In this document: positions 1 to 64,000 of the stretch, piece by piece
Position numbering within the stretch: the first letter of the stretch is position 1
Layout of the letters: each line of letters begins with the position of its first letter
NCBI GenBank assembly: GCA_036504445.1
Contig: DASXVE010000019.1
Location: 1-64,000 of the forward strand
Length of the DNA stretch: 64,000 nucleotides
From: Candidatus Aquicultor sp.
Lineage (GTDB): Bacteria > Actinomycetota > Aquicultoria > Aquicultorales > Aquicultoraceae
Direction of reading: 5' to 3'
Translations under genes and position numbers: made by a program
The notes under the pieces: generated by a model
Seen by the model: only the letters and a program-made list of their open reading frames with translations
Database searches by the model: none
What the model was told of the DNA's origin: nothing

Positions 1-91
1 CACGGCGAATTGCCTCCGGCGAATTCATCTCGGCAACCATCCGCACCGCTTTTTCACGAAACTCTTTCGGGTACTTGTTTGGTATCGGCAT
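1..91 (-). CDS. IS3/IS911-family transposase OrfA, N-terminal fragment
   Basis: Thirty codons are visible before the window edge. The translation begins MPIPNKYPKEF and continues with REKAVRMV, the usual opening of the helix-turn-helix OrfA of IS3-family transposases, which binds the element ends. The ATG at 91 is preceded by an AGGAG-type ribosome-binding site at about 96-100. The catalytic OrfB (DDE domain) would lie beyond the left edge, normally reached by a programmed frameshift. Whether the element is intact cannot be judged here. Confidence 0.7.
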   Translation of the reverse strand, partial: MPIPNKYPKEFREKAVRMVAEMNSPEAIRR

Positions 92-141
92 AACTCTCCT
101 TGTGGTAGCTTAGGTGCCTCCATTATACCCGGGGCGGTTCA
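1..141 (-). mobile_element. IS3-family insertion sequence, left end (partial)
   Basis: The stretch runs off the window. It holds the first 30 codons of a transposase OrfA, a ribosome-binding site, and an outer end at about 128-141 that reads TGAACCGCCCCGGG on the minus strand, which looks like the terminal inverted repeat of IS3-type elements. The outer boundary at 141 is inferred from this repeat. No target duplication can be tested because the other end is outside the window. Confidence 0.7.
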
Positions 142-200
142 GATCAGATGTGATGCAGTGAAAATAAGCGGATGCCTTCCTGGCGGTAAATAAAGGGTAT

Positions 201-1253
201 TTAGGTGTTTTTGGCTGAGGTATTTGCCACGAACGCAACCTTTGCAATAAACCGCACCATAACAATGCCGCCTACAAATGTTAGCAAGTAGTAGGTGATG
301 GCCCGCCACACCAGTACAATGAGGCCAATTATCTCCCCCGGCACAAGACCGAGCAGAAGACCGGTAAATGCGGCTTCGACAACGCCGCTTCCACCGGGCG
401 TCGGTGATACCGGCGCTACACTGAAGATTAGCAAGATACGAAAGGCGAGTTTGCCAAGATTGCTCGCTGCATTAAACCCTATGAGTACAAGCGGTAAGAT
501 GGCGAACATTGAGAACCACGCAACTATTTCGCTTACAAAAACCGCTAAAATGGCGGGAGTGTTTCTCACGGCAAAGAGATCTTTTAAGTTAGAGCTAAGA
601 TAGTCAATCTCTCGGTAGACACGTGTGCGTATGGATTCGAGGCGCTGTGCGTTTACGCGCGCCACGAGAAAGCGCGCGCCCGTTATGCGCGATACCGCGT
701 TTTTAGCGCTCACGGGTTGCTTGATAAAGAACAATGTAAGTAGCGACCATACAGCTGCGGCAAGAGCGATTCCGAGAAGGCTCGCCTGCACCGAGCTTGA
801 GAGTGATGAGCGAAAAGTGATGAAAATCGTAAAGCCCAACACTGCGAAGAGCCACGATGATATGGTTGCCCTGGTGCTGACCACCGCTGTCGCCTGCCCT
901 ATGCTTAAGCCTTCATGCGTCAAAATATAGATTTGTGCGGGCAGCAGCCCGGAGCCGAACGGCGTGATATTGCCAAAAAAGCTGCCGCCGAGGAATACGA
1001 TGGCGGAGTTAAAGAAGGAGATGGGTTTCTTGACAACTCTGGTCAGTATGTAAAAGGGGAATGAGCTGAATATCCAGCTTATTACGGCCACACCAACAGC
1101 AAGCCAGAGGTAGGCGCTGTTGATCCTGGTAAGAGCCCTGAGAGTGCCGGGCTTAAATGTAAGTGCGATGATAACAGCCATCGTAGCGATGCCGATTAAC
1201 ACAACAATTAGTATGCCTTTTTTAGCGCGCTCCAGGTCTACCCGCTCCGACAT
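201..1253 (-). CDS. Flippase-like/LPG synthase TM-family integral membrane protein
   Basis: A 350-residue protein made almost entirely of hydrophobic segments, roughly eight helices. The motif GSFFGNITPFGSG near residues 90-100 and the C-terminal SPTPGGSG segment are typical of the lysylphosphatidylglycerol synthase TM / flippase-like family (UPF0104, AglD2-like). These proteins flip or handle lipid-linked substrates in the cytoplasmic membrane. The soluble aminoacyl-transferase domain of MprF is absent, so lysine transfer is unlikely. It lies downstream of the ferritin-like gene on the same strand, but a hairpin terminator separates them. The substrate cannot be told from sequence. Confidence 0.8.
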   Translation of the reverse strand: MSERVDLERAKKGILIVVLIGIATMAVIIALTFKPGTLRALTRINSAYLWLAVGVAVISWIFSSFPFYILTRVVKKPISFFNSAIVFLGGSFFGNITPFGSGLLPAQIYILTHEGLSIGQATAVVSTRATISSWLFAVLGFTIFITFRSSLSSSVQASLLGIALAAAVWSLLTLFFIKQPVSAKNAVSRITGARFLVARVNAQRLESIRTRVYREIDYLSSNLKDLFAVRNTPAILAVFVSEIVAWFSMFAILPLVLIGFNAASNLGKLAFRILLIFSVAPVSPTPGGSGVVEAAFTGLLLGLVPGEIIGLIVLVWRAITYYLLTFVGGIVMVRFIAKVAFVANTSAKNT

Positions 1254-1295
1254 ATCAACTCCACGACTCGTGCTGCAACTTCAACTGAAAAAGTC

Positions 1296-1326
1296 AAGCT
1301 TACCGTGGCAGATTCCAGGTAAGCTT
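1296..1326 (-). terminator. Probable terminator after the ferritin-like gene
   Basis: A perfect 9-bp stem (AAGCTTACC at 1296-1304 and GGTAAGCTT at 1318-1326) is followed on the minus strand by GACTTTTTC. It lies 70 bases past the stop of the ferritin-like gene. The U-tract is short, so efficiency is uncertain. Confidence 0.5.
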
Positions 1327-1396
1327 GGAGGGCTTGCTAAGGCATAATTGTACAGCATACCGGTAAAAACGATAAGAGCTGCTTACCTGCGGAAAT

Positions 1397-1831
1397 CTAA
1401 CTTGCTTGCTCTTCGAACTCTTCGATGCCAAAATCCTCGAGCAAACCCCGAAACTGGCGTCTATGCTGTTGTGCTTGCTTTAAGATAACCTCGGCAAGAG
1501 GCCTGATCTGGGGATCCCATATCTCCTGAAGATGCAGCTCGTACTCGCGGACGATTGTCGACTCCATGTCATAGTCTTCGCGAATCACCACTTCATACTC
1601 AACCGGTGTCACTATATTTTCGGTGCTCGCAGTTGGGGTTCCCCCAATGTCTTGAATTGCGGTAACCAGCCATTGGACATGCTGGTTTTCGTCATTAATG
1701 ATGTCTCCGAGGATACTCTGCGCCGGTTCGCGATCGATAAGCGTAAGGTGTAGCTCGTATTGAATCTTGGCTGTACGTGCTAGGCGTAAGAACTCATTAC
1801 ATATGTCGATTAGGTGTTGCCCGGATGCCAT
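1397..1831 (-). CDS. Ferritin-like four-helix-bundle protein
   Basis: A protein of 144 residues predicted to be all-helical. Two related helix pairs are visible: YELHL followed by DENQHVQW, and a second YELHL followed by AQQHRRQF. This is the ferritin/rubrerythrin-like di-iron layout, in which each half gives a Glu and an ExxH. In the second half the Glu of ExxH is replaced by Ala (AQQH), so a full di-iron site is doubtful. The ATG at 1831 is preferred over the one at 1846, because GGAGGAG (1838-1844) sits six bases before it and inside the longer version. The role may be iron handling, peroxide defence or purely structural. Confidence 0.65.
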   Translation of the reverse strand: MASGQHLIDICNEFLRLARTAKIQYELHLTLIDREPAQSILGDIINDENQHVQWLVTAIQDIGGTPTASTENIVTPVEYEVVIREDYDMESTIVREYELHLQEIWDPQIRPLAEVILKQAQQHRRQFRGLLEDFGIEEFEEQAS

Positions 1832-1954
1832 ATGCCACTCCTCCATAATAAGCCGTAATCAGCTCGAACATCTTTGGATATGATGTTCCCATTACGAGGA
1901 GCATTAAAGCAGGACAAAGCGCGGGGTTAACAAGTTTTGCAGGTTGGAAGTACG

Positions 1955-3397
1955 TTATGATGCTTTGGAATCGGATTCGAGCGTATCGTATACTTCTTGG
2001 GCTTGATCGAACGCCGCTATCGATTCGATACGTTGAACTACCTTTAGCATGAGTTCAACAATCTGGGGGTCGAATTGTATGCCTGAACCGGCACTCAAAC
2101 GTTTTGCACCTTCTATAAGCGGCATTTCCTGGCGATATACTCTGCTTGACGTCATGGCCTCAAGCGCATCGGCGACCGCAAGGATACGGGCGCTTAGCGG
2201 AATATCTTCGCCTGCGAGGCCGTCGGGATAGCCGCCGCCGTTAAACCACTCATGGTGGTGTCGAACTATCGGCAAGATATCTTTAAGGAATTCAATTGGT
2301 TCGATTATCTCCACGCTCATCACCGGATGACTCTTCATAATCTCCATTTCTTCTTCCGTAAGACGTCCCGGCTTGTTGAGAACGCCTTCATTAATACCGA
2401 TCTTGCCGATATCATGAAGTAAGCCGGCGTATTCAATCGTTTGAACCTCTTCTTGCGAGAGACCAGCCTCTTGCGCTAGGGCGACCGCGAGCATGCTAAC
2501 CCGGCCGGAGTGGTGCGCGGTATACGCATCGCGAGCGTCTATTGCGTTTGCAAGTGCTCGGATTGATTCGAGCGCCAAACTTCGATAACCATCGAGGAGG
2601 CTTGCGCTCCTTATCAGTACGGATATCTGACCGGCAAACAACTTAACCCGTTTGATCTCCATATTGCTGAACGTACGCTTTGCTTTATACCAGACAACCG
2701 TGCTCCCTATCGGTTTTCCTTCCGACATCAATGGAGCAGCGAGCATGGAATGGGCACCCAGACGCTCATACATCTCACGAGCATCCCCGGTAAGCTCGGA
2801 CTTCTCAAGGTCTTCCAGGCATATAATTTCGCCGGTCGTAATGGCAGGGCAGAAACCGGGGTTTACGGTCTCGCCCTTAAGATTTGCAAAGAGGTGCAGC
2901 TTGCCGGCTCTGTCAAAACCGCGCAGGCTTTTAATCTCGATAAGTTCATCTTTGTTAAGAAGCGCCACGCAGCAATAGTCGGCGTTAATCAGCGCGGCCA
3001 TTCGCTCCGAAATAAGGTCGAAAACCGTTGATACGTCGTAGCCGCTGTGTATTGCCACATTGATATCCGTCAGCAGCTCCAACTCTTCGGCTCTCGTTTC
3101 GAATTCATTGATTAAGTTCTCAGTCAAGTCAAACGGATTTATGTGTTCGATCGATTTGGAGATTTTAAAGAGCGGTTCGTGCGTTTTTCTAACGAAGGTC
3201 GAGAGCAGAATGAATTCGCACACATTGAGAGCGGCCACAACAACAAAGCCAACGATGGCTTTGCTTGTATCGAGCGCTGTACCGTTAGAAACCGCCCAAG
3301 CAGCAATACCGCACATCATAAGCGTTAGCAAGAAGCCCAACAAGCCTATACCTATAAACAATCGCTGTGTGCCCATATATCTAAATGCATTCTTCAT
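1955..3397 (-). CDS. Membrane-anchored GAF/HD-GYP cyclic-di-GMP phosphodiesterase
   Basis: 480 residues. Two N-terminal membrane helices (about 14-36 and 45-67) are followed by a GAF sensor domain (about 100-260) and an HD-GYP domain (about 285-465). The metal and catalytic residues are present: HHSGR, H328-D329 in HDIGKIG, HHH at 380-382, and the family-defining GYPDG segment. HD-GYP enzymes hydrolyse cyclic di-GMP to pGpG or GMP at a di- or tri-metal centre. The GAF domain probably senses a small ligand or the redox state. It is divergent from the RsbU-like phosphatase gene across a 224-base intergenic region. The start has only a weak ribosome-binding site, so ATG 3397 is moderately certain. 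Confidence 0.9.
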   Translation of the reverse strand: MKNAFRYMGTQRLFIGIGLLGFLLTLMMCGIAAWAVSNGTALDTSKAIVGFVVVAALNVCEFILLSTFVRKTHEPLFKISKSIEHINPFDLTENLINEFETRAEELELLTDINVAIHSGYDVSTVFDLISERMAALINADYCCVALLNKDELIEIKSLRGFDRAGKLHLFANLKGETVNPGFCPAITTGEIICLEDLEKSELTGDAREMYERLGAHSMLAAPLMSEGKPIGSTVVWYKAKRTFSNMEIKRVKLFAGQISVLIRSASLLDGYRSLALESIRALANAIDARDAYTAHHSGRVSMLAVALAQEAGLSQEEVQTIEYAGLLHDIGKIGINEGVLNKPGRLTEEEMEIMKSHPVMSVEIIEPIEFLKDILPIVRHHHEWFNGGGYPDGLAGEDIPLSARILAVADALEAMTSSRVYRQEMPLIEGAKRLSAGSGIQFDPQIVELMLKVVQRIESIAAFDQAQEVYDTLESDSKAS

Positions 3398-3621
3398 AAG
3401 GTTCGGACCCCGTTGGAAACACGTAACCTGTTCACGCTAGTAGTATCGGCATAACGTCTACTGGTTTTAAGTATAAAATGCGCTTACCATACTGGTTGCT
3501 TGTTGCTGTGTTACGGAGATGCACTCAAGCAATCTATCGCCATTCCGGGCTAACAAAAAGAAAACTGTGGAATATACTGAGATAACCTGTAACGTAATGA
3601 AGGCGAGATAGCGGGTGTACG

Positions 3622-5541
3622 GTGGCACAGCGCAGATATATGAGCATTCGGGTTAAACTCATACTAACTTACCTTCTGGTTTCACTACCACTTGTTGTCT
3701 TGCTTGCAGCCTCGTTCTATGGTCTATACCGGGAGCGTATCAACGCCGCTATAAGCGAGCGTACCGAAATCGCCCGCCTTACTTCATCGAGTTTCAATCT
3801 CTTCTTAGAACAGACGCTCAACAACGCCTTTGTAGTGGGAACAGCGATTGTCAACCAGGGACTCAGCCGAGAGCACGCTACGGCTCTCCTGCAAAGCATT
3901 GCCCGCCGTGAGTTTGCTCCGAGCATCATCGGAAATCGCCCGAGCGCAATTGCCAATGCCGCTTTCTTAAACCCTCAGGGGGTGGTCCTGGCGGCATCCG
4001 CAACGGAAACTGTCGGACAAAACCTATCAAACGAATCTGCGGTTCATGCAATCATGCAGGGCAAAGACTCGGCGATAAGCAACCTGCAGCGTAATCCTGG
4101 AGGGTCAATCGGCTTCGTGATAACAATGGCTGTCATGCAGCCTCCGCCTGCTAGAGGCCAAATTACATCTGGGGGCAACCGCCCTCCTATCCCTGCTGGA
4201 ATCATAGGGTTTTTCATCGACGCCAGCAAGCTAAGAAATGTCCTTGATGTTTCAGTCGCTAGCGGTGGAGTCAATATTGTCGATGCGTCAGGCCATTTAA
4301 TCTATCATAGCCAGCTCGGCAATGCGCCGTTGAGCGCTCGTGATTGGGGCAACCAACCGTTCGTAAAGGCGGCGCTTAGCGGCAAAACATATACATCGGC
4401 GGGAGTACCTCTTCCGAACGGTTTGGGCACACGGCTCGGTGCCGAAATACCGATCAAGAATATCGGCTGGGCCGCAGGGGCTTTTGTGCCGGTCAATACC
4501 GTGCTGGCACCCATACAACGAGACGCACTGTTAAGTGCGCTTTTAACTCTAGCTATTTTGTTCATCGCCGTACTCTTCGCGTTTGTACTCGGGAACACCT
4601 TTGCCGACAATCTGATTGCACTCAAGGAGGAGATGGTCGAAGCGCCCCAGGAAGGCTTCAGCCACCGGATTGACATGAAAACCGGTGATGAGATTGAAGC
4701 CCTCGCGAGAAGCTTCAATCAGATGCAAGATGAAATTGTAGCGGCGCAACAAGAACAGCAGCGCTTACAGCAGCAACTGCAAGAACGCAATATTGAACTC
4801 GGCTCACTTTATGAAGCTCAGCGCAACGTGGCTTCGATTCTCCAGGAGAACTTATTGCCGAAAATCGTTCGGCGGGTCGATAATCTGGAGGTCGGTTTGA
4901 AGTTTCAATCTGCGACCGAAGCGGCGCTTATCGGCGGTGATTTCTACGACTTCTTCGAGATTTCCCCCGATCGGTACGGCGTCATCATTGGGGATGTCTC
5001 CGGTAAAGGTATTGAGGCTGCCGCACTTGCCTCTACCATAAGAAATACGCTGCGCGCGTTTGCCTACAATGAGAACTCACCCGGTCGGGCGCTGCAAAAA
5101 ACAAACAACATCGCAATTATCGAGACCGAGCCGAGCATCTTTGTTACGCTGTTCTACGGTATATTCGACACCGCCCGCAATATACTTACCTACGCGAACG
5201 CGGGCCATTGGCCGCCTCTTATGTGTAGGGCGCAGGACAACGCATTTGAAGAGCTTAAAACAGGCGGGATAGCACTTGGTATAGTTGATAATCCCGAGTA
5301 CGCCGACTACGCGGTAGAGCTCGCGCCCCGCTCGCTCGCAGTGCTCTTTACTGATGGGATTATTGAAGCGCGAGGCGCGGACGGGAGCTTTTTGGGTATT
5401 ACGGGCCTCAGAGAAGTCGTGCGCGACGAGGCGTCTCTCCCCGCCATCGATATCGCGTCGCATATCATAGATCGCACGCGGTCATTTAGCGGTGGCAAAC
5501 TGCTTGATGACGCCGCAGCATTAGTTATTAAGATTGGGTGA
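3622..5541 (+). CDS. Membrane sensor with HAMP and SpoIIE/RsbU-type PP2C phosphatase
   Basis: 639 residues from a GTG start; an in-frame ATG at 3640 is an alternative. Order: membrane helix (about 10-30), extracellular Cache-like sensor (to about 295), second helix (about 297-322), HAMP (about 323-375), a Gln-rich coiled coil, then a SpoIIE/PP2C phosphatase domain (about 420-638). Metal-binding signatures are visible: GGDFYDFF, GDVSGKGIEAA, NAGHWPP and FTDGIIEA. Such proteins dephosphorylate an anti-anti-sigma factor (RsbV-like) and so release an alternative sigma factor under stress. No rsbV or rsbW homologue is adjacent. A sigma-B-like promoter six kilobases away suggests one possible output, by inference only. 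Confidence 0.88.
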   Translation: MAQRRYMSIRVKLILTYLLVSLPLVVLLAASFYGLYRERINAAISERTEIARLTSSSFNLFLEQTLNNAFVVGTAIVNQGLSREHATALLQSIARREFAPSIIGNRPSAIANAAFLNPQGVVLAASATETVGQNLSNESAVHAIMQGKDSAISNLQRNPGGSIGFVITMAVMQPPPARGQITSGGNRPPIPAGIIGFFIDASKLRNVLDVSVASGGVNIVDASGHLIYHSQLGNAPLSARDWGNQPFVKAALSGKTYTSAGVPLPNGLGTRLGAEIPIKNIGWAAGAFVPVNTVLAPIQRDALLSALLTLAILFIAVLFAFVLGNTFADNLIALKEEMVEAPQEGFSHRIDMKTGDEIEALARSFNQMQDEIVAAQQEQQRLQQQLQERNIELGSLYEAQRNVASILQENLLPKIVRRVDNLEVGLKFQSATEAALIGGDFYDFFEISPDRYGVIIGDVSGKGIEAAALASTIRNTLRAFAYNENSPGRALQKTNNIAIIETEPSIFVTLFYGIFDTARNILTYANAGHWPPLMCRAQDNAFEELKTGGIALGIVDNPEYADYAVELAPRSLAVLFTDGIIEARGADGSFLGITGLREVVRDEASLPAIDIASHIIDRTRSFSGGKLLDDAAALVIKIG

Positions 5542-5598
5542 TAAGGCAGCAGGCAAAGGCAGTGGTTCCTTTTAATATGAGCCGGTGCTTGCCGATGG

Positions 5599-7419
5599 CT
5601 ATCGCAGATGATACGGGATACTTATGACAACGACGTCTCGCGAGAAGAACAGCAATCCTTTTAAGACAAGCGCCGTCTGGTTATGCAGGAAATTCTCCCA
5701 CCAATGAGAGACCACAAACTCCGGAATAATAACAGTTACGATATCATCGCTCATCTCAGCTTCAATCTCGCGTAAGCGCTGCAAGAACGGGCTGGCTATA
5801 TCACGATACGGCGAATCGATAATCTCCAGAGGAACGCCGAAATTGAATTTCTCCCAGCGTTGCCTCACCTTTTCGGTTTGGTCCGAGTCAATATCGATAT
5901 GGACCGCACGAATAACTGTCGGGTTAAGCGATTTTGCATACTGCAAAGCCTCGACCGTCCCAACGTGAACAGAGGAAATCAGCACAACAACATTGTGTTT
6001 GATCTTCGGAACCTCTGTGAGCCTTTCGAGTGTCAGCTGGCTAGCAACCGACTGGTAGTGACGGTGGACCCCTCGGAATATAAGCACGAGAATCAGTGCA
6101 AGCACAATGACAATCCAGGCTCCTTGAATGAATTTTGCAATGGCGAGCACCAGCGTAACGATCAGGGTCGCGATACCACCAATGCCGTTTACAAGCGCAT
6201 TGTGCCACCAATGAGAATCTTGGCTTCGAAGATTATGCCAGTGCTTGACCATGCCGAATTGCGAAAGCGTAAAACCTGTGAATACACCTACCGCATAGAG
6301 CGGGATCAGACGGTTAACACTTGCATGAAACACCACGATAAGGATTGCGGCAAATAAGGCAAGTAGCAAAATGCCATTCGAATAGGCGAGGCGGTACCCT
6401 CTCGCCTTAAGCTGGCGCGGCATATACCCATCGTTCGCCATAACTGATGCCAGGTTAGGGAAACCCGCAAAACTGGTATTTGCCGCTACGGTTAGAATGA
6501 GCATGGTCGTTATCTGTATGTAGAAGTAGAAAGCGCCCCTGCCAAATGTCAGCCTGGTTATTTGCGATAAAACGGTTTCAGCCCCCGGAATAACCTGGTA
6601 CGCGCGAGCCAAATAGGTTATCCCTAAGAACAAAGTCCCGAGAATGAGAGCCATGATAACGAGTGTGATACGTGCATTTTCGGCTGCAGGCTTTTTGAAT
6701 GATTGGACGCCGTTGCTAATCGCTTCCACACCGGTGAGGGCCGAACAGCCTGATGCAAACGCCCTTAATATGAGAAACAAAGTTAGCGGCTCGATAGCTT
6801 TTACCGCGGGAGGACTAGTTGGTATCGACTGCCCTGTGCAAATTTTGAATAACCCGACAATAATTGTCAACCCAATGCCGAAGACAAACGCATATGTAGG
6901 TATCGCGAAAATCTCGCCCGACTCACGTACACCGCGCAAATTTGCAATCGTGATCAGCACAAGCGCAACAAGCGCAAGCTCTACTGTAAATGGTATCAGC
7001 TCCGGAAATGCAGAAATTATTGCTGCGATGCCCGCGCTGATACTTACCGCGACAGTAAGGCTGTAATCAATGAGGAGCGACGCACCAGCGAGCAAACTCG
7101 GGAACTCACCGAGGTTTTCCCGAGAGACAATGTACGCGCCACCACCGCTCGGATACGCCAAAATAAGTTGCCGGTACGAGATAACAATGATGGCCAGGAG
7201 AGCCACAATGGCTATGGCAATAGGTAAAGAAAGGGGCAGCGCCCCGGCGCCAGCCAATACGAGCACAATTAAAATTTCCTCGGTGGCATACGCATTTGAC
7301 GATAAAGCATCGGGCGAAAAGACCGCAAGCGCATATCGTTTGGGGAGCCTCTCTTCAGCTAAGCGATATGTTTCGAGCGGCCTTCCTATCAGAAAACGTT
7401 TAAACGATTGATACGACAT
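5599..7419 (-). CDS. APC-superfamily permease, KimA-like
   Basis: 606 residues, with about twelve membrane helices in the first 450 and a soluble C-terminal domain of about 130 residues. It opens with YRLAEERLPKR and SPDALSSNAYATEEIL, and has YPSGGGAYIVSRENLG. This matches the YdaO/KimA group of amino acid-polyamine-organocation permeases in layout and in length (Bacillus KimA, a high-affinity K+/H+ importer, is about 607 residues). Potassium uptake is the best guess; amino-acid transport is possible. I looked for the cyclic-di-AMP (ydaO) riboswitch often found upstream of such genes, and 7420-7630 shows no recognisable one. Confidence 0.8.
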   Translation of the reverse strand: MSYQSFKRFLIGRPLETYRLAEERLPKRYALAVFSPDALSSNAYATEEILIVLVLAGAGALPLSLPIAIAIVALLAIIVISYRQLILAYPSGGGAYIVSRENLGEFPSLLAGASLLIDYSLTVAVSISAGIAAIISAFPELIPFTVELALVALVLITIANLRGVRESGEIFAIPTYAFVFGIGLTIIVGLFKICTGQSIPTSPPAVKAIEPLTLFLILRAFASGCSALTGVEAISNGVQSFKKPAAENARITLVIMALILGTLFLGITYLARAYQVIPGAETVLSQITRLTFGRGAFYFYIQITTMLILTVAANTSFAGFPNLASVMANDGYMPRQLKARGYRLAYSNGILLLALFAAILIVVFHASVNRLIPLYAVGVFTGFTLSQFGMVKHWHNLRSQDSHWWHNALVNGIGGIATLIVTLVLAIAKFIQGAWIVIVLALILVLIFRGVHRHYQSVASQLTLERLTEVPKIKHNVVVLISSVHVGTVEALQYAKSLNPTVIRAVHIDIDSDQTEKVRQRWEKFNFGVPLEIIDSPYRDIASPFLQRLREIEAEMSDDIVTVIIPEFVVSHWWENFLHNQTALVLKGLLFFSRDVVVISIPYHLR

Positions 7420-7631
7420 CCGGTCTACCTCTCACTACTGATTCCATACCCGGCTTGATGCTATGATTATTACTTACCGGCGTCACTACATCTATGTTCC
7501 ACTATTTGATTTCTTGTTAATGCAACATACCGGTAGGCGGTTAAAATTAGCCCTCCCGAGATTATAACCGTACGCTTGGCAGGATACCAGAAGCTAAGCT
7601 TACAGCGTAATTTTTAGCGGAATGCGGGCGA

Positions 7632-7659
7632 TAAAAAAAGCCGGTTTGCACCGGCTTTC
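7632..7659 (-). terminator. Intrinsic terminator after tRNA-Glu
   Basis: On the minus strand AAAGCCGG, a short loop and CCGGCTTT are followed by a run of T. It lies directly downstream of the tRNA 3' end. Confidence 0.85.
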
Positions 7660-7660
7660 G

Positions 7661-7737
7661 TGGTAGCGCGTACGGGGGTCGAACCCGTGATCTCCGCCTT
7701 GAGAGGGCGGTGTCCTAGGCCACTAGACGAACGCGCC
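7661..7737 (-). tRNA. tRNA-Glu (anticodon CUC)
   Basis: The minus strand folds as a complete cloverleaf: acceptor GGCGCGT/ACGCGCT (first pair G-U), D arm with GTGGCCTAGGAC, anticodon stem CCGCC/GGCGG with loop CTCTCAA (anticodon CTC, reading GAG), and T loop TTCGACC. The CCA end is encoded. A terminator follows immediately. Confidence 0.95.
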
Positions 7738-8042
7738 ATGCATATAACGAGCAGCTTTCCGCTGCCGATTCCCCATTATACTGAAGAAATATCGCGATGA
7801 CAAGACTCCTGTGCCGCCCGCTGTCACGAAATCTGTAAAGGCGAGCTTTCCCTGTTAAAACTGATCGGTGACAGGGGTTGCCGAACCCCTGTCACCGTAC
7901 TTAGTAACATAACTGTTACATTCGTTTTTCAACCATGTTATCTACTGATAACTTGCGAACAGCCGAGAACTCGCACCAGCGCATAATTTATGACAATCAT
8001 CGTGCTATCGCCCCCAGCGGTTTTCACTACAGGCCCACATTG
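7738..8042. other. Intergenic stretch with one strong palindrome
   Basis: About 305 bases between the tRNA-Glu 5' end and the stop of the NlpC/P60 gene. Apart from the perfect hairpin at 7866-7897 I see no gene, repeat or clear promoter. The short open frames here lack ribosome-binding sites. Confidence 0.5.
7866..7897. repeat. Perfect 14-bp inverted repeat (REP-like candidate)
   Basis: CGGTGACAGGGGTT (7866-7879), a four-base loop GCCG, then the exact complement (7884-7897). Neither strand has a good T-run after it, so it is not a typical terminator. Dispersed palindromic repeats look like this, but only one copy is in the window. Confidence 0.6.
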
Positions 8043-8534
8043 CTACGGCATAAGGCTGGCGACAGAAAACAGGCCGGAAATTCCGACATGGCGCCGTGGC
8101 CCATAAGAACCGTTCCAGTACGGATACGGCGTCTCTCGGCGTACGCCCCCGCGAGATGAGGATTGCTCGAAAGCAATATACCTCGTGCGTTGCCTATTGG
8201 CCCACCCGCCAAACAAAACTGCGTGGCCCCTGCTAAGCATAACGTCTCCCGGTTGAAGCGCTGTTTTGCTGATCGGCCGTGTCATGCCATACAACGACGT
8301 CGTTGTGGCACCTGGCGCCGGAACTCCCAGCGCATACGATACAAACCCACTGCAATCGGCCCTGTAGCCCAAATAACGGCGAGCTTGACTATACGGAACG
8401 CCCGTGTTCGTCCAGGCTTGCGCTCTCTTAACGACTGCTGTCCTCGTCAGCGCAAATGCGTTCCCGCCGGATAGCGTTACGACCAAAAGCAACGCCAGTC
8501 CGAACGTAAGTAATACTCGTCTCAGTACAATCAC
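8043..8534 (-). CDS. Secreted NlpC/P60-type peptidoglycan hydrolase-like protein
   Basis: 163 residues. A signal peptide (arginines, then a hydrophobic core ending near AFA at about 28) is followed by a short NlpC/P60-like domain. The nucleophile is seen as C61 in RADCSGFVSYAL and the catalytic His as H104 in SRGHAVLFGGW, with QPGDV in between. These are the papain-like NlpC/P60 signatures of enzymes that cut peptidoglycan stem peptides outside the membrane. No cell-wall-binding repeats are present, so it is a minimal enzyme. The GTG start at 8534 overlaps its own AGGGGTGA box and is uncertain by a few codons. Confidence 0.8.
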   Translation of the reverse strand: MIVLRRVLLTFGLALLLVVTLSGGNAFALTRTAVVKRAQAWTNTGVPYSQARRYLGYRADCSGFVSYALGVPAPGATTTSLYGMTRPISKTALQPGDVMLSRGHAVLFGGWANRQRTRYIAFEQSSSRGGVRRETPYPYWNGSYGPRRHVGISGLFSVASLMP

Positions 8535-8788
8535 CCCTAACTGATCGATTTTTGCAACTCGTCGTCCGTTATACCGAAGGGATTTTGTGATGTCTAGACA
8601 AAATCAATGTGCGAGGTTTCACATTCGTCGCAAAATTATCCAAAATTGGTACGGGTAAGACGATGGCTAAAACCTAAGGACAATTAGGCTATTTGATACT
8701 CAACACGAGTACTTCCAAAGGCAGATTCTGACCGTAATAAAAAATATTTCGTATTGTGTTCGTACCCTAGACGGCTGATTCTGCACCC

Positions 8789-9486
8789 TTAACGCTTCCC
8801 CGGCAATCTTAGAAAACTGAAAACACAGGTCTGAGGCAGTGAGACTTCTGTGTCTAAAGTATACACAGACCGCATGCCAGTTAATTTTAATCGGGATGCG
8901 GGACGAAGCATTGCCGTCATCAAGAAGGCCGCTTTCTTTTCGGAAATACTCGAGAAAGCCGCCAGCCTCGTTTTCAACCGTATGAAGACCCTGATTGATC
9001 TTGGGCTATGTAGAACGATGCAGCTTGCGTGGAGCACCTCGAGACCGCGCCCCCGATATTCGCTCGCATGAAAACCTCGTGAGAACCCGATTGTTACAAC
9101 AATACCTAAACGCAGCAATTCGAGACGTGTTTCAGCCCATGCTATGACCACTTCAAAAACATGCGCATCGGCTTCTTATGGGATCCGGTGAGAAAACTGA
9201 AGGCCGCCGTGGCCGCTGCCCGCCCAGAATACCGCTGTCGAGCGCTCTATCTCCTAATTCCCGACCGTAAGCTTCAAGTTAAGCCTTGGTGTTATGATAA
9301 AGGCACGGCCTGCGGCAATCGCTGTGGCCGCCCACTTTGCCAGCCAGCGCTGCAAGTATTCTCGGCGTCTAACGATAAGCGGGTAGATGCCTTAAGTTTC
9401 CCCACAAATGAGTCTATGTCGACGCGTTGGGTTGTCCCCGCGCTTGGATTTATGAAAACATTTACGCAAGCGGTACCCGAATACAT
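8789..9486 (-). pseudogene. Possible decayed minus-strand gene, product unknown
   Basis: A minus-strand ATG at 9486 opens a frame with VNVFINPSAG, vaguely like the start of lipid kinases. After about 30 codons the more protein-like frame is a different one (REYLQRWLAKWAATAIAAG), and this runs to 8789 with two in-frame stops on the way. One frameshift plus two stops fits a gene in decay, but no domain can be named and chance open frames are not excluded. I do not assign a function. Confidence 0.22.
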
Positions 9487-9559
9487 GGCCGAGTAAACAC
9501 TAATCTCGCGCTATGTTTTGCATCTACCTCTCGCAGTAATCTACAGGCAGTTTCAAGAT

Positions 9560-9584
9560 GTTTAGGTGGTGGATATGTGGGTAT
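9560..9584 (+). promoter_or_regulatory. Sigma-B-like promoter of the KGG-repeat gene
   Basis: GTTTAG (9560-9565), 13 bases, then GGGTAT (9579-9584). The Bacillus sigma-B consensus is GTTTAA-N12 to 15-GGGTAT, so the -10 is perfect and the -35 has one mismatch. It lies 28 bases before the ATG of a GsiB-like gene, whose Bacillus relative is a classic sigma-B target. Confidence 0.6.
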
Positions 9585-9612
9585 GTAGAACTCCAAAAAG
9601 GAGGCGAAACTC

Positions 9613-9957
9613 ATGCCTGAGAACGAAAAGAAGCACGATATTACCGTCAGTGAGGCAGGTCGTAAAGGTGGCGAAACTACCGCAAAGAGCCATGGTCATG
9701 ATTTCTATGAGCAAATCGGCGAAAAGGGCGGCGAAACTACCGCGAAAAAATATGGTCCGGAATTTTATGAAGAAATAGGCCATAAGGGCGGTGAATCTAC
9801 CTCCGAGAAATACGGGCCTGATTTCTACAAGGAGATCGGCGAAAAGGGCGGCGAAGCGACTGCTAAATCACATGGACACGAGTTCTATGAAGAAATAGGC
9901 CATAAAGGTGGCGAAAAGGTAAAAGATCTCATCGAGAAAGGCAAAGAATCCGAATAG
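9613..9957 (+). CDS. KGG-repeat general stress protein (GsiB-like)
   Basis: 114 residues, highly charged and hydrophilic, with no membrane segment or signal peptide. After a short leader come four full 20-residue repeats, each starting KGGE and ending FYExIG, and a partial fifth. This is the stress-induced KGG repeat family (GsiB of Bacillus, plant LEA-like proteins), thought to protect during desiccation, starvation or heat. The ATG has a strong AAGGAGG box. It stands alone between a sigma-B-like promoter and a terminator, so it is a single-gene stress unit. Confidence 0.92.
   Translation: MPENEKKHDITVSEAGRKGGETTAKSHGHDFYEQIGEKGGETTAKKYGPEFYEEIGHKGGESTSEKYGPDFYKEIGEKGGEATAKSHGHEFYEEIGHKGGEKVKDLIEKGKESE
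9661..9918 (+). repeat. 60-bp tandem repeat coding for KGG units
   Basis: Units start at 9661, 9721, 9781 and 9841, with a partial unit at 9901. Units one and four share SHGH, and units two and three share KYGP, giving an A-B-B-A order. The period is exactly 60 bases with no indels. Confidence 0.9.
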
Positions 9958-9971
9958 CCACAGCGAAGTTT

Positions 9972-10006
9972 TAAAATAGCAGGTCTTGTGACCTGCTATT
10001 TTATTA
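9972..10006 (+). terminator. Terminator after the KGG-repeat gene
   Basis: AATAGCAGGTC, loop TTGT, GACCTGCTATT, then TTATT. The stem is 11 perfect base pairs, 15-20 bases past the stop codon. Confidence 0.8.
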
Positions 10007-10082
10007 TGTTGCAGGACGTTTATCCGTCTTCAAACTGCGGAAACTAGGATTATGCATATTATATACTGTGGAGGGCGTATTT

Positions 10083-10736
10083 ATGGTTGCCGGAGACCGC
10101 ACTACCATTATTTTTAGAATCACAGGACTAATGTGTATCGGACTCTCGCTTTTCATCTGCCTACAGGTTGCATATACCGACATTCGCACGAACTCTGAAC
10201 AGCAGCAACTTCAGGTTAGATGGAACCAAGAGGCAGCCAGGGCACAATCCGGGGACGCACAGAATCCGCAAGATATTTCGACAAGCAAATACGCTACTGG
10301 AAACCTGAACCAAGCCACCGGAAATTATGAGGAACCCCGAGCTATGCATGGCGAAGCTATTGCGCGGCTCGTCATCCCAAAAATCGGCCTAGACGAAATC
10401 GTCCTCGAAGGCATTCAACTCGATGTGCTTAAGAATGGTCCGGGGCATATGGAAGGCACGGCATATCCGGGAGAACCCGGGAATATGGTTATCTCGGGGC
10501 ATCGTGTCACCAACAGCCATCCTTTTTTCTATCTCGATAAACTTGAGCAGGGCGACCCTATCTATATATCCACACAATTAGGCACATACACATACTATGT
10601 GATCGATAAAAAGGTCATCGAGCCATCGGACATACGTATAACCCTTCCCACACGAAATACAGTGCTCACACTTACCACGTGCAACCCGCGTTTCAGCGCA
10701 GCAACTAGACTGGTTATCGTCGCAAGAATCTGGTAG
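10083..10736 (+). CDS. Sortase (class D/E-like)
   Basis: 217 residues. One N-terminal membrane helix (about 10-30), a linker, then a sortase beta-barrel. Catalytic residues are visible: H140 in VISGHR, C200 in LTLTTC and R209 shortly after. The enzyme cuts surface proteins at a sorting motif and joins them to the cell wall. ATG 10083 is chosen over the upstream GTG at 10068 because GGAGGG sits about seven bases before it. The next gene encodes an LPRTG protein, its likely substrate. The TLTTC motif and compact size suggest class D or E, but the class is not certain. Confidence 0.9.
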   Translation: MVAGDRTTIIFRITGLMCIGLSLFICLQVAYTDIRTNSEQQQLQVRWNQEAARAQSGDAQNPQDISTSKYATGNLNQATGNYEEPRAMHGEAIARLVIPKIGLDEIVLEGIQLDVLKNGPGHMEGTAYPGEPGNMVISGHRVTNSHPFFYLDKLEQGDPIYISTQLGTYTYYVIDKKVIEPSDIRITLPTRNTVLTLTTCNPRFSAATRLVIVARIW

Positions 10737-10846
10737 CGCGAACCCATGGGCTGCCTGCCGCGCAACAATATCGGCTATGTTTAAATGTTTACGCGAATTA
10801 AAGAGTGGCAATACTACCCAAACGAAGCGCGAGAGGGGGTGATTTT

Positions 10847-11224
10847 ATGAAACGATATCTGGTCGTTATCGTGCTCGTTGCCGTCTTAATTCTTGCGGTT
10901 TATATTGAAGCGTTTGCACAAACCACAACCACAACAGTCCCGACTACAAGCTCTTCATCGACGACGGTGAGCAGCACGACATCGACGACAAAAGCTCCAA
11001 CAGCATCGACAAGCGGAACGACCTCGACCTCCGTAGCGGGTACAACAAGAACAACGTCACGGCTGCGGCAGCGCAGTACATCAACAACGGTCTTATCGGG
11101 CACGACAAGTACCTCGCGCCGCACATTACCGAGAACCGGCGGTTTACCGATCAACCCGTTAATACCGTTTGCAGTGGGTAGTGGCGCTATCGCGCTGTCA
11201 TTTCTGCGTAACAGGAGGAAATAA
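10847..11224 (+). CDS. Secreted Thr/Ser-rich LPxTG cell-wall-anchored protein
   Basis: 125 residues: signal peptide (about 1-24, ending AFA), then about 65 residues almost entirely Thr and Ser with few others. A typical C-terminal sorting signal follows: LPRTGG, a hydrophobic stretch and the tail RNRRK. After processing only a short, probably glycosylated stalk would remain on the wall. ATG 10847 has a GGGGGTG box and is preferred over upstream starts. It follows the sortase gene by 110 bases on the same strand, which suggests a dedicated enzyme-substrate pair. Confidence 0.85.
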   Translation: MKRYLVVIVLVAVLILAVYIEAFAQTTTTTVPTTSSSSTTVSSTTSTTKAPTASTSGTTSTSVAGTTRTTSRLRQRSTSTTVLSGTTSTSRRTLPRTGGLPINPLIPFAVGSGAIALSFLRNRRK

Positions 11225-11253
11225 TCGGAGGCTACATTGGGGCTCTGCAAAAC

Positions 11254-11291
11254 ATAGGCGCAAGTAACGAGGCTACAACACTTGCGCCTAT
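11254..11291. terminator. Hairpin between convergent genes
   Basis: A perfect 12-bp stem, ATAGGCGCAAGT (11254-11265) and ACTTGCGCCTAT (11280-11291), with a 14-base loop. It overlaps the last bases of the GNAT gene and follows the LPxTG gene. T-runs are poor on both sides, so two-way termination is likely but not proven. Confidence 0.5.
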
Positions 11292-11773
11292 AACTTTAAT
11301 ATAAAATTGGTCATTTCCGGGCGCTCGGTCCAACCCATCTTTTTGTAGAACGAGCGCTCGTACGATTCTCTATCCTTCGAATTAACCAACATAAGCCGTG
11401 AGCATCCAATTTCTCCGGATTTGTTGATAATATCTGTTAGCAGCGCCCTGCCGATGCCCTTCCCCCGCTCAGATTCAAGAACAAAAAGCTCGGACACGTA
11501 CCCTTCCGGGCCCTCGAGGAATAGATAGGGCAGCCAGTGTGCGGCGGCATATGCGACGACACGCCTGCCTGCATCCTCGGCAACTACAATGTAATGGCTG
11601 GCGTCTTTGGCACAGAGTTCAAGATGATGAGCAATACGCGTTTTAGCAATATCAAACGGCTCTTTACACATGTGGTCGTGCCAGCCAAGATCGCGCAAGA
11701 GCATAGCCAGCGATCCTGCATCCTGTTGGCTTGCACATCGTATGTGAAATGCTGTTTCTGTTGGTTTCTGCAT
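11288..11773 (-). CDS. GNAT-family N-acetyltransferase
   Basis: 161 residues with a GNAT fold. Motif A is seen as LFVLESERGKGIGRALL (about 92-108), the acetyl-CoA pyrophosphate loop, followed by SRLMLVNSKDRESYERSFYKKMGW, typical of motif B. The substrate is unknown. The ATG at 11773 follows AAGGAG with good spacing. The gene is divergent from the MEDS gene and convergent with the sortase pair. Confidence 0.88.
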   Translation of the reverse strand: MQKPTETAFHIRCASQQDAGSLAMLLRDLGWHDHMCKEPFDIAKTRIAHHLELCAKDASHYIVVAEDAGRRVVAYAAAHWLPYLFLEGPEGYVSELFVLESERGKGIGRALLTDIINKSGEIGCSRLMLVNSKDRESYERSFYKKMGWTERPEMTNFILKL

Positions 11774-11934
11774 GCTGTGATCTCCTTAAGCACCGAGGCT
11801 TTCTACGCAATACACGTCTTATAACTGCTTATACACTATGTGTTCACCCGCTTACCGTACGACCCCCAGCTTAATAAGTAAGGTTTTCGATTTTTGGGTA
11901 TACTATATATATTAACTGAAAGCATGGTGTTTCT

Positions 11935-12567
11935 ATGAAAATAATTAAAGCAACCGATTATATAGACTACGATCTGCGTCTGGGCGATCATATAATCCAC
12001 TTTTATGATGATGACGACCAGCGTGCCGGGTTGCTGACCGATTTTATAAAAGAAGGGTTTCTGCAAAACCAGAAATGTTTATGCGTGTTTAATAGAGATA
12101 TCGCTGATGCGGAACAAGACAGATTAGTGAAGGACAACCTTGATCTCGGATACTATCTCCTTGAAGGACAGCTCGTATTTATAACACACGAAGCGTTTTT
12201 TTCGACCGCCGGCCATTTCGACGATCAAAAGCTGCTGGCATTAATCGTAGAAACCGTTGAAGTTGCGGCCAAGCAAGGCTGGGCAGGCGTCAGAATAGCA
12301 AACGAGCTAACATGGGCAGTAACCAACGGCCAGGATACCGATGCCTGGCTGCAGTTTGAGGCAAAAATCAACAACTACATCGGAAACCTCCCCGTTATTA
12401 TGCTCTGCCAATATAACCAGCGCAGAATTTCAGGCCAGGTTGTAACCGGTCTTTTCAAAACCCACCCTTATGTCATTCTCGGGGAAGAGATGCGTCAGAA
12501 CCCTTACTTCGTTGAACCTGAGAAGTTCCTGCAAGGATGCCAATCGGAAAAACGGCTCTACATGTAG
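11935..12567 (+). CDS. MEDS-domain sensory protein
   Basis: 210 residues. The opening GDHIIHFYDDDDQR and the overall layout match the MEDS (DcmR-like sensory) domain found in methanogens and methylotrophs, a RecA-like fold thought to sense hydrocarbon derivatives or to act in two-component signalling. There is no DNA-binding or kinase domain attached, so it is a stand-alone sensor module. It is followed after 166 bases by a rhodanese-fold lipoprotein. The ribosome-binding site is weak. A TATACT-like box lies about 40 bases upstream. Confidence 0.75.
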   Translation: MKIIKATDYIDYDLRLGDHIIHFYDDDDQRAGLLTDFIKEGFLQNQKCLCVFNRDIADAEQDRLVKDNLDLGYYLLEGQLVFITHEAFFSTAGHFDDQKLLALIVETVEVAAKQGWAGVRIANELTWAVTNGQDTDAWLQFEAKINNYIGNLPVIMLCQYNQRRISGQVVTGLFKTHPYVILGEEMRQNPYFVEPEKFLQGCQSEKRLYM

Positions 12568-12733
12568 TTTATGCAGCAAGCAATGCATGTGTATTGCGAT
12601 TAATTTTAGAGATATTTTTTTCGGTCTACGGCGAGCGTATAGGAATAAATCCGTGTTATACTGGCAAATGTATGTAAAAACCTTTGTCAGTGGCTCGCAC
12701 TTGCTTCTGGCAGCCGGCCTTAAGGAGGTTATA

Positions 12734-13207
12734 GTGCCTTACCTGCGGAAATACTTAGCTATCTTTGTCGCACTCACATTCATACTTATAGCTGTTGGAT
12801 GCTCGTCAAACCAAAACGCGCAAGATGTAAGTGTGGCGGATAGCCAAGAACAACAAACTACAACAACAGAGCCATTTATGACGCCGGTAACAACAACGGC
12901 TCCATACAAAAATATCAATGCTCAGCAAGCGGAACAACTTATAAACAACGGCGGTATCCAAATCCTGGATCTCAGAGACACATACCTTTACAGTAATAAG
13001 CACATTTTGGGTGCAGACTCTCTCCCATACACGTATTTGACAGAACAAATGACCAAACTCGACAAATCAAAGCCGGTTTTGGTCTACGATGACCAAGATA
13101 AGATTAGTAAGAACGCGGCAATGACGCTTATTCAGAATGGGTTCCCGCAGGTATATAACCTCGCAGGCGGTATGGTCACCTGGGTAGGCTCTGTCGAGCC
13201 CAACTAA
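12734..13207 (+). CDS. Rhodanese-fold lipoprotein lacking the catalytic Cys
   Basis: 157 residues from a GTG preceded by TAAGGAGG. Signal peptide II with lipobox IAVGC, a Thr-rich linker, then a rhodanese-like domain (about 58-155) with ILDLRD and the C-terminal NLAGGMVTWVG. Where active rhodaneses have the Cys loop (YCxxGxR), this one reads VYDDQDKISKN, so the sulphur-carrying Cys is missing. It is probably a binding or structural domain on the outer face of the membrane, not a sulphurtransferase. The longer upstream open frame is rejected on the ribosome-binding site and signal peptide. Confidence 0.85.
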   Translation: MPYLRKYLAIFVALTFILIAVGCSSNQNAQDVSVADSQEQQTTTTEPFMTPVTTTAPYKNINAQQAEQLINNGGIQILDLRDTYLYSNKHILGADSLPYTYLTEQMTKLDKSKPVLVYDDQDKISKNAAMTLIQNGFPQVYNLAGGMVTWVGSVEPN

Positions 13208-13315
13208 CGATACCCTAGTAATGCACCTGGACACGACCGGCCCGACAATAAACGCTTTACAAAATCCGAAAAGTAGTCGATACTATAAATAGCTAAGACG
13301 TGAATTCGTAAATGG

Positions 13316-13348
13316 GAACCCGTTATTAGATGGGTTCTTTATTTTTTG
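13316..13348 (+). terminator. Terminator upstream of the cold-shock gene
   Basis: GAACCC, ten-base loop, GGGTTC, then TTTATTTTTT. It lies about 110 bases past the rhodanese-lipoprotein stop and insulates the cold-shock gene. Confidence 0.75.
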
Positions 13349-13383
13349 GTCTATGTCGTAAACTTTACTGAGTACCTCATTAA

Positions 13384-13422
13384 CCTAGCGTCGCAAGCGT
13401 AAAGTCTTTAGACGCTAGGAGG
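13384..13422 (+). promoter_or_regulatory. 5'-UTR hairpin covering the csp ribosome-binding site
   Basis: CCTAGCGTC (13384-13392) pairs exactly with GACGCTAGG (13411-13419). The right arm runs into the AGGAGG ribosome-binding site (13417-13422). The 18-base loop itself contains the small dyad TAAAG-T-CTTTA. Masking of the ribosome-binding site by a temperature-sensitive stem would fit cold-shock control; the mechanism is inferred. Confidence 0.55.
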
Positions 13423-13430
13423 TGGCAATT

Positions 13431-13637
13431 TTGTCAAAAGGTACTGTAAAGTGGTTCAACGACGGCAAGGGCTTCGGTTTTATCAGCCAGGAAGATGGCG
13501 GTCCGGATGTCTTTGTACACCATTCAGCAATCACCGGCGATGGGTTTAAAACCCTTGCTGAGGGCGCAGCAGTTGAGTATGAGGTCCAAATGGAGGCCAA
13601 GGGTGCTCGTGCAGCCAACGTGACTGTTATTGGATAA
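13431..13637 (+). CDS. csp: Cold-shock protein, CspA family
   Basis: 68 residues from a TTG start. GGAGG at 13418-13422 gives eight-base spacing, and the product then begins [11 protein letters not shown], as is usual in the family. The RNA-binding motifs KGFGFI (RNP1) and VFVHH (RNP2) are intact. It is a single-domain OB-fold RNA chaperone that melts mRNA structure, cytoplasmic. The gene stands alone between two terminators, with a hairpin over its ribosome-binding site. The GTG at 13422 overlaps the ribosome-binding site and is rejected. Confidence 0.95.
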
Positions 13638-13654
13638 CAGAAAAACGTAAAACA

Positions 13655-13687
13655 AAAACCTGCTAGTGATAGCAGGTTTTTTTATTT
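13655..13687 (+). terminator. Terminator after csp
   Basis: AAAACCTGCTA, loop GTGA, TAGCAGGTTTT followed by more T. An 11-bp perfect stem just past the stop. Confidence 0.9.
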
Positions 13688-13753
13688 TAGGAACATTCTC
13701 GAATTTCTAAGTTCTCTGGCAAAGATGTAAGCCCGCTTTCGCGAGCTTACTAT

Positions 13754-13827
13754 TGGCTGGGGGAGAAGGATTCGAACCCTCACGGACGGTGCCAGAGACC
13801 GTAGTCCTACCATTAGACGATCCCCCA
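13754..13827 (-). tRNA. tRNA-Gln (anticodon CUG)
   Basis: Minus-strand cloverleaf: acceptor TGGGGGA/TCCCCCA with the U1-A72 pair usual for tRNA-Gln, anticodon stem ACGGT/ACCGT with loop CTCTGGC (anticodon CTG, reading CAG), T loop TTCGAAT. CCA is encoded after a G discriminator. It sits directly downstream of gltX. Confidence 0.95.
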
Positions 13828-13898
13828 ATACGAAATCATCTCTACATGAGAGATTAACAGATGAAATAGTATCATGAAACAGCAACATTATCAAGATT

Positions 13899-15398
13899 CT
13901 AGCCGGCCGCCATCTCGAGCAAACTGATCGCCTCACTAAGGCGCTCAAGTGTAGTTTCGCGCCCTAGCAGCTCTATTGTTTCAAACAACGGCGGGCTTAT
14001 GGTGCGACCGGTTACGGCAACGCGTATCGGCTGCAAAACAAACCGTGCTTTCATCCCCGTTTCTTCGGCAAACCCGCGCAAGTGCTTTTCGATCTCTTCA
14101 GAAGAAAACTCGAACGAGGTGTCGGCCAGCACCTCAAGTGATTTGCGCAGGATATCCGGCACGCCCTCTTTTTTCAGGACTTTCTCCACCGCTTCCGGCT
14201 GGTATTCCACCTTGCGGAAGAAGAAATCCGCCAAGCCGACGATTTCACTTAACTTCACCATTCGTTCCCGGACGATCTCCGCGAGACGTCTGTACCAGGC
14301 ATCGTTGTATCTGCCGAGGTCGAGGCCTCGATCACCCTTGAGCGCGTAATCTTCCTCTTCAGAAACCGGTGCTTGCGGGATGATTCCAGCGTTCTTTAGG
14401 AACACTTTAAGCTTTTCAGCCAGTTCGTCCACAGAAAGCTCGCGGATATACACGCCGTTCAACCAATCGAGTTTTGCCGGGTCAAAAACAGCCGGTGATT
14501 TGCCGACGCCTTCAAGACTGAACTTCTGGATAAGTTCATCTTCCGAAAAAATCGTTTGGTCTCCAAACCCCCAGCCAAGCAGCGCTAGATAGTTGATGAG
14601 CGCGTATGGCAGATAACCGTCATCGCGATACGACTCGACTGCGGTCGCCCCGTGACGTTTGCTGAGACGCGTTTTATCGGACCCGAGAATCATCGGCAGA
14701 TGGCCGAATTCGGGCACCTCATAGCCGAGCGCCTGGTATACGAGAATCTGGCGCGGTGTGTTTGAAAGATGGTCGTCCCCCCTGATCACATGGCTGATAT
14801 TCATATCGTGATCATCGACGACAACGGCGAAGTTATATGTCGGGATGCCGTCGGTTCGAATCATTATAAAATCATCGAGATTTATGTTTTCGAACGATAC
14901 CGCACCTTTTACCAGGTCATTAATGATGGTAGTGCCTTCATTCGGCGAATAGAACCGGATAACGGGTTTGCGCCCTTGCACTTCGAACGCTTGTTGCTCT
15001 GCTTCGGTCAGCGTGCAGCAAGTGCGGTCGTACCTCGGTGCTTCTTTGCGCTCAAGCGCGGCCTTTCTTCTCTCTTCCAGCTCTTCAGGGGTGCAGTAGC
15101 ACTTGTATGCCTTACCCATTGCGAGCAACCTCTCGGCCTCTTCACGATAGCGGTCGAGCCGGTCCATTTGCCGGAACGGGCCTTCGTCCCACGTGAGACC
15201 GAGCCAATCCATCGATGCAATAATGGCGTGAATCGCCTCCTCGGTGGAACGCTCGCGATCGGTATCCTCAATGCGTAAAACAAAAACGCCGTTATTGTGG
15301 CGGGCGTATAGCCAGTTAAAAAGCGCCGTCCGGGCTCCGCCGATATGTAAGTAACCGGTCGGGCTTGGCGCAAAACGAACCCTTATCTTGCCTTCCAT
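13899..15398 (-). CDS. gltX: Glutamate--tRNA ligase
   Basis: 499 residues. Class I synthetase signatures: the HIGH-like HIGG in YLHIGGARTALFNW and the KMSKS-like LSKRHG in DKTRLSKRHGA, with the anticodon-binding helical part after about 330. It charges tRNA-Glu. Organisms without glutaminyl-tRNA synthetase use a non-discriminating form that also misacylates tRNA-Gln for correction by GatCAB. No glnS is in the window. The ATG at 15398, with GGAGG eight bases upstream, is preferred over one at 15428. tRNA-Gln follows on the same strand. Confidence 0.97.
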   Translation of the reverse strand: MEGKIRVRFAPSPTGYLHIGGARTALFNWLYARHNNGVFVLRIEDTDRERSTEEAIHAIIASMDWLGLTWDEGPFRQMDRLDRYREEAERLLAMGKAYKCYCTPEELEERRKAALERKEAPRYDRTCCTLTEAEQQAFEVQGRKPVIRFYSPNEGTTIINDLVKGAVSFENINLDDFIMIRTDGIPTYNFAVVVDDHDMNISHVIRGDDHLSNTPRQILVYQALGYEVPEFGHLPMILGSDKTRLSKRHGATAVESYRDDGYLPYALINYLALLGWGFGDQTIFSEDELIQKFSLEGVGKSPAVFDPAKLDWLNGVYIRELSVDELAEKLKVFLKNAGIIPQAPVSEEEDYALKGDRGLDLGRYNDAWYRRLAEIVRERMVKLSEIVGLADFFFRKVEYQPEAVEKVLKKEGVPDILRKSLEVLADTSFEFSSEEIEKHLRGFAEETGMKARFVLQPIRVAVTGRTISPPLFETIELLGRETTLERLSEAISLLEMAAG

Positions 15399-15480
15399 AC
15401 ATCCTCCAGGCATCTTGAATTTAGCCAACCCATATATAGTATCAAATTATACCACCCTTTATGAAGTGCCCTATCAGGGT

Positions 15481-15507
15481 AAAAGAAAAACCCGGTCAAT
15501 CCGGGGC
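15481..15507 (-). terminator. Terminator of the riboflavin operon
   Basis: On the minus strand CCCGG, ATTGA, CCGGG is followed by TTTTTCTTTT, about 100 bases past the ribH stop. Confidence 0.8.
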
Positions 15508-15604
15508 ACCATAAACTACTAGGGATCAGTCCATGCACGGTACCTAAGGAAATGTAGAACTCTTCACCCATAACTTAGTTTTAACCTGCGTTATTACCTA
15601 CCGG

Positions 15605-16066
15605 CTACATGCTTTTTACCAGATTGGCCATTTCTATAGCCGATACCGCCGCTTGCCAACCCTTGTTGCCGCTTTTCGTCCCCGCGCGCTCAATGGCTTG
15701 CTCAACATCATCGGTTGTCAAAACACCGAAGATAACCGGGACGCCGGTATCAAGACTTGCCTTAGCAACACCCTTGGAAACCTCATTTGCAACGTAGTCG
15801 AAATGCGGCGTTGAACCGCGAATAACGGCGCCAAGACACATGACTGCATCATAGCGACCGCTTGCGGCAAGCTTCTTTGCGACGAGCGGTATCTCAAACG
15901 CCCCCGGTGTCCAGGCAATATGGATATCATCCTCCGAAGTGCCATGGCGCTTCAACGCATCAATCGCGCCATCGAGCAGCCGTGTGCCGATAAATTCGTT
16001 GAAACGGCTCACCACAATCGCAAACTTCAAATCCTTTGCTATTAAATTACCCTCATAGATATGCAT
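15605..16066 (-). CDS. ribH: 6,7-dimethyl-8-ribityllumazine synthase
   Basis: 153 residues, the usual length. It joins 3,4-dihydroxy-2-butanone 4-phosphate to the ribitylamino-pyrimidine, the penultimate riboflavin step, and usually assembles as a 60-mer or pentamers. Visible family motifs are [32 protein letters not shown] with the catalytic His, and the C-terminal [16 protein letters not shown] box precedes the ATG. It is the last gene of the rib operon, 38 bases after ribBA, with a terminator downstream. Confidence 0.97.
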
Positions 16067-16104
16067 ATCTAACCTCCTAATTACTTATCGCATCTATAAT
16101 TTGT

Positions 16105-17328
16105 CTATGTATCCTCGGAAACAAAACACTGGTCGATCAGGTGGTCCATCTTCTCTTTCTTGGTTTGCAGGTAGTGGATGTTATGATCTGTCGGTTTTAC
16201 CTGGATTGATACCCTTTCGACGATATTGAGGCCATAGCCCTCCAGGCCTATGATTTTTTTCGGGTTGTTAGTCATCAGGCGAATCGAGGTTAAACCGAGA
16301 TCCGCAAGAATCTGCGCACCAATACCGTAATCTCTCAGATCGGCAGGAAAACCAAGATCTGTGTTTGCCTGCACGGTGTCCCGACCGCATTCTTGCAGCT
16401 CATATGCACGTAGCTTGTTAAGAAGGCCGATACCGCGCCCTTCGTGCCCGAGGATGTAGAGGAGTACGCCCCTTCCTTCACTCTCAATCACCTTCATCGC
16501 CGTCTCAAGCTGTTCACCGCAATCACAGCGAAGCGAGTGGAATATATCGCCCGTCAAGCACTCGGAATGGACGCGAACCAACACGTTCTCCTGATTCGCA
16601 ACTGCGCCCTTTACCATTGCGAAATACTCTTTTCCGTCGAGTAAGCTCCTATAGCCGAGTGCCTTGAATTCGCCGTACTGTGTCGGCAAGGTTACCTCGG
16701 CGATACGCTCGACCAATTTCTCATTTCGGCGACGGTATTTTATTAGGTCGGCGACGCTTATGAGCTTAAGCCCATGCTCTTTTGCAACCTCTTGGAGCTG
16801 CGGAAGCCGGGCCATTGTCCCATCCTCGTTCATAATCTCGCAAATGACACCCGCGGGAAATAGCCCTGCTAGCCGGGCTAGGTCGGCTGCCGCTTCCGTG
16901 TGGCCTGCGCGCTCAAGTACGCCGCCCTTGCGCGCCCGCAACGGAAAAACGTGACCGGGCCGGGAAATGTGCTCAGGTGTACTATTCGGGTCGATAACCG
17001 TTTGTATTGTAACCGCCCTGTCGTGCGCCGAGATACCGGTAGTAATTTTCCCCTTCGCCCCGATTGAAACGGTAAAGGCCGTTCCCTGCTCGGAAGTATT
17101 ATCACACACCATTGCCGGTATCTTCAGCTCATCAAGCCGCTCTCCTATACACGGCATACAGATAAGCCCGCGGCCGTATCTTGCCATAAAATTAACCGCC
17201 TCCGGAGTCACCTTCTCGGCCGCCATTAAGAAATCGCCCTCGTTTTCCCTGTCTTCATCGTCAACGACGATAATAATCATTCCTTCTTTTAAATCGCCTA
17301 TGGCGTCTTCAACTCGATCTAACATCAT
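16105..17328 (-). CDS. ribBA: Bifunctional DHBP synthase / GTP cyclohydrolase II
   Basis: 407 residues. The N-terminal half (about 1-200) is 3,4-dihydroxy-2-butanone-4-phosphate synthase with [10 protein letters not shown] for metal binding and the HTEAA region. The C-terminal half (about 205-400) is GTP cyclohydrolase II with the zinc cluster [16 protein letters not shown] and the GHEGRGIG segment. Together they supply both precursors that RibD/RibH join. GGAGGAG lies close before the ATG. It lies 24 bases after ribE and upstream of ribH in a compact operon. Confidence 0.97.
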
Positions 17329-17352
17329 ATCTCTCCTCCCCTGCTTGAGGGT

Positions 17353-17997
17353 TTATTCAAAACCGTTCTCTCGAAGTGCATCCATTGTAATACCTGGTCT
17401 CGGCCCCTGGTGCTGAGCCACAAACTTTGCAACGTATTTTCCTATCATGTCTGCCTCAAGGTTTACTTTATCTCCACTCTTCTTGAAGCCAAGCGTTGTC
17501 ATCTTGGCGGTATGCGGAATAATCGATACCGTAATGTGCCCTTGCCCATAGTCAATCACCGTGAGGCTGATGCCATCTGCTGCAACCGAACCGCGATCAA
17601 CCAGATACCGGGTTACCGCCTCCGGCGCGGACATTTTAATGATAAGAGCATTCTTTTGCACGGTTTTTGATCGTATAGTGCCGACACCGTCGACATGACC
17701 CGCTACCATATGTCCGCCGAGCCTGCTGGAAAGCGTCAGCGCCCGCTCAAGGTTAACCGCTTCTCCGGGCTTAATTTCATCCAGGTCGCTCTTTGCGAGC
17801 GTTTCAGGCATAACATCAACGGTAAAAGCGCCGCTCGTTTTCGATGCCGCAGTCAGGCAAATGCCGTTTACGGCAATCGAATCACCGAGCGTAACCTCAG
17901 GCGTGAGCTTCGGCGCCGCAATTTCGATTATGAAATCATCGGTCCCGCGTTTTATCGATTTTATCGTGCCCAGTTCCTCTATGATTCCGGTAAACAT
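17353..17997 (-). CDS. ribE: Riboflavin synthase, alpha chain
   Basis: 214 residues starting MFTGIIEELG, the family's standard opening. Two repeated lumazine-binding barrels are seen: one with GDSIAVNGICLT and one with DRGSVAADGISLTV. It dismutates two lumazines to riboflavin plus a pyrimidine that is recycled. The ATG at 17997 is preferred over the in-frame TTG at 18003 by AGGATTG spacing and family start. It lies between ribD and ribBA. Confidence 0.97.
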   Translation of the reverse strand: MFTGIIEELGTIKSIKRGTDDFIIEIAAPKLTPEVTLGDSIAVNGICLTAASKTSGAFTVDVMPETLAKSDLDEIKPGEAVNLERALTLSSRLGGHMVAGHVDGVGTIRSKTVQKNALIIKMSAPEAVTRYLVDRGSVAADGISLTVIDYGQGHITVSIIPHTAKMTTLGFKKSGDKVNLEADMIGKYVAKFVAQHQGPRPGITMDALRENGFE

Positions 17998-18096
17998 AAA
18001 CAATCCTACCTATCTTTTACGCTCGCTTTTTAAACCTTGTTCGTGCAAAGTCGATCGTGCTGAAGTGAAGGGCCTAGGCGAATGCATCGCTCAGCA

Positions 18097-19206
18097 CTAC
18101 CTAGGATACGCTTCGATCAAGATATCTTCTCCTAGCCGCTCAACACGCTCGATGCGAAGCTCGCGCACCGCATCGAGCTTATCCCCGATTACATCAACGC
18201 CCTGCTCCCCAATCAGCTTTGGCGCCACAAAAAGCATATATTTATCGACCAAGCCGGCTCGTGCAAACGATGCGATAAGCTTACTGCCGCCTTCAACCAT
18301 AATACTTGAGATGTGCCGTTCACCGAGCTCTTCCAGTAGCATTTCGAGGTCGACCGAACCATCCCACGCATCGATTTTTAGTACATCGATACCACGCGCT
18401 GCCAGGTCTTCCCTGTTCTGGCGCGGCGCAAACGCAGTGGTGGCAAGAATCGTCTGTACGTCGTTCGCTGTTCTTACGATATTGCTGTCCAACGGCAGCT
18501 TGGCCCGCGAATCGACGATAATGCGAATCGGGTTCCTGGTATCTTCAATGTCCAACCTGGTAGTAAGCTTGGGGTTGTCGGTACGTGCGGTGCCGACTCC
18601 AACCATGATCGCGTCATACTCGTTTCGCAGTTCGTGCGCTCTTCTTAATGCTTCTTCACCGGTAATAGCGGTCTGCTTGCCTTCCTGTGCGGCTATCTTA
18701 CCATCGAGGCTCATCGCCGCTTTGACGATGATAAACGGGCGTCCGGTGGTTATGAACTTGATAAATACCTCATTCTGCCGCGCAACAACATCGGCAAGAA
18801 CTCCGTGTTCGACTTCGATGCCGGCATCGCGCAATTGTTTGATGCCGCTACCGGCGCACTGCGGGTTGGGGTCGATCATCCCGACGATGACCTTCTTAAT
18901 GCCGGCGTTGATTATCGCTTCGGTGCATGGCGGTGTACGCCCGAAGTGGTTGCAAGGTTCAAGCGAAACAACCATAGTCGCTCCGGCCACGTCTTCCGTA
19001 GAGGCCATAAGTGCATTTACCTCGGCATGCGGATTGCCCGCTTTTTTATGGAAGCCTTCACCGATAATGCGGTCGTCCTTAACAATGAGCGCTCCAACCA
19101 TAGGGTTAGGACTTGTTGTACCGCGACCTTTCTCCGCAAGGTCAATCGCCCGCCGCATGAGCTCTTCAACCGTATAGGTGTTGTGTGTAGCCGTATCCTC
19201 GTACAT
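18097..19206 (-). CDS. ribD: Bifunctional pyrimidine deaminase/reductase
   Basis: 369 residues. The N-terminal deaminase (about 1-150) has zinc-binding HAEVNAL and PCNHFGRTPPC. The C-terminal reductase (about 155-365) has KAAMSLDGKIA and MVEGGSKL. It carries out steps two and three of riboflavin synthesis. ATG 19206 is chosen because the product then begins just before the deaminase domain and matches the usual length; the longer frame would run back into the terminator and FMN riboswitch. First gene of the operon ribD-ribE-ribBA-ribH. Confidence 0.96.
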   Translation of the reverse strand: MYEDTATHNTYTVEELMRRAIDLAEKGRGTTSPNPMVGALIVKDDRIIGEGFHKKAGNPHAEVNALMASTEDVAGATMVVSLEPCNHFGRTPPCTEAIINAGIKKVIVGMIDPNPQCAGSGIKQLRDAGIEVEHGVLADVVARQNEVFIKFITTGRPFIIVKAAMSLDGKIAAQEGKQTAITGEEALRRAHELRNEYDAIMVGVGTARTDNPKLTTRLDIEDTRNPIRIIVDSRAKLPLDSNIVRTANDVQTILATTAFAPRQNREDLAARGIDVLKIDAWDGSVDLEMLLEELGERHISSIMVEGGSKLIASFARAGLVDKYMLFVAPKLIGEQGVDVIGDKLDAVRELRIERVERLGEDILIEAYPR

Positions 19207-19255
19207 GAACCATCCAACCTTACGACCTTCGACCGGCAAAAACCATTTTTGTGCA

Positions 19256-19286
19256 AATAAAAAAGCGCCCGGAGAAAGCCAGGCGC
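19256..19286 (-). terminator. Terminator of the FMN riboswitch
   Basis: On the minus strand GCGCCTGG, CTTTCT, CCGGGCGC is followed by TTTTTTATTT, between the aptamer and ribD. This is the expression platform: FMN binding should favour this hairpin and stop transcription. Confidence 0.85.
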
Positions 19287-19328
19287 AAACATGAAGCATA
19301 CAGTTAAATAATTCACACGTTTTGCCAA

Positions 19329-19500
19329 AACCTTCTCCCATCCAGACTGTACTGTCGGCTCCGGAATCACACCGGATCTGCTTCGGTTGCACCTAGCAAC
19401 TTTAATCTTTAGCTTTTTGGCGCTTGAAGCTCGCGGGCTAACCTGAGAAACCTCAGGATTACCGCCGGTCGGGAATTTCACCCTGCCCCGAAGGTCGATA
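19329..19500 (-). promoter_or_regulatory. FMN riboswitch (RFN element)
   Basis: The conserved parts are all present in order on the minus strand: CTTCGGGGCAGGGTGAAATT near the 5' end, CCCGACCGGCGGT, AGCCCGCGAGC, GCAGATCCGGTG, GATTCCGGAGCCGAC and AGTCTGGATGGGAGAAG. The ends close as the P1 stem. It precedes ribD and is followed by a terminator, so it represses the operon when FMN is abundant. Confidence 0.97.
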
Positions 19501-19514
19501 TTTAATTAACAACC

Positions 19515-19544
19515 ATTTTAGCAGATAATTGCCCAAAAGCGCAA
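19515..19544 (-). promoter_or_regulatory. Probable promoter of the riboflavin operon
   Basis: -35-like TTGCGC (19539-19544), 18-base spacer, -10 TAAAAT (19515-19520), ending 15 bases before the FMN aptamer. The -10 is good and the -35 weak. Confidence 0.5.
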
Positions 19545-19585
19545 ACTGGACAGCTAAAAATGCAGACAATATCGGCTAATAGATC

Positions 19586-20254
19586 CTACTCCGATATTGA
19601 TTTTCGAATATCACGTACTGCTTGCGGTATATCCTCTGCACAAAACACCGCAGAGCCGGCCACCAGAATATCGGCGCCTTTTAGGACAACTTTATCTGCG
19701 TTATCGGCCGATATACCGCCATCGACTTGTATCATGATATCCAAGCCCTTTGAATCGATCATGTGCCGGATGACTTCGATCTTCTCCAGCGCGTTCGGGA
19801 TAAACTTTTGTCCCCCAAAGCCAGGGTTAACCGACATAACCAGGACAAAGTCTATATCGTCAAGAACATGATGCAGATGCGTTACCGGGGTTGCGGGATT
19901 AAGCGCAATACCGGCTTTGACCCCTGGATACTCTTTGATTTTCTGTACGATGCGGTGCGCGTGGTGTGTGGCCTCAACGTGAAACGAGAGCCATGATGCG
20001 CCGGCCTCGATAAACGCATCTATGTGGAGCTCGGGGTTTTCAATCATAAGATGCACGTCGAGCGGTATGTTGGTAGTGCGTTTGAGCGCCTCCACCACTA
20101 ACGGCCCGATAGTGATATTCGGGACGAAGTGCCCGTCCATAACATCGATATGTAGCAAGTCGGCGCCGCCTTCACCGGCCAGCGCAACCTGCTCGGCCAG
20201 GCGTGAAAAATCAGCAGACAGTATCGATGGTGCCAGAAGTATATCTCGTTTCAT
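19586..20254 (-). CDS. rpe: Ribulose-phosphate 3-epimerase
   Basis: 222 residues, TIM barrel. Family motifs: APSILSADFSRL, HIDVMDGHFVPN, DVHLMIENP, MSVNPGFGGQKFI and QVDGGIS, containing the metal-binding His and Asp residues. It interconverts ribulose 5-phosphate and xylulose 5-phosphate in the pentose phosphate pathway. The ATG at 20254 has AAGGATGA at good spacing; the ATG at 20260 overlaps it. It lies between the lipoprotein gene and the FMN riboswitch, as in other actinobacterial genomes where rpe precedes rib genes. Confidence 0.96.
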   Translation of the reverse strand: MKRDILLAPSILSADFSRLAEQVALAGEGGADLLHIDVMDGHFVPNITIGPLVVEALKRTTNIPLDVHLMIENPELHIDAFIEAGASWLSFHVEATHHAHRIVQKIKEYPGVKAGIALNPATPVTHLHHVLDDIDFVLVMSVNPGFGGQKFIPNALEKIEVIRHMIDSKGLDIMIQVDGGISADNADKVVLKGADILVAGSAVFCAEDIPQAVRDIRKSISE

Positions 20255-20377
20255 TCTCATCCTTTTTTATCTCTGCACTGCAATTACTTAACGGCCGGTC
20301 ACAATGCGGCGCGTAACATCACGCCACATCATACACTATCGCATAGTATCGGAAGAAACTTGTAGCCGGATAAGAAG

Positions 20378-21328
20378 CTATAACGGTTCACGGCTTTTCT
20401 TAACCATCTCGAATATCTTGATCGTGGTCGCTTCAGGGGGCTCGCTGTTAACTTCGGTGACCGCAAATTTATCTTCGGAAAGCCACGTTATCGGTGATTC
20501 ATAAAACATATTAGGCCGTAAGAGCTTCTTGTATGCGATCCGCGTCACGTTGTAGATGTCAAAAATGGCAACAGTGTTATTCCCGGTTGTTGGATTTGAT
20601 TCTATACATGCCAACATGTCGCCTTTTGGCGATAGAGACGGTGAATTGTGGTCGCTTAAAATGAGCCGAGGCGTTGCATCTGTTTCATCAAGCTTAAGCG
20701 AATACACGTTATGCGGCAATCCATCAGGGTCATTGAGTGTGGCATAGTTGACGCTCGCATCGAAAAACAGCTCATCCTCGGAAGCCCATGACGGATTATC
20801 AGGATTGAGTTCTTTTGGCAGCTCAAGCTTAGTAAGCTTAGTCATCTTCACATCGTAGAGGTACAGCGCATTAACACCATCGCTGACCGGCTTAACCAGC
20901 ATTAGCCTATCTCCTGATGGCGAAGCGGCCACTGAGTAAAACTCGTTATTAAGCCTAAGCCTGTGTACTTTTTTAAACTCGTCTTGAACGCATACACCGT
21001 CCGGGGTAATAAAGTAAAGACCGATTTCTGATATCGATGGCGAAGTGCCGGCAAAAAGCAGTATCTCTACGCCATTTTTCAGCGAGTAAATTGATGAATC
21101 GGATGTTAAGGTATCGGCACGCTCGAATACCAGCGTATGCTGATCCTTCAGATATTGCGACGTGAGACCCGCGATTGAATTAGTCTCACGAAGGACTTTT
21201 GTCTCTTGACCCTTTATGCCGCGTTTTCCACCTAGTAGCTGCTTGTCATCCGCCTGGGCACATCCATTGAGCAGTGGTAGAAGGGCAAGCATTACTACAA
21301 GTGCGCTCCCTAAGAGTACCTTCTTCAT
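20378..21328 (-). CDS. Lipoprotein with TolB-like beta-propeller
   Basis: 316 residues. The signal peptide ends in lipobox LLNGC, so the mature protein is lipid-anchored outside the membrane. The rest shows repeating strands with SPSGDRLML, DNPSWASEDELF and SLSPKGDMLAC, the spacing of WD40/TolB-like propeller blades. ATG 21328 is preferred over 21379 because the signal peptide begins there and AGGAT lies upstream. The partner is unknown. It sits alone between rsmB and rpe, which is not part of the conserved order and may be a local insertion. Confidence 0.75.
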   Translation of the reverse strand: MKKVLLGSALVVMLALLPLLNGCAQADDKQLLGGKRGIKGQETKVLRETNSIAGLTSQYLKDQHTLVFERADTLTSDSSIYSLKNGVEILLFAGTSPSISEIGLYFITPDGVCVQDEFKKVHRLRLNNEFYSVAASPSGDRLMLVKPVSDGVNALYLYDVKMTKLTKLELPKELNPDNPSWASEDELFFDASVNYATLNDPDGLPHNVYSLKLDETDATPRLILSDHNSPSLSPKGDMLACIESNPTTGNNTVAIFDIYNVTRIAYKKLLRPNMFYESPITWLSEDKFAVTEVNSEPPEATTIKIFEMVKKSREPL

Positions 21329-21471
21329 ATGTTCTATCCTGCAGTTAATCGAACCTATGTAACCCGGGTTACATTTCACCGGTTACATAATAATATAGCG
21401 CTCTTAGCTAAATTTAACAATTGATTTGGTGGAGATTGTTTACAATTTGTTAAACTTTTAACATTTGCGGG

Positions 21472-22812
21472 TTACTCGAAGCGCTTAAGCCGGGCGATAA
21501 AGAGCCCGTCTATTCCTTGCGTGGGCATGAGTTGGATCATGCCGTCTCGTACGTGCGGTTTTATGCTCTCAGAAAGATATGGTGCAATATCATCGATAAA
21601 GAAGTCGTCCCGCGTCCGCAAGAAATGCTCGACGACGAGGCTTGTTTCCTGCTTGGTTAACGTGCATACCGAATAGACGATAATCCCGCCGGGCCGAACA
21701 TGATCGGCGACAGCGCTGAGTATCTGCGTCTGGATATTTGACAGTTCGATGATCTGTTCCGGCGTTTTTGTCCACCTGGCATCCGGCCGCCGGGCAAGAA
21801 CCCCGAGGCCTGAGCACGGGGCGTCAACAAGTATCTTGTCGACCGGCTCTTTGATTACGGATTTGAGTTTGGTCGCATCACCTTGCAGCGCGAGCGTGTT
21901 TTTCACACCCATGCGATTGATGTTTTGCTTGAGAAGGTTGACGCGGTTGGGGCTAAGATCGACCGCGACAATTCTGCCCTTATTCTGCATGAGCTGGGCC
22001 ATGTGGGTGGTCTTACCTCCGGGTGCGGCCGCCACATCAAGTATCGATTCGCCCGGGTGCGGGTCGACTACGTGGGCTATCATCATCGAGCTCTGGTCTT
22101 GCACGTAGAATAACCCCTCTTTAAACTGGGGCAGCTGGCTCAAATCACCGGTTCCCTTAACTGCGAGCGCTTCGCTTAAATACCTGCCGGGTTCAACCGT
22201 CCAGCCGGCTTCTCTCAGACTCGCGGCCAGCTCGTCCGGTGTGGTCTTTAGCGTATTGACTCTAATTGTGAGCTGCGGCGGTTGATTATCAGCTCTACAA
22301 AGCGCTTCGGTCTCTTCAAGACCGAACTCTTCGACCCACATTTTAACCAGCCATAACGGGTGAAAGTACTTCAGCGAGATGTAATCAAGCGGATCGGTCT
22401 CGATACTAGGCCAGGGCAATGAATCTCTCTCACGCGAAATGGTTCGCAGCATACCGTTAACGAACTTCGGGATGCCCGGGTGGAAATGCTTCTTCGCGAT
22501 GTTAACCGATTCATTTATTACCGCATGGTCGGGCACATCCATATAAAAGATCTGGTAAACCGACATACGGATTAGGTCGAGCACAAGCCCGGGAATCTTA
22601 CCGAGTTTTTGCTTTGAGAACTGTTTGATGATCCAGTCGAGTGTCCCGCACGCCCTGAGCGTGCCGTAGGTAAGCTCGGTTACAAACGCCTTGTCACGGC
22701 GGTCGAGGTCACTCTCCTGAAGCTTCTTGGGTAGAAGCAGGTTTGCATAGCTCCCGGTTTTATGAACCCGGTGGATGACCTCAAGCGCAATCTCTCGTGA
22801 GGATTTTGCCAT
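21472..22812 (-). CDS. rsmB: 16S rRNA (cytosine-967-C5)-methyltransferase
   Basis: 446 residues. An N-terminal NusB-like RNA-binding domain (about 1-140) is joined to a Rossmann methyltransferase with the SAM loop DVAAAPGGKTTH, the motif DAPCSGLG, and the catalytic Cys in YSVCTLTKQE. It methylates C967 of 16S rRNA. It follows fmt with a one-base gap, giving the common def-fmt-rsmB arrangement. Confidence 0.95.
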   Translation of the reverse strand: MAKSSREIALEVIHRVHKTGSYANLLLPKKLQESDLDRRDKAFVTELTYGTLRACGTLDWIIKQFSKQKLGKIPGLVLDLIRMSVYQIFYMDVPDHAVINESVNIAKKHFHPGIPKFVNGMLRTISRERDSLPWPSIETDPLDYISLKYFHPLWLVKMWVEEFGLEETEALCRADNQPPQLTIRVNTLKTTPDELAASLREAGWTVEPGRYLSEALAVKGTGDLSQLPQFKEGLFYVQDQSSMMIAHVVDPHPGESILDVAAAPGGKTTHMAQLMQNKGRIVAVDLSPNRVNLLKQNINRMGVKNTLALQGDATKLKSVIKEPVDKILVDAPCSGLGVLARRPDARWTKTPEQIIELSNIQTQILSAVADHVRPGGIIVYSVCTLTKQETSLVVEHFLRTRDDFFIDDIAPYLSESIKPHVRDGMIQLMPTQGIDGLFIARLKRFE

Positions 22813-22813
22813 A

Positions 22814-23761
22814 TTAACCTAACCTATCGCCGACAGCCAAGCGGTATCCCCGCACGAACTCGGCGCCGGTCATCTTCTTCTTATTTGCCGGTTGTACTTC
22901 AACCAAAAGAAGCGGTTCGGTGCCTGTTGCGATATATGGACCACGATTTTTGTCTATATAAACAATCGTGCCGGGTTCCGGCTGATCGAACCCAACATTA
23001 ACATCTTCGGACGGCCGGACGGCCCGCCAGACCTTAAGCATCATGCCGTTTACGTGCGTGTGCGCCCCCGGTTTAGGATTGAGCGCCCGCACCTGGTTCC
23101 GGATTACGTCAGCCGGCTTTTCCCAACGGATCTCCTCGTCATCATCGGTAATTTTACCGGCATAGACAACCCCCGTCTCATCTTGTTTGCGCGGTGTTAT
23201 TTCTCCACGCTCTAAGCCGTCTAACGTTGCCAGAACGAGTTTGCCTGCTATATTTGAGAGCTGTAAAGCTAGGGTCTCAGCGGTATCTTCCGGCTTGATA
23301 GGCGTTTCTGCTTGCATGAGTATATCGCCTGCATCGAGCTCCGGTGACAGCTGGATTATTGAGACACCGGTGATTTTATCGTCCGCCATAATCGCGCGTT
23401 GGATTGGGGCCGCGCCTCGCCAGCGCGGAAGCAGCGATGGATGCACGTTAATAATGCCGTACCTGGGCAGATCAAGCAACCATATGGGAATAATTTTGCC
23501 GTATGCAAAAACAACGCCGATATCCGGCCGCATATCCTGTATTTGTATTCTAAAGCTCTCATCTTTTAAAGTTGGTGGTTGCACTACCGGAATGCCTTCT
23601 TCCAGGGCGAATAGTTTTACCGGGGGTGGGGTTAGTTTCTGCTGGCGGCCAGCCGGCTTATCGGGTATTGTCACTACAAGCAGCAACTCATGTTTCGATT
23701 CAATGATATTTCTCAAAACGGGTATCGCCAGCTGGGGCGTCCCCATAAAGAATACGCGCAT
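22814..23761 (-). CDS. fmt: Methionyl-tRNA formyltransferase
   Basis: 315 residues. The N-terminal formyl-transferase domain has the signature HPSLLPRWRGAAPIQ and the catalytic Asn-His-Asp set within it and in DAGDIL; a C-terminal OB-like domain binds tRNA. It formylates Met-tRNAi using 10-formyl-THF. It lies between def and rsmB, the standard initiator-Met cluster. The start is ATG with the family-typical MRVFFMGTPQLAIPVL. Confidence 0.96.
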   Translation of the reverse strand: MRVFFMGTPQLAIPVLRNIIESKHELLLVVTIPDKPAGRQQKLTPPPVKLFALEEGIPVVQPPTLKDESFRIQIQDMRPDIGVVFAYGKIIPIWLLDLPRYGIINVHPSLLPRWRGAAPIQRAIMADDKITGVSIIQLSPELDAGDILMQAETPIKPEDTAETLALQLSNIAGKLVLATLDGLERGEITPRKQDETGVVYAGKITDDDEEIRWEKPADVIRNQVRALNPKPGAHTHVNGMMLKVWRAVRPSEDVNVGFDQPEPGTIVYIDKNRGPYIATGTEPLLLVEVQPANKKKMTGAEFVRGYRLAVGDRLG

Positions 23762-23871
23762 ATCAATTCCCTTCTAAGACGCTATATATCTACAAAGAGC
23801 AAACCATTTCACAGGGGTTCCGGGCTGTCTTAATTCGGGTTTGTACCCAATTTTGAACGAACTGCACCTCA

Positions 23872-24372
23872 TTAGAGCAATGGAACGCTGCGCGTGATTT
23901 CTTTAAGCACGCGTTTCTTCTCTTCCGCTGTCGTCCGGTCGAGAATCAAAATCCCATTCAAATGATCGACCTCATGCTGCAAGACCCGTGCCTTAAGCCC
24001 TTCCGCATCGAACTCAACGGGCTTACCGTCTTGATCGAGCGCTTTGAAATGGATTTTATCTGCGCGAGACACCATCATATAGATGACCTTAGCGCCGACG
24101 CTCAAGCAGCCCTCTTCCATATCATCTGTTTCTTCGCTCATCCAGGTAATCTCGGGGTTAATAAAAACCATCAACTTCTCGTCGACTTCCACGACTATGA
24201 CGCTTTTAAGCACGCCGACCTGGTTTGCGGCCAATCCCATACCGGGCGCCGCATACATAGTATCGATCATGTTCTTAATGAGCTTATGCAGTTCATCATC
24301 GATTGTTTCAACCGGCCGCACTTTTTCCTTAAGTACGGGGTCTGGAAATTTTCTAATCGGCAAAATCGCCAC
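23872..24372 (-). CDS. def: Peptide deformylase
   Basis: 166 residues. All three metal motifs are present: GMGLAANQ, EGCLS and HEVDH. It removes formyl from nascent N-terminal Met. The GTG at 24372, preceded by TTGGAGGAA, gives the usual start VAILPIRKFPDPVL; the longer ATG frame at 24402 would carry the ribosome-binding site inside it. It lies between priA and fmt. Confidence 0.95.
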   Translation of the reverse strand: MAILPIRKFPDPVLKEKVRPVETIDDELHKLIKNMIDTMYAAPGMGLAANQVGVLKSVIVVEVDEKLMVFINPEITWMSEETDDMEEGCLSVGAKVIYMMVSRADKIHFKALDQDGKPVEFDAEGLKARVLQHEVDHLNGILILDRTTAEEKKRVLKEITRSVPLL

Positions 24373-24421
24373 GTCTATTCCTCCAATACTTCTACGGGCC
24401 ATGCTCGACCCGACTTATATC

Positions 24422-26866
24422 TTACAGAACCCAATTGGGGTCAACATCTATAGATAAGCTTACTACGTTTTGATATGAAGCTGGTACGAACCGTGAAAAA
24501 TTATCTTCCAAAAAGCTTTTCGCTGTCAAGGTATCCCGTACTTTAAGCAGTATATGCCACCGGTAATCGCCTTTGACCTTGAGAAGCGGTGCGGGCGACG
24601 GCCCGACAATGTCGACGGCGCTATCCAGGCCGGCGGCCTCCATTATCTTTGCCGCCCTGCGCGTTAAGCCGACCACAGCCTGTGGGTCTGCACTGCTAAA
24701 CAGCAATCTGATAATGGTTGTAAACGGCGGATAATAAAGCTCGCGCCGGTGTTCGACTTCCTCTTTATAGAACTCGTCATAATCCCCGGCAAGAACAGCT
24801 TGCAGGGGGTAACTGCCCGGTGAGTAAGTCTGAATTACCACCGTGCCAGGCCGCTCACCGCGACCGGCGCGACCGGCGACCTGCATGAGCACTTGAAAGG
24901 TATGCTCACCGGCCCTAAAATCCGGCAGGTGAAGTGACGTGTCGGCGTTAATAACGCCCACCAGTGTAACTTCGGGAAAATCCAACCCTTTTGCGATCAT
25001 TTGGGTACCCAATAGTATCGCAGAGCTTTCGGCCTCAAAGCGTACCAGGCGTTTCTGGTGTGCGCCCTTGCGCGCTGTCGTATCGGCATCCATCCTGATT
25101 ACGGGAATATCCGGGTAGAGGCGGCTTAGCTCGGCTTCAACGCGTTGCGTACCCACGCCTGGATATTGAATATCTTGAGCGCCGCATTTGGGGCATGCAT
25201 CAGGGGCTTTAGCCGCAAAATTACAGTGGTGACACCGCAGGCTATGGTTTACTGAATGGTACGTCAGCGATACCGCGCAGTTCCTGCATTTCGGCACAAA
25301 ACCGCACTCTTCGCAGATGATGAAGTTGGAAAAGCCGCGCCGGTTCAAGAACAGGATGGCTTTGCCGCCGTCATCGAATGTCTCCACGAGCCTGTTTGCT
25401 AATACACCGCCGATAATCGGGCGTGTTTCCCCTTTCGGTTCTTCGCGCATATCGACAATCTCAATTCTCGGCAACGAGCGCTCTTGCACCCTTTTATGCA
25501 AGAAAAGTGGCCGGTACAGCCCTGTCTCAGAATGCCATTTTGTCTCAAGAGCCGGCGTCGCGCTCCCTAAAACGGTACATGCGCCTTCTAATTCGGCCCG
25601 CTTAATGGCCACATCGCGTGCATTATACCGGGGGCTTCTTCCCTGTTTGTAACTGCCCTCGTGCTCTTCATCAACAACGATGATGCCGAGGTTCGACACC
25701 GGTGCAAAAACCGCCGAGCGTGCGCCAACAACAACGCGGTAGCGCCCTTCCTGGATACGCCGCCACTGATCGAAGCGCTCGCCCGCACCAAGGCCGCTAT
25801 GAAGTACGGCGACCGCATCGCCGAAACGCGCCTTAAAACGCGCCACAACCTGTGCGGTAAGCGCTATCTCAGGTACGAGAACAATCGCACTTTTGCCAAG
25901 CTCAAGCGCCAGCCGGATTGCGCGTAAATAAATCTCCGTCTTACCGCTACCGGTCACGCCTTGCAGCAAAAACACGTCATGCGTGCTGTTTTCAATAGAG
26001 CCGCTTATCGCCGTTAGCGCCACCTGCTGTTCATCGGTCAGCGTAACAGCGGTATCTGTTTGCTTATACAAGTGCTCGGGCTCACGGTGAACCGGTCGTT
26101 CCTCAACTCTTACCATCTCCTTGGAGACAAGCCCCTGTAAAGATGAATATGGTGCCGCAACCTCGGCGAGAAGCTTCGCAACCTCCATATCCCCGCGCCG
26201 TACCAGCATATCTATGATGTCTCGTTGCTTCGGCGAGCGTTTCAGCTCACGCTCGATATCAGCTTCAGCGAGTGTCGCCGGAATAAGTAACGCGAAGCGC
26301 GCGGTTGCTTCTTTGACTTTCGGGCGTTCAAGCTCGCAGTATCGCTCGATGTAACCGCGCTCGCAGAGCTTTGTGATCGCCTGGGATATATTTGCGCCGC
26401 CGCACGCGCTCTTAACCGCATCGGCCGGAGCATTGCCGCCGAGCCGCACCAGCGCTTCATATATCTCGGCCTGACGTGCCGGTAGTTTTTCAACGGACGC
26501 TTCGGTGATCTTAAGCGATTGGATAACTTTCGACCCATGTCCGGGAGGCAATGCAAGCTTAAGCGCATCGTTTATCGTTGAGAGGTAGTACCGTGCGATC
26601 CATCCACAGAGTTCAACCATGGCATGGTTAAACGCCGGTTTTTCCTGGACAACTGCTTCGATCCCGACAAGATTCGGTACATCTGAAGTCGTAACTCGAT
26701 CTACGACATAACCAACCTGCTTGGTTTTGCCGAACGGTACGAGCACGACCGAGCCGATCTCAACAGATTCGGCGAGATAATCTGGGATGAAATAATCAAA
26801 TACGCGATTTATTTCACGGACAGGGAGATCGATGATAACCCTGGCAATAAGCGGTTCCTGTGGCAC
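24422..26866 (-). CDS. priA: Primosomal protein N' (replication restart helicase)
   Basis: 814 residues. N-terminal DNA-binding domain (about 1-110), winged helix, superfamily 2 helicase with Walker A GVTGSGKTEIY and DEEH box, and an eight-Cys double zinc site from CEECGFVPKC to CPKCG. It recognises stalled forks and reloads the replisome. The start is GTG after AAGGAGT. It lies between metK and def, as in Mycobacterium and relatives. Confidence 0.96.
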   Translation of the reverse strand: MPQEPLIARVIIDLPVREINRVFDYFIPDYLAESVEIGSVVLVPFGKTKQVGYVVDRVTTSDVPNLVGIEAVVQEKPAFNHAMVELCGWIARYYLSTINDALKLALPPGHGSKVIQSLKITEASVEKLPARQAEIYEALVRLGGNAPADAVKSACGGANISQAITKLCERGYIERYCELERPKVKEATARFALLIPATLAEADIERELKRSPKQRDIIDMLVRRGDMEVAKLLAEVAAPYSSLQGLVSKEMVRVEERPVHREPEHLYKQTDTAVTLTDEQQVALTAISGSIENSTHDVFLLQGVTGSGKTEIYLRAIRLALELGKSAIVLVPEIALTAQVVARFKARFGDAVAVLHSGLGAGERFDQWRRIQEGRYRVVVGARSAVFAPVSNLGIIVVDEEHEGSYKQGRSPRYNARDVAIKRAELEGACTVLGSATPALETKWHSETGLYRPLFLHKRVQERSLPRIEIVDMREEPKGETRPIIGGVLANRLVETFDDGGKAILFLNRRGFSNFIICEECGFVPKCRNCAVSLTYHSVNHSLRCHHCNFAAKAPDACPKCGAQDIQYPGVGTQRVEAELSRLYPDIPVIRMDADTTARKGAHQKRLVRFEAESSAILLGTQMIAKGLDFPEVTLVGVINADTSLHLPDFRAGEHTFQVLMQVAGRAGRGERPGTVVIQTYSPGSYPLQAVLAGDYDEFYKEEVEHRRELYYPPFTTIIRLLFSSADPQAVVGLTRRAAKIMEAAGLDSAVDIVGPSPAPLLKVKGDYRWHILLKVRDTLTAKSFLEDNFSRFVPASYQNVVSLSIDVDPNWVL

Positions 26867-27010
26867 AAATTCTACTCCTTAGGGCTCCATAATAGTTAGT
26901 AACGCTTTACATATTATAGCAAATGAACCCGGAAACAGCGCCGGTTAGTTTTCGACCGATCGGTCATTTTTTGCAGGTGGTACTATCCTAGACGGTGTCG
27001 GTAATACAGA

Positions 27011-27037
27011 GAGGCGGGGACAGTAAGCCCCCGCCTC
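27011..27037. repeat. GC-rich hairpin downstream of metK
   Basis: GAGGCGGGG (27011-27019) and CCCCGCCTC (27029-27037) pair perfectly. On the minus strand, where metK would end, no T-run follows; on the plus strand GTATTTTGTTT does. It may be a Rho-assisted or orphan terminator. Confidence 0.5.
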
Positions 27038-27135
27038 GTATTTTGTTTCTACTATACTTATCACAGTTACGCTTTTTGCTGTAGATCCGGCTTGAAGTTT
27101 TTAGCCGGACGGCATTCGCATATTCTTTCGCCTCT

Positions 27136-28377
27136 TTAGACTAAGCCCTCCGAAACCTCAACCAATTCCCCTGGGCCTGCTTCTTCGCGCAGCGTTGCTG
27201 CTTTATCGGTTTTCTCCCAGGTAAAGTCGGCATCTTCACGACCGAAGTGACCGTATGCCGCCGTCTTTTTGTAAATCGGCCGCCTCAAATCGAGATCGCG
27301 GATGATCGCTGCCGGGCGAAGATCGAAGTGCTTGCTTATGAGTTCCTCGATCGTCTCTTTTGCGATCTTCTCAGTGCCGAACGTGTCGATCATGACCGAA
27401 ACCGGGTGAGCCACACCGATGGCATATGCGAGCTGCACCTGAATACGGTCGGCAAGCCCCGCCGCCACGACGTTTTTCGCCACATAGCGGGCTGCGTACG
27501 CCGCCGAACGGTCTACCTTAGATGGGTCTTTCCCCGAGAATGCGCCGCCGCCGTGGCTGGCCGCACCGCCGTATGTATCGACGATAATCTTACGGCCGGT
27601 AAGACCGGTATCGCCCTGCGGGCCGCCTATCTCAAATCTACCGGTTGGGTTGACCAGTATTTTTACCGTATTGTAATCAATAAGCTCGGACGGGACCGTC
27701 GGCTTGATAACATGCTCGATGAGCGCCGGCCTCAATTGGTTATCGATATCGACTTCCGGTGCATGCTGCGTGGATATGATTATTGTATCGATTTCAACCG
27801 GAACACCGTCCTCATAAACGGCGGTCACCTGGGTTTTTCCATCCGGCCGCAAATATGGAAGCGTACCGTTCTTGCGCACTTCGGTTAATCGGAGCGCGAG
27901 TTTGTGCGCGAGCGAGATGGGTAACGGCATAAGCTCGGGCGTCTCGTTGCAAGCATAACCGAACATCATACCTTGATCGCCGGCGCCTTGCTTGTCGAGG
28001 CTTTCATCGAGCCCACATGCATCTGCGGCGCGGGTTTCATACGCGCACTCCACGCCCTGTGCGATATCAGGCGATTGCGGGTCGATACTTGTAATAATGC
28101 CGCACGTATCACAGTCGAAGCCGTACTTAGCCCTCGTGTAGCCCACGTCGCGGATCGCCGCGCGTGCGACGCTCGGGATGTCGACATATGTGTTTGTTGT
28201 AACTTCACCGGCAACGACGACGAGACCGGTCGTTACAAGCGTCTCGATAGCGACACGCGCTTGCGGGTCATCTTTGTAGATTGCATCCAAGACCGCATCG
28301 GAGATCTGATCAGCGATCTTATCTGGATGTCCCTCTGTTACTGATTCTGACGTAAACAAATACCTTCTACTCGACAC
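27136..28377 (-). CDS. metK: S-adenosylmethionine synthetase
   Basis: 413 residues from a GTG preceded by AAAGGAGG. Signatures: [20 protein letters not shown] with the ATP-binding His, [12 protein letters not shown], and [16 protein letters not shown]. It makes SAM from methionine and ATP with loss of triphosphate, as a tetramer in the cytoplasm. The SAM-I riboswitch and its terminator directly upstream give product feedback on transcription. Confidence 0.97.
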
Positions 28378-28396
28378 AATACATCCTCCTTTAATA

Positions 28397-28432
28397 AAAC
28401 AAAAAACCCTCGTTCTGAAAGGAACGAGGGCG
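28397..28432 (-). terminator. Terminator of the SAM riboswitch
   Basis: On the minus strand CCCTCGTTC, a six-base loop, GAACGAGGG, then TTTTTTGTTTT, ending 20 bases before metK. It forms when SAM is bound. Confidence 0.9.
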
Positions 28433-28465
28433 AAAATTTATACGGCTTAAAATATTAACGTTTAC

Positions 28466-28611
28466 GCCTCTCTCATCTTTCAGAAACCATAATCTCAGTG
28501 CATCTGCTTGCGCATCTGCAGGAATTAGCACCTTAAAAACACCGGTCTTACCGGCGTTTCCAGGTTGCCGAGGCTTCACAGGGCCAGTCCCTCCACCTCT
28601 CTGGATAAGAG
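28466..28611 (-). promoter_or_regulatory. SAM-I riboswitch (S-box)
   Basis: The conserved S-box pieces are present in order on the minus strand: CTCTTATCCAGAGAGGTGGA, GGGACTGGCCC, GATGAAGCC-like TGTGAAGCCTCGGCAACC, AAGGTGCTAATTCC, and closing GATGAGAGAGG. It binds SAM and acts on the terminator before metK. Confidence 0.97.
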
Positions 28612-28690
28612 CCTATTATGAATGCTTGCAATCGAATAACCGATTTACCAGCACATTTCAATGTACGTGCAAGAGCACCCTACTAACATC

Positions 28691-28720
28691 AGATTACCAA
28701 ATAATAGCGGCACCCGTCAA
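28691..28720 (-). promoter_or_regulatory. Possible promoter of the metK riboswitch transcript
   Basis: -35 TTGACG (28715-28720), 18 bases, -10-like TAATCT (28691-28696) with TGG before it. Good -35, weak -10. It lies about 80 bases upstream of the aptamer. Confidence 0.4.
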
Positions 28721-28806
28721 GTAGTTATCTACCGTAAACTATTAAAGTAATATCTATGTCTAGTCGATAATACTCAAGTATTTGATTTCATGCATGAGGA
28801 GACGTC

Positions 28807-30150
28807 GTGAAAGCCATAGCTGTTGGCGGGCAACAGCCCGAAGTACCGATTCTTCGAACGCTCGCCGAGTTCATACATATAACATCGATAGTAGTTTCCC
28901 GAGACGGACAGGCAATAGCAGACGCCGCAAAAAACCTCGGCATCCCTGTTGCCTATGAATGCAGCGATCTCGGGGGCGGAGACGCCGATCTTATCATCGA
29001 TTTGTCGGGCTCAAAGTCTATCGCATCCAAAATTCGCAAGGACCGGCCGACAGCCCAAGTTATCGATTTAAAAACCGCCCAGATTATCTGCGATCTCGTA
29101 CGAACCGAAAGCAAGGCGACACACGATATCATCAACACCCTCACCCGCGAAAATCGAGCACTGTACGAGATTGGAATGAGCCTTGTATCTACCGGCGATC
29201 TTTCCGAGGCCTACATAACGATCGTCCAGCAAGCCCTAAAACTAATTGAGGCGCCTGGAGGCAGTATCGGTATTTATGATGAGAGTTCTGGCTCTATAGC
29301 CTGCGTCGGATCGCAAGGGTTTGGCAAGAATACGGGCAAGCACAAGATCATACGGGTACCGGCAGGCCATTTTACTCAATATGTGTTAAGCCAAAAGAGC
29401 CCTATCGTTGTGCCCGATGTTACACACTACCCCGACTTTGATCACGCTGAAATTGCTCAAGCGGGGATCAGATCACTTATTGCCTGCCCGCTAATATTAG
29501 CGGATCGTGCGGTCGGTATCTTATTCGTAGGCGACTACCGGATACGGGAGTTTACAGCCATAGATGTCTCCGTGCTCTTTATGCTCTCAAATTACGCAGT
29601 GCTGGCAATAGAAAAGGCCCGCTTGCTGCAAAACTTGACCACCATGGTCGTAACTGATGACCTAACCAAGCTTAATAACTACCGGGGATTAACACAGCAG
29701 CTTGAAAAAGAATTTAAGCGTGCTAAACGCTACAAAGAGCAGCTCTCCCTCATCCTTATCGATATCGACCGCTTCAAATGGTATAACGATACTCACGGCC
29801 ATTTGAAGGGCAACGATTTACTCGTCGAATTTGCGTCAATTCTCAGGCAAGAAAGCAGGGCTTCCGATACGGTTGCGCGCTATGGCGGCGAGGAGTTTAT
29901 CATCATCTGCCCGAAAACCGACAAGCAAAGCGCGTATCAGCTTGTAGACCGGATTCGCGACAAGATCGATAAGCGAAACTTTACTTGTAGCTGTGAAAAC
30001 GGCTGAAGCCACATAACCATGAGCGCAGGTGTCGCTTGTTACCCGGATGACACATCCGATCCATATGATCTGATCGAGAAGGCGGATGCCGCACTTTACC
30101 TCTCCAAGGAAAACGGCAGGAACTGCGTTACGATGTACAAGTGCAACTAA
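28807..30150 (+). pseudogene. GAF-GGDEF diguanylate cyclase interrupted by in-frame TGA
   Basis: The frame opens at GTG 28807 and reads a Rossmann-like N-terminal region (about 1-100), a GAF domain (about 120-275) and a GGDEF domain with RYGGEEF. A TGA at 30004-30006 stops it after 399 codons. The same frame then continues to a TAA at 30150 with the expected last third of a GGDEF domain: MSAGVACYP and ADAALYLSKENGRN. No frameshift is needed. The options are a nonsense mutation, a read error or readthrough. The truncated protein would keep the GGEEF site but lose the closing strands and helix, so it is probably inactive as a cyclic-di-GMP synthase. Confidence 0.85.
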
Positions 30151-30206
30151 TCCCCTGCCCCGTTGTCTGGCTTAGCGTAGCAGCCGCGATTGAAATCCGT
30201 CCGATC

Positions 30207-31430
30207 TTAGCGCTGTAGCTGCGTTAGCGCATCTTTAATCCAATTGAGAATCTTTTCCGCTAATTCATCTTTACGGTAAGTTGCAGGCTCGCCGATCGGA
30301 CCGTTATTATCAATCAGAACCGCCAGGTTAAAGTCGCTTCCAAAGCCGACACCGGGTATCGAAATATCGTTTGCAACGATGAGATCGAGACTTTTACGCT
30401 GGAGTTTGTCGGTAGCGTGCTCGATCATGTTTTCAGATTCAGCCGCAAAGCCCACGATAAGCCCTCCCGCTTTTTCCGATGCAATCGCGTGCAAGATATC
30501 GGGGTTGAGTTCTAAACCAATATTCTTCGGCATACGCTCTTTCTTAATCTTCTCAGACTTCGCTATAGAAGGACGAACGTCGGCAACGGCAGCACTCATA
30601 ATTACGACTTCAGTTTCTTCCAGATTATCCATTACCGCCTCATACATCTGCTGCGCGGTCTCGACATTGATGCGCGCAACACATGATGGCGTAGCGAGCG
30701 CCGTCGGGCCCGAAATAAGAGTCACATCAGCGCCACGTGCGGCTGCTTCTTCTGCAATTGCGTAACCCATTTTCCCGGACGACCGGTTACCGATATAACG
30801 AACGGGGTCAATCGGCTCGTGTGTGCCGCCGGCCGTCACCAGAATCGAGGTGCCTTTGAGATCGTTTGCGTGAGCGAATAAGCCGTGCACATAGTCTATG
30901 ATTCTACTTGTTTCCGGGAACCGCCCCACGGCTGCCTCCTCGCCGCAGGCAAGTCTTCCGATCTCAGGGTCGATGATGTGAAAACCACGGCTTTTTAACA
31001 CCTCGACATTGTGCTGCATAGCGGCATTTAGCCACATGTGGTTGTTCATGGCCGGCACCATTACCACGGTGCTGCGTGCTGCTAGAATGGTTGTCGAGAG
31101 CGCATCATCGGCAATACCATACGCGGTTTTTGCTATGATATTGGCGGTAGCAGGCGCAATGAGCAGGATATCCGCCTCTTCGCTTATGCGAACATGGCCG
31201 ATATTAGCGGAACTCTCCATGTCGAAAAGGTTAGTCAATACAGGCTGCCCGGTGACTGATTGGAAGGTAATCGGCCCAACAAAACGCGTGGCGTTTTGGG
31301 TCATGATTACCTTAACGCCAGCGCCTTCACGAGTGAGTTTACTTGCGAGATCAACGGCTTTATATGCGGCGATACCGCCACATACGCCGAGCGCAATTAT
31401 TTTCCCTTTGAAGATTCTGTCGTTTTCCAT
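30207..31430 (-). CDS. coaBC: Bifunctional phosphopantothenoylcysteine decarboxylase/synthetase
   Basis: 407 residues. The CoaC half (about 1-190) has GVCGGIAAYKA, PAMNNHMW and the flexible-loop ACGEEAAVGR. The CoaB half has VTAGGTHEPIDPVRYIGNRSSGKMG and the SAAVADVRP region with KIKKE. It joins cysteine to phosphopantothenate and decarboxylates it in coenzyme A synthesis; the CoaC part uses FMN. The gene is separated from rpoZ by a terminator, so it likely has its own promoter; TATAAT boxes lie upstream in an AT-rich stretch. Confidence 0.96.
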   Translation of the reverse strand: MENDRIFKGKIIALGVCGGIAAYKAVDLASKLTREGAGVKVIMTQNATRFVGPITFQSVTGQPVLTNLFDMESSANIGHVRISEEADILLIAPATANIIAKTAYGIADDALSTTILAARSTVVMVPAMNNHMWLNAAMQHNVEVLKSRGFHIIDPEIGRLACGEEAAVGRFPETSRIIDYVHGLFAHANDLKGTSILVTAGGTHEPIDPVRYIGNRSSGKMGYAIAEEAAARGADVTLISGPTALATPSCVARINVETAQQMYEAVMDNLEETEVVIMSAAVADVRPSIAKSEKIKKERMPKNIGLELNPDILHAIASEKAGGLIVGFAAESENMIEHATDKLQRKSLDLIVANDISIPGVGFGSDFNLAVLIDNNGPIGEPATYRKDELAEKILNWIKDALTQLQR

Positions 31431-31603
31431 AGTCTATCATCCCTATTATTACGATCATAAATGTTGTGCCGAATTTACAGGCATTATAAGTAATTATAAT
31501 ATATACCGCATGCTTTATCGAGCGGCACCGGTGCTGACCGCTACAACTAATAAACTCATATCTCGCCTGCTGTAACCACGTATCGCCTTGTTCATACTAA
31601 GCT

Positions 31604-31636
31604 CAAACAAAAAAGCGGGACGTGGTGTCCCGCTTT
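31604..31636 (-). terminator. Terminator of mihF-gmk-rpoZ
   Basis: On the minus strand AAAGCGGGAC, GTGGT in the complement as loop, GTCCCGCTTT, then TTTTG. A 10-bp perfect stem 33 bases past rpoZ. Confidence 0.85.
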
Positions 31637-31668
31637 GTCTTAACTATAAGTACATTATTAAACATAAC

Positions 31669-31911
31669 TTACTTGATACTTTCGACAACCCGCTCATATG
31701 TGACCAGGTCCTCCGAAATCTCCCCAAGCGCAATTGTTAACGGTTTATTGGAGAGCGCCTCTATTTGCGGCGGGCGTACCCGCACCAGGTCATGGCGCTT
31801 TATCGCACTGAAATAGTCGTTAATCTGGCGTGCTCTTTTTGCTGCAGCAATTACCAGCGTATACTTACTATCGACCTTCTCCATCAGTTTGTCGATATTT
31901 GGCCTAGCCAC
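31669..31911 (-). CDS. rpoZ: RNA polymerase omega subunit
   Basis: 80 residues, small for the family but with the core: MARPNIDKLMEKVDSKYTLVIAAAKRARQI broken by a helix and the later KPLTIALGEI. It helps RpoB' folding and ppGpp response in some bacteria. The GTG start overlaps the gmk TAG stop by one base (TAGTG), so the two are translationally coupled. Last gene of mihF-gmk-rpoZ. Confidence 0.95.
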   Translation of the reverse strand: MARPNIDKLMEKVDSKYTLVIAAAKRARQINDYFSAIKRHDLVRVRPPQIEALSNKPLTIALGEISEDLVTYERVVESIK

Positions 31912-32498
31912 TAATTATCACCTTCACCTTTGTTTTTTTGTCGTTCTTGCTGCACGATGTGTATTAACTCATCTGCGGCTCTTTCTATCTCATCATTTAT
32001 TACCACATAATCGTACATCTTAGCAAGCCTCATCTCGGCTTCAGCATTCTTAAGCCGGTGTTCGAGCTCGGCTTGCGTCTCGGTGTTTCTAACCCTAAGA
32101 CGGCCTATTAGCTCCGCCATCGACGGCGGTTCGATAAAGATGAGAACTGCGTCCGGCGCTTTTTGTTTGATGCTCGCCCCGCCCTGTACATCAATGACCA
32201 GTACAATATCATTGCCTATTTTAAGTTCGTTTTCCACCATCGAGCGCAATGTACCGTAATAGTTGCCGTGAACTTGTGCGTATTCGAGAAAATCCCCTTT
32301 TTCAATATGTTTCTCGAACTCTTCCCGCGTTACGAAGAAATAATCGACCCCGCAAACTTCACCGGGGCGCGGATTTCTAGTCGTCACAGAAATTGAGCGA
32401 GTAAGAGAGGGGACTCTCTTGAGAAGTAATTCCGTGAGAGTCCCCTTACCTGCGCCTGATGGACCAGATATGACAAAAACCTTTGGATCTATGCCCAT
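31911..32498 (-). CDS. gmk: Guanylate kinase
   Basis: 195 residues. P-loop GPSGAGKGT, the GMP-binding SVTTRNPRPGE and GVDYFFVTREEF, and the lid region RLRVRNTETQAELEHRL are intact. It phosphorylates GMP to GDP. ATG 32498 has AGGTGA upstream. It lies between mihF and rpoZ, the actinobacterial order. Confidence 0.97.
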   Translation of the reverse strand: MGIDPKVFVISGPSGAGKGTLTELLLKRVPSLTRSISVTTRNPRPGEVCGVDYFFVTREEFEKHIEKGDFLEYAQVHGNYYGTLRSMVENELKIGNDIVLVIDVQGGASIKQKAPDAVLIFIEPPSMAELIGRLRVRNTETQAELEHRLKNAEAEMRLAKMYDYVVINDEIERAADELIHIVQQERQKNKGEGDN

Positions 32499-32513
32499 CT
32501 AATTCACCTATAT

Positions 32514-32825
32514 TTATTTGCTAACTGAACTAATCAGTATTTCTTTCTGCTTGCTGCCGAGGCCTTGTACTCTTCTTGTGGGGCTGATGCCAGCATCCTG
32601 CATGATTTTCTGAGCTCTTGCTTTACCAATGCCCGGAAGTGATTCCAGCAAACTACTAACTTTCATTCTGGAGACGATTGGGTCGTCGGTCTTATTGATA
32701 ATGTCTTTGACGTTAACTTCCCCACCCTTGAGTTTCTTCCTAAGCTCTGCTCTTTTTTGCCTTGCCTCTGCTGCTTTCTTTAAGGCTTCCGCCCTTTGTT
32801 CTTCTGTAAGTTTCGGTAACGGCAT
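32514..32825 (-). CDS. mihF: Actinobacterial integration host factor (mIHF)
   Basis: 103 residues: a charged N-terminal helix, then a helix-two-turn-helix (about 60-100) with LLESLPGIGKARAQKIM and the basic RRVQGLG. It is the nucleoid-associated DNA-bending protein of Actinobacteria, unrelated to the HU/IHF family. A strong AAGGAGGAG precedes the ATG, and a near-consensus promoter lies 40-68 bases upstream. Its place before gmk is conserved in the phylum and is a good taxonomic marker. Confidence 0.95.
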   Translation of the reverse strand: MPLPKLTEEQRAEALKKAAEARQKRAELRKKLKGGEVNVKDIINKTDDPIVSRMKVSSLLESLPGIGKARAQKIMQDAGISPTRRVQGLGSKQKEILISSVSK

Positions 32826-33297
32826 AACTCCTCCTTAAGTTAGGTAGTTGGACTTTTAACGGTGATTATATGCGATAGCTAGCTGAATGACAAATCTTTG
32901 CTAGAAATTGGCGTCGTACGATGCTTCGTATTGTGGTGGGACGTACAGCTGACACATCTTCGCTATGAAATTCGCTCGGCTGTGCCGGTTGCCAAAGATT
33001 GCAGTGGTTCATCTAAGGCTATCAGTCCTAGATCTTGAGCTACCTGTCTACCCCTATCAATCTAGCTAGCAACGTGTATTGTGTACTCCCCTCCCTTCCC
33101 TTAATTTTTATCCTATTCAAGGTATGCATGAATTTATTTTGTTTAAAGGGTACCGTCTGACCTGCTTCTTTATCTTCAATTCTCTGCTTGTACCCCGTTT
33201 TCCTGCTTTTATAAAAATATTTTTCTTAATAATTGTTCGTTTCTCAAGCGTACGGGCTTATTTTGTATCGTACAACCTTTAACAGACTACAATCACC
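32826..33297. other. Intergenic gap between mihF and pyrF
   Basis: About 470 bases. The part next to mihF holds its promoter (32865-32893). The remainder, especially 33060-33290, is AT-rich; I see no gene or repeat in it. The short plus-strand frames lack ribosome-binding sites and family features. Confidence 0.6.
32865..32893 (-). promoter_or_regulatory. Promoter of mihF-gmk-rpoZ
   Basis: TTGTCA (32888-32893), exactly 17 bases, TATAAT (32865-32870). The -10 is perfect and the -35 has one mismatch to the housekeeping consensus. The predicted start site is about 33 bases before the mihF ATG. Confidence 0.8.
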
Positions 33298-34023
33298 CTA
33301 CGCGCTTGCTTGCCGTATCTGCGCAATGATACTTGCTGCGGCCTTCGCCGGGTTATCGGCCTCGGTAACAGGACGCCCGACTACCAGGTATGACGACCCC
33401 GCGGCAATCGCATCAAGCGCGCTCATGACCCGCTTTTGGTCGTGGACGGCATCGGCGGCCGACCGTATTCCCGGTGTAACGATTATAAAATCGTCACCGA
33501 GTTCACATCTCAAGCCTTCAACCTCGTGCGGTGAAGCCACAACGCCATCCAACCCGCTCGTCTTTGCCAGTATTGCCAACCTGGTGACTTGCTCCGATAT
33601 TGAGCCCGCCACTCCTATTTCCCCAGCTCGCTGTTCGTTTAAACTGGTCAGCATAGTTACACCAAGTAATATTGGCTGCTCAACACCAAATTCTTCAGCC
33701 GCACGCTTCGTAGCGGTGGCAGCTTCGCGCATCATATCCGCGCCGCCCATGGTGTGTAACGTGGTCATACTCACGCCCACCCGCACAATCTCACGACACG
33801 CGCCGGCTACGGTGTTCGGTATATCGTGCAGCTTTAAATCGAGAAATATATGGTTCCCGAGATTTTTAACCTGATCGACTACATCTCGTCCTGCCGACAA
33901 AAACAACTGCAGGCCGACTTTATAGAAACATGCTTGGTCTCCGACTGCCCGGCACATCGCTACGGCATCTGCAGCGGTATCGAAATCCAGTGCGATTATC
34001 AGCCGTTCTTTCGGCCCTACCAT
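33298..34023 (-). CDS. pyrF: Orotidine 5'-phosphate decarboxylase
   Basis: 241 residues. TIM barrel with ALDFDTAADA, the catalytic DLKLHDIPNT (Lys-Asp network) and the phosphate loop VTPGIR and VVGRPVT. It makes UMP, the last step of the pathway. ATG after AAAGGGG. It lies 228 bases after pyrD with a possible internal promoter between them, so it may be partly independent of the main operon. Confidence 0.96.
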   Translation of the reverse strand: MVGPKERLIIALDFDTAADAVAMCRAVGDQACFYKVGLQLFLSAGRDVVDQVKNLGNHIFLDLKLHDIPNTVAGACREIVRVGVSMTTLHTMGGADMMREAATATKRAAEEFGVEQPILLGVTMLTSLNEQRAGEIGVAGSISEQVTRLAILAKTSGLDGVVASPHEVEGLRCELGDDFIIVTPGIRSAADAVHDQKRVMSALDAIAAGSSYLVVGRPVTEADNPAKAAASIIAQIRQASA

Positions 34024-34108
34024 AGTAACCCCTTTGTGTATAACAAACTACGTTCGGCCTCTAGCAGCAGTCCTCTTTCATACTTCCTGCATACATGTAC
34101 CGAACCAA

Positions 34109-34138
34109 ATAAAACCAGAATAGAGTACCTCTTGTCAA
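34109..34138 (-). promoter_or_regulatory. Possible internal promoter before pyrF
   Basis: TTGACA (34133-34138, perfect), 18 bases, TTTTAT (34109-34114). It lies in the 228-base gap between pyrD and pyrF and would give a leader of about 80 bases. Confidence 0.5.
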
Positions 34139-34251
34139 ACGAAATTCACTAATTGTTGCAATTTACTTAGGATGAAACAGGTGGAAAACGGATCTAGCGG
34201 CAGTGTTGAAAGCTGTGGCGTAAGCTGTTGACCATAATGTTTTACTTGGGC

Positions 34252-35166
34252 CTATGCTTGCACCTTGCCGACAAGCTGTCGGACATCCTTGATTTTGCGC
34301 TCTTTGCAGAATGCTTCTATGCCGTCGACTATATCGAGCATCGCCCGGGGGTTTGTAAAGTTGGCGGTTCCGACGGCAACGGCGGAAGCTCCTGCAAGGA
34401 AGAACTCGATTGCGTCCTCTGCGGTTGTGATGCCGCCGATACCGATAATCGGCACGTTTACCGTCTGCGCTACTTCCCAAACCATCCGTACGGCTACCGG
34501 TTTGACGGCAGGTCCGCTCAAACCACCGGTGATATTTGCAAGCTTGGGCTTAAAGGTATTGATATCGATCGACATCCCGACCAGTGTGTTTATGAGCGAT
34601 ATCGCATCCGCTCCCGCGCTCACGACGGCTCGTGCAATTTTCGAGATATTGTAGACGTTCGGCGTGAGCTTTACGATTAGCGGTAAATCGGTGTTATAAC
34701 GGGCCGCGGCTGTTACCTGCTCGGCAAGCCGCGCCGATGCGCCAAACGCCACGCCGCCTGCTTTTACATTTGGGCAGGAGATGTTTATTTCAATGCCGCT
34801 AACGCCTGGAACGCCACGTAAATCGCGGCAGAGCTGGGCGTATTCTTCAAGCCTGTTGCCCGCAATATTGATGATTACCGGCGTTTTGAACTTTCGCAAA
34901 TACGGCAAGTCGTGCTCGAGAAAGTGGTCGAGACCCTTGTTCTCGAGACCTATTGCGTTAAGCATTCCCGACGTGGTTTCACAGATGCGCGGCGGTAGAT
35001 TACCGATACGTGGATGCAGCGTCACTGTTTTTGCGACAATCGCTCCGAGTTTATTCAAATCGACAAAATCGCTATACTCACGCCCCGAGCCAAACGTTCC
35101 CGAGGCCGGCATTACGGGGTTCTTCATTTTTATTCCAGCTAAACTAACGTTCAAGTTTACCGTCAT
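34252..35166 (-). CDS. pyrD: Dihydroorotate dehydrogenase B, catalytic subunit
   Basis: 304 residues. Class 1B enzyme: FMN barrel with NPVMPASGTFG, the Cys base in NISCPNVKAGG and the GGI and GT loops near the C-terminus. Class 1B enzymes pass electrons to NAD+ through PyrK, unlike the quinone-linked class 2 form of mycobacteria, which fits an anaerobic or facultative life. A small reading frame and pyrK lie just upstream. Confidence 0.95.
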   Translation of the reverse strand: MTVNLNVSLAGIKMKNPVMPASGTFGSGREYSDFVDLNKLGAIVAKTVTLHPRIGNLPPRICETTSGMLNAIGLENKGLDHFLEHDLPYLRKFKTPVIINIAGNRLEEYAQLCRDLRGVPGVSGIEINISCPNVKAGGVAFGASARLAEQVTAAARYNTDLPLIVKLTPNVYNISKIARAVVSAGADAISLINTLVGMSIDINTFKPKLANITGGLSGPAVKPVAVRMVWEVAQTVNVPIIGIGGITTAEDAIEFFLAGASAVAVGTANFTNPRAMLDIVDGIEAFCKERKIKDVRQLVGKVQA

Positions 35167-35190
35167 AGTTGTGTTATGCCTGTTCGCAGG

Positions 35191-35358
35191 CTATTCCTCT
35201 ACTTCCTCGTCTACGATAATATTCCGAAGCTCTTCTTTGTCTTTATGTCGATCATAGCCCTCGCCATCGTGGATTCTCTCTCTTGGATTGATCGCCCAGG
35301 TTTTCCGGATCTTCTTCGGTTCAACTTTTATGTGAAGCTTTTGCTTTTTCGCTCTCAT
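35191..35358 (-). CDS. Small basic protein, unknown, overlapping the pyrK end
   Basis: A 55-residue frame from ATG 35358 (or GTG 35361) to TAG 35191. It overlaps the last 38 bases of pyrK in another frame and ends 24 bases before pyrD, filling the gap. The product is rich in Lys/Arg at the start (MRAKKQKLHIKVEPKKIRK), has TWAINPRER and YDRHKDKEEL in the middle, and ends in acidic residues. The amino-acid pattern resembles short conserved proteins with a W-x-INP-x-x-R core, which I cannot name. There is no strong ribosome-binding site, so translation may depend on coupling to pyrK. Confidence 0.55.
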   Translation of the reverse strand: MRAKKQKLHIKVEPKKIRKTWAINPRERIHDGEGYDRHKDKEELRNIIVDEEVEE

Positions 35359-36181
35359 CACGTCCGGCAGAATGCCCCTGATCGCGTCCTCTCGATAAAT
35401 CCCAAATTAAATCATTAGCGTTAAAAACAGGGCCGTCTTTACACGTCATTTTGTAACCGTCTTTCGTGGCAACCGCGCAACCCAAACACGCGCCAATACC
35501 GCACGCCATCTTCGTTTCAAGCGATACCTGGCAGATGATGGCGAAATCATCCGCGGTCCGAGCGATTTTCTTTAACATCGGCTCGGGGCCACACGCGTAA
35601 ATGACTTCAGGTCGTATCTGGTGAACCGTCCGGTTAAGCAGTTCGACAACTGTGCCGTGGTGTCCGAAACTGCCGTCATCGGTTGCGGCGTATGTCTTTT
35701 TTGACATGCGTTTGAAATCGATATAGCGAAACATCTTATCTCTCGTCTGTGCTCCAAGCATGCTATACATGAGCACATTTCGCTCCATGAGCTCTTCTGC
35801 CAGGAATAAAAGAGGTGCTACGCCGAGTCCGCCCCCGATAAGAAGCGCCGAGCGGACGTCCTCGGAATACTTGAAGCTGTGTCCCAGGGGGCCGATCACG
35901 TCGACCGTATCGTGCACTTTAAGTTTCGATAGTGCGTCGGTACCCTTGCCGGCAATTTGAAAGAGTATCTCAAAAACCCTGCCGGGAACTACTTTATGGA
36001 TACTAAACGGCCTTCGCAAAATATAATTAGAATTTGGGTCACTGCACAAGATATGGACAAACTGACCTGGGCGAGCATCTCGCGCGATCTCAGGTGAAAC
36101 GAGCGTGAGATTGATAACCCCAGGCGCGATCTCTTCTCTTCCTATTATATCTGCTTTTACTTGAAATATTGTTTTCGCCAT
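35321..36181 (-). CDS. pyrK: Dihydroorotate dehydrogenase B, electron transfer subunit
   Basis: 286 residues from ATG 36181 (GTG 36187 is an alternative). Ferredoxin-reductase-like layout: FAD domain with RRPFSIH, NAD domain with LLIGGGLGVAPLLFL and CGPEPML, and a 2Fe-2S cluster CGIGACLGC with a later Cys in KMTCKDGPVF. It shuttles electrons from PyrD to NAD+. The last 25 residues are a charged extension not usual in the family and overlap the small frame downstream. It lies between a DUF3784-like gene and pyrD. Confidence 0.94.
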   Translation of the reverse strand: MAKTIFQVKADIIGREEIAPGVINLTLVSPEIARDARPGQFVHILCSDPNSNYILRRPFSIHKVVPGRVFEILFQIAGKGTDALSKLKVHDTVDVIGPLGHSFKYSEDVRSALLIGGGLGVAPLLFLAEELMERNVLMYSMLGAQTRDKMFRYIDFKRMSKKTYAATDDGSFGHHGTVVELLNRTVHQIRPEVIYACGPEPMLKKIARTADDFAIICQVSLETKMACGIGACLGCAVATKDGYKMTCKDGPVFNANDLIWDLSRGRDQGHSAGRDESEKAKASHKS

Positions 36182-36256
36182 AAGCACCTAATTACTTAAC
36201 GAATCGATTAGTTCCCGGTTACGCCCAACTAGGGCTCCTTTTAAGTGTCGAAAGCT

Positions 36257-36607
36257 TTAGCTATCGTTACTTTGATTCTGTTCTGCACTATCGCCGCGCT
36301 TCTCGTACCGTCTGCTCCCGTAAAACGTAATAACGAGCAGTACAAAAAGCGCAAACATTGCGATGGTCGATACGAGCGTCGCCGTGGCTGACGCAAGAAA
36401 CATCCGCCCCAGCCCGGTAGCAGTCAAAACGAGGCCGATTAAAATAAGATTAAGGCCGTTCCACTTGGCATAACCCTCTTTATCGGCAACCTTGTTAGGG
36501 TTAAAACCAATCATAAGCTGCGGCATGTGCCGGAACTTGATCATATACCCTGCGAACATAGCCACGAGCCCTATAATAACCGCTAAAATACTCGAAGAAC
36601 TACTCAT
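36257..36607 (-). CDS. DUF3784-like small membrane protein
   Basis: 116 residues with three membrane helices (about 6-24, 52-70 and 75-95). A cytoplasmic-looking loop MIGFNPNKVADKEGYAKWNG between helices one and two recalls DUF3784 proteins (AGYNTM-type motif). The C-terminus is charged. No function is known. It sits inside the pyrimidine operon between carB and pyrK, with small gaps on both sides, so it is probably cotranscribed. Confidence 0.65.
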   Translation of the reverse strand: MSSSSSILAVIIGLVAMFAGYMIKFRHMPQLMIGFNPNKVADKEGYAKWNGLNLILIGLVLTATGLGRMFLASATATLVSTIAMFALFVLLVITFYGSRRYEKRGDSAEQNQSNDS

Positions 36608-36640
36608 CGACTCTCCTTATTGTGCAGGTGATACGAGCCA

Positions 36641-39600
36641 TTATTCAATACCCACCGGGGCTTCGGTGATTTGTTTCGCTTCCAACGTTGTTTTATGGTA
36701 ATCCTGGATGGCCTTCACATCAAGGTCTCCGCCAATTAACGCGTCAATCCCTTGTACAACGGCCGTTGCCGCTGCCAGCGTTGTTATGCACGGGACACCG
36801 TAGGCCGCCGACGTGGTTCGAATCTCATACCCGTCGACCCTGGCACCGCGACCGGATGGTGTGTTAATGACCAGGTCGACCTCTCTATTCTTAATAAGGT
36901 CGATGACGTTTGGCCGCCCTTCCTGCACTTTTTTGAGCGCTTCTGTCGGTACACCGTTTCTCGTAAGCATCGTAGCCGTGCCCTTGGTCGCGTAAATCTT
37001 AAAACCAAGCTGATGCAACCGCTGAGCCGGGAATATTATCGAACGTTTATCCTGGTTGCGAACACTGATAAAGACGCTCCCTTTTTTGGTCGGAAGGTTC
37101 AGCCCGGCGCTTATCTGCGCTTTCGCAAACGCTATACCAAACGATGTGTCGATACCCATGACCTCGCCGGTCGATTTCATCTCAGGCCCAAGAACAGTAT
37201 CTACCTCCGGGAAACGCCCGAACGGTAATACCGCTTCCTTGATAGACACATGCTCGATAGTCGGCACTTCAAGACAATCCATCTCCTTGAGCGTCTTGCC
37301 AATCATAACCTTTGCCGCGATTTTTGCAAGCGGCACACCGACCGACTTGCTGACAAACGGTACCGTACGTGATGCCCTGGGGTTAACCTCAAGCACATAA
37401 ACCGTTTGCCCCTGCACGGCGTACTGAATATTTAGGAGGCCCCGTACAGTTAGTTCTTTCGCTAGCTTTATTGTGTATTCCTTTATTTGATTGATAATTT
37501 CATCGCTTAATGTATAGGGCGGAATTACGCAGGCAGAATCGCCTGAGTGCACGCCGGCTTCTTCGATGTGTTCCATAATACTGCCGATGAGAACATCGTC
37601 TCCGTCGCAGATCGCATCGACATCCACCTCTATAGCTCCCTCGAGGAATTTATCGATAAGGATGGGATGATCCGGCGACGCTTTAACCGCTTTTACAATA
37701 TAAGCTTCGAGTTTATCCTCCGAATAGACGATTTCCATAGCGCGGCCACCAAGCACGTAACTCGGGCGAACGAGGACCGGGAAGCCGATCTTACGCGCCA
37801 CTTCGAGCGCCTCTTCGTAGCTCGTCGCCGTACCGTTTGGCGGCTGATTGATTTCCAGGTTGCGAAGGAGCACGTCGAAGCGTTTTCTATCTTCAGCAAG
37901 GTCGATACTATCCGGCGACGTACCGATGATCGGAACGCCTGCTTCACCAAGCGATTTTGCAAGTTTAAGAGGCGTCTGGCCGCCGAACTGCACGATAACC
38001 CCTTTTGGTTTCTCTTTTTCGACTATGTTCATGACGTCCTCATAAGTCAACGGTTCGAAATAGAGGCGGTCTGATGTGTCGTAATCGGTGGAAACCGTCT
38101 CCGGGTTACAATTGACCATAATGGACTCAAAGCCCTCTTCTCTCAGGGCAAATGAAGCGTGGACGCAGCAGTAATCGAACTCGATACCCTGGCCGATTCT
38201 GTTCGGACCGCTGCCGAGAATCATAACTTTATCTCTCGTTGACGGCGCAACTTCGCACTCTGACTCATAGGTTGAATAGTAGTACGGTGTGTGGGCCTCA
38301 AATTCGGCGCCGCAGGTATCTACCGTTTTAAATGTGACAACAATACCGGCGTCGATACGGCGTTCACGCACCTCAAGCTCGGTTGAACCGGTTAGATGCG
38401 CGAGTTGCCGGTCTGAGAACCCGTAGCGTTTTGCCTCGCGCAAAAGCTCATCAGGCATATCGGCCAGGCTAAAACCTGCGATTTCTTTCTCCGCCTCGAC
38501 GATTTGGCGCATCTGGTCGATGAACCAGGGGTCGATCTTGGTAAGTTCGATAATCTCATCATCGCTCATGCCGTTCTCGAGCGCGTACTTTATATAAAAC
38601 ATGCGGTCCTGATTCGGGATCGCCAGTTTATTATTCAATTGGTCGGGATCGATCTCGTCCTTGCCGTCACCGCTTAAGCCGTAACGGTCGATTTCAAGCG
38701 AGCGAATCGCTTTTTGCAGTGATTCTTTAAACGTGCGCCCGATCGCCATGGCCTCACCGACCGATTTCATCTTGGTCGTAAGGGTCGCATCGGTCTCCGG
38801 GAACTTCTCGAACGCCCAGCGCGGGATCTTGGTTACCACGTAATCGATAGTCGGCTCGAACGATGCCGGCGTCTCTTTGGTGATATCGTTTGCGATTTCA
38901 TCGAGTGTGTATCCCACGGCAAGTTTTGCCGCCATTTTGGCGATTGGGAAGCCTGTCGCTTTAGATGCCAACGCCGAGCTACGGCTTACGCGCGGGTTCA
39001 TTTCAATAACGACAACCCGGCCGTCCTCCGGGTTAACTGCGAACTGGATATTTGAACCGCCGGTTTCAACGCCGATTTCGCGGATGATCTCAACCGACGC
39101 ATCGCGAAGCACCTGGTATTCGACATCGGTAAGCGTTTGCGCCGGGGCAACGGTGATGGAGTCGCCGGTGTGGATGCCCATCGGGTCAAAATTCTCAATC
39201 GAGCAGATGATAACGACATTATCCTTGAGGTCGCGCATGACCTCGAGCTCGTATTCTTTCCACCCAATAACCGATTCTTCGATGAGACATTCCGAGACCG
39301 GTGAGAGCATGAGACCGTTTGAAACGATAGCAACATATTCTTCCATATTGAAAGCGATACCACCGCCGGTGCCGCCAAGCGTAAAGCTCGGGCGAACAAC
39401 GAGCGGGAAGCCAAGTTCGTCGGCAAGCGCTTTTGCGTCGTTGAGGTCGTATGCAAATCCGCTTTTCGGCACTTCAAGGCCGATTTTCTCCATCGCTGCC
39501 TTAAACTCGCTGCGATCTTCCGCCTTCTTGATTGCCGGCAACTTAGCACCGATAAGCTCGACGCCATACGTATCGAGTACGCCGCTTTCAGCAAGCGCGA

Positions 39601-39898
39601 CAGCGGTGTTTAAGCCGGTCTGCCCGCCAAGCGTCGGCAAGAGCGCCTGTGGCCTCTCCTTTGCGATGATTTTCTCGACGATCTCCGGGGTTATCGGCTC
39701 GATATAGGTGCGGTCGGCAAACTCCGGGTCGGTCATGATCGTTGCCGGGTTGCTGTTGACCAGCACAACCTCAAAACCTTCCTCTCTTAGCACTTTGCAT
39801 GCCTGAGTGCCCGAGTAGTCGAACTCGCACGCCTGACCGATGATGATCGGCCCGCTTCCGATTATTAAGATTTTCTTGATATCGTTTCTTCTCGGCAT
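36641..39898 (-). CDS. carB: Carbamoyl phosphate synthase, large chain
   Basis: 1085 residues, the full length. Two ATP-grasp halves are clear (first [17 protein letters not shown], second [17 protein letters not shown]), and the C-terminal MGS-like allosteric domain (about 930-1070) is present. It makes carbamoyl phosphate from ammonia supplied by CarA, with bicarbonate and two ATP. Start ATG, four bases after the carA stop. Confidence 0.97.
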
Positions 39899-39902
39899 AA
39901 TC

Positions 39903-41075
39903 CTACCTTTTTGTCGATTTCATCAATTCAATAAACTGCTCGAACAAATATCGGGCGTCGTGCGGGCCTGGGGCCGCTTCCGGGTGATACTGTACTGAAA
40001 ACGCCGGAATATCGAGGCAGCGTAGTCCCTCAACCGTTCCGTCGTTTAGATTAATATGGGTAACCTCGATGTTGCCGACCTCGCTTTTGCCGGCCCAACC
40101 GCCGAGCGGGATTGTTTGACCTACTTGCCACGGCTGTTCGCTGACATCGAGCGAGGCGGGATTCACGGAGAAGCCGTGATTCTGGCTGGTTATCTCCACG
40201 CGGCCGTTCAGCAGGTTCTTGACCGGCTGGTTGCCGCCGCGATGGCCGAATTTTAATTTATATGTCTCTCCGCCGATCGCCAGCGAAAGCAGCTGGTGCC
40301 CGAGGCAGATACCGAAGACCGGCTTCTTGCCTAAGAGTTCGCGGATGGTTTGTATCGCATAGGTTACCGCGGCCGGATCGCCAGGGCCGTTCGATAAGAA
40401 GATGCCGTCAGGATTCATCGCCAGCACTTCATCGGCCGGTGTTGTCGCCGGCACAATATTGATGTTGCAGCCCGCCTCGGACAAGCAGCGGATAATATTC
40501 GCCTTAATTCCAAAATCATACGCGACGACTTTATATGCGCCGCCCTGCATGCTGTTCCACGAATACGGTTTCTCGACCGTCACATCCTTTACTAAATCGC
40601 GGCCGACCATTGACGGCGAACCCTTAGCCTTATCTATTACAGCCGCCTCAGTGTCACCATCGCCCGAAATCACGCCGCGCATAGCCCCGGCGCTTCGGAT
40701 GTGTTTTGTGAGCGCGCGTGTATCGACGCCCTCAATACCGACGATTCCGTTTTCGGCCAGATATCCCTGGAGCGATCCTTTTGCACGCCAATTGCTGTGA
40801 ATATTCGAAGCCTCGCGTACAACAAAGCCCTCGACAAACGGTTTTCTCGATTCGCTATCGTCCTTATTAACCCCATAATTTCCGATAAGGGGATATGTCA
40901 TCGTAACGATTTGCCCGGCATAGGATGGATCTGTCAATATCTCCTGGTAACCGGTCATGCTGGTGTTAAAGACAACTTCACCGCTCGTTTCACCGGCGGC
41001 ACCGAAGCCATATCCGTGAAAAACCGTTCCGTCTTCGAGTGCTAATATTGCTCTCTTCTTGTTTAGAATACCCAT
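39903..41075 (-). CDS. carA: Carbamoyl phosphate synthase, small chain
   Basis: 390 residues. An N-terminal CPSase domain ([15 protein letters not shown]) is followed by a class I glutamine amidotransferase with the nucleophile in GICLGHQLL and the His-Glu pair in [10 protein letters not shown]. It releases ammonia from glutamine and channels it to CarB. It lies 67 bases after pyrC. Confidence 0.97.
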
Positions 41076-41142
41076 GCTTCTCCTTTGGCGTCTATTATGC
41101 GCAGCGTACCTCTAGCGCCTGCTTCTCTCTCGGTTTCAGTCG

Positions 41143-42480
41143 CTATCGATCGCTTTTGTATGCGTCAAAAACAACTGGGGTTTCATCACAACCCTCAATT
41201 ATTACTCTATCCTTAATAATATGCTTTCCACCGCTAAACACGTCCGTTACAACGCCTTTGAGCTGGCGTCTCGCATACGGTGTGTTAATGCTTTTTGATT
41301 CAAATTTTAGTGCATTAACCTCTAGTATAGCTTTAGTATCTATGAGTATAATCTCGGCTACCGCGCCTGTCGCGATACTTCCCTTTTTGATCCCTAGTAT
41401 CTTCGCAGGTCCAATGCTCATCTTAGCGATTGCATCGCCGAGGCTCAGGATTCCTGCTTCAACAAGGTCGGTTAGTATCACGCTGAGCGTAGTCTCTAAG
41501 CCGATCATGCCGAACGGCGCGTAATCGAATTCCATTTCCTTCTCATGTCTGGCGTGCGGTGCGTGATCGCTGGCAATTGCATCGATTACACCATCTTTTA
41601 GCCCCTGATGGAGCGCATCAACATCTGCTTGCGTGCGAAGTGGCGGGTTTACCTTAAAGTTCGTGTTATATTCTTTCAGGTTCTCATCTGTCAGCGTTAA
41701 GTGATGCGGCGTCGCCTCGCAGGTGACGTTAATCCCCTTCTCCTTGGCACGGCGTACCAGCTCGACGCTTCCTGCCGTGCTAATATGCGCAATATGCAAT
41801 TTGCCGCCGGTTAGCTCGGCGAGCAGGATATCTCGTGCGATGATGACCTCTTCAGCTGCGGCCGGAATACCCTTTAAGCCTAGCACTGTTGACCAGTAAC
41901 CCTCATGAATCTGACCGCCGTGCGCGAGGTAACATTCCTCGGCGTGCGAAATCACCGGTTTGTCCCACATCTTGGCGTACTCAAGCGCGCGTCTCATGAG
42001 CTGGCTGTTCATCACACACTTGCCGTCATCTGAGAAACCGACTACGCCGGCCTGTATGAGCTCGCCCATCTCGGAGAGACGTTCGCCGGCAAGACCATGC
42101 GTAATTGCGCCGATCGGGTAGACATTCCCGAAGCCTACGTTTGCAGCCTGGCGCTTTATGTACTCAATAACCGAGGCCGAGTCTGCAACCGGGTCGGTGT
42201 TCGGCATACAGGCTATGCTCGTAAAGCCGCCTTTTACCGCTGCTCGTAGGCCTGTTTCTATAGTTTCCTCATCGGTACGCCCGGGATCGCGCAGGTGAAC
42301 GTGCATATCCACCAAACCCGGTGCAACAACTTTGCCGCCGGCATCGATTTCTTCGGCAACCGCCGTGATGTTTTTATCGACCGCGGTAACTATGCCGTCC
42401 TCGATAAGAATGTCGAGCACATCGTCTCTGTTGTTCGCCGGGTCGATTACCCGGCCACTTTTTATAAGATATTTACTCAT
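41143..42480 (-). CDS. pyrC: Dihydroorotase
   Basis: 445 residues. Amidohydrolase with [10 protein letters not shown] metal ligands, the carboxylated-Lys region and DHAPH. It closes carbamoyl aspartate to dihydroorotate. The ATG at 42480 overlaps the pyrB stop by eight bases (ATGAGTAA), giving translational coupling; the longer frame from 42495 lies wholly inside pyrB. Confidence 0.96.
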
Positions 42481-43405
42481 CCTGAGCGCCACCACCTATC
42501 AGCAAGTACAACACGGCCATCCGCACCGCAACACCATTTGTTACCTGGTTTGTTATCACCGATTGCGGCATATCCGCAATCTCGGGCGCTATCTCGACAC
42601 CCCGGTTTATCGGCCCGGGATGCATCACTATAAGATCGGGTTTTGCCATCAGCAATCGCCGTTTATCGACCCCAAAGAGCGTCGCGTATTCACTTAAGGA
42701 CGGGAAAAGCGGCTCTCCTTGACGTTCGAGCTGTATTCGTAGAAGATATAAAACGTCGATCTCCGGGATAACCGAGTCCAAATCGTGTGATACTTGCACA
42801 CCGAGCTCTTCGATGTCTTTCGGGATCAAAGTCGGCGGGCCGACAACAATCACCTTAGCGCCCATTTTTGTAAGCGCCAGAATATTCGACCTGGCCACAC
42901 GACTGTGCGCGATGTCGCCGACAATAGCAACTTTTAGCCCCTGCAGCGTCCCGAACTCCTGCCGTATCGTAAAGAGATCGAGAAGCGCCTGGGTAGGATG
43001 CTCGTGCCAGCCGTCGCCGCCGTTTACCACGCTGCAATCCATGTGCTTCGCCAAAAGCTCGGCCGAGCCGGATGCCGCGTGCCTGATAACCACTAGATCC
43101 GCCGCCATCGCCTGCAAGGTCTGAGCTGTATCCTTTATGCTCTCGCCTTTTACGACCGCGCTAGAGCTTTTCGAAATATTGACCGCGTCGGCACTCAGGC
43201 GTTTTGCAGCAAGCTCGAATGATGTGCGCGTGCGCGTGCTCGGCTCGAAGAAGAGATTAATCACCGTGCGCCCGCGAAGTGTTGGAACTTTTTTAATCGG
43301 ACGCGCGGAAACCTCTCTGAACGAATCGGCCATATCAAGGATGAGCGAAATCTCATCGCTTGTAAGCTGGTTTATGCTCACTAGATCTTTATGACGTAAT
43401 CCCAC
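42473..43405 (-). CDS. pyrB: Aspartate carbamoyltransferase, catalytic chain
   Basis: 310 residues. Carbamoyl-phosphate site [15 protein letters not shown] and aspartate loop HPGPINRG are intact. It makes carbamoyl aspartate. No pyrI regulatory chain is present; control is by the PyrR leader instead. It follows pyrR after nine bases. Confidence 0.97.
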
Positions 43406-43414
43406 GTGAACCCC

Positions 43415-43957
43415 TTACTCTTCCTCACCGATAACGACTGAGTCTTTATTATCAATTTCCGACACGTTGACTTGTACGCGTTCTTTGCGAGCCGTCGGAA
43501 TATTTTTGCCGACATAATCCGCGCGAATCGGCACCTCTCTGTGCCCGCGGTCGATCATTACCGCCAGCTGAATCGCTGCCGGCCTGCCGTAATCCATAAT
43601 CGCGTCGAGCGAAGCCCTGGTCGTGCGGCCCGTGAAGAGCACGTCGTCGACGAGGATGATGGTTTTATCCCGCACATCAAACGGGATTTCGGTTTTGTAA
43701 ATCTTCGGTGTTGCGAAGGTGGAAACATCATCGCGGTACATGCTGATATCGAGCGAACCAACCGGGATGTCGACCATTTCAATCTGTTTGATCTTTTCCG
43801 CCAACCTGCGAGCAAAAAAAATACCGCGGTTGCGGATTCCTACCAATGCCAGGTTTTCCGCCCCACGGTTGTTTTCTAAAATTTCATGGGCGATCCTGGT
43901 GATCGCGCGCTCCATTGCGGTGCTGTCCATGACGAGTGCTTTTTCTTTAAAGCCCAT
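43415..43957 (-). CDS. pyrR: PyrR bifunctional regulator / uracil phosphoribosyltransferase
   Basis: 180 residues. The PRPP loop IILVDDVLFTGRTTRAS is intact. With UMP bound it holds the leader RNA in the terminated form; it also has weak UPRTase activity. First gene of the operon, with its own target site in the leader upstream. Confidence 0.97.
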   Translation of the reverse strand: MGFKEKALVMDSTAMERAITRIAHEILENNRGAENLALVGIRNRGIFFARRLAEKIKQIEMVDIPVGSLDISMYRDDVSTFATPKIYKTEIPFDVRDKTIILVDDVLFTGRTTRASLDAIMDYGRPAAIQLAVMIDRGHREVPIRADYVGKNIPTARKERVQVNVSEIDNKDSVVIGEEE

Positions 43958-43978
43958 TTATCGCTCCCTTTTTCGGTG

Positions 43979-44095
43979 CAAAAAAATACCTTCTCTGCGG
44001 GCTGCAAGAAGGTAGGCATGTGGGCGCTTAAGCTTAACATATTCTGTTGCCATCCTTGCCAGCCTCACAGGACTAGATTTAAAGGTCTCAATAAC
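43979..44095 (-). promoter_or_regulatory. PyrR-dependent attenuator of the pyr operon
   Basis: On the minus strand the PyrR-binding loop AGTCCTGTGAGGCTGGCAAG (44055-44074) matches the Bacillus consensus. Downstream is a terminator, ACCTTCT / AGAAGGT followed by ATTTTTTT (43979-44013). The antiterminator is also visible: GGCTGGCAAG in the binding loop can pair with CTTGCAGCC in the terminator arm, with one bulged G. A weak promoter (TTGCAC-17-TATTGT) lies further upstream. UMP-bound PyrR should favour termination. Confidence 0.92.
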
Positions 44096-44197
44096 AATAA
44101 CAGAAAGTCAAAAGCAGTGCAACCATTTTCGCACGCAGATCTGCCAAACTTTTATATCATTTCCGCATGCCTTACATGCGACCGTATAGCCTTAATG

Positions 44198-45154
44198 CTA
44201 AGGCTCACCCGCCTCTTCAGAAATCCGTGCTTCAATTTCTTCCAGGCTTTCCGGCACTTCGTCTTCTTCCATCCGGCGTAAATGCAGGTGCTTGCGTATA
44301 GGGGCCCAAATTGCAAGCAGCAGGACCAGAACACCCATGACGTACCATCCGATATCTTGAAGCCATATCAGCCAGATTGTAATTTGCTGCTTGCGCGCGT
44401 AGCCCTGCCAATCGCTATTGAGCTGCTTTTGATTGCGCCCTACCGCGCGAAGCAGTGCCGTATCAAAATCCTCACCTGCCTGCATCCTATCGATTGCCCC
44501 ATAGAGTTTATTGCGGCCGAATTTGTCGGCGACAAAACTGACCATCTGGTACGCTTGCGCGTAATCCTGCTGTGAGCCGGCCCAGCCACTATTGCTATGG
44601 TTACCGACTAACTGCGGGATATCCCTCGTCAACATATAACTATCGAGGTTGGCGACATCGACACCGGGTTGAGATTCATACGTCGCAAGCCCTTCGATAA
44701 ACCATTCGGGCACGGTGTCGATTCTCGGAACGCTGCGCATAAAGATGATATGGTTGATTTCATGGGTTAACGTAATAGTTGCGTTGCCGACGCCATTTAA
44801 GATTGAAACCAGGTTCTGCCCAGGAGCCGCGTATCCAGCGGCATTATCAGAGGGGCTATCGCTTAAAAAAGCGGCACGGTCCGTGTAGACGTAAAGTTTT
44901 ATTTTTTGTTGCTGTTCGAAATGGTAGCGCCCGGCCATATCTATATAGATAGATTCTGCAGTTTGCCCGATACTTCGCATATTGGCACGTTTGGTCGCAA
45001 AAATTATAAAATGAGGCGTTTGCAGCGAGGTCCAATCTCTCTGCGATGTAATGGCAACAGCGCTACCAGCGCTACTGGCAAGTATGGCAAGCCCTAGCGT
45101 AATAATAACTGCGATATTTTTAATCATAAAACCGGCGCCATTATGGCTCGCCAT
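44198..45154 (-). CDS. Secreted peptidase MA-like zinc metalloprotease
   Basis: 318 residues. A signal sequence (about 10-34, ending SAVA), then a domain with PHFIIF near the start and the zinc motif HEINH, followed by PEWFIEGLATYE with the third ligand Glu. This is the gluzincin layout of the peptidase MA family. A membrane helix (about 262-285) and an acidic tail follow, so the enzyme is anchored with the catalytic part outside. ATG 45154 has AAGGAGG nine bases upstream, so the longer N-terminus is kept. Confidence 0.82.
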   Translation of the reverse strand: MASHNGAGFMIKNIAVIITLGLAILASSAGSAVAITSQRDWTSLQTPHFIIFATKRANMRSIGQTAESIYIDMAGRYHFEQQQKIKLYVYTDRAAFLSDSPSDNAAGYAAPGQNLVSILNGVGNATITLTHEINHIIFMRSVPRIDTVPEWFIEGLATYESQPGVDVANLDSYMLTRDIPQLVGNHSNSGWAGSQQDYAQAYQMVSFVADKFGRNKLYGAIDRMQAGEDFDTALLRAVGRNQKQLNSDWQGYARKQQITIWLIWLQDIGWYVMGVLVLLLAIWAPIRKHLHLRRMEEDEVPESLEEIEARISEEAGEP

Positions 45155-45248
45155 TGTCTCTTACCTCCTTGACCCTGTTGTTACGCTTCGGTAAACTAGG
45201 TCAGTCAGGCATTGTTTTCCCAGTGCAGAGCAACCAATTGGAGCGGAC

Positions 45249-46487
45249 ATGAGACTCAGTTACTCGGCAATCTCAACATATCAGAAATGCCCTCTCTCCT
45301 ACAAATTCCAATATATCGAGAGAATTCCGACAAAACCGTCGCATCATTTGAGTTTTGGAAGCAGCGTGCATGCGGCGCTTGAGTTCTTCTACTCCGTGAT
45401 CGAGGGAGCCGAGCCGTACAGCCTCGAGCGACTTTTACGGGAACTCGATAACGTCTGGCTGAGTGAAGGATACGAAAGCCTTGCGCATCAGCAAGAATAT
45501 AAAGATAAAGGCCGCGCTATCCTTACCAAGTTTTACGAGGCAAATGTTGCAGCGTTTGCTAAACCGGTGGCCGTTGAACAACGATTTGCGATCTCGCTCG
45601 GCAACGATCTTACGCTCTCAGGTATAATCGACCGTATCGACCGCCGACCCGATGGCGGCTTTGAAATCATCGATTACAAAACCAACGGCAAACTGCCGCC
45701 TCGCACAAAAATTAAAACCGACCTACAGCTTCCCATCTACCATATGGCGGTCGAAGATATGTACGGGATTGCACCGAAACAAGTTACGCTGTACTTTCTC
45801 GTGCCGGGCGAAAAGATGAGCGCCAGTAAGACGAAGACTGATATAGACAGGGCAAAAGATACGATCTACAAAGTCGCCGACGGTATTAAACGCGATACCG
45901 AACACGGCTTATTTGAGCCGCTCGGGAACCCGCTTTGTCCGTGGTGTGATTTCATCGAGCTGTGCCCTATGCACAAAAACGATCCCGTAATCATGGCCAA
46001 AGCTGCTGCAAACGGTAAGCTCGCCGGACTTGCAGCCCGCAAAGAGCAAAGCTCTATCCAAAACCAACCGGCGACAAGCGCAATGATAACCGAACTTAAG
46101 AAGAGCGCAACTCAAATCGAGCGCGTTGTCGATGAGTATTTTGACCTGGTTAACACGATTGAAGCGGCCCGCACCAGGCTTAACGAGCTTCAGCCGGTCA
46201 TTCATGAGTACTGCGAGAAAAACAAGCTAGCCTCAATACGCGGCACACACGGGCAACTTTCGCGCAGCGCTCGCAAAACCACTCACTATAATATAGACAA
46301 ATTGCGGGCGCTTCTTGAGCCTCGCGGCTTATGGGAAAAGGTGCTAGACGTTAACGGCGCGCTGTTGAAACAACTGCTGGAAGACTCGGCTTCCGAGGAT
46401 GAGCTGAGAAAACTTATCGCCACCGCCAAAGAAGTCGAAGAAATCGGCTACGTCCTTTATATTAAAGATGAACCGGCTGACGAGTAA
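45249..46487 (+). CDS. RecB-family PD-(D/E)XK nuclease with Fe-S cysteines
   Basis: 412 residues. The opening LSYSAISTYQKCPLSYKF, the nuclease core GIIDRIDRRPDGGFEIIDYKTN (about 120-145) and a Cys cluster at C230, C233 and C239 together with C14 fit the AddB/Cas4-like iron-sulphur nucleases (PD-(D/E)XK, PDDEXK_1). No helicase domain is attached and no CRISPR lies near. A C-terminal extension (about 265-412) contains helical, charged sequence I cannot place. It may act in DNA repair. Confidence 0.82.
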   Translation: MRLSYSAISTYQKCPLSYKFQYIERIPTKPSHHLSFGSSVHAALEFFYSVIEGAEPYSLERLLRELDNVWLSEGYESLAHQQEYKDKGRAILTKFYEANVAAFAKPVAVEQRFAISLGNDLTLSGIIDRIDRRPDGGFEIIDYKTNGKLPPRTKIKTDLQLPIYHMAVEDMYGIAPKQVTLYFLVPGEKMSASKTKTDIDRAKDTIYKVADGIKRDTEHGLFEPLGNPLCPWCDFIELCPMHKNDPVIMAKAAANGKLAGLAARKEQSSIQNQPATSAMITELKKSATQIERVVDEYFDLVNTIEAARTRLNELQPVIHEYCEKNKLASIRGTHGQLSRSARKTTHYNIDKLRALLEPRGLWEKVLDVNGALLKQLLEDSASEDELRKLIATAKEVEEIGYVLYIKDEPADE

Positions 46488-46568
46488 ATTTGTCACCATC
46501 TTCATAAATACCACCTACAAGTATCCACCCAGCCGGTATTAGCAGGAATAAGCTGTTAAGGAGCATTT

Positions 46569-47699
46569 ATGAAACGTTTTTCGGCCACTCTGACCTGCCT
46601 TCTGTCAATCTTTTTACTTTCGATATTGCTCTCAGCGTGTGAAAAAGCAAATAATAACTCCTCAGCAAAGTCATTAACCGTAAACGTGGTACTTCCCAGA
46701 ACGATATTTGTGGGTGATTATCAGGCACGTTGCACTCCAAGAAAAATCACGTATCTCAAAACGCTCCCTCTTCTTACTGCGAAAACCGAGCAATTTTCTG
46801 AAAAAGAGGTCATCGGGTGGTTTAAGCCGAGCAGTATTACGACATCACAAGCAGTATCAACTGATGTAAGCTGGTCGTTTAGCAGAAACTTATACGGCCT
46901 CTATGTAGCAAACCAGATAGCCGCCGACGCGGGACAAAAGGCTTGGGACTTGCAGGGCGAAGAAACGGGCACGCTGGTTATCAGACAAGTTCCTGATAAT
47001 TTCCTCACGCCGAATATCTCTTTCTCTAACCCAACGGAGTATCATTCATACGGTCTAATACCGAAAGGACCTGAACCACAGCCAAAGGTCATATTTGTTA
47101 GGGAGTCGATATCTGAGACGGAAGCTATTGTGAAAGCCGATGCGTATATAAACGCGCACGGAGGCATGCCGGCAGACGCCGTTCGACACGCTGTATCAAT
47201 CGAAAGCGGTGTTATAGTTAAGGAACAGGGTAAGCGGGTTTATCCTATCAACAGCATATATGGATACTCGGTCAGCTATAGCCAGCGCTACCAGGGTATT
47301 CCTGTTTATCTCGACAGTATCGCGGTAACCCTTGATGAGGTGGGCGTTACCAGCTATTCTCGCACGTGGCACAAATTCGAAGCTATAAGCCCGCCAAAAC
47401 CCATTATTAACCCACGAAAAGCAGTTGATGCAGCTGTGAAATATCTTACGCCAGGCATCAACTCCCGTGAAGGTATCGTGGTAAGCCGAGTACAACTACG
47501 GTACTATAACTCGCAATCGCTCGAGTTTCCATGGCGCTCCAGCGTTCCGAAGAATGAGCTGAGCCCATACTGGTATATTCGCGTCAATAACCATGACGTG
47601 CGCGTTAACGCTTTAACCGGTAATATCGTTGAGCCTAATCTCGGTTCTAACGCGGAATCGGACGCAACTGTAAAGAAGGTCGATATACATCAACCCTAA
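46569..47699 (+). CDS. Lipoprotein of unknown function
   Basis: 376 residues with a signal peptide and lipobox LLSAC. The middle and C-terminus show alternating strands with YGYSVSYSQRYQGIPVYLDSI and later WYIRVNNHDVRVNALTGNIV, a repeated PepSY/YycI-like flavour, but I cannot name a domain. It is preceded by a good AAGGAG box. It is on the plus strand, convergent with speB-like. Confidence 0.65.
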   Translation: MKRFSATLTCLLSIFLLSILLSACEKANNNSSAKSLTVNVVLPRTIFVGDYQARCTPRKITYLKTLPLLTAKTEQFSEKEVIGWFKPSSITTSQAVSTDVSWSFSRNLYGLYVANQIAADAGQKAWDLQGEETGTLVIRQVPDNFLTPNISFSNPTEYHSYGLIPKGPEPQPKVIFVRESISETEAIVKADAYINAHGGMPADAVRHAVSIESGVIVKEQGKRVYPINSIYGYSVSYSQRYQGIPVYLDSIAVTLDEVGVTSYSRTWHKFEAISPPKPIINPRKAVDAAVKYLTPGINSREGIVVSRVQLRYYNSQSLEFPWRSSVPKNELSPYWYIRVNNHDVRVNALTGNIVEPNLGSNAESDATVKKVDIHQP

Positions 47700-47767
47700 A
47701 GATTTACCTAAGGACGAGGCAACACGACGCCTGAACTTTACGGATGATGGTTATAATAAGTACCGGT

Positions 47768-48682
47768 TTACTCAATAATCTCAATTTCGGGACCGGTGTA
47801 TCCGCGAATCTTATCTCTGAAGCAGTATCCGATTAGTTTATAGATAAGCTTTGCAGCAAAGAAGTCGCTCGCAGGGTTTCCAGAAATCGGTGCAAGCTCT
47901 ACCACGTCAAATCCGACGACCTTTTTATGGAATGTTATCTCGTCGATTATTCTAAGCAGCTCATACCAGGTAATCCCGCCCGGTTCCGGTGTGCCTACCG
48001 CCGGAACCTCCGACGGATCGAAAACGTCCATGTCGATTGTTATGTACACGGTATCGCCCAGGGCGTCAACAATGTCTTCAACGCCGTAATAGCCAAACTT
48101 GTACTGCGGGGCGGATACAGAAAATATATTTTTCTCTTTTATAAATGCGGCTTCCTCCGCACTACTGTTGCGTACGCCAAGTTGGGCGAAACTAATTCCC
48201 TCGTCGTAAATGCGCCGCATAACGCAAGCGTGACTATATTTTGTTTCCTCGTAGGTATCACGGAGGTCGGTGTGGGCGTCTAGCTGCAGCACGGTAATAT
48301 CAGGATAACGCTCGCGTAACGCCTGCACGGCTCCGAGCGTGATCGAGTGCTCTCCCCCGATCATTACCGGAAATTTATTTCCCTCGACAACGTTAAGAAC
48401 AGCCTGTTTAACATCCTTGATCTGTTCTTTCGGCCCTGCCATGTTGGGTAAAAGCTCGTTCATCGTGTGTATGCCGACTTTTTTGTAGATTTCGGTCTCG
48501 AACTCCATATCGTAGAGCTCAACCTGACGAGAGGCATTGATTATAGCGAGTGGGCCTTCCCTTGTCCCCGCTTTATACGTTGTGGTTGCGTCATACGGCA
48601 CGGGCACTATGACGACATCCGCCTCATCAAATGAGCTGTTTTCATCTATTCCAAGAAAATTAAAGGGTAACGACGCGTACAT
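47768..48682 (-). CDS. speB: Agmatinase (ureohydrolase family)
   Basis: 304 residues. The Mn-binding motifs of ureohydrolases are intact: GGEHSITLG, QLDAHTDLRD and ITIDMDVFDPSEVPAVGTPEPGG. It hydrolyses agmatine to putrescine and urea; arginase or another guanidine hydrolase is possible. It lies downstream of the DHS-like and SpeD-like genes on the same strand, separated by a hairpin. A GGAGG box precedes the ATG at 48682. Confidence 0.9.
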   Translation of the reverse strand: MYASLPFNFLGIDENSSFDEADVVIVPVPYDATTTYKAGTREGPLAIINASRQVELYDMEFETEIYKKVGIHTMNELLPNMAGPKEQIKDVKQAVLNVVEGNKFPVMIGGEHSITLGAVQALRERYPDITVLQLDAHTDLRDTYEETKYSHACVMRRIYDEGISFAQLGVRNSSAEEAAFIKEKNIFSVSAPQYKFGYYGVEDIVDALGDTVYITIDMDVFDPSEVPAVGTPEPGGITWYELLRIIDEITFHKKVVGFDVVELAPISGNPASDFFAAKLIYKLIGYCFRDKIRGYTGPEIEIIE

Positions 48683-48860
48683 CCATACCTCCGGAAATAT
48701 TATTGCATGCCAGAACAGGCATAGTATTATCTACCACATTAATTGTAAGTGTTAAGCGTTGTTTTGCAAGCCAAAGATAGGCTTGGCAGCATATTGCACG
48801 ACGATCGGATGCATTTAGACGGCAGGAGCCGCATGAGAAATGTTACCACTGGAAATGGGT

Positions 48861-48895
48861 TCTCCCCGCCTTCGAAATTTCGAAGAACGGGGAGA
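48861..48895. repeat. Hairpin between speD-like and speB
   Basis: TCTCCCCG (48861-48868) pairs with CGGGGAGA (48888-48895). Inside is the perfect palindrome TTCGAAATTTCGAA (48871-48884). There is no T-run on the minus strand, so termination is not clear; it may be a processing or attenuation site. Confidence 0.5.
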
Positions 48896-48939
48896 TTAAT
48901 TGAGTAACATAAAATCCGCCTTGTGTCGGTTTACATTTC

Positions 48940-49290
48940 TTAGAACCGAGGAATGTGCTTAGCTTCTACATCCTCTTTCTTGATACCGAGCTGCCTGCAA
49001 ATCGATTCGAGTATCTTATCGCAACTCGTAGCTCCACAGGTAAACACATCAAGGGCCATCTTGCCGTCATCGGCATAGGTATGCACGGAAACATGGCTCT
49101 CGTCGAGCATGATAAATGCCGTGCAACCCGGCGATGAGTTGTGTCCAAAATGGTACCTGGACTGGTTAATGATGTTCGCACCAACTTCATTCGCCGCGTT
49201 AACGATGGTCTGAAGTAGCTTCTTGTCGTCCACAAGCAGGTCAAACGCCTGGTTGTGGACGTCCACAATTAAGTGATTACCCTTGTTCAT
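48940..49290 (-). CDS. SpeD-family pyruvoyl decarboxylase (AdoMet or arginine/ornithine)
   Basis: 116 residues, the short prokaryotic class. The self-cleavage site E64-S65 in DESHVSVHTY, H70 and C85 (FTCG) are intact, so a pyruvoyl enzyme is expected. However, residues that contact AdoMet in characterised enzymes differ: the HTWPE or HSFPE motif is HTYAD, the FxPxGVSG loop is FGHNSSPG, and GYAAVD is GKMALD. This argues against simple AdoMet decarboxylation and for a neofunctionalised arginine or ornithine decarboxylase, as reported for some SpeD homologues. It overlaps the DHS-like gene by four bases (ATGA). Confidence 0.82.
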   Translation of the reverse strand: MNKGNHLIVDVHNQAFDLLVDDKKLLQTIVNAANEVGANIINQSRYHFGHNSSPGCTAFIMLDESHVSVHTYADDGKMALDVFTCGATSCDKILESICRQLGIKKEDVEAKHIPRF

Positions 49291-50330
49291 CTCTCAATCC
49301 TTTCTAGTTGATTTCCAACCCAACTAAAGTTTCTTTTCCTATTGAAATCCTTATTGGATTGCATAAACGCACCTATAATGAGCGGCAATCCGATAGTCGC
49401 ATCTAAGTACACGGTTGCAATTTGGGCATCTTTGGTTATCTTGCCCCAAGATTGCGCTTCCTCGAAAGTGCAACCGCTTAGACCACCCCATTTCGGATCA
49501 TCCGTAGTAATTTGTATGGCATATTTGTGGCCGGGGATCTTTCGATAGCCCATTGTGTCAAGCATTGGCTCAAGCTGTTGAATATAATTCTTGGGCACGC
49601 CGCCTCCAACGTAAATTGCCCCTGTTTCCTCGGCCTTTAGTTTAATCTGAGCGATCTCATAGTTGTCTCGTATCTGGTCGATAATAAGATTTCCCGGACC
49701 TCTCCCGTTGTTCTCGCTCTGTGCGTACAGGTGTGTAAGTGCGATACCGATCGCACTGTCGCACAACGCCGGACAAAACGCAGGAACATCTTCCTCATAG
49801 GCAGCTCGAAGGATTGAGTTCGGATCTTCGATCCTTGAGCCGAGATATGCTAGAAACTCGCGCGACGAATACGCACGGGGCTCCAGCTCAGAAGCCATGT
49901 CTGCTATAGCAAACTCGACGCTCTCAAAATCGTCATTGCTGATATATGTATCGTAAATGCGATCGATTTTGAGGCCCTCTAGAACTCCATCGTTTGCGTG
50001 GGAGGATCCGATATAATGATGGAAGCCCAGCGCTTCGATGATGTCATGCGTTAGGTTCGCGCCTGTTGAAACAAGCGCATCGATCATGTGGTTCTTAATC
50101 ATGTCCCTGACGACTTTTCGTAAGCCCCCAGGAACAATAGCACCAGCTATGCCGAGGAATATTGTAGCCTTTTCGTCCTTAACCATTGTGTCAAGCACGT
50201 TTCTTGCTTTAGCAAGATTGCGGCTCTGATACGATGTCGCTTCGAATCCCCGAAGTAGCTGGTCTAATCCTTCGATCTTACTCAGATCGAGGTGCTGTAT
50301 AGGGTGTTTTAATAAATCCCTTTTTTCCAA
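49287..50330 (-). CDS. Deoxyhypusine synthase-like (homospermidine synthase?)
   Basis: 347 residues from a TTG preceded by AGGAGG. Family features: STGANLTHD, GGGVPKN with the imine-forming Lys at 247, and a C-terminal segment ending in SWGKI. Bacteria lack eIF5A, so hypusine is not its product; bacterial homologues are known to act as homospermidine synthases or similar NAD-dependent aminobutyl transferases. It is the first gene of an operon with speD-like and speB, under a good promoter at 50514-50542. No spermidine synthase is adjacent. Confidence 0.85.
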   Translation of the reverse strand: MEKRDLLKHPIQHLDLSKIEGLDQLLRGFEATSYQSRNLAKARNVLDTMVKDEKATIFLGIAGAIVPGGLRKVVRDMIKNHMIDALVSTGANLTHDIIEALGFHHYIGSSHANDGVLEGLKIDRIYDTYISNDDFESVEFAIADMASELEPRAYSSREFLAYLGSRIEDPNSILRAAYEEDVPAFCPALCDSAIGIALTHLYAQSENNGRGPGNLIIDQIRDNYEIAQIKLKAEETGAIYVGGGVPKNYIQQLEPMLDTMGYRKIPGHKYAIQITTDDPKWGGLSGCTFEEAQSWGKITKDAQIATVYLDATIGLPLIIGAFMQSNKDFNRKRNFSWVGNQLERIER

Positions 50331-50513
50331 CTGACCTCCTAGAAGGGCCTGACCTTTTTGAACCCAACCAATCTATAATAACGCTAAATATTTTTTTCCT
50401 CAATATATTTTTTAGCTAAACGAGCAGCTGCATAACAAAAGCCTGCCCTAATTCTCGAGAATTATCGCGACATTATCGATTAATTAGTGCAAGCTCATTA
50501 AACAAACAATATT

Positions 50514-50542
50514 AGGATAGTGATATTGTGTTCGGTAGTCAA
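50514..50542 (-). promoter_or_regulatory. Promoter of the polyamine operon
   Basis: TTGACT (50537-50542), exactly 17 bases, TATCCT (50514-50519). The predicted transcript has a leader of about 175 bases before the DHS-like gene, containing the palindrome AATTCTCGAGAATT (50450-50463). Confidence 0.65.
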
Positions 50543-50573
50543 TATTTTGCAGCAAATTTAGGGGCGGGCGACC

Positions 50574-51554
50574 TTAAATTCGTTCTTCTTCATACATCTT
50601 TTTTAGCCGCTCGAGTGTTCCCTGCAGGTCGGCCGGCAGTTGGTCTTCAAAGCACATGCGCTCACCCGTTCTCGGATGCGTGAACTCTAGACGATACGCG
50701 TGCAAAAACTGCCTGGCAAGACCGAGATCGCGCTTCGAACCATTCGTGCCGTATACGGGATCGCCCACGACGGGATGGTGGATATACTTCATGTGCACTC
50801 GTATCTGATGTGTCCGCCCCGTCTTCAGACTTACCTCGGCCAGGCTATAATCATCATACATCGCGATCAGGCGATAATGGCTGATCGCATCACGTGCGGC
50901 TGTGCCCATAACTGACATCTTCTGCCGAAAACGTGGGCTTCTACCTATCGGGGCATCGACCGTACCCTCGATCTCCTTAAAGCGACCGTGCACCAGCGTA
51001 AGATAGGTCCGCTTGATTTCGCGGTCTTTGAGCTCTTTGCTTAATGCCTGATGAGCTTGGTCGTTTTTTGCGACGATCATCAGCCCGGATGTATCTTTGT
51101 CGAGCCGGTGGATTATGCCCGGGCGCGTCACTCCGCCGATTCCTGATAGGTTTTCAGCATGTGCGAGCAGCGCGTTTACCAGCGTCCCGCTTGAATGACC
51201 GTGCGCCGGATGTACGACCATTCCGGCCGGCTTCGACAACACAATTAGATCGTTATCTTCATATTTAATATCGAGCGGGATATTCTCAGGTTGGATTTCG
51301 GTTAGCTCCGGCGGCGGAATCGTTACATCGATTATTTGGCCGTTTTGCACACGGTAATTCTTTGCTAAATGTTTACCGTCGACCAGCACTAACCCCCGGT
51401 CGATGAGAGTTTGCGCAAAACTTCGTGATGTTATATCCGGGTTTTTCGAGAGAAAGACATCTAACCGCTCACCGGCGTCATCGGCACCGACAAGCAGGGA
51501 GAACTCAAACATCTCCTTGTCATCACTAAGTATCTCGTTGTCTTCTTCGCGCAT
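50574..51554 (-). CDS. rluD: Ribosomal large subunit pseudouridine synthase RluD-like
   Basis: 326 residues. An N-terminal S4 domain (RSFAQTLIDRGLVLVDG) and the pseudouridine synthase core with HRLDKDTSGLMIVAK, in which the Asp is catalytic. It converts uridines in 23S rRNA helix 69 or a related site. It starts immediately after the lgt stop. The exact position modified is not certain from sequence. Confidence 0.92.
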   Translation of the reverse strand: MREEDNEILSDDKEMFEFSLLVGADDAGERLDVFLSKNPDITSRSFAQTLIDRGLVLVDGKHLAKNYRVQNGQIIDVTIPPPELTEIQPENIPLDIKYEDNDLIVLSKPAGMVVHPAHGHSSGTLVNALLAHAENLSGIGGVTRPGIIHRLDKDTSGLMIVAKNDQAHQALSKELKDREIKRTYLTLVHGRFKEIEGTVDAPIGRSPRFRQKMSVMGTAARDAISHYRLIAMYDDYSLAEVSLKTGRTHQIRVHMKYIHHPVVGDPVYGTNGSKRDLGLARQFLHAYRLEFTHPRTGERMCFEDQLPADLQGTLERLKKMYEEERI

Positions 51555-52337
51555 CTACTTGTTTGCCCGTTTAATCTCGAGTTGACCTTGCCTCAGGTAG
51601 TATCCAAAGATAACCGTAATACCGGATATAAACATCACGATGCTAAAGGCCTGCGAAGCGCTCATCCCTAACAAAAACGCAGGGTTCGCGCGGAAGAATT
51701 CAACAATAAATCTGAACAAGCCATAGAGCGTAATGAATACCCAAAATAGCATTCCGTCGCTTTTTATTCGCGGCCTCAGCCACAGCAGAACGCCCAGAGT
51801 TACGATATTATATGCAAACTCATAGAGCTGTGTCGGTTGAAGCGGTATACCGAGCGGGCGGGCGAAGGATTCCGCATTATTAAAAGTAACGCCCCAGGGC
51901 AACGTTGTTTCTTTGCCGTAACAACATCCATTGGCGAAGCAACCAAGCCTGCCGATTGCCGAACCGAGCGCCAATGACGGGGCAACCATGTCGGCAATTT
52001 TTCCAACGGGAAGTTTGCGCAGCTTAACGTACCCCACAACAGCGAGGGCGCCGCCGATTAAGCCGCCGTAAAATACAAGGCCGCCCTGCCAGATTGCAAA
52101 TATTTGGGCAACGTTGCTCGCAAATTCAGACCAAAAATCAATAACATAGACGATTCTCGCGCCGAGAATACCGCCGATCATCGCGAACAAAACGATATCG
52201 TAGGCAATATCCGGGTTAAACCCTTTCCGCTTGGCTTCACTTCGAATAAGAATTACCGCAACCAAGAATGCGATTGCCATCGCCACGCCGTAGGTGTGAA
52301 TTGTTAGCGGTCCTATTTTAAAAAGTACTGGTAGCAC
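51555..52337 (-). CDS. lgt: Prolipoprotein diacylglyceryl transferase
   Basis: 260 residues, seven membrane helices. The conserved HTYG start region, YGGLIGG and the signature GRLGCFANGCCYG are present. It attaches diacylglycerol to the lipobox Cys of lipoproteins, several of which are encoded in this window. It lies directly between lspA and rluD. Confidence 0.96.
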   Translation of the reverse strand: MLPVLFKIGPLTIHTYGVAMAIAFLVAVILIRSEAKRKGFNPDIAYDIVLFAMIGGILGARIVYVIDFWSEFASNVAQIFAIWQGGLVFYGGLIGGALAVVGYVKLRKLPVGKIADMVAPSLALGSAIGRLGCFANGCCYGKETTLPWGVTFNNAESFARPLGIPLQPTQLYEFAYNIVTLGVLLWLRPRIKSDGMLFWVFITLYGLFRFIVEFFRANPAFLLGMSASQAFSIVMFISGITVIFGYYLRQGQLEIKRANK

Positions 52338-52366
52338 AAATAATCATCCTTCTATTAATGCGTATT

Positions 52367-52834
52367 CTATGAACTCGGCTGTTTTGCTTGGACAACTTCC
52401 TTTCGTGCGCTGCTGAGCAGCATGAGAATTACCAGGCCGATACCGATAACAATCGCCGAATCAGCCACGTTAAACACCGGCCATATCCGAAAATCGATAA
52501 AATCGGTGACTTTACCGAGATACACCCTGTCTATAAGATTACCAAAAGCGCCACCCAGCACAAGGCCAAATGATACCTTGGAAAGCTTGTCAACCGGTCG
52601 CGCAAACCAGTAATACGAAAGCGTGATCATAATAACCAGGACGCTCACAATCAGAAATATGAATTGATGGTTTGGCAGCATGCCGAATGCAGCACCGGGA
52701 TTCTTTACATACGTGATGTGCAACACTCCCGGTATTACGGGAATGGAATCTCCTGACGCCATGGATAAGCGAATGAAAACTTTAGTTGCCTGGTCGAGTA
52801 CTATAACAACCAATGCTATGATAGCTAGAAACAC
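52367..52834 (-). CDS. lspA: Lipoprotein signal peptidase
   Basis: 155 residues, four helices. The two catalytic Asp motifs are visible in GNLIDRV and FNVADS. It removes the signal peptide after Lgt has acted. Together with lgt it forms a two-step lipoprotein maturation pair. Confidence 0.96.
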   Translation of the reverse strand: MFLAIIALVVIVLDQATKVFIRLSMASGDSIPVIPGVLHITYVKNPGAAFGMLPNHQFIFLIVSVLVIMITLSYYWFARPVDKLSKVSFGLVLGGAFGNLIDRVYLGKVTDFIDFRIWPVFNVADSAIVIGIGLVILMLLSSARKEVVQAKQPSS

Positions 52835-53037
52835 CGGTGCACCTCTCTAAAACCGGTTGACACGATAATTGTCGGAGCTGCTGAAATCATTACATATAAA
52901 CATCTCACACGGCAATAGTCGTTATGTGTGCCCTATACATAGTAAAGCTTGCACTTAATTTGGCGCAAGCTTTATATATTATTAGGCTTTTAGTGTCTCA
53001 GCGCGTGAACTCCTTGTAGCCTCGAATTGAAGCTAGA

Positions 53038-53406
53038 CTACCAGCTTCGCTCCTCGTTTTTTTTGTCCTCAATACACAAATCCGTATATGGGATCGCTTC
53101 GAGACGTTCCCTTTCGATTGGACGACCGCATACCCTGCAGAAACCGTATGTAACGTCTTCGATACGCTTCAAGGCCTCATTTACTTTTACGATCAGGTCG
53201 TTTACGTTTAGCGATAGCGAAAGATCCTTTTCGCGCATGAACGTCTCGGTGCCTATATCAGCGAGATGATTCTGGATCATCTCGTCATTGATCCACTCGC
53301 TTTGGCTCTGGTCCATTGTGCTATCAACGTACTTCTGCTCGCTCTCAAGACGCTTTTTTTCTGCTAACAGCCACTCCCTGAACTTGTTGAGCTCTTTCTC
53401 GTCCAC
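53038..53406 (-). CDS. TraR/DksA-family zinc-finger protein
   Basis: 122 residues from a GTG with GGGGGAA upstream. A coiled-coil helical N-terminus (about 1-85) and a C4-like finger starting CRVCGRPIE. The last ligand pair of the usual C-x2-C / C-x2-C finger is changed to CIED, so one Cys is replaced by Asp. The family binds RNA polymerase in its secondary channel or acts in stress. The acidic tip pair typical of DksA itself is not evident. Two direct dyads lie upstream (53475-53510). Confidence 0.85.
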   Translation of the reverse strand: MDEKELNKFREWLLAEKKRLESEQKYVDSTMDQSQSEWINDEMIQNHLADIGTETFMREKDLSLSLNVNDLIVKVNEALKRIEDVTYGFCRVCGRPIERERLEAIPYTDLCIEDKKNEERSW

Positions 53407-53443
53407 GGGACTTCCCCCTTAACCGCAATTCCTTAACCGTTGT

Positions 53444-53471
53444 CCTATACGAGAGCCCTGTCCCACAACAA
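53444..53471 (-). promoter_or_regulatory. Possible promoter of the TraR/DksA-like gene
   Basis: TTGTTG (53466-53471), 16 bases, TATAGG (53444-53449). Weak but well placed. The two direct dyads end just upstream. Confidence 0.35.
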
Positions 53472-53474
53472 CCC

Positions 53475-53510
53475 ATTGCTAATGCAACGACAATTTATTG
53501 CTAATGCAAC
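53475..53510. promoter_or_regulatory. Pair of direct repeats, candidate operator
   Basis: ATTGCTAATGCAAC occurs at 53475-53488 and again at 53497-53510, 22 bases apart, two helical turns. Each copy holds the dyad TTGC-TAAT-GCAA. They lie just upstream of the possible promoter of the TraR/DksA-like gene and may be an activator or repressor site. Confidence 0.45.
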
Positions 53511-53554
53511 AATTTATAAGGTAATTTTATATACCCGTCGACGGTGGTTTACTA

Positions 53555-56380
53555 TCAAACGTGCACCATGACTGCGGCGCAGCGCGCGCATAAGCTCGGG
53601 TGATCCGCCTCCTCGCCGACCGTCTCTTCATAACGCCAGCAACGCTCGCACTTTACGCCCGGTGCCGCCGAGACTTTTACCGCGAGGTTCGGGATGAGTT
53701 CGCTCTTGAACGCATCCGCCGGAGCCTCAAAATACGGTAGTAATACCACATTGGACACGATCATGACCTGGGCAAGCGCATCCCCGTAATGGCCGTGTGC
53801 GTAACGGTCCAAGAATTCCCTGGTCGCACCATCCACATAAAGCTCAACTTGGGCTTCGAGCGGGCTGCCAATGGCCTTCGCATTTCGGGCCTCTTCCAAC
53901 GCCTTTGCTACTTCGCCTCTGATTTTGAGGATCTTATTCCACGTTCCATCGAGCTCCGGATTGAGGTAGCTCTCATTTGCAACCGGCCAATCACTTAAAT
54001 GGACGCTTGCAACATCGCGCGCGCTTTCCGGGATATAGCCCCAGATCTCTTCACACGTGAACGCGAGAACCGGTGCAAGCATTTTCGTAAAGGTCACCAG
54101 TATCTCAAACATTACGGTTTGAGCGGCTTTACGTTCAACCGAGTTTGGCGCCGACGCATACAATCTGTCTTTTAATATATCGAGATAGAGCGAGCTCAAC
54201 TCATTCGTAAAGAAATTGTAGACCGTATGGTACATCGCGTGATAGCGATAATCATCAAAGTTGGTCGTTACCGTTTTTAGCAATGCCGTCATCTCATGAA
54301 GAGCCCATTTATCGACCTCAAGCATCTCGTCATATTCGACCGTATCAATGCCGGGCTTAAAATCATACAGGTTTCCGAGCAGGAACCTGAATGTATTCCT
54401 GATTCTTCTATACGCTTCACCGACGTGCTTTAAGATATCAGGCGAGATCGCAACGTCAACGCTATAGTCGCTGGATGCGACCCAGAGACGCAAAATATCT
54501 GCGCCCGACTGCTTGATGACATCAAGCGGATCGACGGTATTTCCGAGCGATTTGCTCATTTTGCGACCGTCGCCATCAACAACGAACCCGTGTGTTAGAA
54601 CCGAATCAAACGGGGCTCTATCGTATACGCCAGTCGACGTCATAAGCGACGACTGGAACCAGCCGCGATGCTGATCGCTGCCCTCCAGATACAGATCTGC
54701 CGGCCACCGCAAATCGGGCCACACCTTAAGAACAGCCTCGTGACTTACGCCGGACTCAAACCAGACATCGAGAATATCGGTCTCTTTAGTGAGCGTCATG
54801 CCGCCGCAATGCGGGCACGCAAAGCCTTGCGGCAAGATTTCCTCCGCACTCTTCGTAAACCAGGCATCCGCGCCTTCGTTCATAAAGAGGTCGATAACCG
54901 CATTAATTGTTGTTTTATTGACGACAGCTTCCTGGCAATCGCCACAGTAAAACGCCGGAATCGGCACGCCCCATGCGCGCTGGCGCGAAATACACCAGTC
55001 GGGTCTGGTCTCAACCATGCCGTTGATGCGCCGTACGCTCCAATCCGGTATCCACTTAACGTTATTGATCGCTTTCAGCGCTTCACCGCGCAGATTATTG
55101 ATATCCATCGAGACGAACCACTGCTCTGTCGCCCTGAAGATAACCGGGTTCTTGCAGCGCCAACAGCACGGATAGGCGTGCGCAATTGAAGTTGAATATG
55201 CTAATAATCCCTTTTCACGCAAGAAATCTAATATCTTGGGATTGGCATCGTAAATCGACATACCGGCCCATTGCCCTGCTTCTTTTGTAAACATACCGTT
55301 GCCGTCAACCGACATCGGCGCCGGTAAATCATATCTTAAGCCGGTCAGATAGTCTTCCTGGCCGTGGCCGGGCGCCGTGTGAACCGCGCCGGTACCTGTA
55401 TCCAAACCAACGTAATCAGCAAGAACAACAACGCCCTCTTTCTCAGGAAAGAGCGGGTGTTCGTATTTCAAGAACTCCATATCCGAGCCCTTGAAACGTG
55501 CAACGATCTCATATTCGCCGATACCGATCTCCGCTGCTACCTCATCAAGGCGTGCTTCAGTAAAAATCAGAATCTGTCCCGCTGTTTTTACCGCGGTATA
55601 TGAAGCATCCGGATGAACCGCGACGGCGACGTTCGCCGGCAGGGTCCACGGTGTGGTGGTCCAAATCACCACGAATTTTGGCTCGCTATGGGCTGCTATG
55701 GGGGCAAACTCGCTCTTTAACGGAAATTTTACATAAATTGACGGGGAAGATTCCTCTTTGTACTCGATCTCCGCTTCTGCGAGCGCAGTATGGTCGTGAA
55801 TACACCAGTGAATCGGTTTACGACGCTTATAGATAAGGCCGCACTCGTACAGCTCGCCGAATATTTTTACATTTGCAGCTTCATACTCGTGCCGCAATGT
55901 CAGATACGGGTCAAACCAATCGCCGGTTACGCCAAGCCGCATGAACTGTGACCTCTGCTTATCAACAAAGCCCATCGCATATTCCTTGCAGAGCGTGCGG
56001 AAATCAGCACGTGATATCGTTTTTGCTTTTTCGCCCAGCTGTTTCTCAACATTGTGCTCGATCGGCTGGCCGTGACAATCCCAACCCGGTACGTAAGGGC
56101 TATCAAACCCCGCCATAGTCTTATATTTGACGATTATGTCTTTAAGAATTTTATTCATCGCCGTACCGGCGTGAATGTTGCCGTTCGCGTACGGCGGCCC
56201 GTCATGCAGAATAAATTTTGGTTTTCCTGCGGATTTTTTGCGGATTTCTCCATAGAGGTGCGTATCACTCCAGTGCTTGAGTGTTTCCGGCTCCCTCTGC
56301 GGTAAACCCGCCCTCATAGGAAAGTCGGTTTGCGGCAGATTCAAAGTTGTTTTGTAATCTTGTTTGGGCTGCTCGCTCAT
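53555..56380 (-). CDS. ileS: Isoleucine--tRNA ligase
   Basis: 941 residues. HIGH-like signature GNIHAG in [17 protein letters not shown], the editing domain, KMSKS in [10 protein letters not shown], and a C-terminal zinc finger CERCWRY / CARC. It charges tRNA-Ile and edits Val. ATG 56380 is chosen: the GTG at 56392 overlaps the GGGGTGA box. I looked for a T-box in the leader and found none; a terminator for the upstream gene is there instead. Confidence 0.97.
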
Positions 56381-56428
56381 TATATCAATCACCCCTAAGC
56401 TCGTTGTAAATTATTCCAATTCTATCAT

Positions 56429-56462
56429 TAAAAGAGCCCTCTCTCGAGCTACACGAGAAAGG
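56429..56462 (-). terminator. Terminator before ileS
   Basis: On the minus strand CCTTTCTCG, loop TGTAGCT, CGAGAGAGG, then GCTCTTTTAATG. It ends the transcript of the winged-helix gene or acts as an attenuator of ileS. Confidence 0.6.
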
Positions 56463-56569
56463 ACCCATATTACATAATAATTAATAGATCAATTATAGGT
56501 TCAATGTCTAGCATATTTTAAGATATCTAATTTAATATTCGGCATGTTCTAAATATTATTTCTTATTAT

Positions 56570-56923
56570 TTATTTCCCGAGAACCTCTGAGAGAATCCAT
56601 AACCTGAGATCTCGGATATCCAGCGCATTTACAAATAGATTGACTTGATTCTTCAGCGCCGGCTCGGGACGATAGCTGAAAACTGTTTCCTCACCATCAC
56701 TGTTCTTCTCCAACAGCGCGCTGGCGGTGAGAAACTCGACAGCGCGCTCTACGTCTTCCTCGCGACGCCCTAAGTGACGTGCAAGATCTTCAATTCTATC
56801 CCGAACACCCGGGTTCTGATGATAAAAAACTATAACCGCCCATGCTACGAGCGAATTGACGTACGAGCGAACAAATGCTTTTAAGCTGTCATCAATAACA
56901 GTGCTACTCATTACTTTAGACAC
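56570..56923 (-). CDS. Small winged-helix-like protein, unknown
   Basis: 117 residues. The middle part IEDLARHLGRREEDVERAVEFL followed by a short beta hairpin (EKNSDGEETVFSYRP) looks like a winged helix, with helices before and after. No named family comes to mind. GTG 56923 has GGGGA seven bases upstream; ATG 56911 is the alternative. It lies between yggU and ileS, in line with the division cluster, so it may be a small regulator or structural protein of that locus. Confidence 0.6.
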   Translation of the reverse strand: MSKVMSSTVIDDSLKAFVRSYVNSLVAWAVIVFYHQNPGVRDRIEDLARHLGRREEDVERAVEFLTASALLEKNSDGEETVFSYRPEPALKNQVNLFVNALDIRDLRLWILSEVLGK

Positions 56924-56943
56924 CTATAAATCCCCACTACGCG

Positions 56944-57258
56944 TTATGCTTTCTTTAGCGCGTTCTCAATTGCAGCTATCACCATCTCGGGAGCAACTCC
57001 TTTGATGAAAACAGTCTTATGTCTACTCTGCTGACCTGATTTTATCGTAAGTTCGCGTTTAGGCAAAGATAAAATATTAGAAAGCAGCGCAATACACTCC
57101 TCATTCGCTCTACCTTCAGCGGGAGGAGCTTGTACGGCAATCTTTATGCTATCCCCATGTACGCCGACAATAGCGGACCTTGACGCTCTCGGCTGTATCC
57201 ACACATTCAAGAGCGTCCCGTCGCTATAGTCGGTCGCATACGTGCTATTTTCGTCCAC
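56944..57258 (-). CDS. yggU: DUF167/YggU-family protein
   Basis: 104 residues. Family signature: VWIQPRASRSAIVG, KIAVQAPPAEGRANEE and SGQQSRHKTVFI. The function is unknown although the family is very common near yggT and proC, as here. The GTG start at 57258 has AGGGGAA close upstream. Confidence 0.9.
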   Translation of the reverse strand: MDENSTYATDYSDGTLLNVWIQPRASRSAIVGVHGDSIKIAVQAPPAEGRANEECIALLSNILSLPKRELTIKSGQQSRHKTVFIKGVAPEMVIAAIENALKKA

Positions 57259-57396
57259 GTTCCCCTATCGGCAATCAACGACTTGCATATTTTGCTTGTC
57301 ACATATTCGATCAGCGACCAGCAATCCCCTGCCGGTTACGGTTTACGACGGATAGATAATACCTATATCGCTAGCTGCCAGGTATAAATAGTCTGA

Positions 57397-58146
57397 CTAA
57401 AATGCCAGGTTATCGATATCGAAATTATCTGGCTTATCTAGATCTATATCATCGCCGACCGCTTTTTTGTTTGATGGCTTAAAAGCCTCTTCAAATCCTG
57501 TCAACGACTCGAGGTCATCCGGCATATATGTTTCGCCGCTATACGTATTCGGTGCCAGCTTTGGTTCCAAATCAAATTCGATATCAGCAACGTGTTGCGT
57601 TTCACCATTTTGTGGCAGCCCCTGGTCTACTGAAGCTTTCTTCTCCAGCTCAAGGGACGGGATATCATTAATGCCGATGATATTGCTGCCAATATCGGCC
57701 AGTGCCGCAGTGCTGTCAGCTATTCTCATATATGATTCAAGCATCGACTTAAACTTGCTGCGGAATTCTTCCTCGGCTTGTTTTAAGTGCGTAAGCGTCG
57801 ATTCATATTTACGCTTCAGATCGTATGCCTCTTGAATGATCTCTTTGCTCTTGAGTTCCGAGTCACGCATTATAAGCTCTGATTCCTTCTTTGCGTGAGA
57901 CACAATCTCTTCAGCCGATTTCTGTGCCGAAAACAAGGTATTTTGAAGCGTTTTTTCCATACCTGAATAGCCCTCGAGATCCTGCCTTGATTTCTCAATT
58001 TGCTCTTTGATCTCAATGTTCTCCTTGAAGAGGTGTTCAAACTCCTCGGCAACCTCGTCCAGGAACCTATCCACTTCTTCTTCATTGTATCCACGAATTG
58101 ACCTGTGGAACTCTTTGTGGTGGATGTCTAGCGGCGTTAACTTCAT
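57397..58146 (-). CDS. divIVA: DivIVA/Wag31-like cell-division protein
   Basis: 249 residues. The membrane-curvature N-terminal segment KLTPLDIHHKEFHRSIRGY, then a long coiled coil (about 30-150) and an acidic, disordered-looking C-terminus. DivIVA recruits proteins to poles and septa in Gram-positive bacteria. It follows yggT in the conserved sepF-proC-yggT-divIVA order. Confidence 0.95.
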   Translation of the reverse strand: MKLTPLDIHHKEFHRSIRGYNEEEVDRFLDEVAEEFEHLFKENIEIKEQIEKSRQDLEGYSGMEKTLQNTLFSAQKSAEEIVSHAKKESELIMRDSELKSKEIIQEAYDLKRKYESTLTHLKQAEEEFRSKFKSMLESYMRIADSTAALADIGSNIIGINDIPSLELEKKASVDQGLPQNGETQHVADIEFDLEPKLAPNTYSGETYMPDDLESLTGFEEAFKPSNKKAVGDDIDLDKPDNFDIDNLAF

Positions 58147-58185
58147 CTACGTCCTCCTCTTCAACTAATACGATTGTTGCTTTGA

Positions 58186-58488
58186 CTAAACAAAGAGCCT
58201 TAACACAGAAACTATAATTATCTGGATAATGTTCAACAAGATAATCGCAAATATCGGCGATAGATCCAAACCTACTCCACCGACCATGATCGGCGGAATT
58301 ATGTTTCTAACGAGCCGCATTATCGGCTCGGTTACATCGAAGATAAAATTTAGTATCGGTCGCGTAACGTTGTTTGACGGAATCGTTATGAACGATAGCA
58401 CGACTCTAATTAAGATGAATATTGTGAGCAGCTGGAACACAATATTCAGTATTTGGATTAACAAGGCAATCCCTGATGCGAGCGGCAC
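58186..58488 (-). CDS. yggT: YggT-family membrane protein
   Basis: 100 residues from a GTG with GGAGGAAG upstream. Two long hydrophobic blocks with VTRPILNFIFDVTEPIMRLVRNIIPP between them, the family signature. Linked to membrane shape or osmotic shock in some studies; the function is not certain. In the division cluster between proC and divIVA. Confidence 0.93.
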   Translation of the reverse strand: MPLASGIALLIQILNIVFQLLTIFILIRVVLSFITIPSNNVTRPILNFIFDVTEPIMRLVRNIIPPIMVGGVGLDLSPIFAIILLNIIQIIIVSVLRLFV

Positions 58489-58504
58489 GTAATTCTTCCT
58501 CCAT

Positions 58505-59317
58505 TTAGGCCAATTCCTCAGCCCGTTTTATTGCAGCATCCACTGCTTCTTGTACTATAATATTAAATTCGTGATTAGAAAATACCTGCAAAGCGGCTGC
58601 GGTGGTTCCACCTGGGGACGTTACCCTCTCCCGCAATACGCCGACTTCCTCCCCGGTTTTTTTCAAGAGTTCCGCCGAGCCCGCTATTGTTTGCACAACG
58701 AGGGTACGTGCCGCATCCGGTTCAAGCCCCGCCCTGACACCGGCAGCTATTAGCGCTTCCGCCATCAAGAAAACATACGCCGGGCCGGAGCCGCTTACCG
58801 CAGTAACTTGATTCTGCAAATTTTCAGGAAGCTCAATCGCTTCACCGACCGCTTTGAACAATTGTAATGCTATTTCCACAGCCTCATCGCCTGCATATTT
58901 TCCGCGGCTGACGGCCGACATTCCCATTGAAACCAAGGCCGGCGTGTTCGGCATAACTCTGATAACCGGCAATGCTTTCCCAATGAGATCTTGTATCTTT
59001 TCGGTTGGTACGCCTGCTGCAATTGATACCACAAGCTTATCTTCAGTAAACGCGCTTCGCGTTTCGGTTAACATTGCCACAATCTGCTGCGGTTTTACAG
59101 CTAGCAAAACTATATCGGCGCGCTCGATCGCCGCTCGATTATCAGTCGTAATATTGACGTGATATTCGGATTTGAGCGCCTCTAAGCGCTCAATATTTAC
59201 ATCGCTTAGGAGAATTTGCTCGGGTTGTACAATACCGGCTGCCAAGAAACCGCGAAATAATGCTTCGCCCATTTGACCGGCCCCGATAACAGCGAGCGTT
59301 TTTCTTGCTAGCAACAA
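58505..59317 (-). CDS. proC: Pyrroline-5-carboxylate reductase
   Basis: 270 residues. The Rossmann loop GAGQMGEALFRG and the C-terminal signature VTSPGGTTAAALQVF are intact. Final step of proline synthesis. It lies six bases after sepF and sits in the division cluster as in many Gram-positives. Confidence 0.96.
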   Translation of the reverse strand: MLLARKTLAVIGAGQMGEALFRGFLAAGIVQPEQILLSDVNIERLEALKSEYHVNITTDNRAAIERADIVLLAVKPQQIVAMLTETRSAFTEDKLVVSIAAGVPTEKIQDLIGKALPVIRVMPNTPALVSMGMSAVSRGKYAGDEAVEIALQLFKAVGEAIELPENLQNQVTAVSGSGPAYVFLMAEALIAAGVRAGLEPDAARTLVVQTIAGSAELLKKTGEEVGVLRERVTSPGGTTAAALQVFSNHEFNIIVQEAVDAAIKRAEELA

Positions 59318-59323
59318 AGCCTC

Positions 59324-59812
59324 CTAGAACTGATTAAAAAACCCTTTTTCCTGCAAACGACGACGTTCTTCCGCCGATACTTCAACGTTACTCGGCGTGA
59401 GCAGAAATACTTTCTCTGCGATTTTCTGCATGCCGCCGTTAAGACCATAGGTCAACCCGCTTGCAAAATCGATGAGTCGCTTCGCCAAATCGGCGTCGCT
59501 TCGCTGAAGATTGATAATAACCGGGATATCCGTTTTGAACTTATCCGCAATCTGTTGGCAATCGTTAAAATTCGAAGGTTCAACGATATGCACTTTTACT
59601 TGCGGTGGTGGGGCGATAGACCGCAAAGATGCCGTGCTGCTTTTGTGCGCCCTATCGAGATCGGGGTACCGCGTGATTTTACGCACGGTCGGCGCCTGGT
59701 CAAAATCCTCGTAGCTGTCGTAGTCGTCCAGATCTTCAAAAGTGCTTTCGATTGGTTCTTCCTCTGTTAGTTTGAAGTAGTTCATCGTCTTGCGCCAGAT
59801 GCTCTCACGCAT
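59324..59812 (-). CDS. sepF: Cell-division protein SepF
   Basis: 162 residues. A disordered acidic linker follows the N-terminal amphipathic helix, then the SepF core (about 72-150) with VIINLQRSDADLAKRLIDFASG. It tethers FtsZ to the membrane in organisms without FtsA, which fits the apparent absence of ftsA near ftsZ here. ATG with TTAGGAGGAG upstream. Confidence 0.95.
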   Translation of the reverse strand: MRESIWRKTMNYFKLTEEEPIESTFEDLDDYDSYEDFDQAPTVRKITRYPDLDRAHKSSTASLRSIAPPPQVKVHIVEPSNFNDCQQIADKFKTDIPVIINLQRSDADLAKRLIDFASGLTYGLNGGMQKIAEKVFLLTPSNVEVSAEERRRLQEKGFFNQF

Positions 59813-59836
59813 ATATATTCTCCTCCTAAGCTCCTC

Positions 59837-60517
59837 CTAAGGTGTAAATAAAGCCGTTCCTATGCGTACCATGTTGGCACCGTGTTCTATCGCTATCTCA
59901 AAATCATTGGTCATACCCATGGAGAGATAACGCATGTCCAGTTTTTCGCCTTGCTTGCTAGTTAGATTATCGAATATTTCCTTTGTTTTTGCAAAGTGAC
60001 TCTTTAAAACAGCCGTATCTTCAGTAAAAGGTGCCATTGTCATGAGCCCTTTTACGCGTATATTCGCTAATCCTTCAATGTCCTGAGCTGCTGAGACGAT
60101 GTCTCTGGGCGCAAAACCGTGTTTGCTCGGCTCTTCAGACGTGTTTACTTCAAGCAAAATGTCCTGCGTTTTTCCGATCGCTTTAGCCCTCATGCTTATC
60201 TCCTGAGCCAAAGCCCTGCTGTCTACTGATTGTATCAGGTAGACGTAAGGTATGATATACCTTACTTTATTTCTTTGCAAATGACCGATAAAATGCCAGT
60301 TAATCCCCTTCCCTGCTGCCGCTTGCTTAGGAATTAACTCTTGAGACCGGTTCTCACCGATATCAGTAACACCCGCACTGACCACTTCCAATACGGCTGA
60401 GAGAGGTTGATTCTTAGTCACAGCGACAAGCGTGATCGTTTCTGGGCTCCGGCCGCTCTTTTGTGCCGCTTCTTCAATGCGTTTTCTTACTGTCAGTACA
60501 TTTTTAGTTATCGACAT
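59837..60517 (-). CDS. yggS: Pyridoxal phosphate homeostasis protein
   Basis: 226 residues. TIM barrel with the PLP-binding Lys in VAVTKNQP, GENRSQEL, WHFIGHLQRNK and SMGMTNDF. It binds PLP without catalysing a known reaction and keeps B6 vitamers in balance. It sits 24 bases upstream of sepF, as in other actinobacterial division clusters. Confidence 0.95.
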   Translation of the reverse strand: MSITKNVLTVRKRIEEAAQKSGRSPETITLVAVTKNQPLSAVLEVVSAGVTDIGENRSQELIPKQAAAGKGINWHFIGHLQRNKVRYIIPYVYLIQSVDSRALAQEISMRAKAIGKTQDILLEVNTSEEPSKHGFAPRDIVSAAQDIEGLANIRVKGLMTMAPFTEDTAVLKSHFAKTKEIFDNLTSKQGEKLDMRYLSMGMTNDFEIAIEHGANMVRIGTALFTP

Positions 60518-60574
60518 AATCTATAAAAATTTCTATATTGGTATGTAGTACTCCTGCTTTCTTACGCTAAATCT

Positions 60575-60616
60575 TAAAAAAGGCGGAAAAACCCATATTT
60601 ATCCGGTGTTCCCGCC
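60575..60616 (-). terminator. Terminator after phoU
   Basis: On the minus strand GGCGG, a long interrupted stem and loop, CCGCC, then TTTTTT. It lies about 45 bases past the phoU stop. Confidence 0.7.
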
Positions 60617-60658
60617 AAAAATCAACGTGTTATTAAGTTGAGAATGCGTATCAGTCAG

Positions 60659-61309
60659 CTATAATTCCCCTGGCACGTGCCCTGTGACAAGATATTCAAT
60701 GCGATCGGCGATATCTACGCAATGGTCGGCTATGCGCTCGAGATATCTGCTTGCCAAAAGTATGCTGCCGATTGATTCAACCGATTCATTGTCTTGATAT
60801 TTCGCTAACCGTGTAAAAATATTTTTATACATGCGGTCGATTTTATCGTCGAGGCCGCCGAGCTTGCTCGCAAGTTCAAGATCTTTTTCTTCAAAAGCCT
60901 TTAGCGCCATGTCAACAAGAATCAGCGTCTCACGCCCCATCTCGTTTATATGTTGCGATACAGGTGCGGCGAACTCATCTTTCGGGCATCGTTTCGCGCC
61001 TTTGGCAAGGTTGACAGCAAGATCACCCATCCGTTCTAGATGAAGCGCGATAAACATCGTCGTCCAGCACAGCCTCAAATCTTTTGCCACCGGTGCTTGG
61101 CGGGCGATAAGCTCCATGCAACGCTCTTCGATGTTGTAATTCATTGCGTCGATCGTATCGTCGATCGCTATAACCTCATCGGCAAGCTCAATATCGCAAT
61201 CAACGACAACCTGTACAGCATTACCTATGGCTTGGCGGGTAACACGCCCCATCGCCAAGACATCCGCCGTAAGATCTTTGAGCTCATCGTGGAATGTTTT
61301 TCTGAGCAT
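60659..61309 (-). CDS. phoU: PhoU-family phosphate signalling protein
   Basis: 216 residues, two three-helix bundles, each with the metal-binding ExxxD-type motif (LERMGDLAVNLA and LERIADHCVDIA). It damps the phosphate regulon by contact with PstB and PhoR. There are no pst genes next to it, and its place between pgeF and yggS inside the division cluster is unusual. A terminator follows. Confidence 0.95.
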   Translation of the reverse strand: MLRKTFHDELKDLTADVLAMGRVTRQAIGNAVQVVVDCDIELADEVIAIDDTIDAMNYNIEERCMELIARQAPVAKDLRLCWTTMFIALHLERMGDLAVNLAKGAKRCPKDEFAAPVSQHINEMGRETLILVDMALKAFEEKDLELASKLGGLDDKIDRMYKNIFTRLAKYQDNESVESIGSILLASRYLERIADHCVDIADRIEYLVTGHVPGEL

Positions 61310-61365
61310 TTATTCTTCCCAACTCGTCTAAGTAGCCTTATTTCAACATATACTACCATTATTCG

Positions 61366-62226
61366 CTAAAGCTTTGTAGCGCCGCGATAACTTTCTGAAA
61401 GAATTGCGGCAATTGCGGCATGCCTGCCCGTTATGCCGCTATCGGCCCGATACGAAAAATAATCTTGGTGCCGACATGCCGTACAAATATCCGCCGATAT
61501 AATTTGCTGTGGTGAAATTCCGCTTGCCGTTAACTGCAATCTGGCGATCTCCACCAGGTTTATGCGGTTTTCATGGCGCCAGCCGTCAAACCGCATAAAA
61601 CGATCCTTGAACGCGTCCATTACTTCAGAGCTTACCTCATAACAACAGCCGCATATCGAAGGGCCGATAAATGCAAAAAGATTTTGTGGCGATAGGTTCC
61701 AACTCGAAACCATGGCCGCGGTCGTAGATTCAACTATGTTGCCGTAGACACCTCTCCACCCGGCATGCGCGACCGCGATAATCCTCTTCTTCGGCTCGAC
61801 AACTATGATAGGCACGCAATCGGCAAAAAAGAGCATAAGCGGCAACTCGGCTTGATCCGTAGTGAGCGCGTCGGTACCGGCAATCGTGCCCGTCAGCAAG
61901 CGGGCGCCCCTACCGCTTTCGAGCGAACTCACACGCTGTACCCGAGTGCCGTGTACCTGCTCGGCACAAACAGCATCCTCGATGTTTAGATCAAAATGGC
62001 TAAGGATTCTCTCGCGATTGGCGATGACGCGCTCCGGATTATCGCCAACGTGCAATCCCAGATTAAGCGATGAAAAGGCACCCTCGCTCACCCCGCCACG
62101 GCGCCCGGAAAAGGCCACGAGGATTTTGTCCCGAGCAAGAAGAGGCTCCGCTACAAGAACATTAAAACCGTCTCCCGCTTCAAGCATTAAACTATAATTG
62201 GATTGTGCGCACGCTTCTTGGGCCAC
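61366..62226 (-). CDS. pgeF: Peptidoglycan editing factor PgeF (YfiH/laccase-domain)
   Basis: 286 residues. The Cys/His zinc set of the family is visible: HAGWRGVYGN, GPSICGCCYEV and DICTACRHQDYFSYRADSG. It removes incorrectly incorporated residues (L-Ser for L-Ala) from wall precursors. The GTG has GGAGGCG upstream. It lies after ftsZ, its usual place. Confidence 0.93.
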   Translation of the reverse strand: MAQEACAQSNYSLMLEAGDGFNVLVAEPLLARDKILVAFSGRRGGVSEGAFSSLNLGLHVGDNPERVIANRERILSHFDLNIEDAVCAEQVHGTRVQRVSSLESGRGARLLTGTIAGTDALTTDQAELPLMLFFADCVPIIVVEPKKRIIAVAHAGWRGVYGNIVESTTAAMVSSWNLSPQNLFAFIGPSICGCCYEVSSEVMDAFKDRFMRFDGWRHENRINLVEIARLQLTASGISPQQIISADICTACRHQDYFSYRADSGITGRHAAIAAILSESYRGATKL

Positions 62227-62372
62227 TGTGCCGTCGCCTCCATTGCGACATCATTGCTTCATGCAAGTATTTTCGAAAAACCTCTCAACTATATTCTGGT
62301 ATGAAAACCGCGACTGACTATTTATACTTAACAGCATCCGCAATGAAGCTCATTGAAAAACAGATTAACCTA

Positions 62373-62410
62373 TAAAAATAATGCCGCCGGCTTAATGCTC
62401 GGCGGCATTT
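62373..62410 (-). terminator. Terminator after ftsZ
   Basis: On the minus strand AATGCCGCCG, AGCATTAAG, CGGCGGCATT, then ATTTTTAT, 23 bases past the ftsZ stop. Confidence 0.85.
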
Positions 62411-62432
62411 CATCTTAAATATTGTGTTAACC

Positions 62433-63494
62433 CTAGCGTTTTCTTAAAAACGTTGGGATATCGAGATCTTCCGTATCAAATGTCGGGATATTTGAAACAT
62501 GTTCCTCGGGTTGCGCTTTCTGAACAAACTCGAGTTTCTCTTGTTTCCTTAAATCAAATCCGGTCGCGATAACCGTAACCCTGACTTCATCGCCAAGTGT
62601 GTCATCGATAACCGCACCGAAGATAATATTCGCTTCAGGGTGAGCCGCGTTCGCAACAACCTCTGCCGCCTCATTAACTTCAAACAGACCGAGGTCTGAT
62701 CCGCCGGAGATGTTCAAGAGAACACCTTGCGCACCTTCAATCGATGCCTCAAGCAGCGGGCTGGATATCGCGCTCTTTGCCGCTTCGACCGCACGGTTTT
62801 CACCGCTTGAAACGCCGATGCCCATAAGCGCTGAGCCGGCATTCGACATAATCGTGCGCACATCGGCAAAGTCGAGATTTATTAAGCCGGGGACGGTGAT
62901 TAAATCGGTTATGCCCTGGACGCCTTGACGGAGAACGTCGTCGGCCATCCGGAACGCCTCAACAATTGAGGTCTTTTTCTCCGCAACATGCAGGAGTCTA
63001 TCGTTTGGAATAATAATGAGGGTGTCGACTGTTTCACGAAGCTTCATAATGCCTTCGTCGGCTTGCATCGAACGCTTACGACCTTCAAAACTAAACGGTC
63101 TTGTTACTACGCCTACCGTTAGGGCCCCGATCTCTTTCGCGATTCCCGCGATAACCGGGGCTGCACCTGTACCGGTGCCACCACCTTTGCCGGCGGTTAC
63201 GAAAACCATATCCGCGCCCTGCAGAGCTTCTTTGATATCATCTCTGCTTTCTTCGGCAGCCTGAAAGCCGATTTCAGGATCGGCTCCCGCTCCAAGGCCT
63301 TTGGTCAGATTAGCGCCTATGTGGACTTTGTAGTCTGCATCAGACATTAGAAGCGCCTGTGCGTCGGTATTGCATGCGATAAACTCTACGCCCCTGAGGC
63401 CCGCTTCGATCATCCTGTTAACCGCGTTGGTTCCGCCCCCACCGACTCCGACTACTTTAATAACTGCTAGGTAATTTGCGCCCGCATCTAACAC
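62433..63494 (-). CDS. ftsZ: Cell-division protein FtsZ
   Basis: 353 residues. The tubulin signature GGGTGTG in [26 protein letters not shown] at the start and NLDFADVRT are intact. A conserved C-terminal tail ends [10 protein letters not shown], the site for SepF. The GTG at 63494 is preferred: GGAGG sits seven bases before it and the product starts at the usual position. No ftsA is found between it and ftsQ. Confidence 0.97.
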
Positions 63495-63748
63495 CAAGAA
63501 GCCTCCTTCCAACCCTCAACTAGTGATTTAGTGTTGTAGCCTCTATCTCTAGTACATATATAGTGCTACGCATTCTGAATCTCAGCAATAACCTTATCCT
63601 ATCCAAGCAAAAAAAGCAACCTCATTTCATAAAACTTTTGCATGGAAATGATTGCCATTCTAGCAGCACTTTGCCCCTGAGCAGCTAGAATAAAGCGTGG
63701 TAAACGGTGTTCCCCGTCAAAGCTGGCCCTTGGATAGCGAGCTAGCGC

Positions 63749-64000
63749 TTACGGTACGGAATCCATGCGTTTAATAACGGGATCTGAATGAGGATAACTT
63801 CGTATATCAATAAACACTACTTGCTTGCCCTGCTTTTTTAAGATTCCTGCGAGCACTGTATTTTTATCTTCAGCCTGTTTCGCTTCTCCGTAGAGTATCT
63901 CAATATTTGCTCGATTGTACAGGGACAACTTATCGATAGATGATGCCGAGAGCAGATTAATTGAATTTCTGAGGGATGCCGGCATTGAGTTCAGGCATAA
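63749..64000 (-). CDS. ftsQ: Cell-division protein FtsQ, C-terminal part
   Basis: The last 83 codons of a gene that runs off the window. The translation shows LYNRANIEILYGEAKQAEDK and VVFIDIRSYPHSDPV, the usual end of the FtsQ beta domain after POTRA. It is located upstream of ftsZ, the standard place in the dcw cluster. The N-terminal helix is outside. Confidence 0.85.
   Translation of the reverse strand, partial: LCLNSMPASLRNSINLLSASSIDKLSLYNRANIEILYGEAKQAEDKNTVLAGILKKQGKQVVFIDIRSYPHSDPVIKRMDSVP

What the first reader, a model, noticed from the sequence alone, without database searches (positions are those of the whole stretch)
47768..50542. Self-contained polyamine operon without spermidine synthase
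One promoter, then a DHS-like gene, a SpeD-like gene overlapping it by ATGA, and an agmatinase downstream. Classical spermidine synthesis needs AdoMet decarboxylase plus SpeE; no SpeE is beside it. A DHS-like homospermidine synthase needs only putrescine and NAD. If the SpeD homologue makes agmatine, the three enzymes run arginine to agmatine to putrescine to homospermidine. Bacterial DHS-like homospermidine synthases and SpeD homologues with arginine/ornithine decarboxylase activity are established; their combination in one operon here is inferred.
Basis: partly seen in the sequence, partly recalled or inferred. Interest (0 to 1): 0.72.

Follow-up and report, generated by a model that had tools for sequence, protein, structure and literature searches.

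The report
Arginine-to-homospermidine gene cluster (known type)
Three neighbouring bacterial genes look like a route that turns arginine into the polyamine homospermidine without spermidine synthase; this gene combination was already published in 2023, so the cluster is a new member of a known kind, although the order of its last two chemical steps is still open.

Summary
The three genes are real: DHS-like 49287-50330, SpeD-like 48940-49290 (4-nt ATGA overlap), agmatinase 47768-48682, all minus strand. The speDA-speY-speB combination is already described and its SpeD enzymes assayed as arginine decarboxylases (Li et al. 2023, PMC10407285), including from an actinobacterium. The SpeD here fits that class. 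It keeps the three catalytic residues, lacks the AdoMetDC proline and the ODC signature, and the genome has no recognised PLP or PvlArgDC-type decarboxylase for arginine or ornithine. Its only SpeE-like protein is a membrane fusion with altered catalytic aspartates; three near-complete sister genomes have none. In the DHS clade to which the window enzyme belongs, 15 of 15 loci outside the window's family carry agmatine genes beside DHS (13 PvlArgDC), so SpeD sits where an arginine decarboxylase belongs. Corrections: speB is not clearly under the same promoter (a hairpin conserved in 8 of 8 genomes follows speD). The genome has a second, distant DHS homologue, and a sister genus keeps only that one, with speY reduced to a pseudogene. 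Whether DHS couples putrescine, or couples agmatine first as Thermus caldomycin synthase does, is undecided. New member of a known kind; moderate interest.

The parts
49287..50330 (-). speY / DHS-like gene, 347 aa, TTG start
   Evidence: PF01916 E 2.7e-99; catalytic Lys297, Glu291, Trp295, Asp191 conserved; the same TTG start in all 7 family members compared
48940..49290 (-). speD-like gene, 116 aa, probable arginine decarboxylase (speDA type)
   Evidence: PF02675; Ser65/His70/Cys85 align with T. maritima Ser63/His68/Cys83, and Ala73 stands where AdoMetDC has Pro
49287..49290 (-). ATGA overlap of speY stop and speD start (translational coupling inferred)
   Evidence: 4-nt overlap also in L047, L048, L049, L050, L052, L053
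48861..48895 (-). hairpin directly after speD, a terminator or attenuator in relatives; the T-run is missing in the window copy
   Evidence: fold z -5.2; 10 pairs, 100% of cells paired in 8 genomes, 3 pairs with changes on both sides
47768..48682 (-). speB, agmatinase / ureohydrolase, 304 aa
   Evidence: TIGR01230 260.2 bits, cut-off 174.3; best solved relatives are agmatine ureohydrolase 3pzl and putative agmatinase 3lhl, manganese-ligand motifs present; the only arginase-family gene in the genome
48726..48755 (-). candidate promoter of speB (TTAACA-N18-GATAAT)
   Evidence: not more than chance by count; TATAAT boxes before speB in several relatives
50375..50403 (-). proximal promoter of speY-speD (TTGAGG-N17-TATTAT)
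   Evidence: the only match in 64 kb, 0.04 expected; conserved in relatives, also before the decayed speY of genus g2
50441..50494 (-). leader hairpin followed by TTTTGTT, probably the terminator of the rluD unit or an attenuator
   Evidence: sequence conserved; z -3.0, -3.7 and -4.1 in three of four genomes tested, not in L049
   Evidence: same spacing in L047, L048 and L051 (alignment)

Best explanation
A homospermidine pathway from arginine that bypasses AdoMet and SpeE. The SpeD homologue cuts itself to form a pyruvoyl group and decarboxylates arginine to agmatine; the ureohydrolase SpeB removes urea; the NAD-dependent DHS-like enzyme joins two C4 units into homospermidine through its conserved lysine. 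speY and speD are translationally coupled; speB is probably a partly separate transcription unit. Shown here: gene content, conserved residues, absence of the alternatives searched for, conserved linkage. Inferred from characterised relatives: the activities. Undecided: whether SpeB acts before DHS (agmatine to putrescine to homospermidine, my first choice) or after it (agmatine to caldomycin to homospermidine).
For: SpeD: catalytic triad kept and AdoMetDC Pro lost. The SpeDs of the other classes of the phylum that sit next to a GGGDG-type SpeE all keep that Pro. No second SpeD, no OKR_DC fold, no PvlArgDC and no agmatine deiminase; the only alanine-racemase-fold decarboxylase is LysA. The SpeE-like protein has 7 hydrophobic segments, T and E in place of catalytic aspartates, and three relatives have no PF01564 protein. 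One arginase-family gene, this speB. DHS: catalytic residues intact. In the clade with H95, 15 of 15 loci outside the family have PvlArgDC, SpeB or SpeD beside DHS, against 5 of 64 in the Q95 clades. A SpeD with the same HTYAD motif, 44% identical, overlaps a DHS gene in a Hydrogenedentes genome. Published speDA-speY-speB clusters with assayed arginine decarboxylases: PMC10407285.
Against: No activity was measured for this organism. The DHS in published speDA clusters was not assayed in that paper. The window DHS falls below the curated cut-offs of every NCBIfam DHS model, so its substrate is not fixed by family. speB is separated by a conserved hairpin. A second DHS homologue could be the real homospermidine synthase in this genome. 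The linkage statistic is largely one clade and so few independent events.
Confidence: 0.8

Rival explanations
1. Same end product, different order: the DHS-like enzyme joins two agmatines into 1,9-bis(guanidino)-5-azanonane (caldomycin) and SpeB then removes both guanidino groups to give homospermidine, as CdmS and TtSpeBap do in Thermus thermophilus. (A variant of the best explanation, not exclusive of its statement.)
For: The route exists (PMC10981699). In the H95 DHS clade the arginine decarboxylase is linked to DHS more often (13 PvlArgDC plus 1 SpeD of 15) than SpeB is (10 of 15), and five loci show ADC-DHS without adjacent SpeB. In the window speY-speD overlap while speB is set apart. 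Asp243 and Asp316 of human DHS are replaced by hydrophobic Ile196 and Leu284, as in CdmS (Phe, Leu).
Against: The CdmS residue proposed to bind guanidine, Ser67, aligns with Pro67 here. The NF002699 model scores 320 against a cut-off of 500. The hydrophobic pair also occurs in cyanobacterial DHS homologues, so it does not discriminate. Adjacency is weak evidence for substrate.
Confidence: 0.3
2. The SpeD homologue is a true AdoMet decarboxylase feeding a spermidine synthase elsewhere in the genome.
For: It passes the TIGR03330 AdoMetDC cut-off narrowly (80.2 against 75.65), and one PF01564 protein exists in the genome.
Against: That protein is a membrane fusion with GLGTG for GGGDG and SEPSYP for VDSSDP. 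Three sister genomes have SpeD and no PF01564 at all. The AdoMetDC-specific proline is missing.
Confidence: 0.05
3. The SpeD homologue is an ornithine decarboxylase (speDC type), so agmatinase is not part of the route.
For: SpeDC enzymes also occur in clusters without SpeE (PMC10407285).
Against: An agmatinase is linked and is the only arginase-family gene. The Thr and Phe of SpeDC-like second copies (ETS...GHF, L060, L170, L171) are Glu64 and Thr71 in the window.
Confidence: 0.04
4. The distant DHS paralogue at G000:C24:89217-90131 is the working homospermidine synthase, and the window DHS is being replaced or has taken another role.
For: Genus g2 has lost the window-type DHS (pseudogene remnants with stops), keeps speD-speB, and has only the paralogue.
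Against: In the window genome DHS1 is intact, and its dN to relatives is below that of the neighbours rluD and lgt.
Confidence: 0.15

Closest known systems
speDA-speY-speB clusters (Li et al. 2023, J Biol Chem, PMC10407285; Solirubrobacter sp., Capsulimonas, Marinimicrobia, Woesearchaeota, Poseidonales)
   Same: Same three gene families in a cluster, no SpeE, no canonical ADC or ODC; even a deep-subsurface actinobacterial example with assayed arginine decarboxylase activity.
   Different: This organism itself was not assayed. Here speB is set apart by a conserved hairpin, and a second DHS homologue exists in the genome.
CdmS / TtSpeBap caldomycin route of Thermus thermophilus (PMC10981699)
   Same: DHS homologue plus SpeB-type ureohydrolase downstream of arginine decarboxylation, ending in homospermidine.
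   Different: The window DHS is in another subfamily (NF002699 cut-off not met) and has Pro67 where CdmS has Ser67.
SpeY homospermidine synthase of cyanobacteria (Anabaena; Burnat 2018, cited in PMC9992855)
   Same: DHS-family, catalytic Lys, homospermidine from agmatine-derived putrescine.
   Different: About 40% identical to Nostoc/Trichormus plasmid homologues, of which the one tested passes NF002699; the pocket position is Gln there, His95 here.
PvlArgDC - DHS - SpeB modules (Deltaproteobacteria, Omnitrophica, Aminicenantes and others, found here)
   Same: Closest relatives of the window DHS, same logic: pyruvoyl arginine decarboxylase plus DHS plus SpeB.
   Different: The decarboxylase is the unrelated PvlArgDC family; in the window family and one Saganbacterium a SpeD homologue takes that slot.

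Membership tests
SpeDA (AdoMetDC-derived arginine decarboxylase) | AdoMet_dc family, class 1b size | tested here: met
   PF02675 E 2.4e-22, 116 aa
SpeDA (AdoMetDC-derived arginine decarboxylase) | Self-processing and catalytic Ser63/His68/Cys83 of T. maritima numbering | tested here: met
   Ser65, His70, Cys85; invariant in 8 family members
SpeDA (AdoMetDC-derived arginine decarboxylase) | Loss of the Pro that all true AdoMetDCs keep | tested here: met
   HTYADDG against HTWPE/HTYPE in the other SpeDs of the phylum. That this is the Pro marked in Fig. 8 of PMC10407285 is inferred
SpeDA (AdoMetDC-derived arginine decarboxylase) | Lacks the SpeDC (ODC) diagnostic residues | tested here: met
   Compared with SpeDC-like copies in L060, L010, L170, L171; exact figure positions were not readable
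SpeDA (AdoMetDC-derived arginine decarboxylase) | No functional SpeE and no canonical ADC/ODC in the genome | tested here: met
SpeDA (AdoMetDC-derived arginine decarboxylase) | Arginine decarboxylase activity, no AdoMetDC activity | not testable with these tools
   needs purified protein
SpeY (DHS-like homospermidine synthase) | DHS fold family with catalytic Lys329 and NAD-site Asp238 of human numbering | tested here: met
   Lys297, Asp191; PF01916
SpeY (DHS-like homospermidine synthase) | Organism has no eIF5A to modify | not tested
SpeY (DHS-like homospermidine synthase) | Homospermidine from two putrescines | not testable with these tools
   needs enzyme assay
CdmS (caldomycin synthase) | NF002699 equivalog score over cut-off 500 | tested here: not met
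   319.8 bits; but Sphingomonas DHS beside a PLP decarboxylase gene passes (564), so the model does not fix substrate
CdmS (caldomycin synthase) | Ser67 and Glu293 proposed to bind guanidine | tested here: not met
   Glu291 present, Ser67 replaced by Pro67 (register from the human alignment and the CdmS start given by the primer in PMC10981699)
CdmS (caldomycin synthase) | Agmatine homocoupling | not testable with these tools
   needs enzyme assay
Agmatinase SpeB (TIGR01230) | Equivalog cut-off and manganese ligands | tested here: met
   260.2 against 174.3; GGEHS, DAHTD, DMDVFDP motifs
SpeD/SpeE spermidine pathway | SpeE with GGGDG and catalytic VDSSDP aspartates | tested here: not met
   Only TM-fused homologues with altered motifs in the family

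The most novel reading that the evidence does not exclude
The DHS-like enzyme of this clade (His95/Pro67 type, linked to pyruvoyl arginine decarboxylases in bacteria and Asgard archaea) couples agmatine, not putrescine, so that published speDA-speY-speB clusters run arginine to agmatine to caldomycin to homospermidine and putrescine is not an intermediate.
Probability: 0.3. Interest if true: 0.55.

Novelty: new member of a known kind. Interest (0 to 1): 0.38.

Why it matters
It adds a whole family of Actinomycetota to the organisms expected to make homospermidine from arginine without AdoMet or PLP at these steps. The comparative data show that a SpeD homologue and the unrelated PvlArgDC fill the same slot beside one DHS clade. 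They also make a specific open point testable: which substrate the DHS of these clusters uses. The sister genus, with a decayed speY and a distant DHS paralogue, is a natural replacement experiment.

Tried and rejected
Spermidine pathway with SpeE elsewhere: rejected on SpeE active-site loss and absence in relatives. Alternative agmatine use by agmatine deiminase: none in five family genomes tested. RNA families at the locus: none. Reading substrate from the DHS positions Asp243/Asp316: dropped, because cyanobacterial DHS homologues and CdmS share the hydrophobic pair. Faster decay of the window DHS: dropped, its dN excess is no larger than that of neighbouring genes. Viral contigs: no relatives of the window DHS or SpeD, two lone relatives of the paralogue. 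Structure prediction was not run, since the fold was not in doubt.

Full report
What is there. Three minus-strand genes: a DHS-family gene (49287-50330, TTG start), a SpeD-family gene (48940-49290) overlapping it by ATGA, and an agmatinase (47768-48682). The 4-nt overlap is present in six further genomes of the same family, and the TTG start in all seven compared. The order rluD - speY - speD - speB is kept in the relatives whose contigs reach that far (one has a diacylglycerol kinase gene inserted after rluD). dN values for speD and speY are lower than for rluD and lgt, so both are under strong purifying selection.

Which organism. The window lies in a 2.57 Mb, 100% complete genome whose phylum also holds 8-9 Mb single-contig genomes. 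From the phylum content and Li et al.'s deep-subsurface actinobacterial example I take it to be a lineage of Actinomycetota; this is an inference, and no tool named the family.

Is the SpeD an arginine decarboxylase? Li et al. 2023 (PMC10407285) searched for SpeD without SpeE and assayed the proteins; those in clusters with speB and speY, including one from 'Solirubrobacter sp.', decarboxylated arginine only. The window SpeD keeps the residues of self-processing and catalysis (Ser65, His70, Cys85) and has Ala73 where the SpeDs of the other classes of the phylum have Pro. Many of those Pro-bearing SpeDs sit beside a GGGDG-type SpeE. It lacks the Thr and Phe seen in SpeDC-like second copies. The genome has no other SpeD, no OKR_DC-fold decarboxylase, no PvlArgDC, and one alanine-racemase-fold decarboxylase that is LysA (488 bits). 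The only PF01564 protein is a 582-aa membrane fusion whose catalytic aspartates are replaced; G084, G106 and G192 have none.

The strongest new evidence is comparative. A scan of named genomes with a DHS alignment returned 80 loci. On the tree the window DHS belongs to a clade (support 0.98) with Pro67, His95 and Cys287. In all 15 members outside the window's family the DHS gene has agmatine genes beside it: PvlArgDC in 13 (nine checked by Pfam), SpeB in 10, SpeD in one. In the Gln95 clades only 5 of 64 have PvlArgDC and none SpeB. A SpeD of the window's HTYAD type, 44% identical, overlaps another His95-type DHS, only 32% identical to the window's, in a Hydrogenedentes genome. So SpeD stands in the place of a pyruvoyl arginine decarboxylase. 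Caution: clade membership, signature and linkage are inherited together, so these are few independent events.

Which substrate does DHS use? Thermus CdmS joins two agmatines and a SpeB-type enzyme then makes homospermidine (PMC10981699). Two sequence tests speak mildly against a CdmS copy here (Pro67 for Ser67; NF002699 score 320 against 500). But that model also covers a Sphingomonas DHS placed beside a PLP decarboxylase gene of the ODC type, so its name does not fix the substrate. Gene linkage (ADC tighter to DHS than SpeB) speaks mildly for agmatine coupling. I leave it at about 2:1 for putrescine.

Transcription. The leader carries two conserved promoter-like sites with a hairpin and T-run between them. 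After speD a 10-bp hairpin is kept in all eight genomes with three compensated pairs. In most relatives a T-run follows it, and in several a TATAAT box precedes speB. The window copy lacks the T-run. 'One promoter' is therefore unproven and in the relatives unlikely.

A second DHS. The genome has a 324-aa DHS homologue on contig C24, about 24% identical, with Lys, Trp and Glu of the active site kept. In the sister genus g2 only this type is present; in G020 and G049 speD and speB remain, but between the promoter and speD lie decayed pieces of the window-type DHS with stops (E 8e-11 and 7e-8, against a best of 0.002 in 100 shuffled queries). The paralogue can thus apparently replace the window-type enzyme, and 'self-contained' is too strong.

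Verdict. New member of a known kind.

Noticed in passing
G000:C24:89217-90131 (L076:6203-7177): Second, distant DHS homologue (324 aa), 6 bp upstream of a SpoIIE-type phosphatase gene; 83-85% identical copies are the only DHS in genus g2.
   Followed up: partly
L051:6392-7143 and L054:5453-6076: Remnants of the window-type DHS gene with in-frame stops between the conserved promoter and speD in genus g2: gene loss caught in place.
   Followed up: yes
L084, L114, L117, L132, L133, L139, L141, L146, L151, L153, L156, L157, L160: PvlArgDC - DHS (- SpeB) modules in Wukongarchaeum, Zixibacteria, Deltaproteobacteria, Aminicenantes, Omnitrophica, Poribacteria and WOR-3; five lack an adjacent SpeB.
   Followed up: partly
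L108, L121, L122, L123, L143: PvlArgDC directly upstream of a Gln95-type DHS in Thermoplasmatota, without SpeB.
   Followed up: no
L158:7542-9885: SpeD - DHS - SpeB trio in a Saganbacteria MAG; this SpeD keeps a Pro (HTFPD) and is only 22% identical to the window SpeD, possibly an independent recruitment.
   Followed up: no
[quoted passage not shown]
   Followed up: partly
L001:1192-2940 and L188-L197: Membrane-fused SpeE-like proteins with altered catalytic motifs (GLGTG, SEPSYP or LDAYNS); function unknown.
   Followed up: partly
window 48861-48895: Conserved hairpin after speD whose T-run is lost in the window and in L048, possibly a change from terminator to read-through.
   Followed up: partly
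L010:1896-2294, L060:1556-2542, L170, L171: SpeD copies with QLIETS...GHF instead of ESH...HT, SpeDC-like by the published signature; the L010 and L060 copies sit beside a Pro-bearing SpeD.
   Followed up: no
window 46569-47699: Lipoprotein-like gene with a weak YycI match next to speB, absent at this position in several relatives and apparently duplicated in L051.
   Followed up: no
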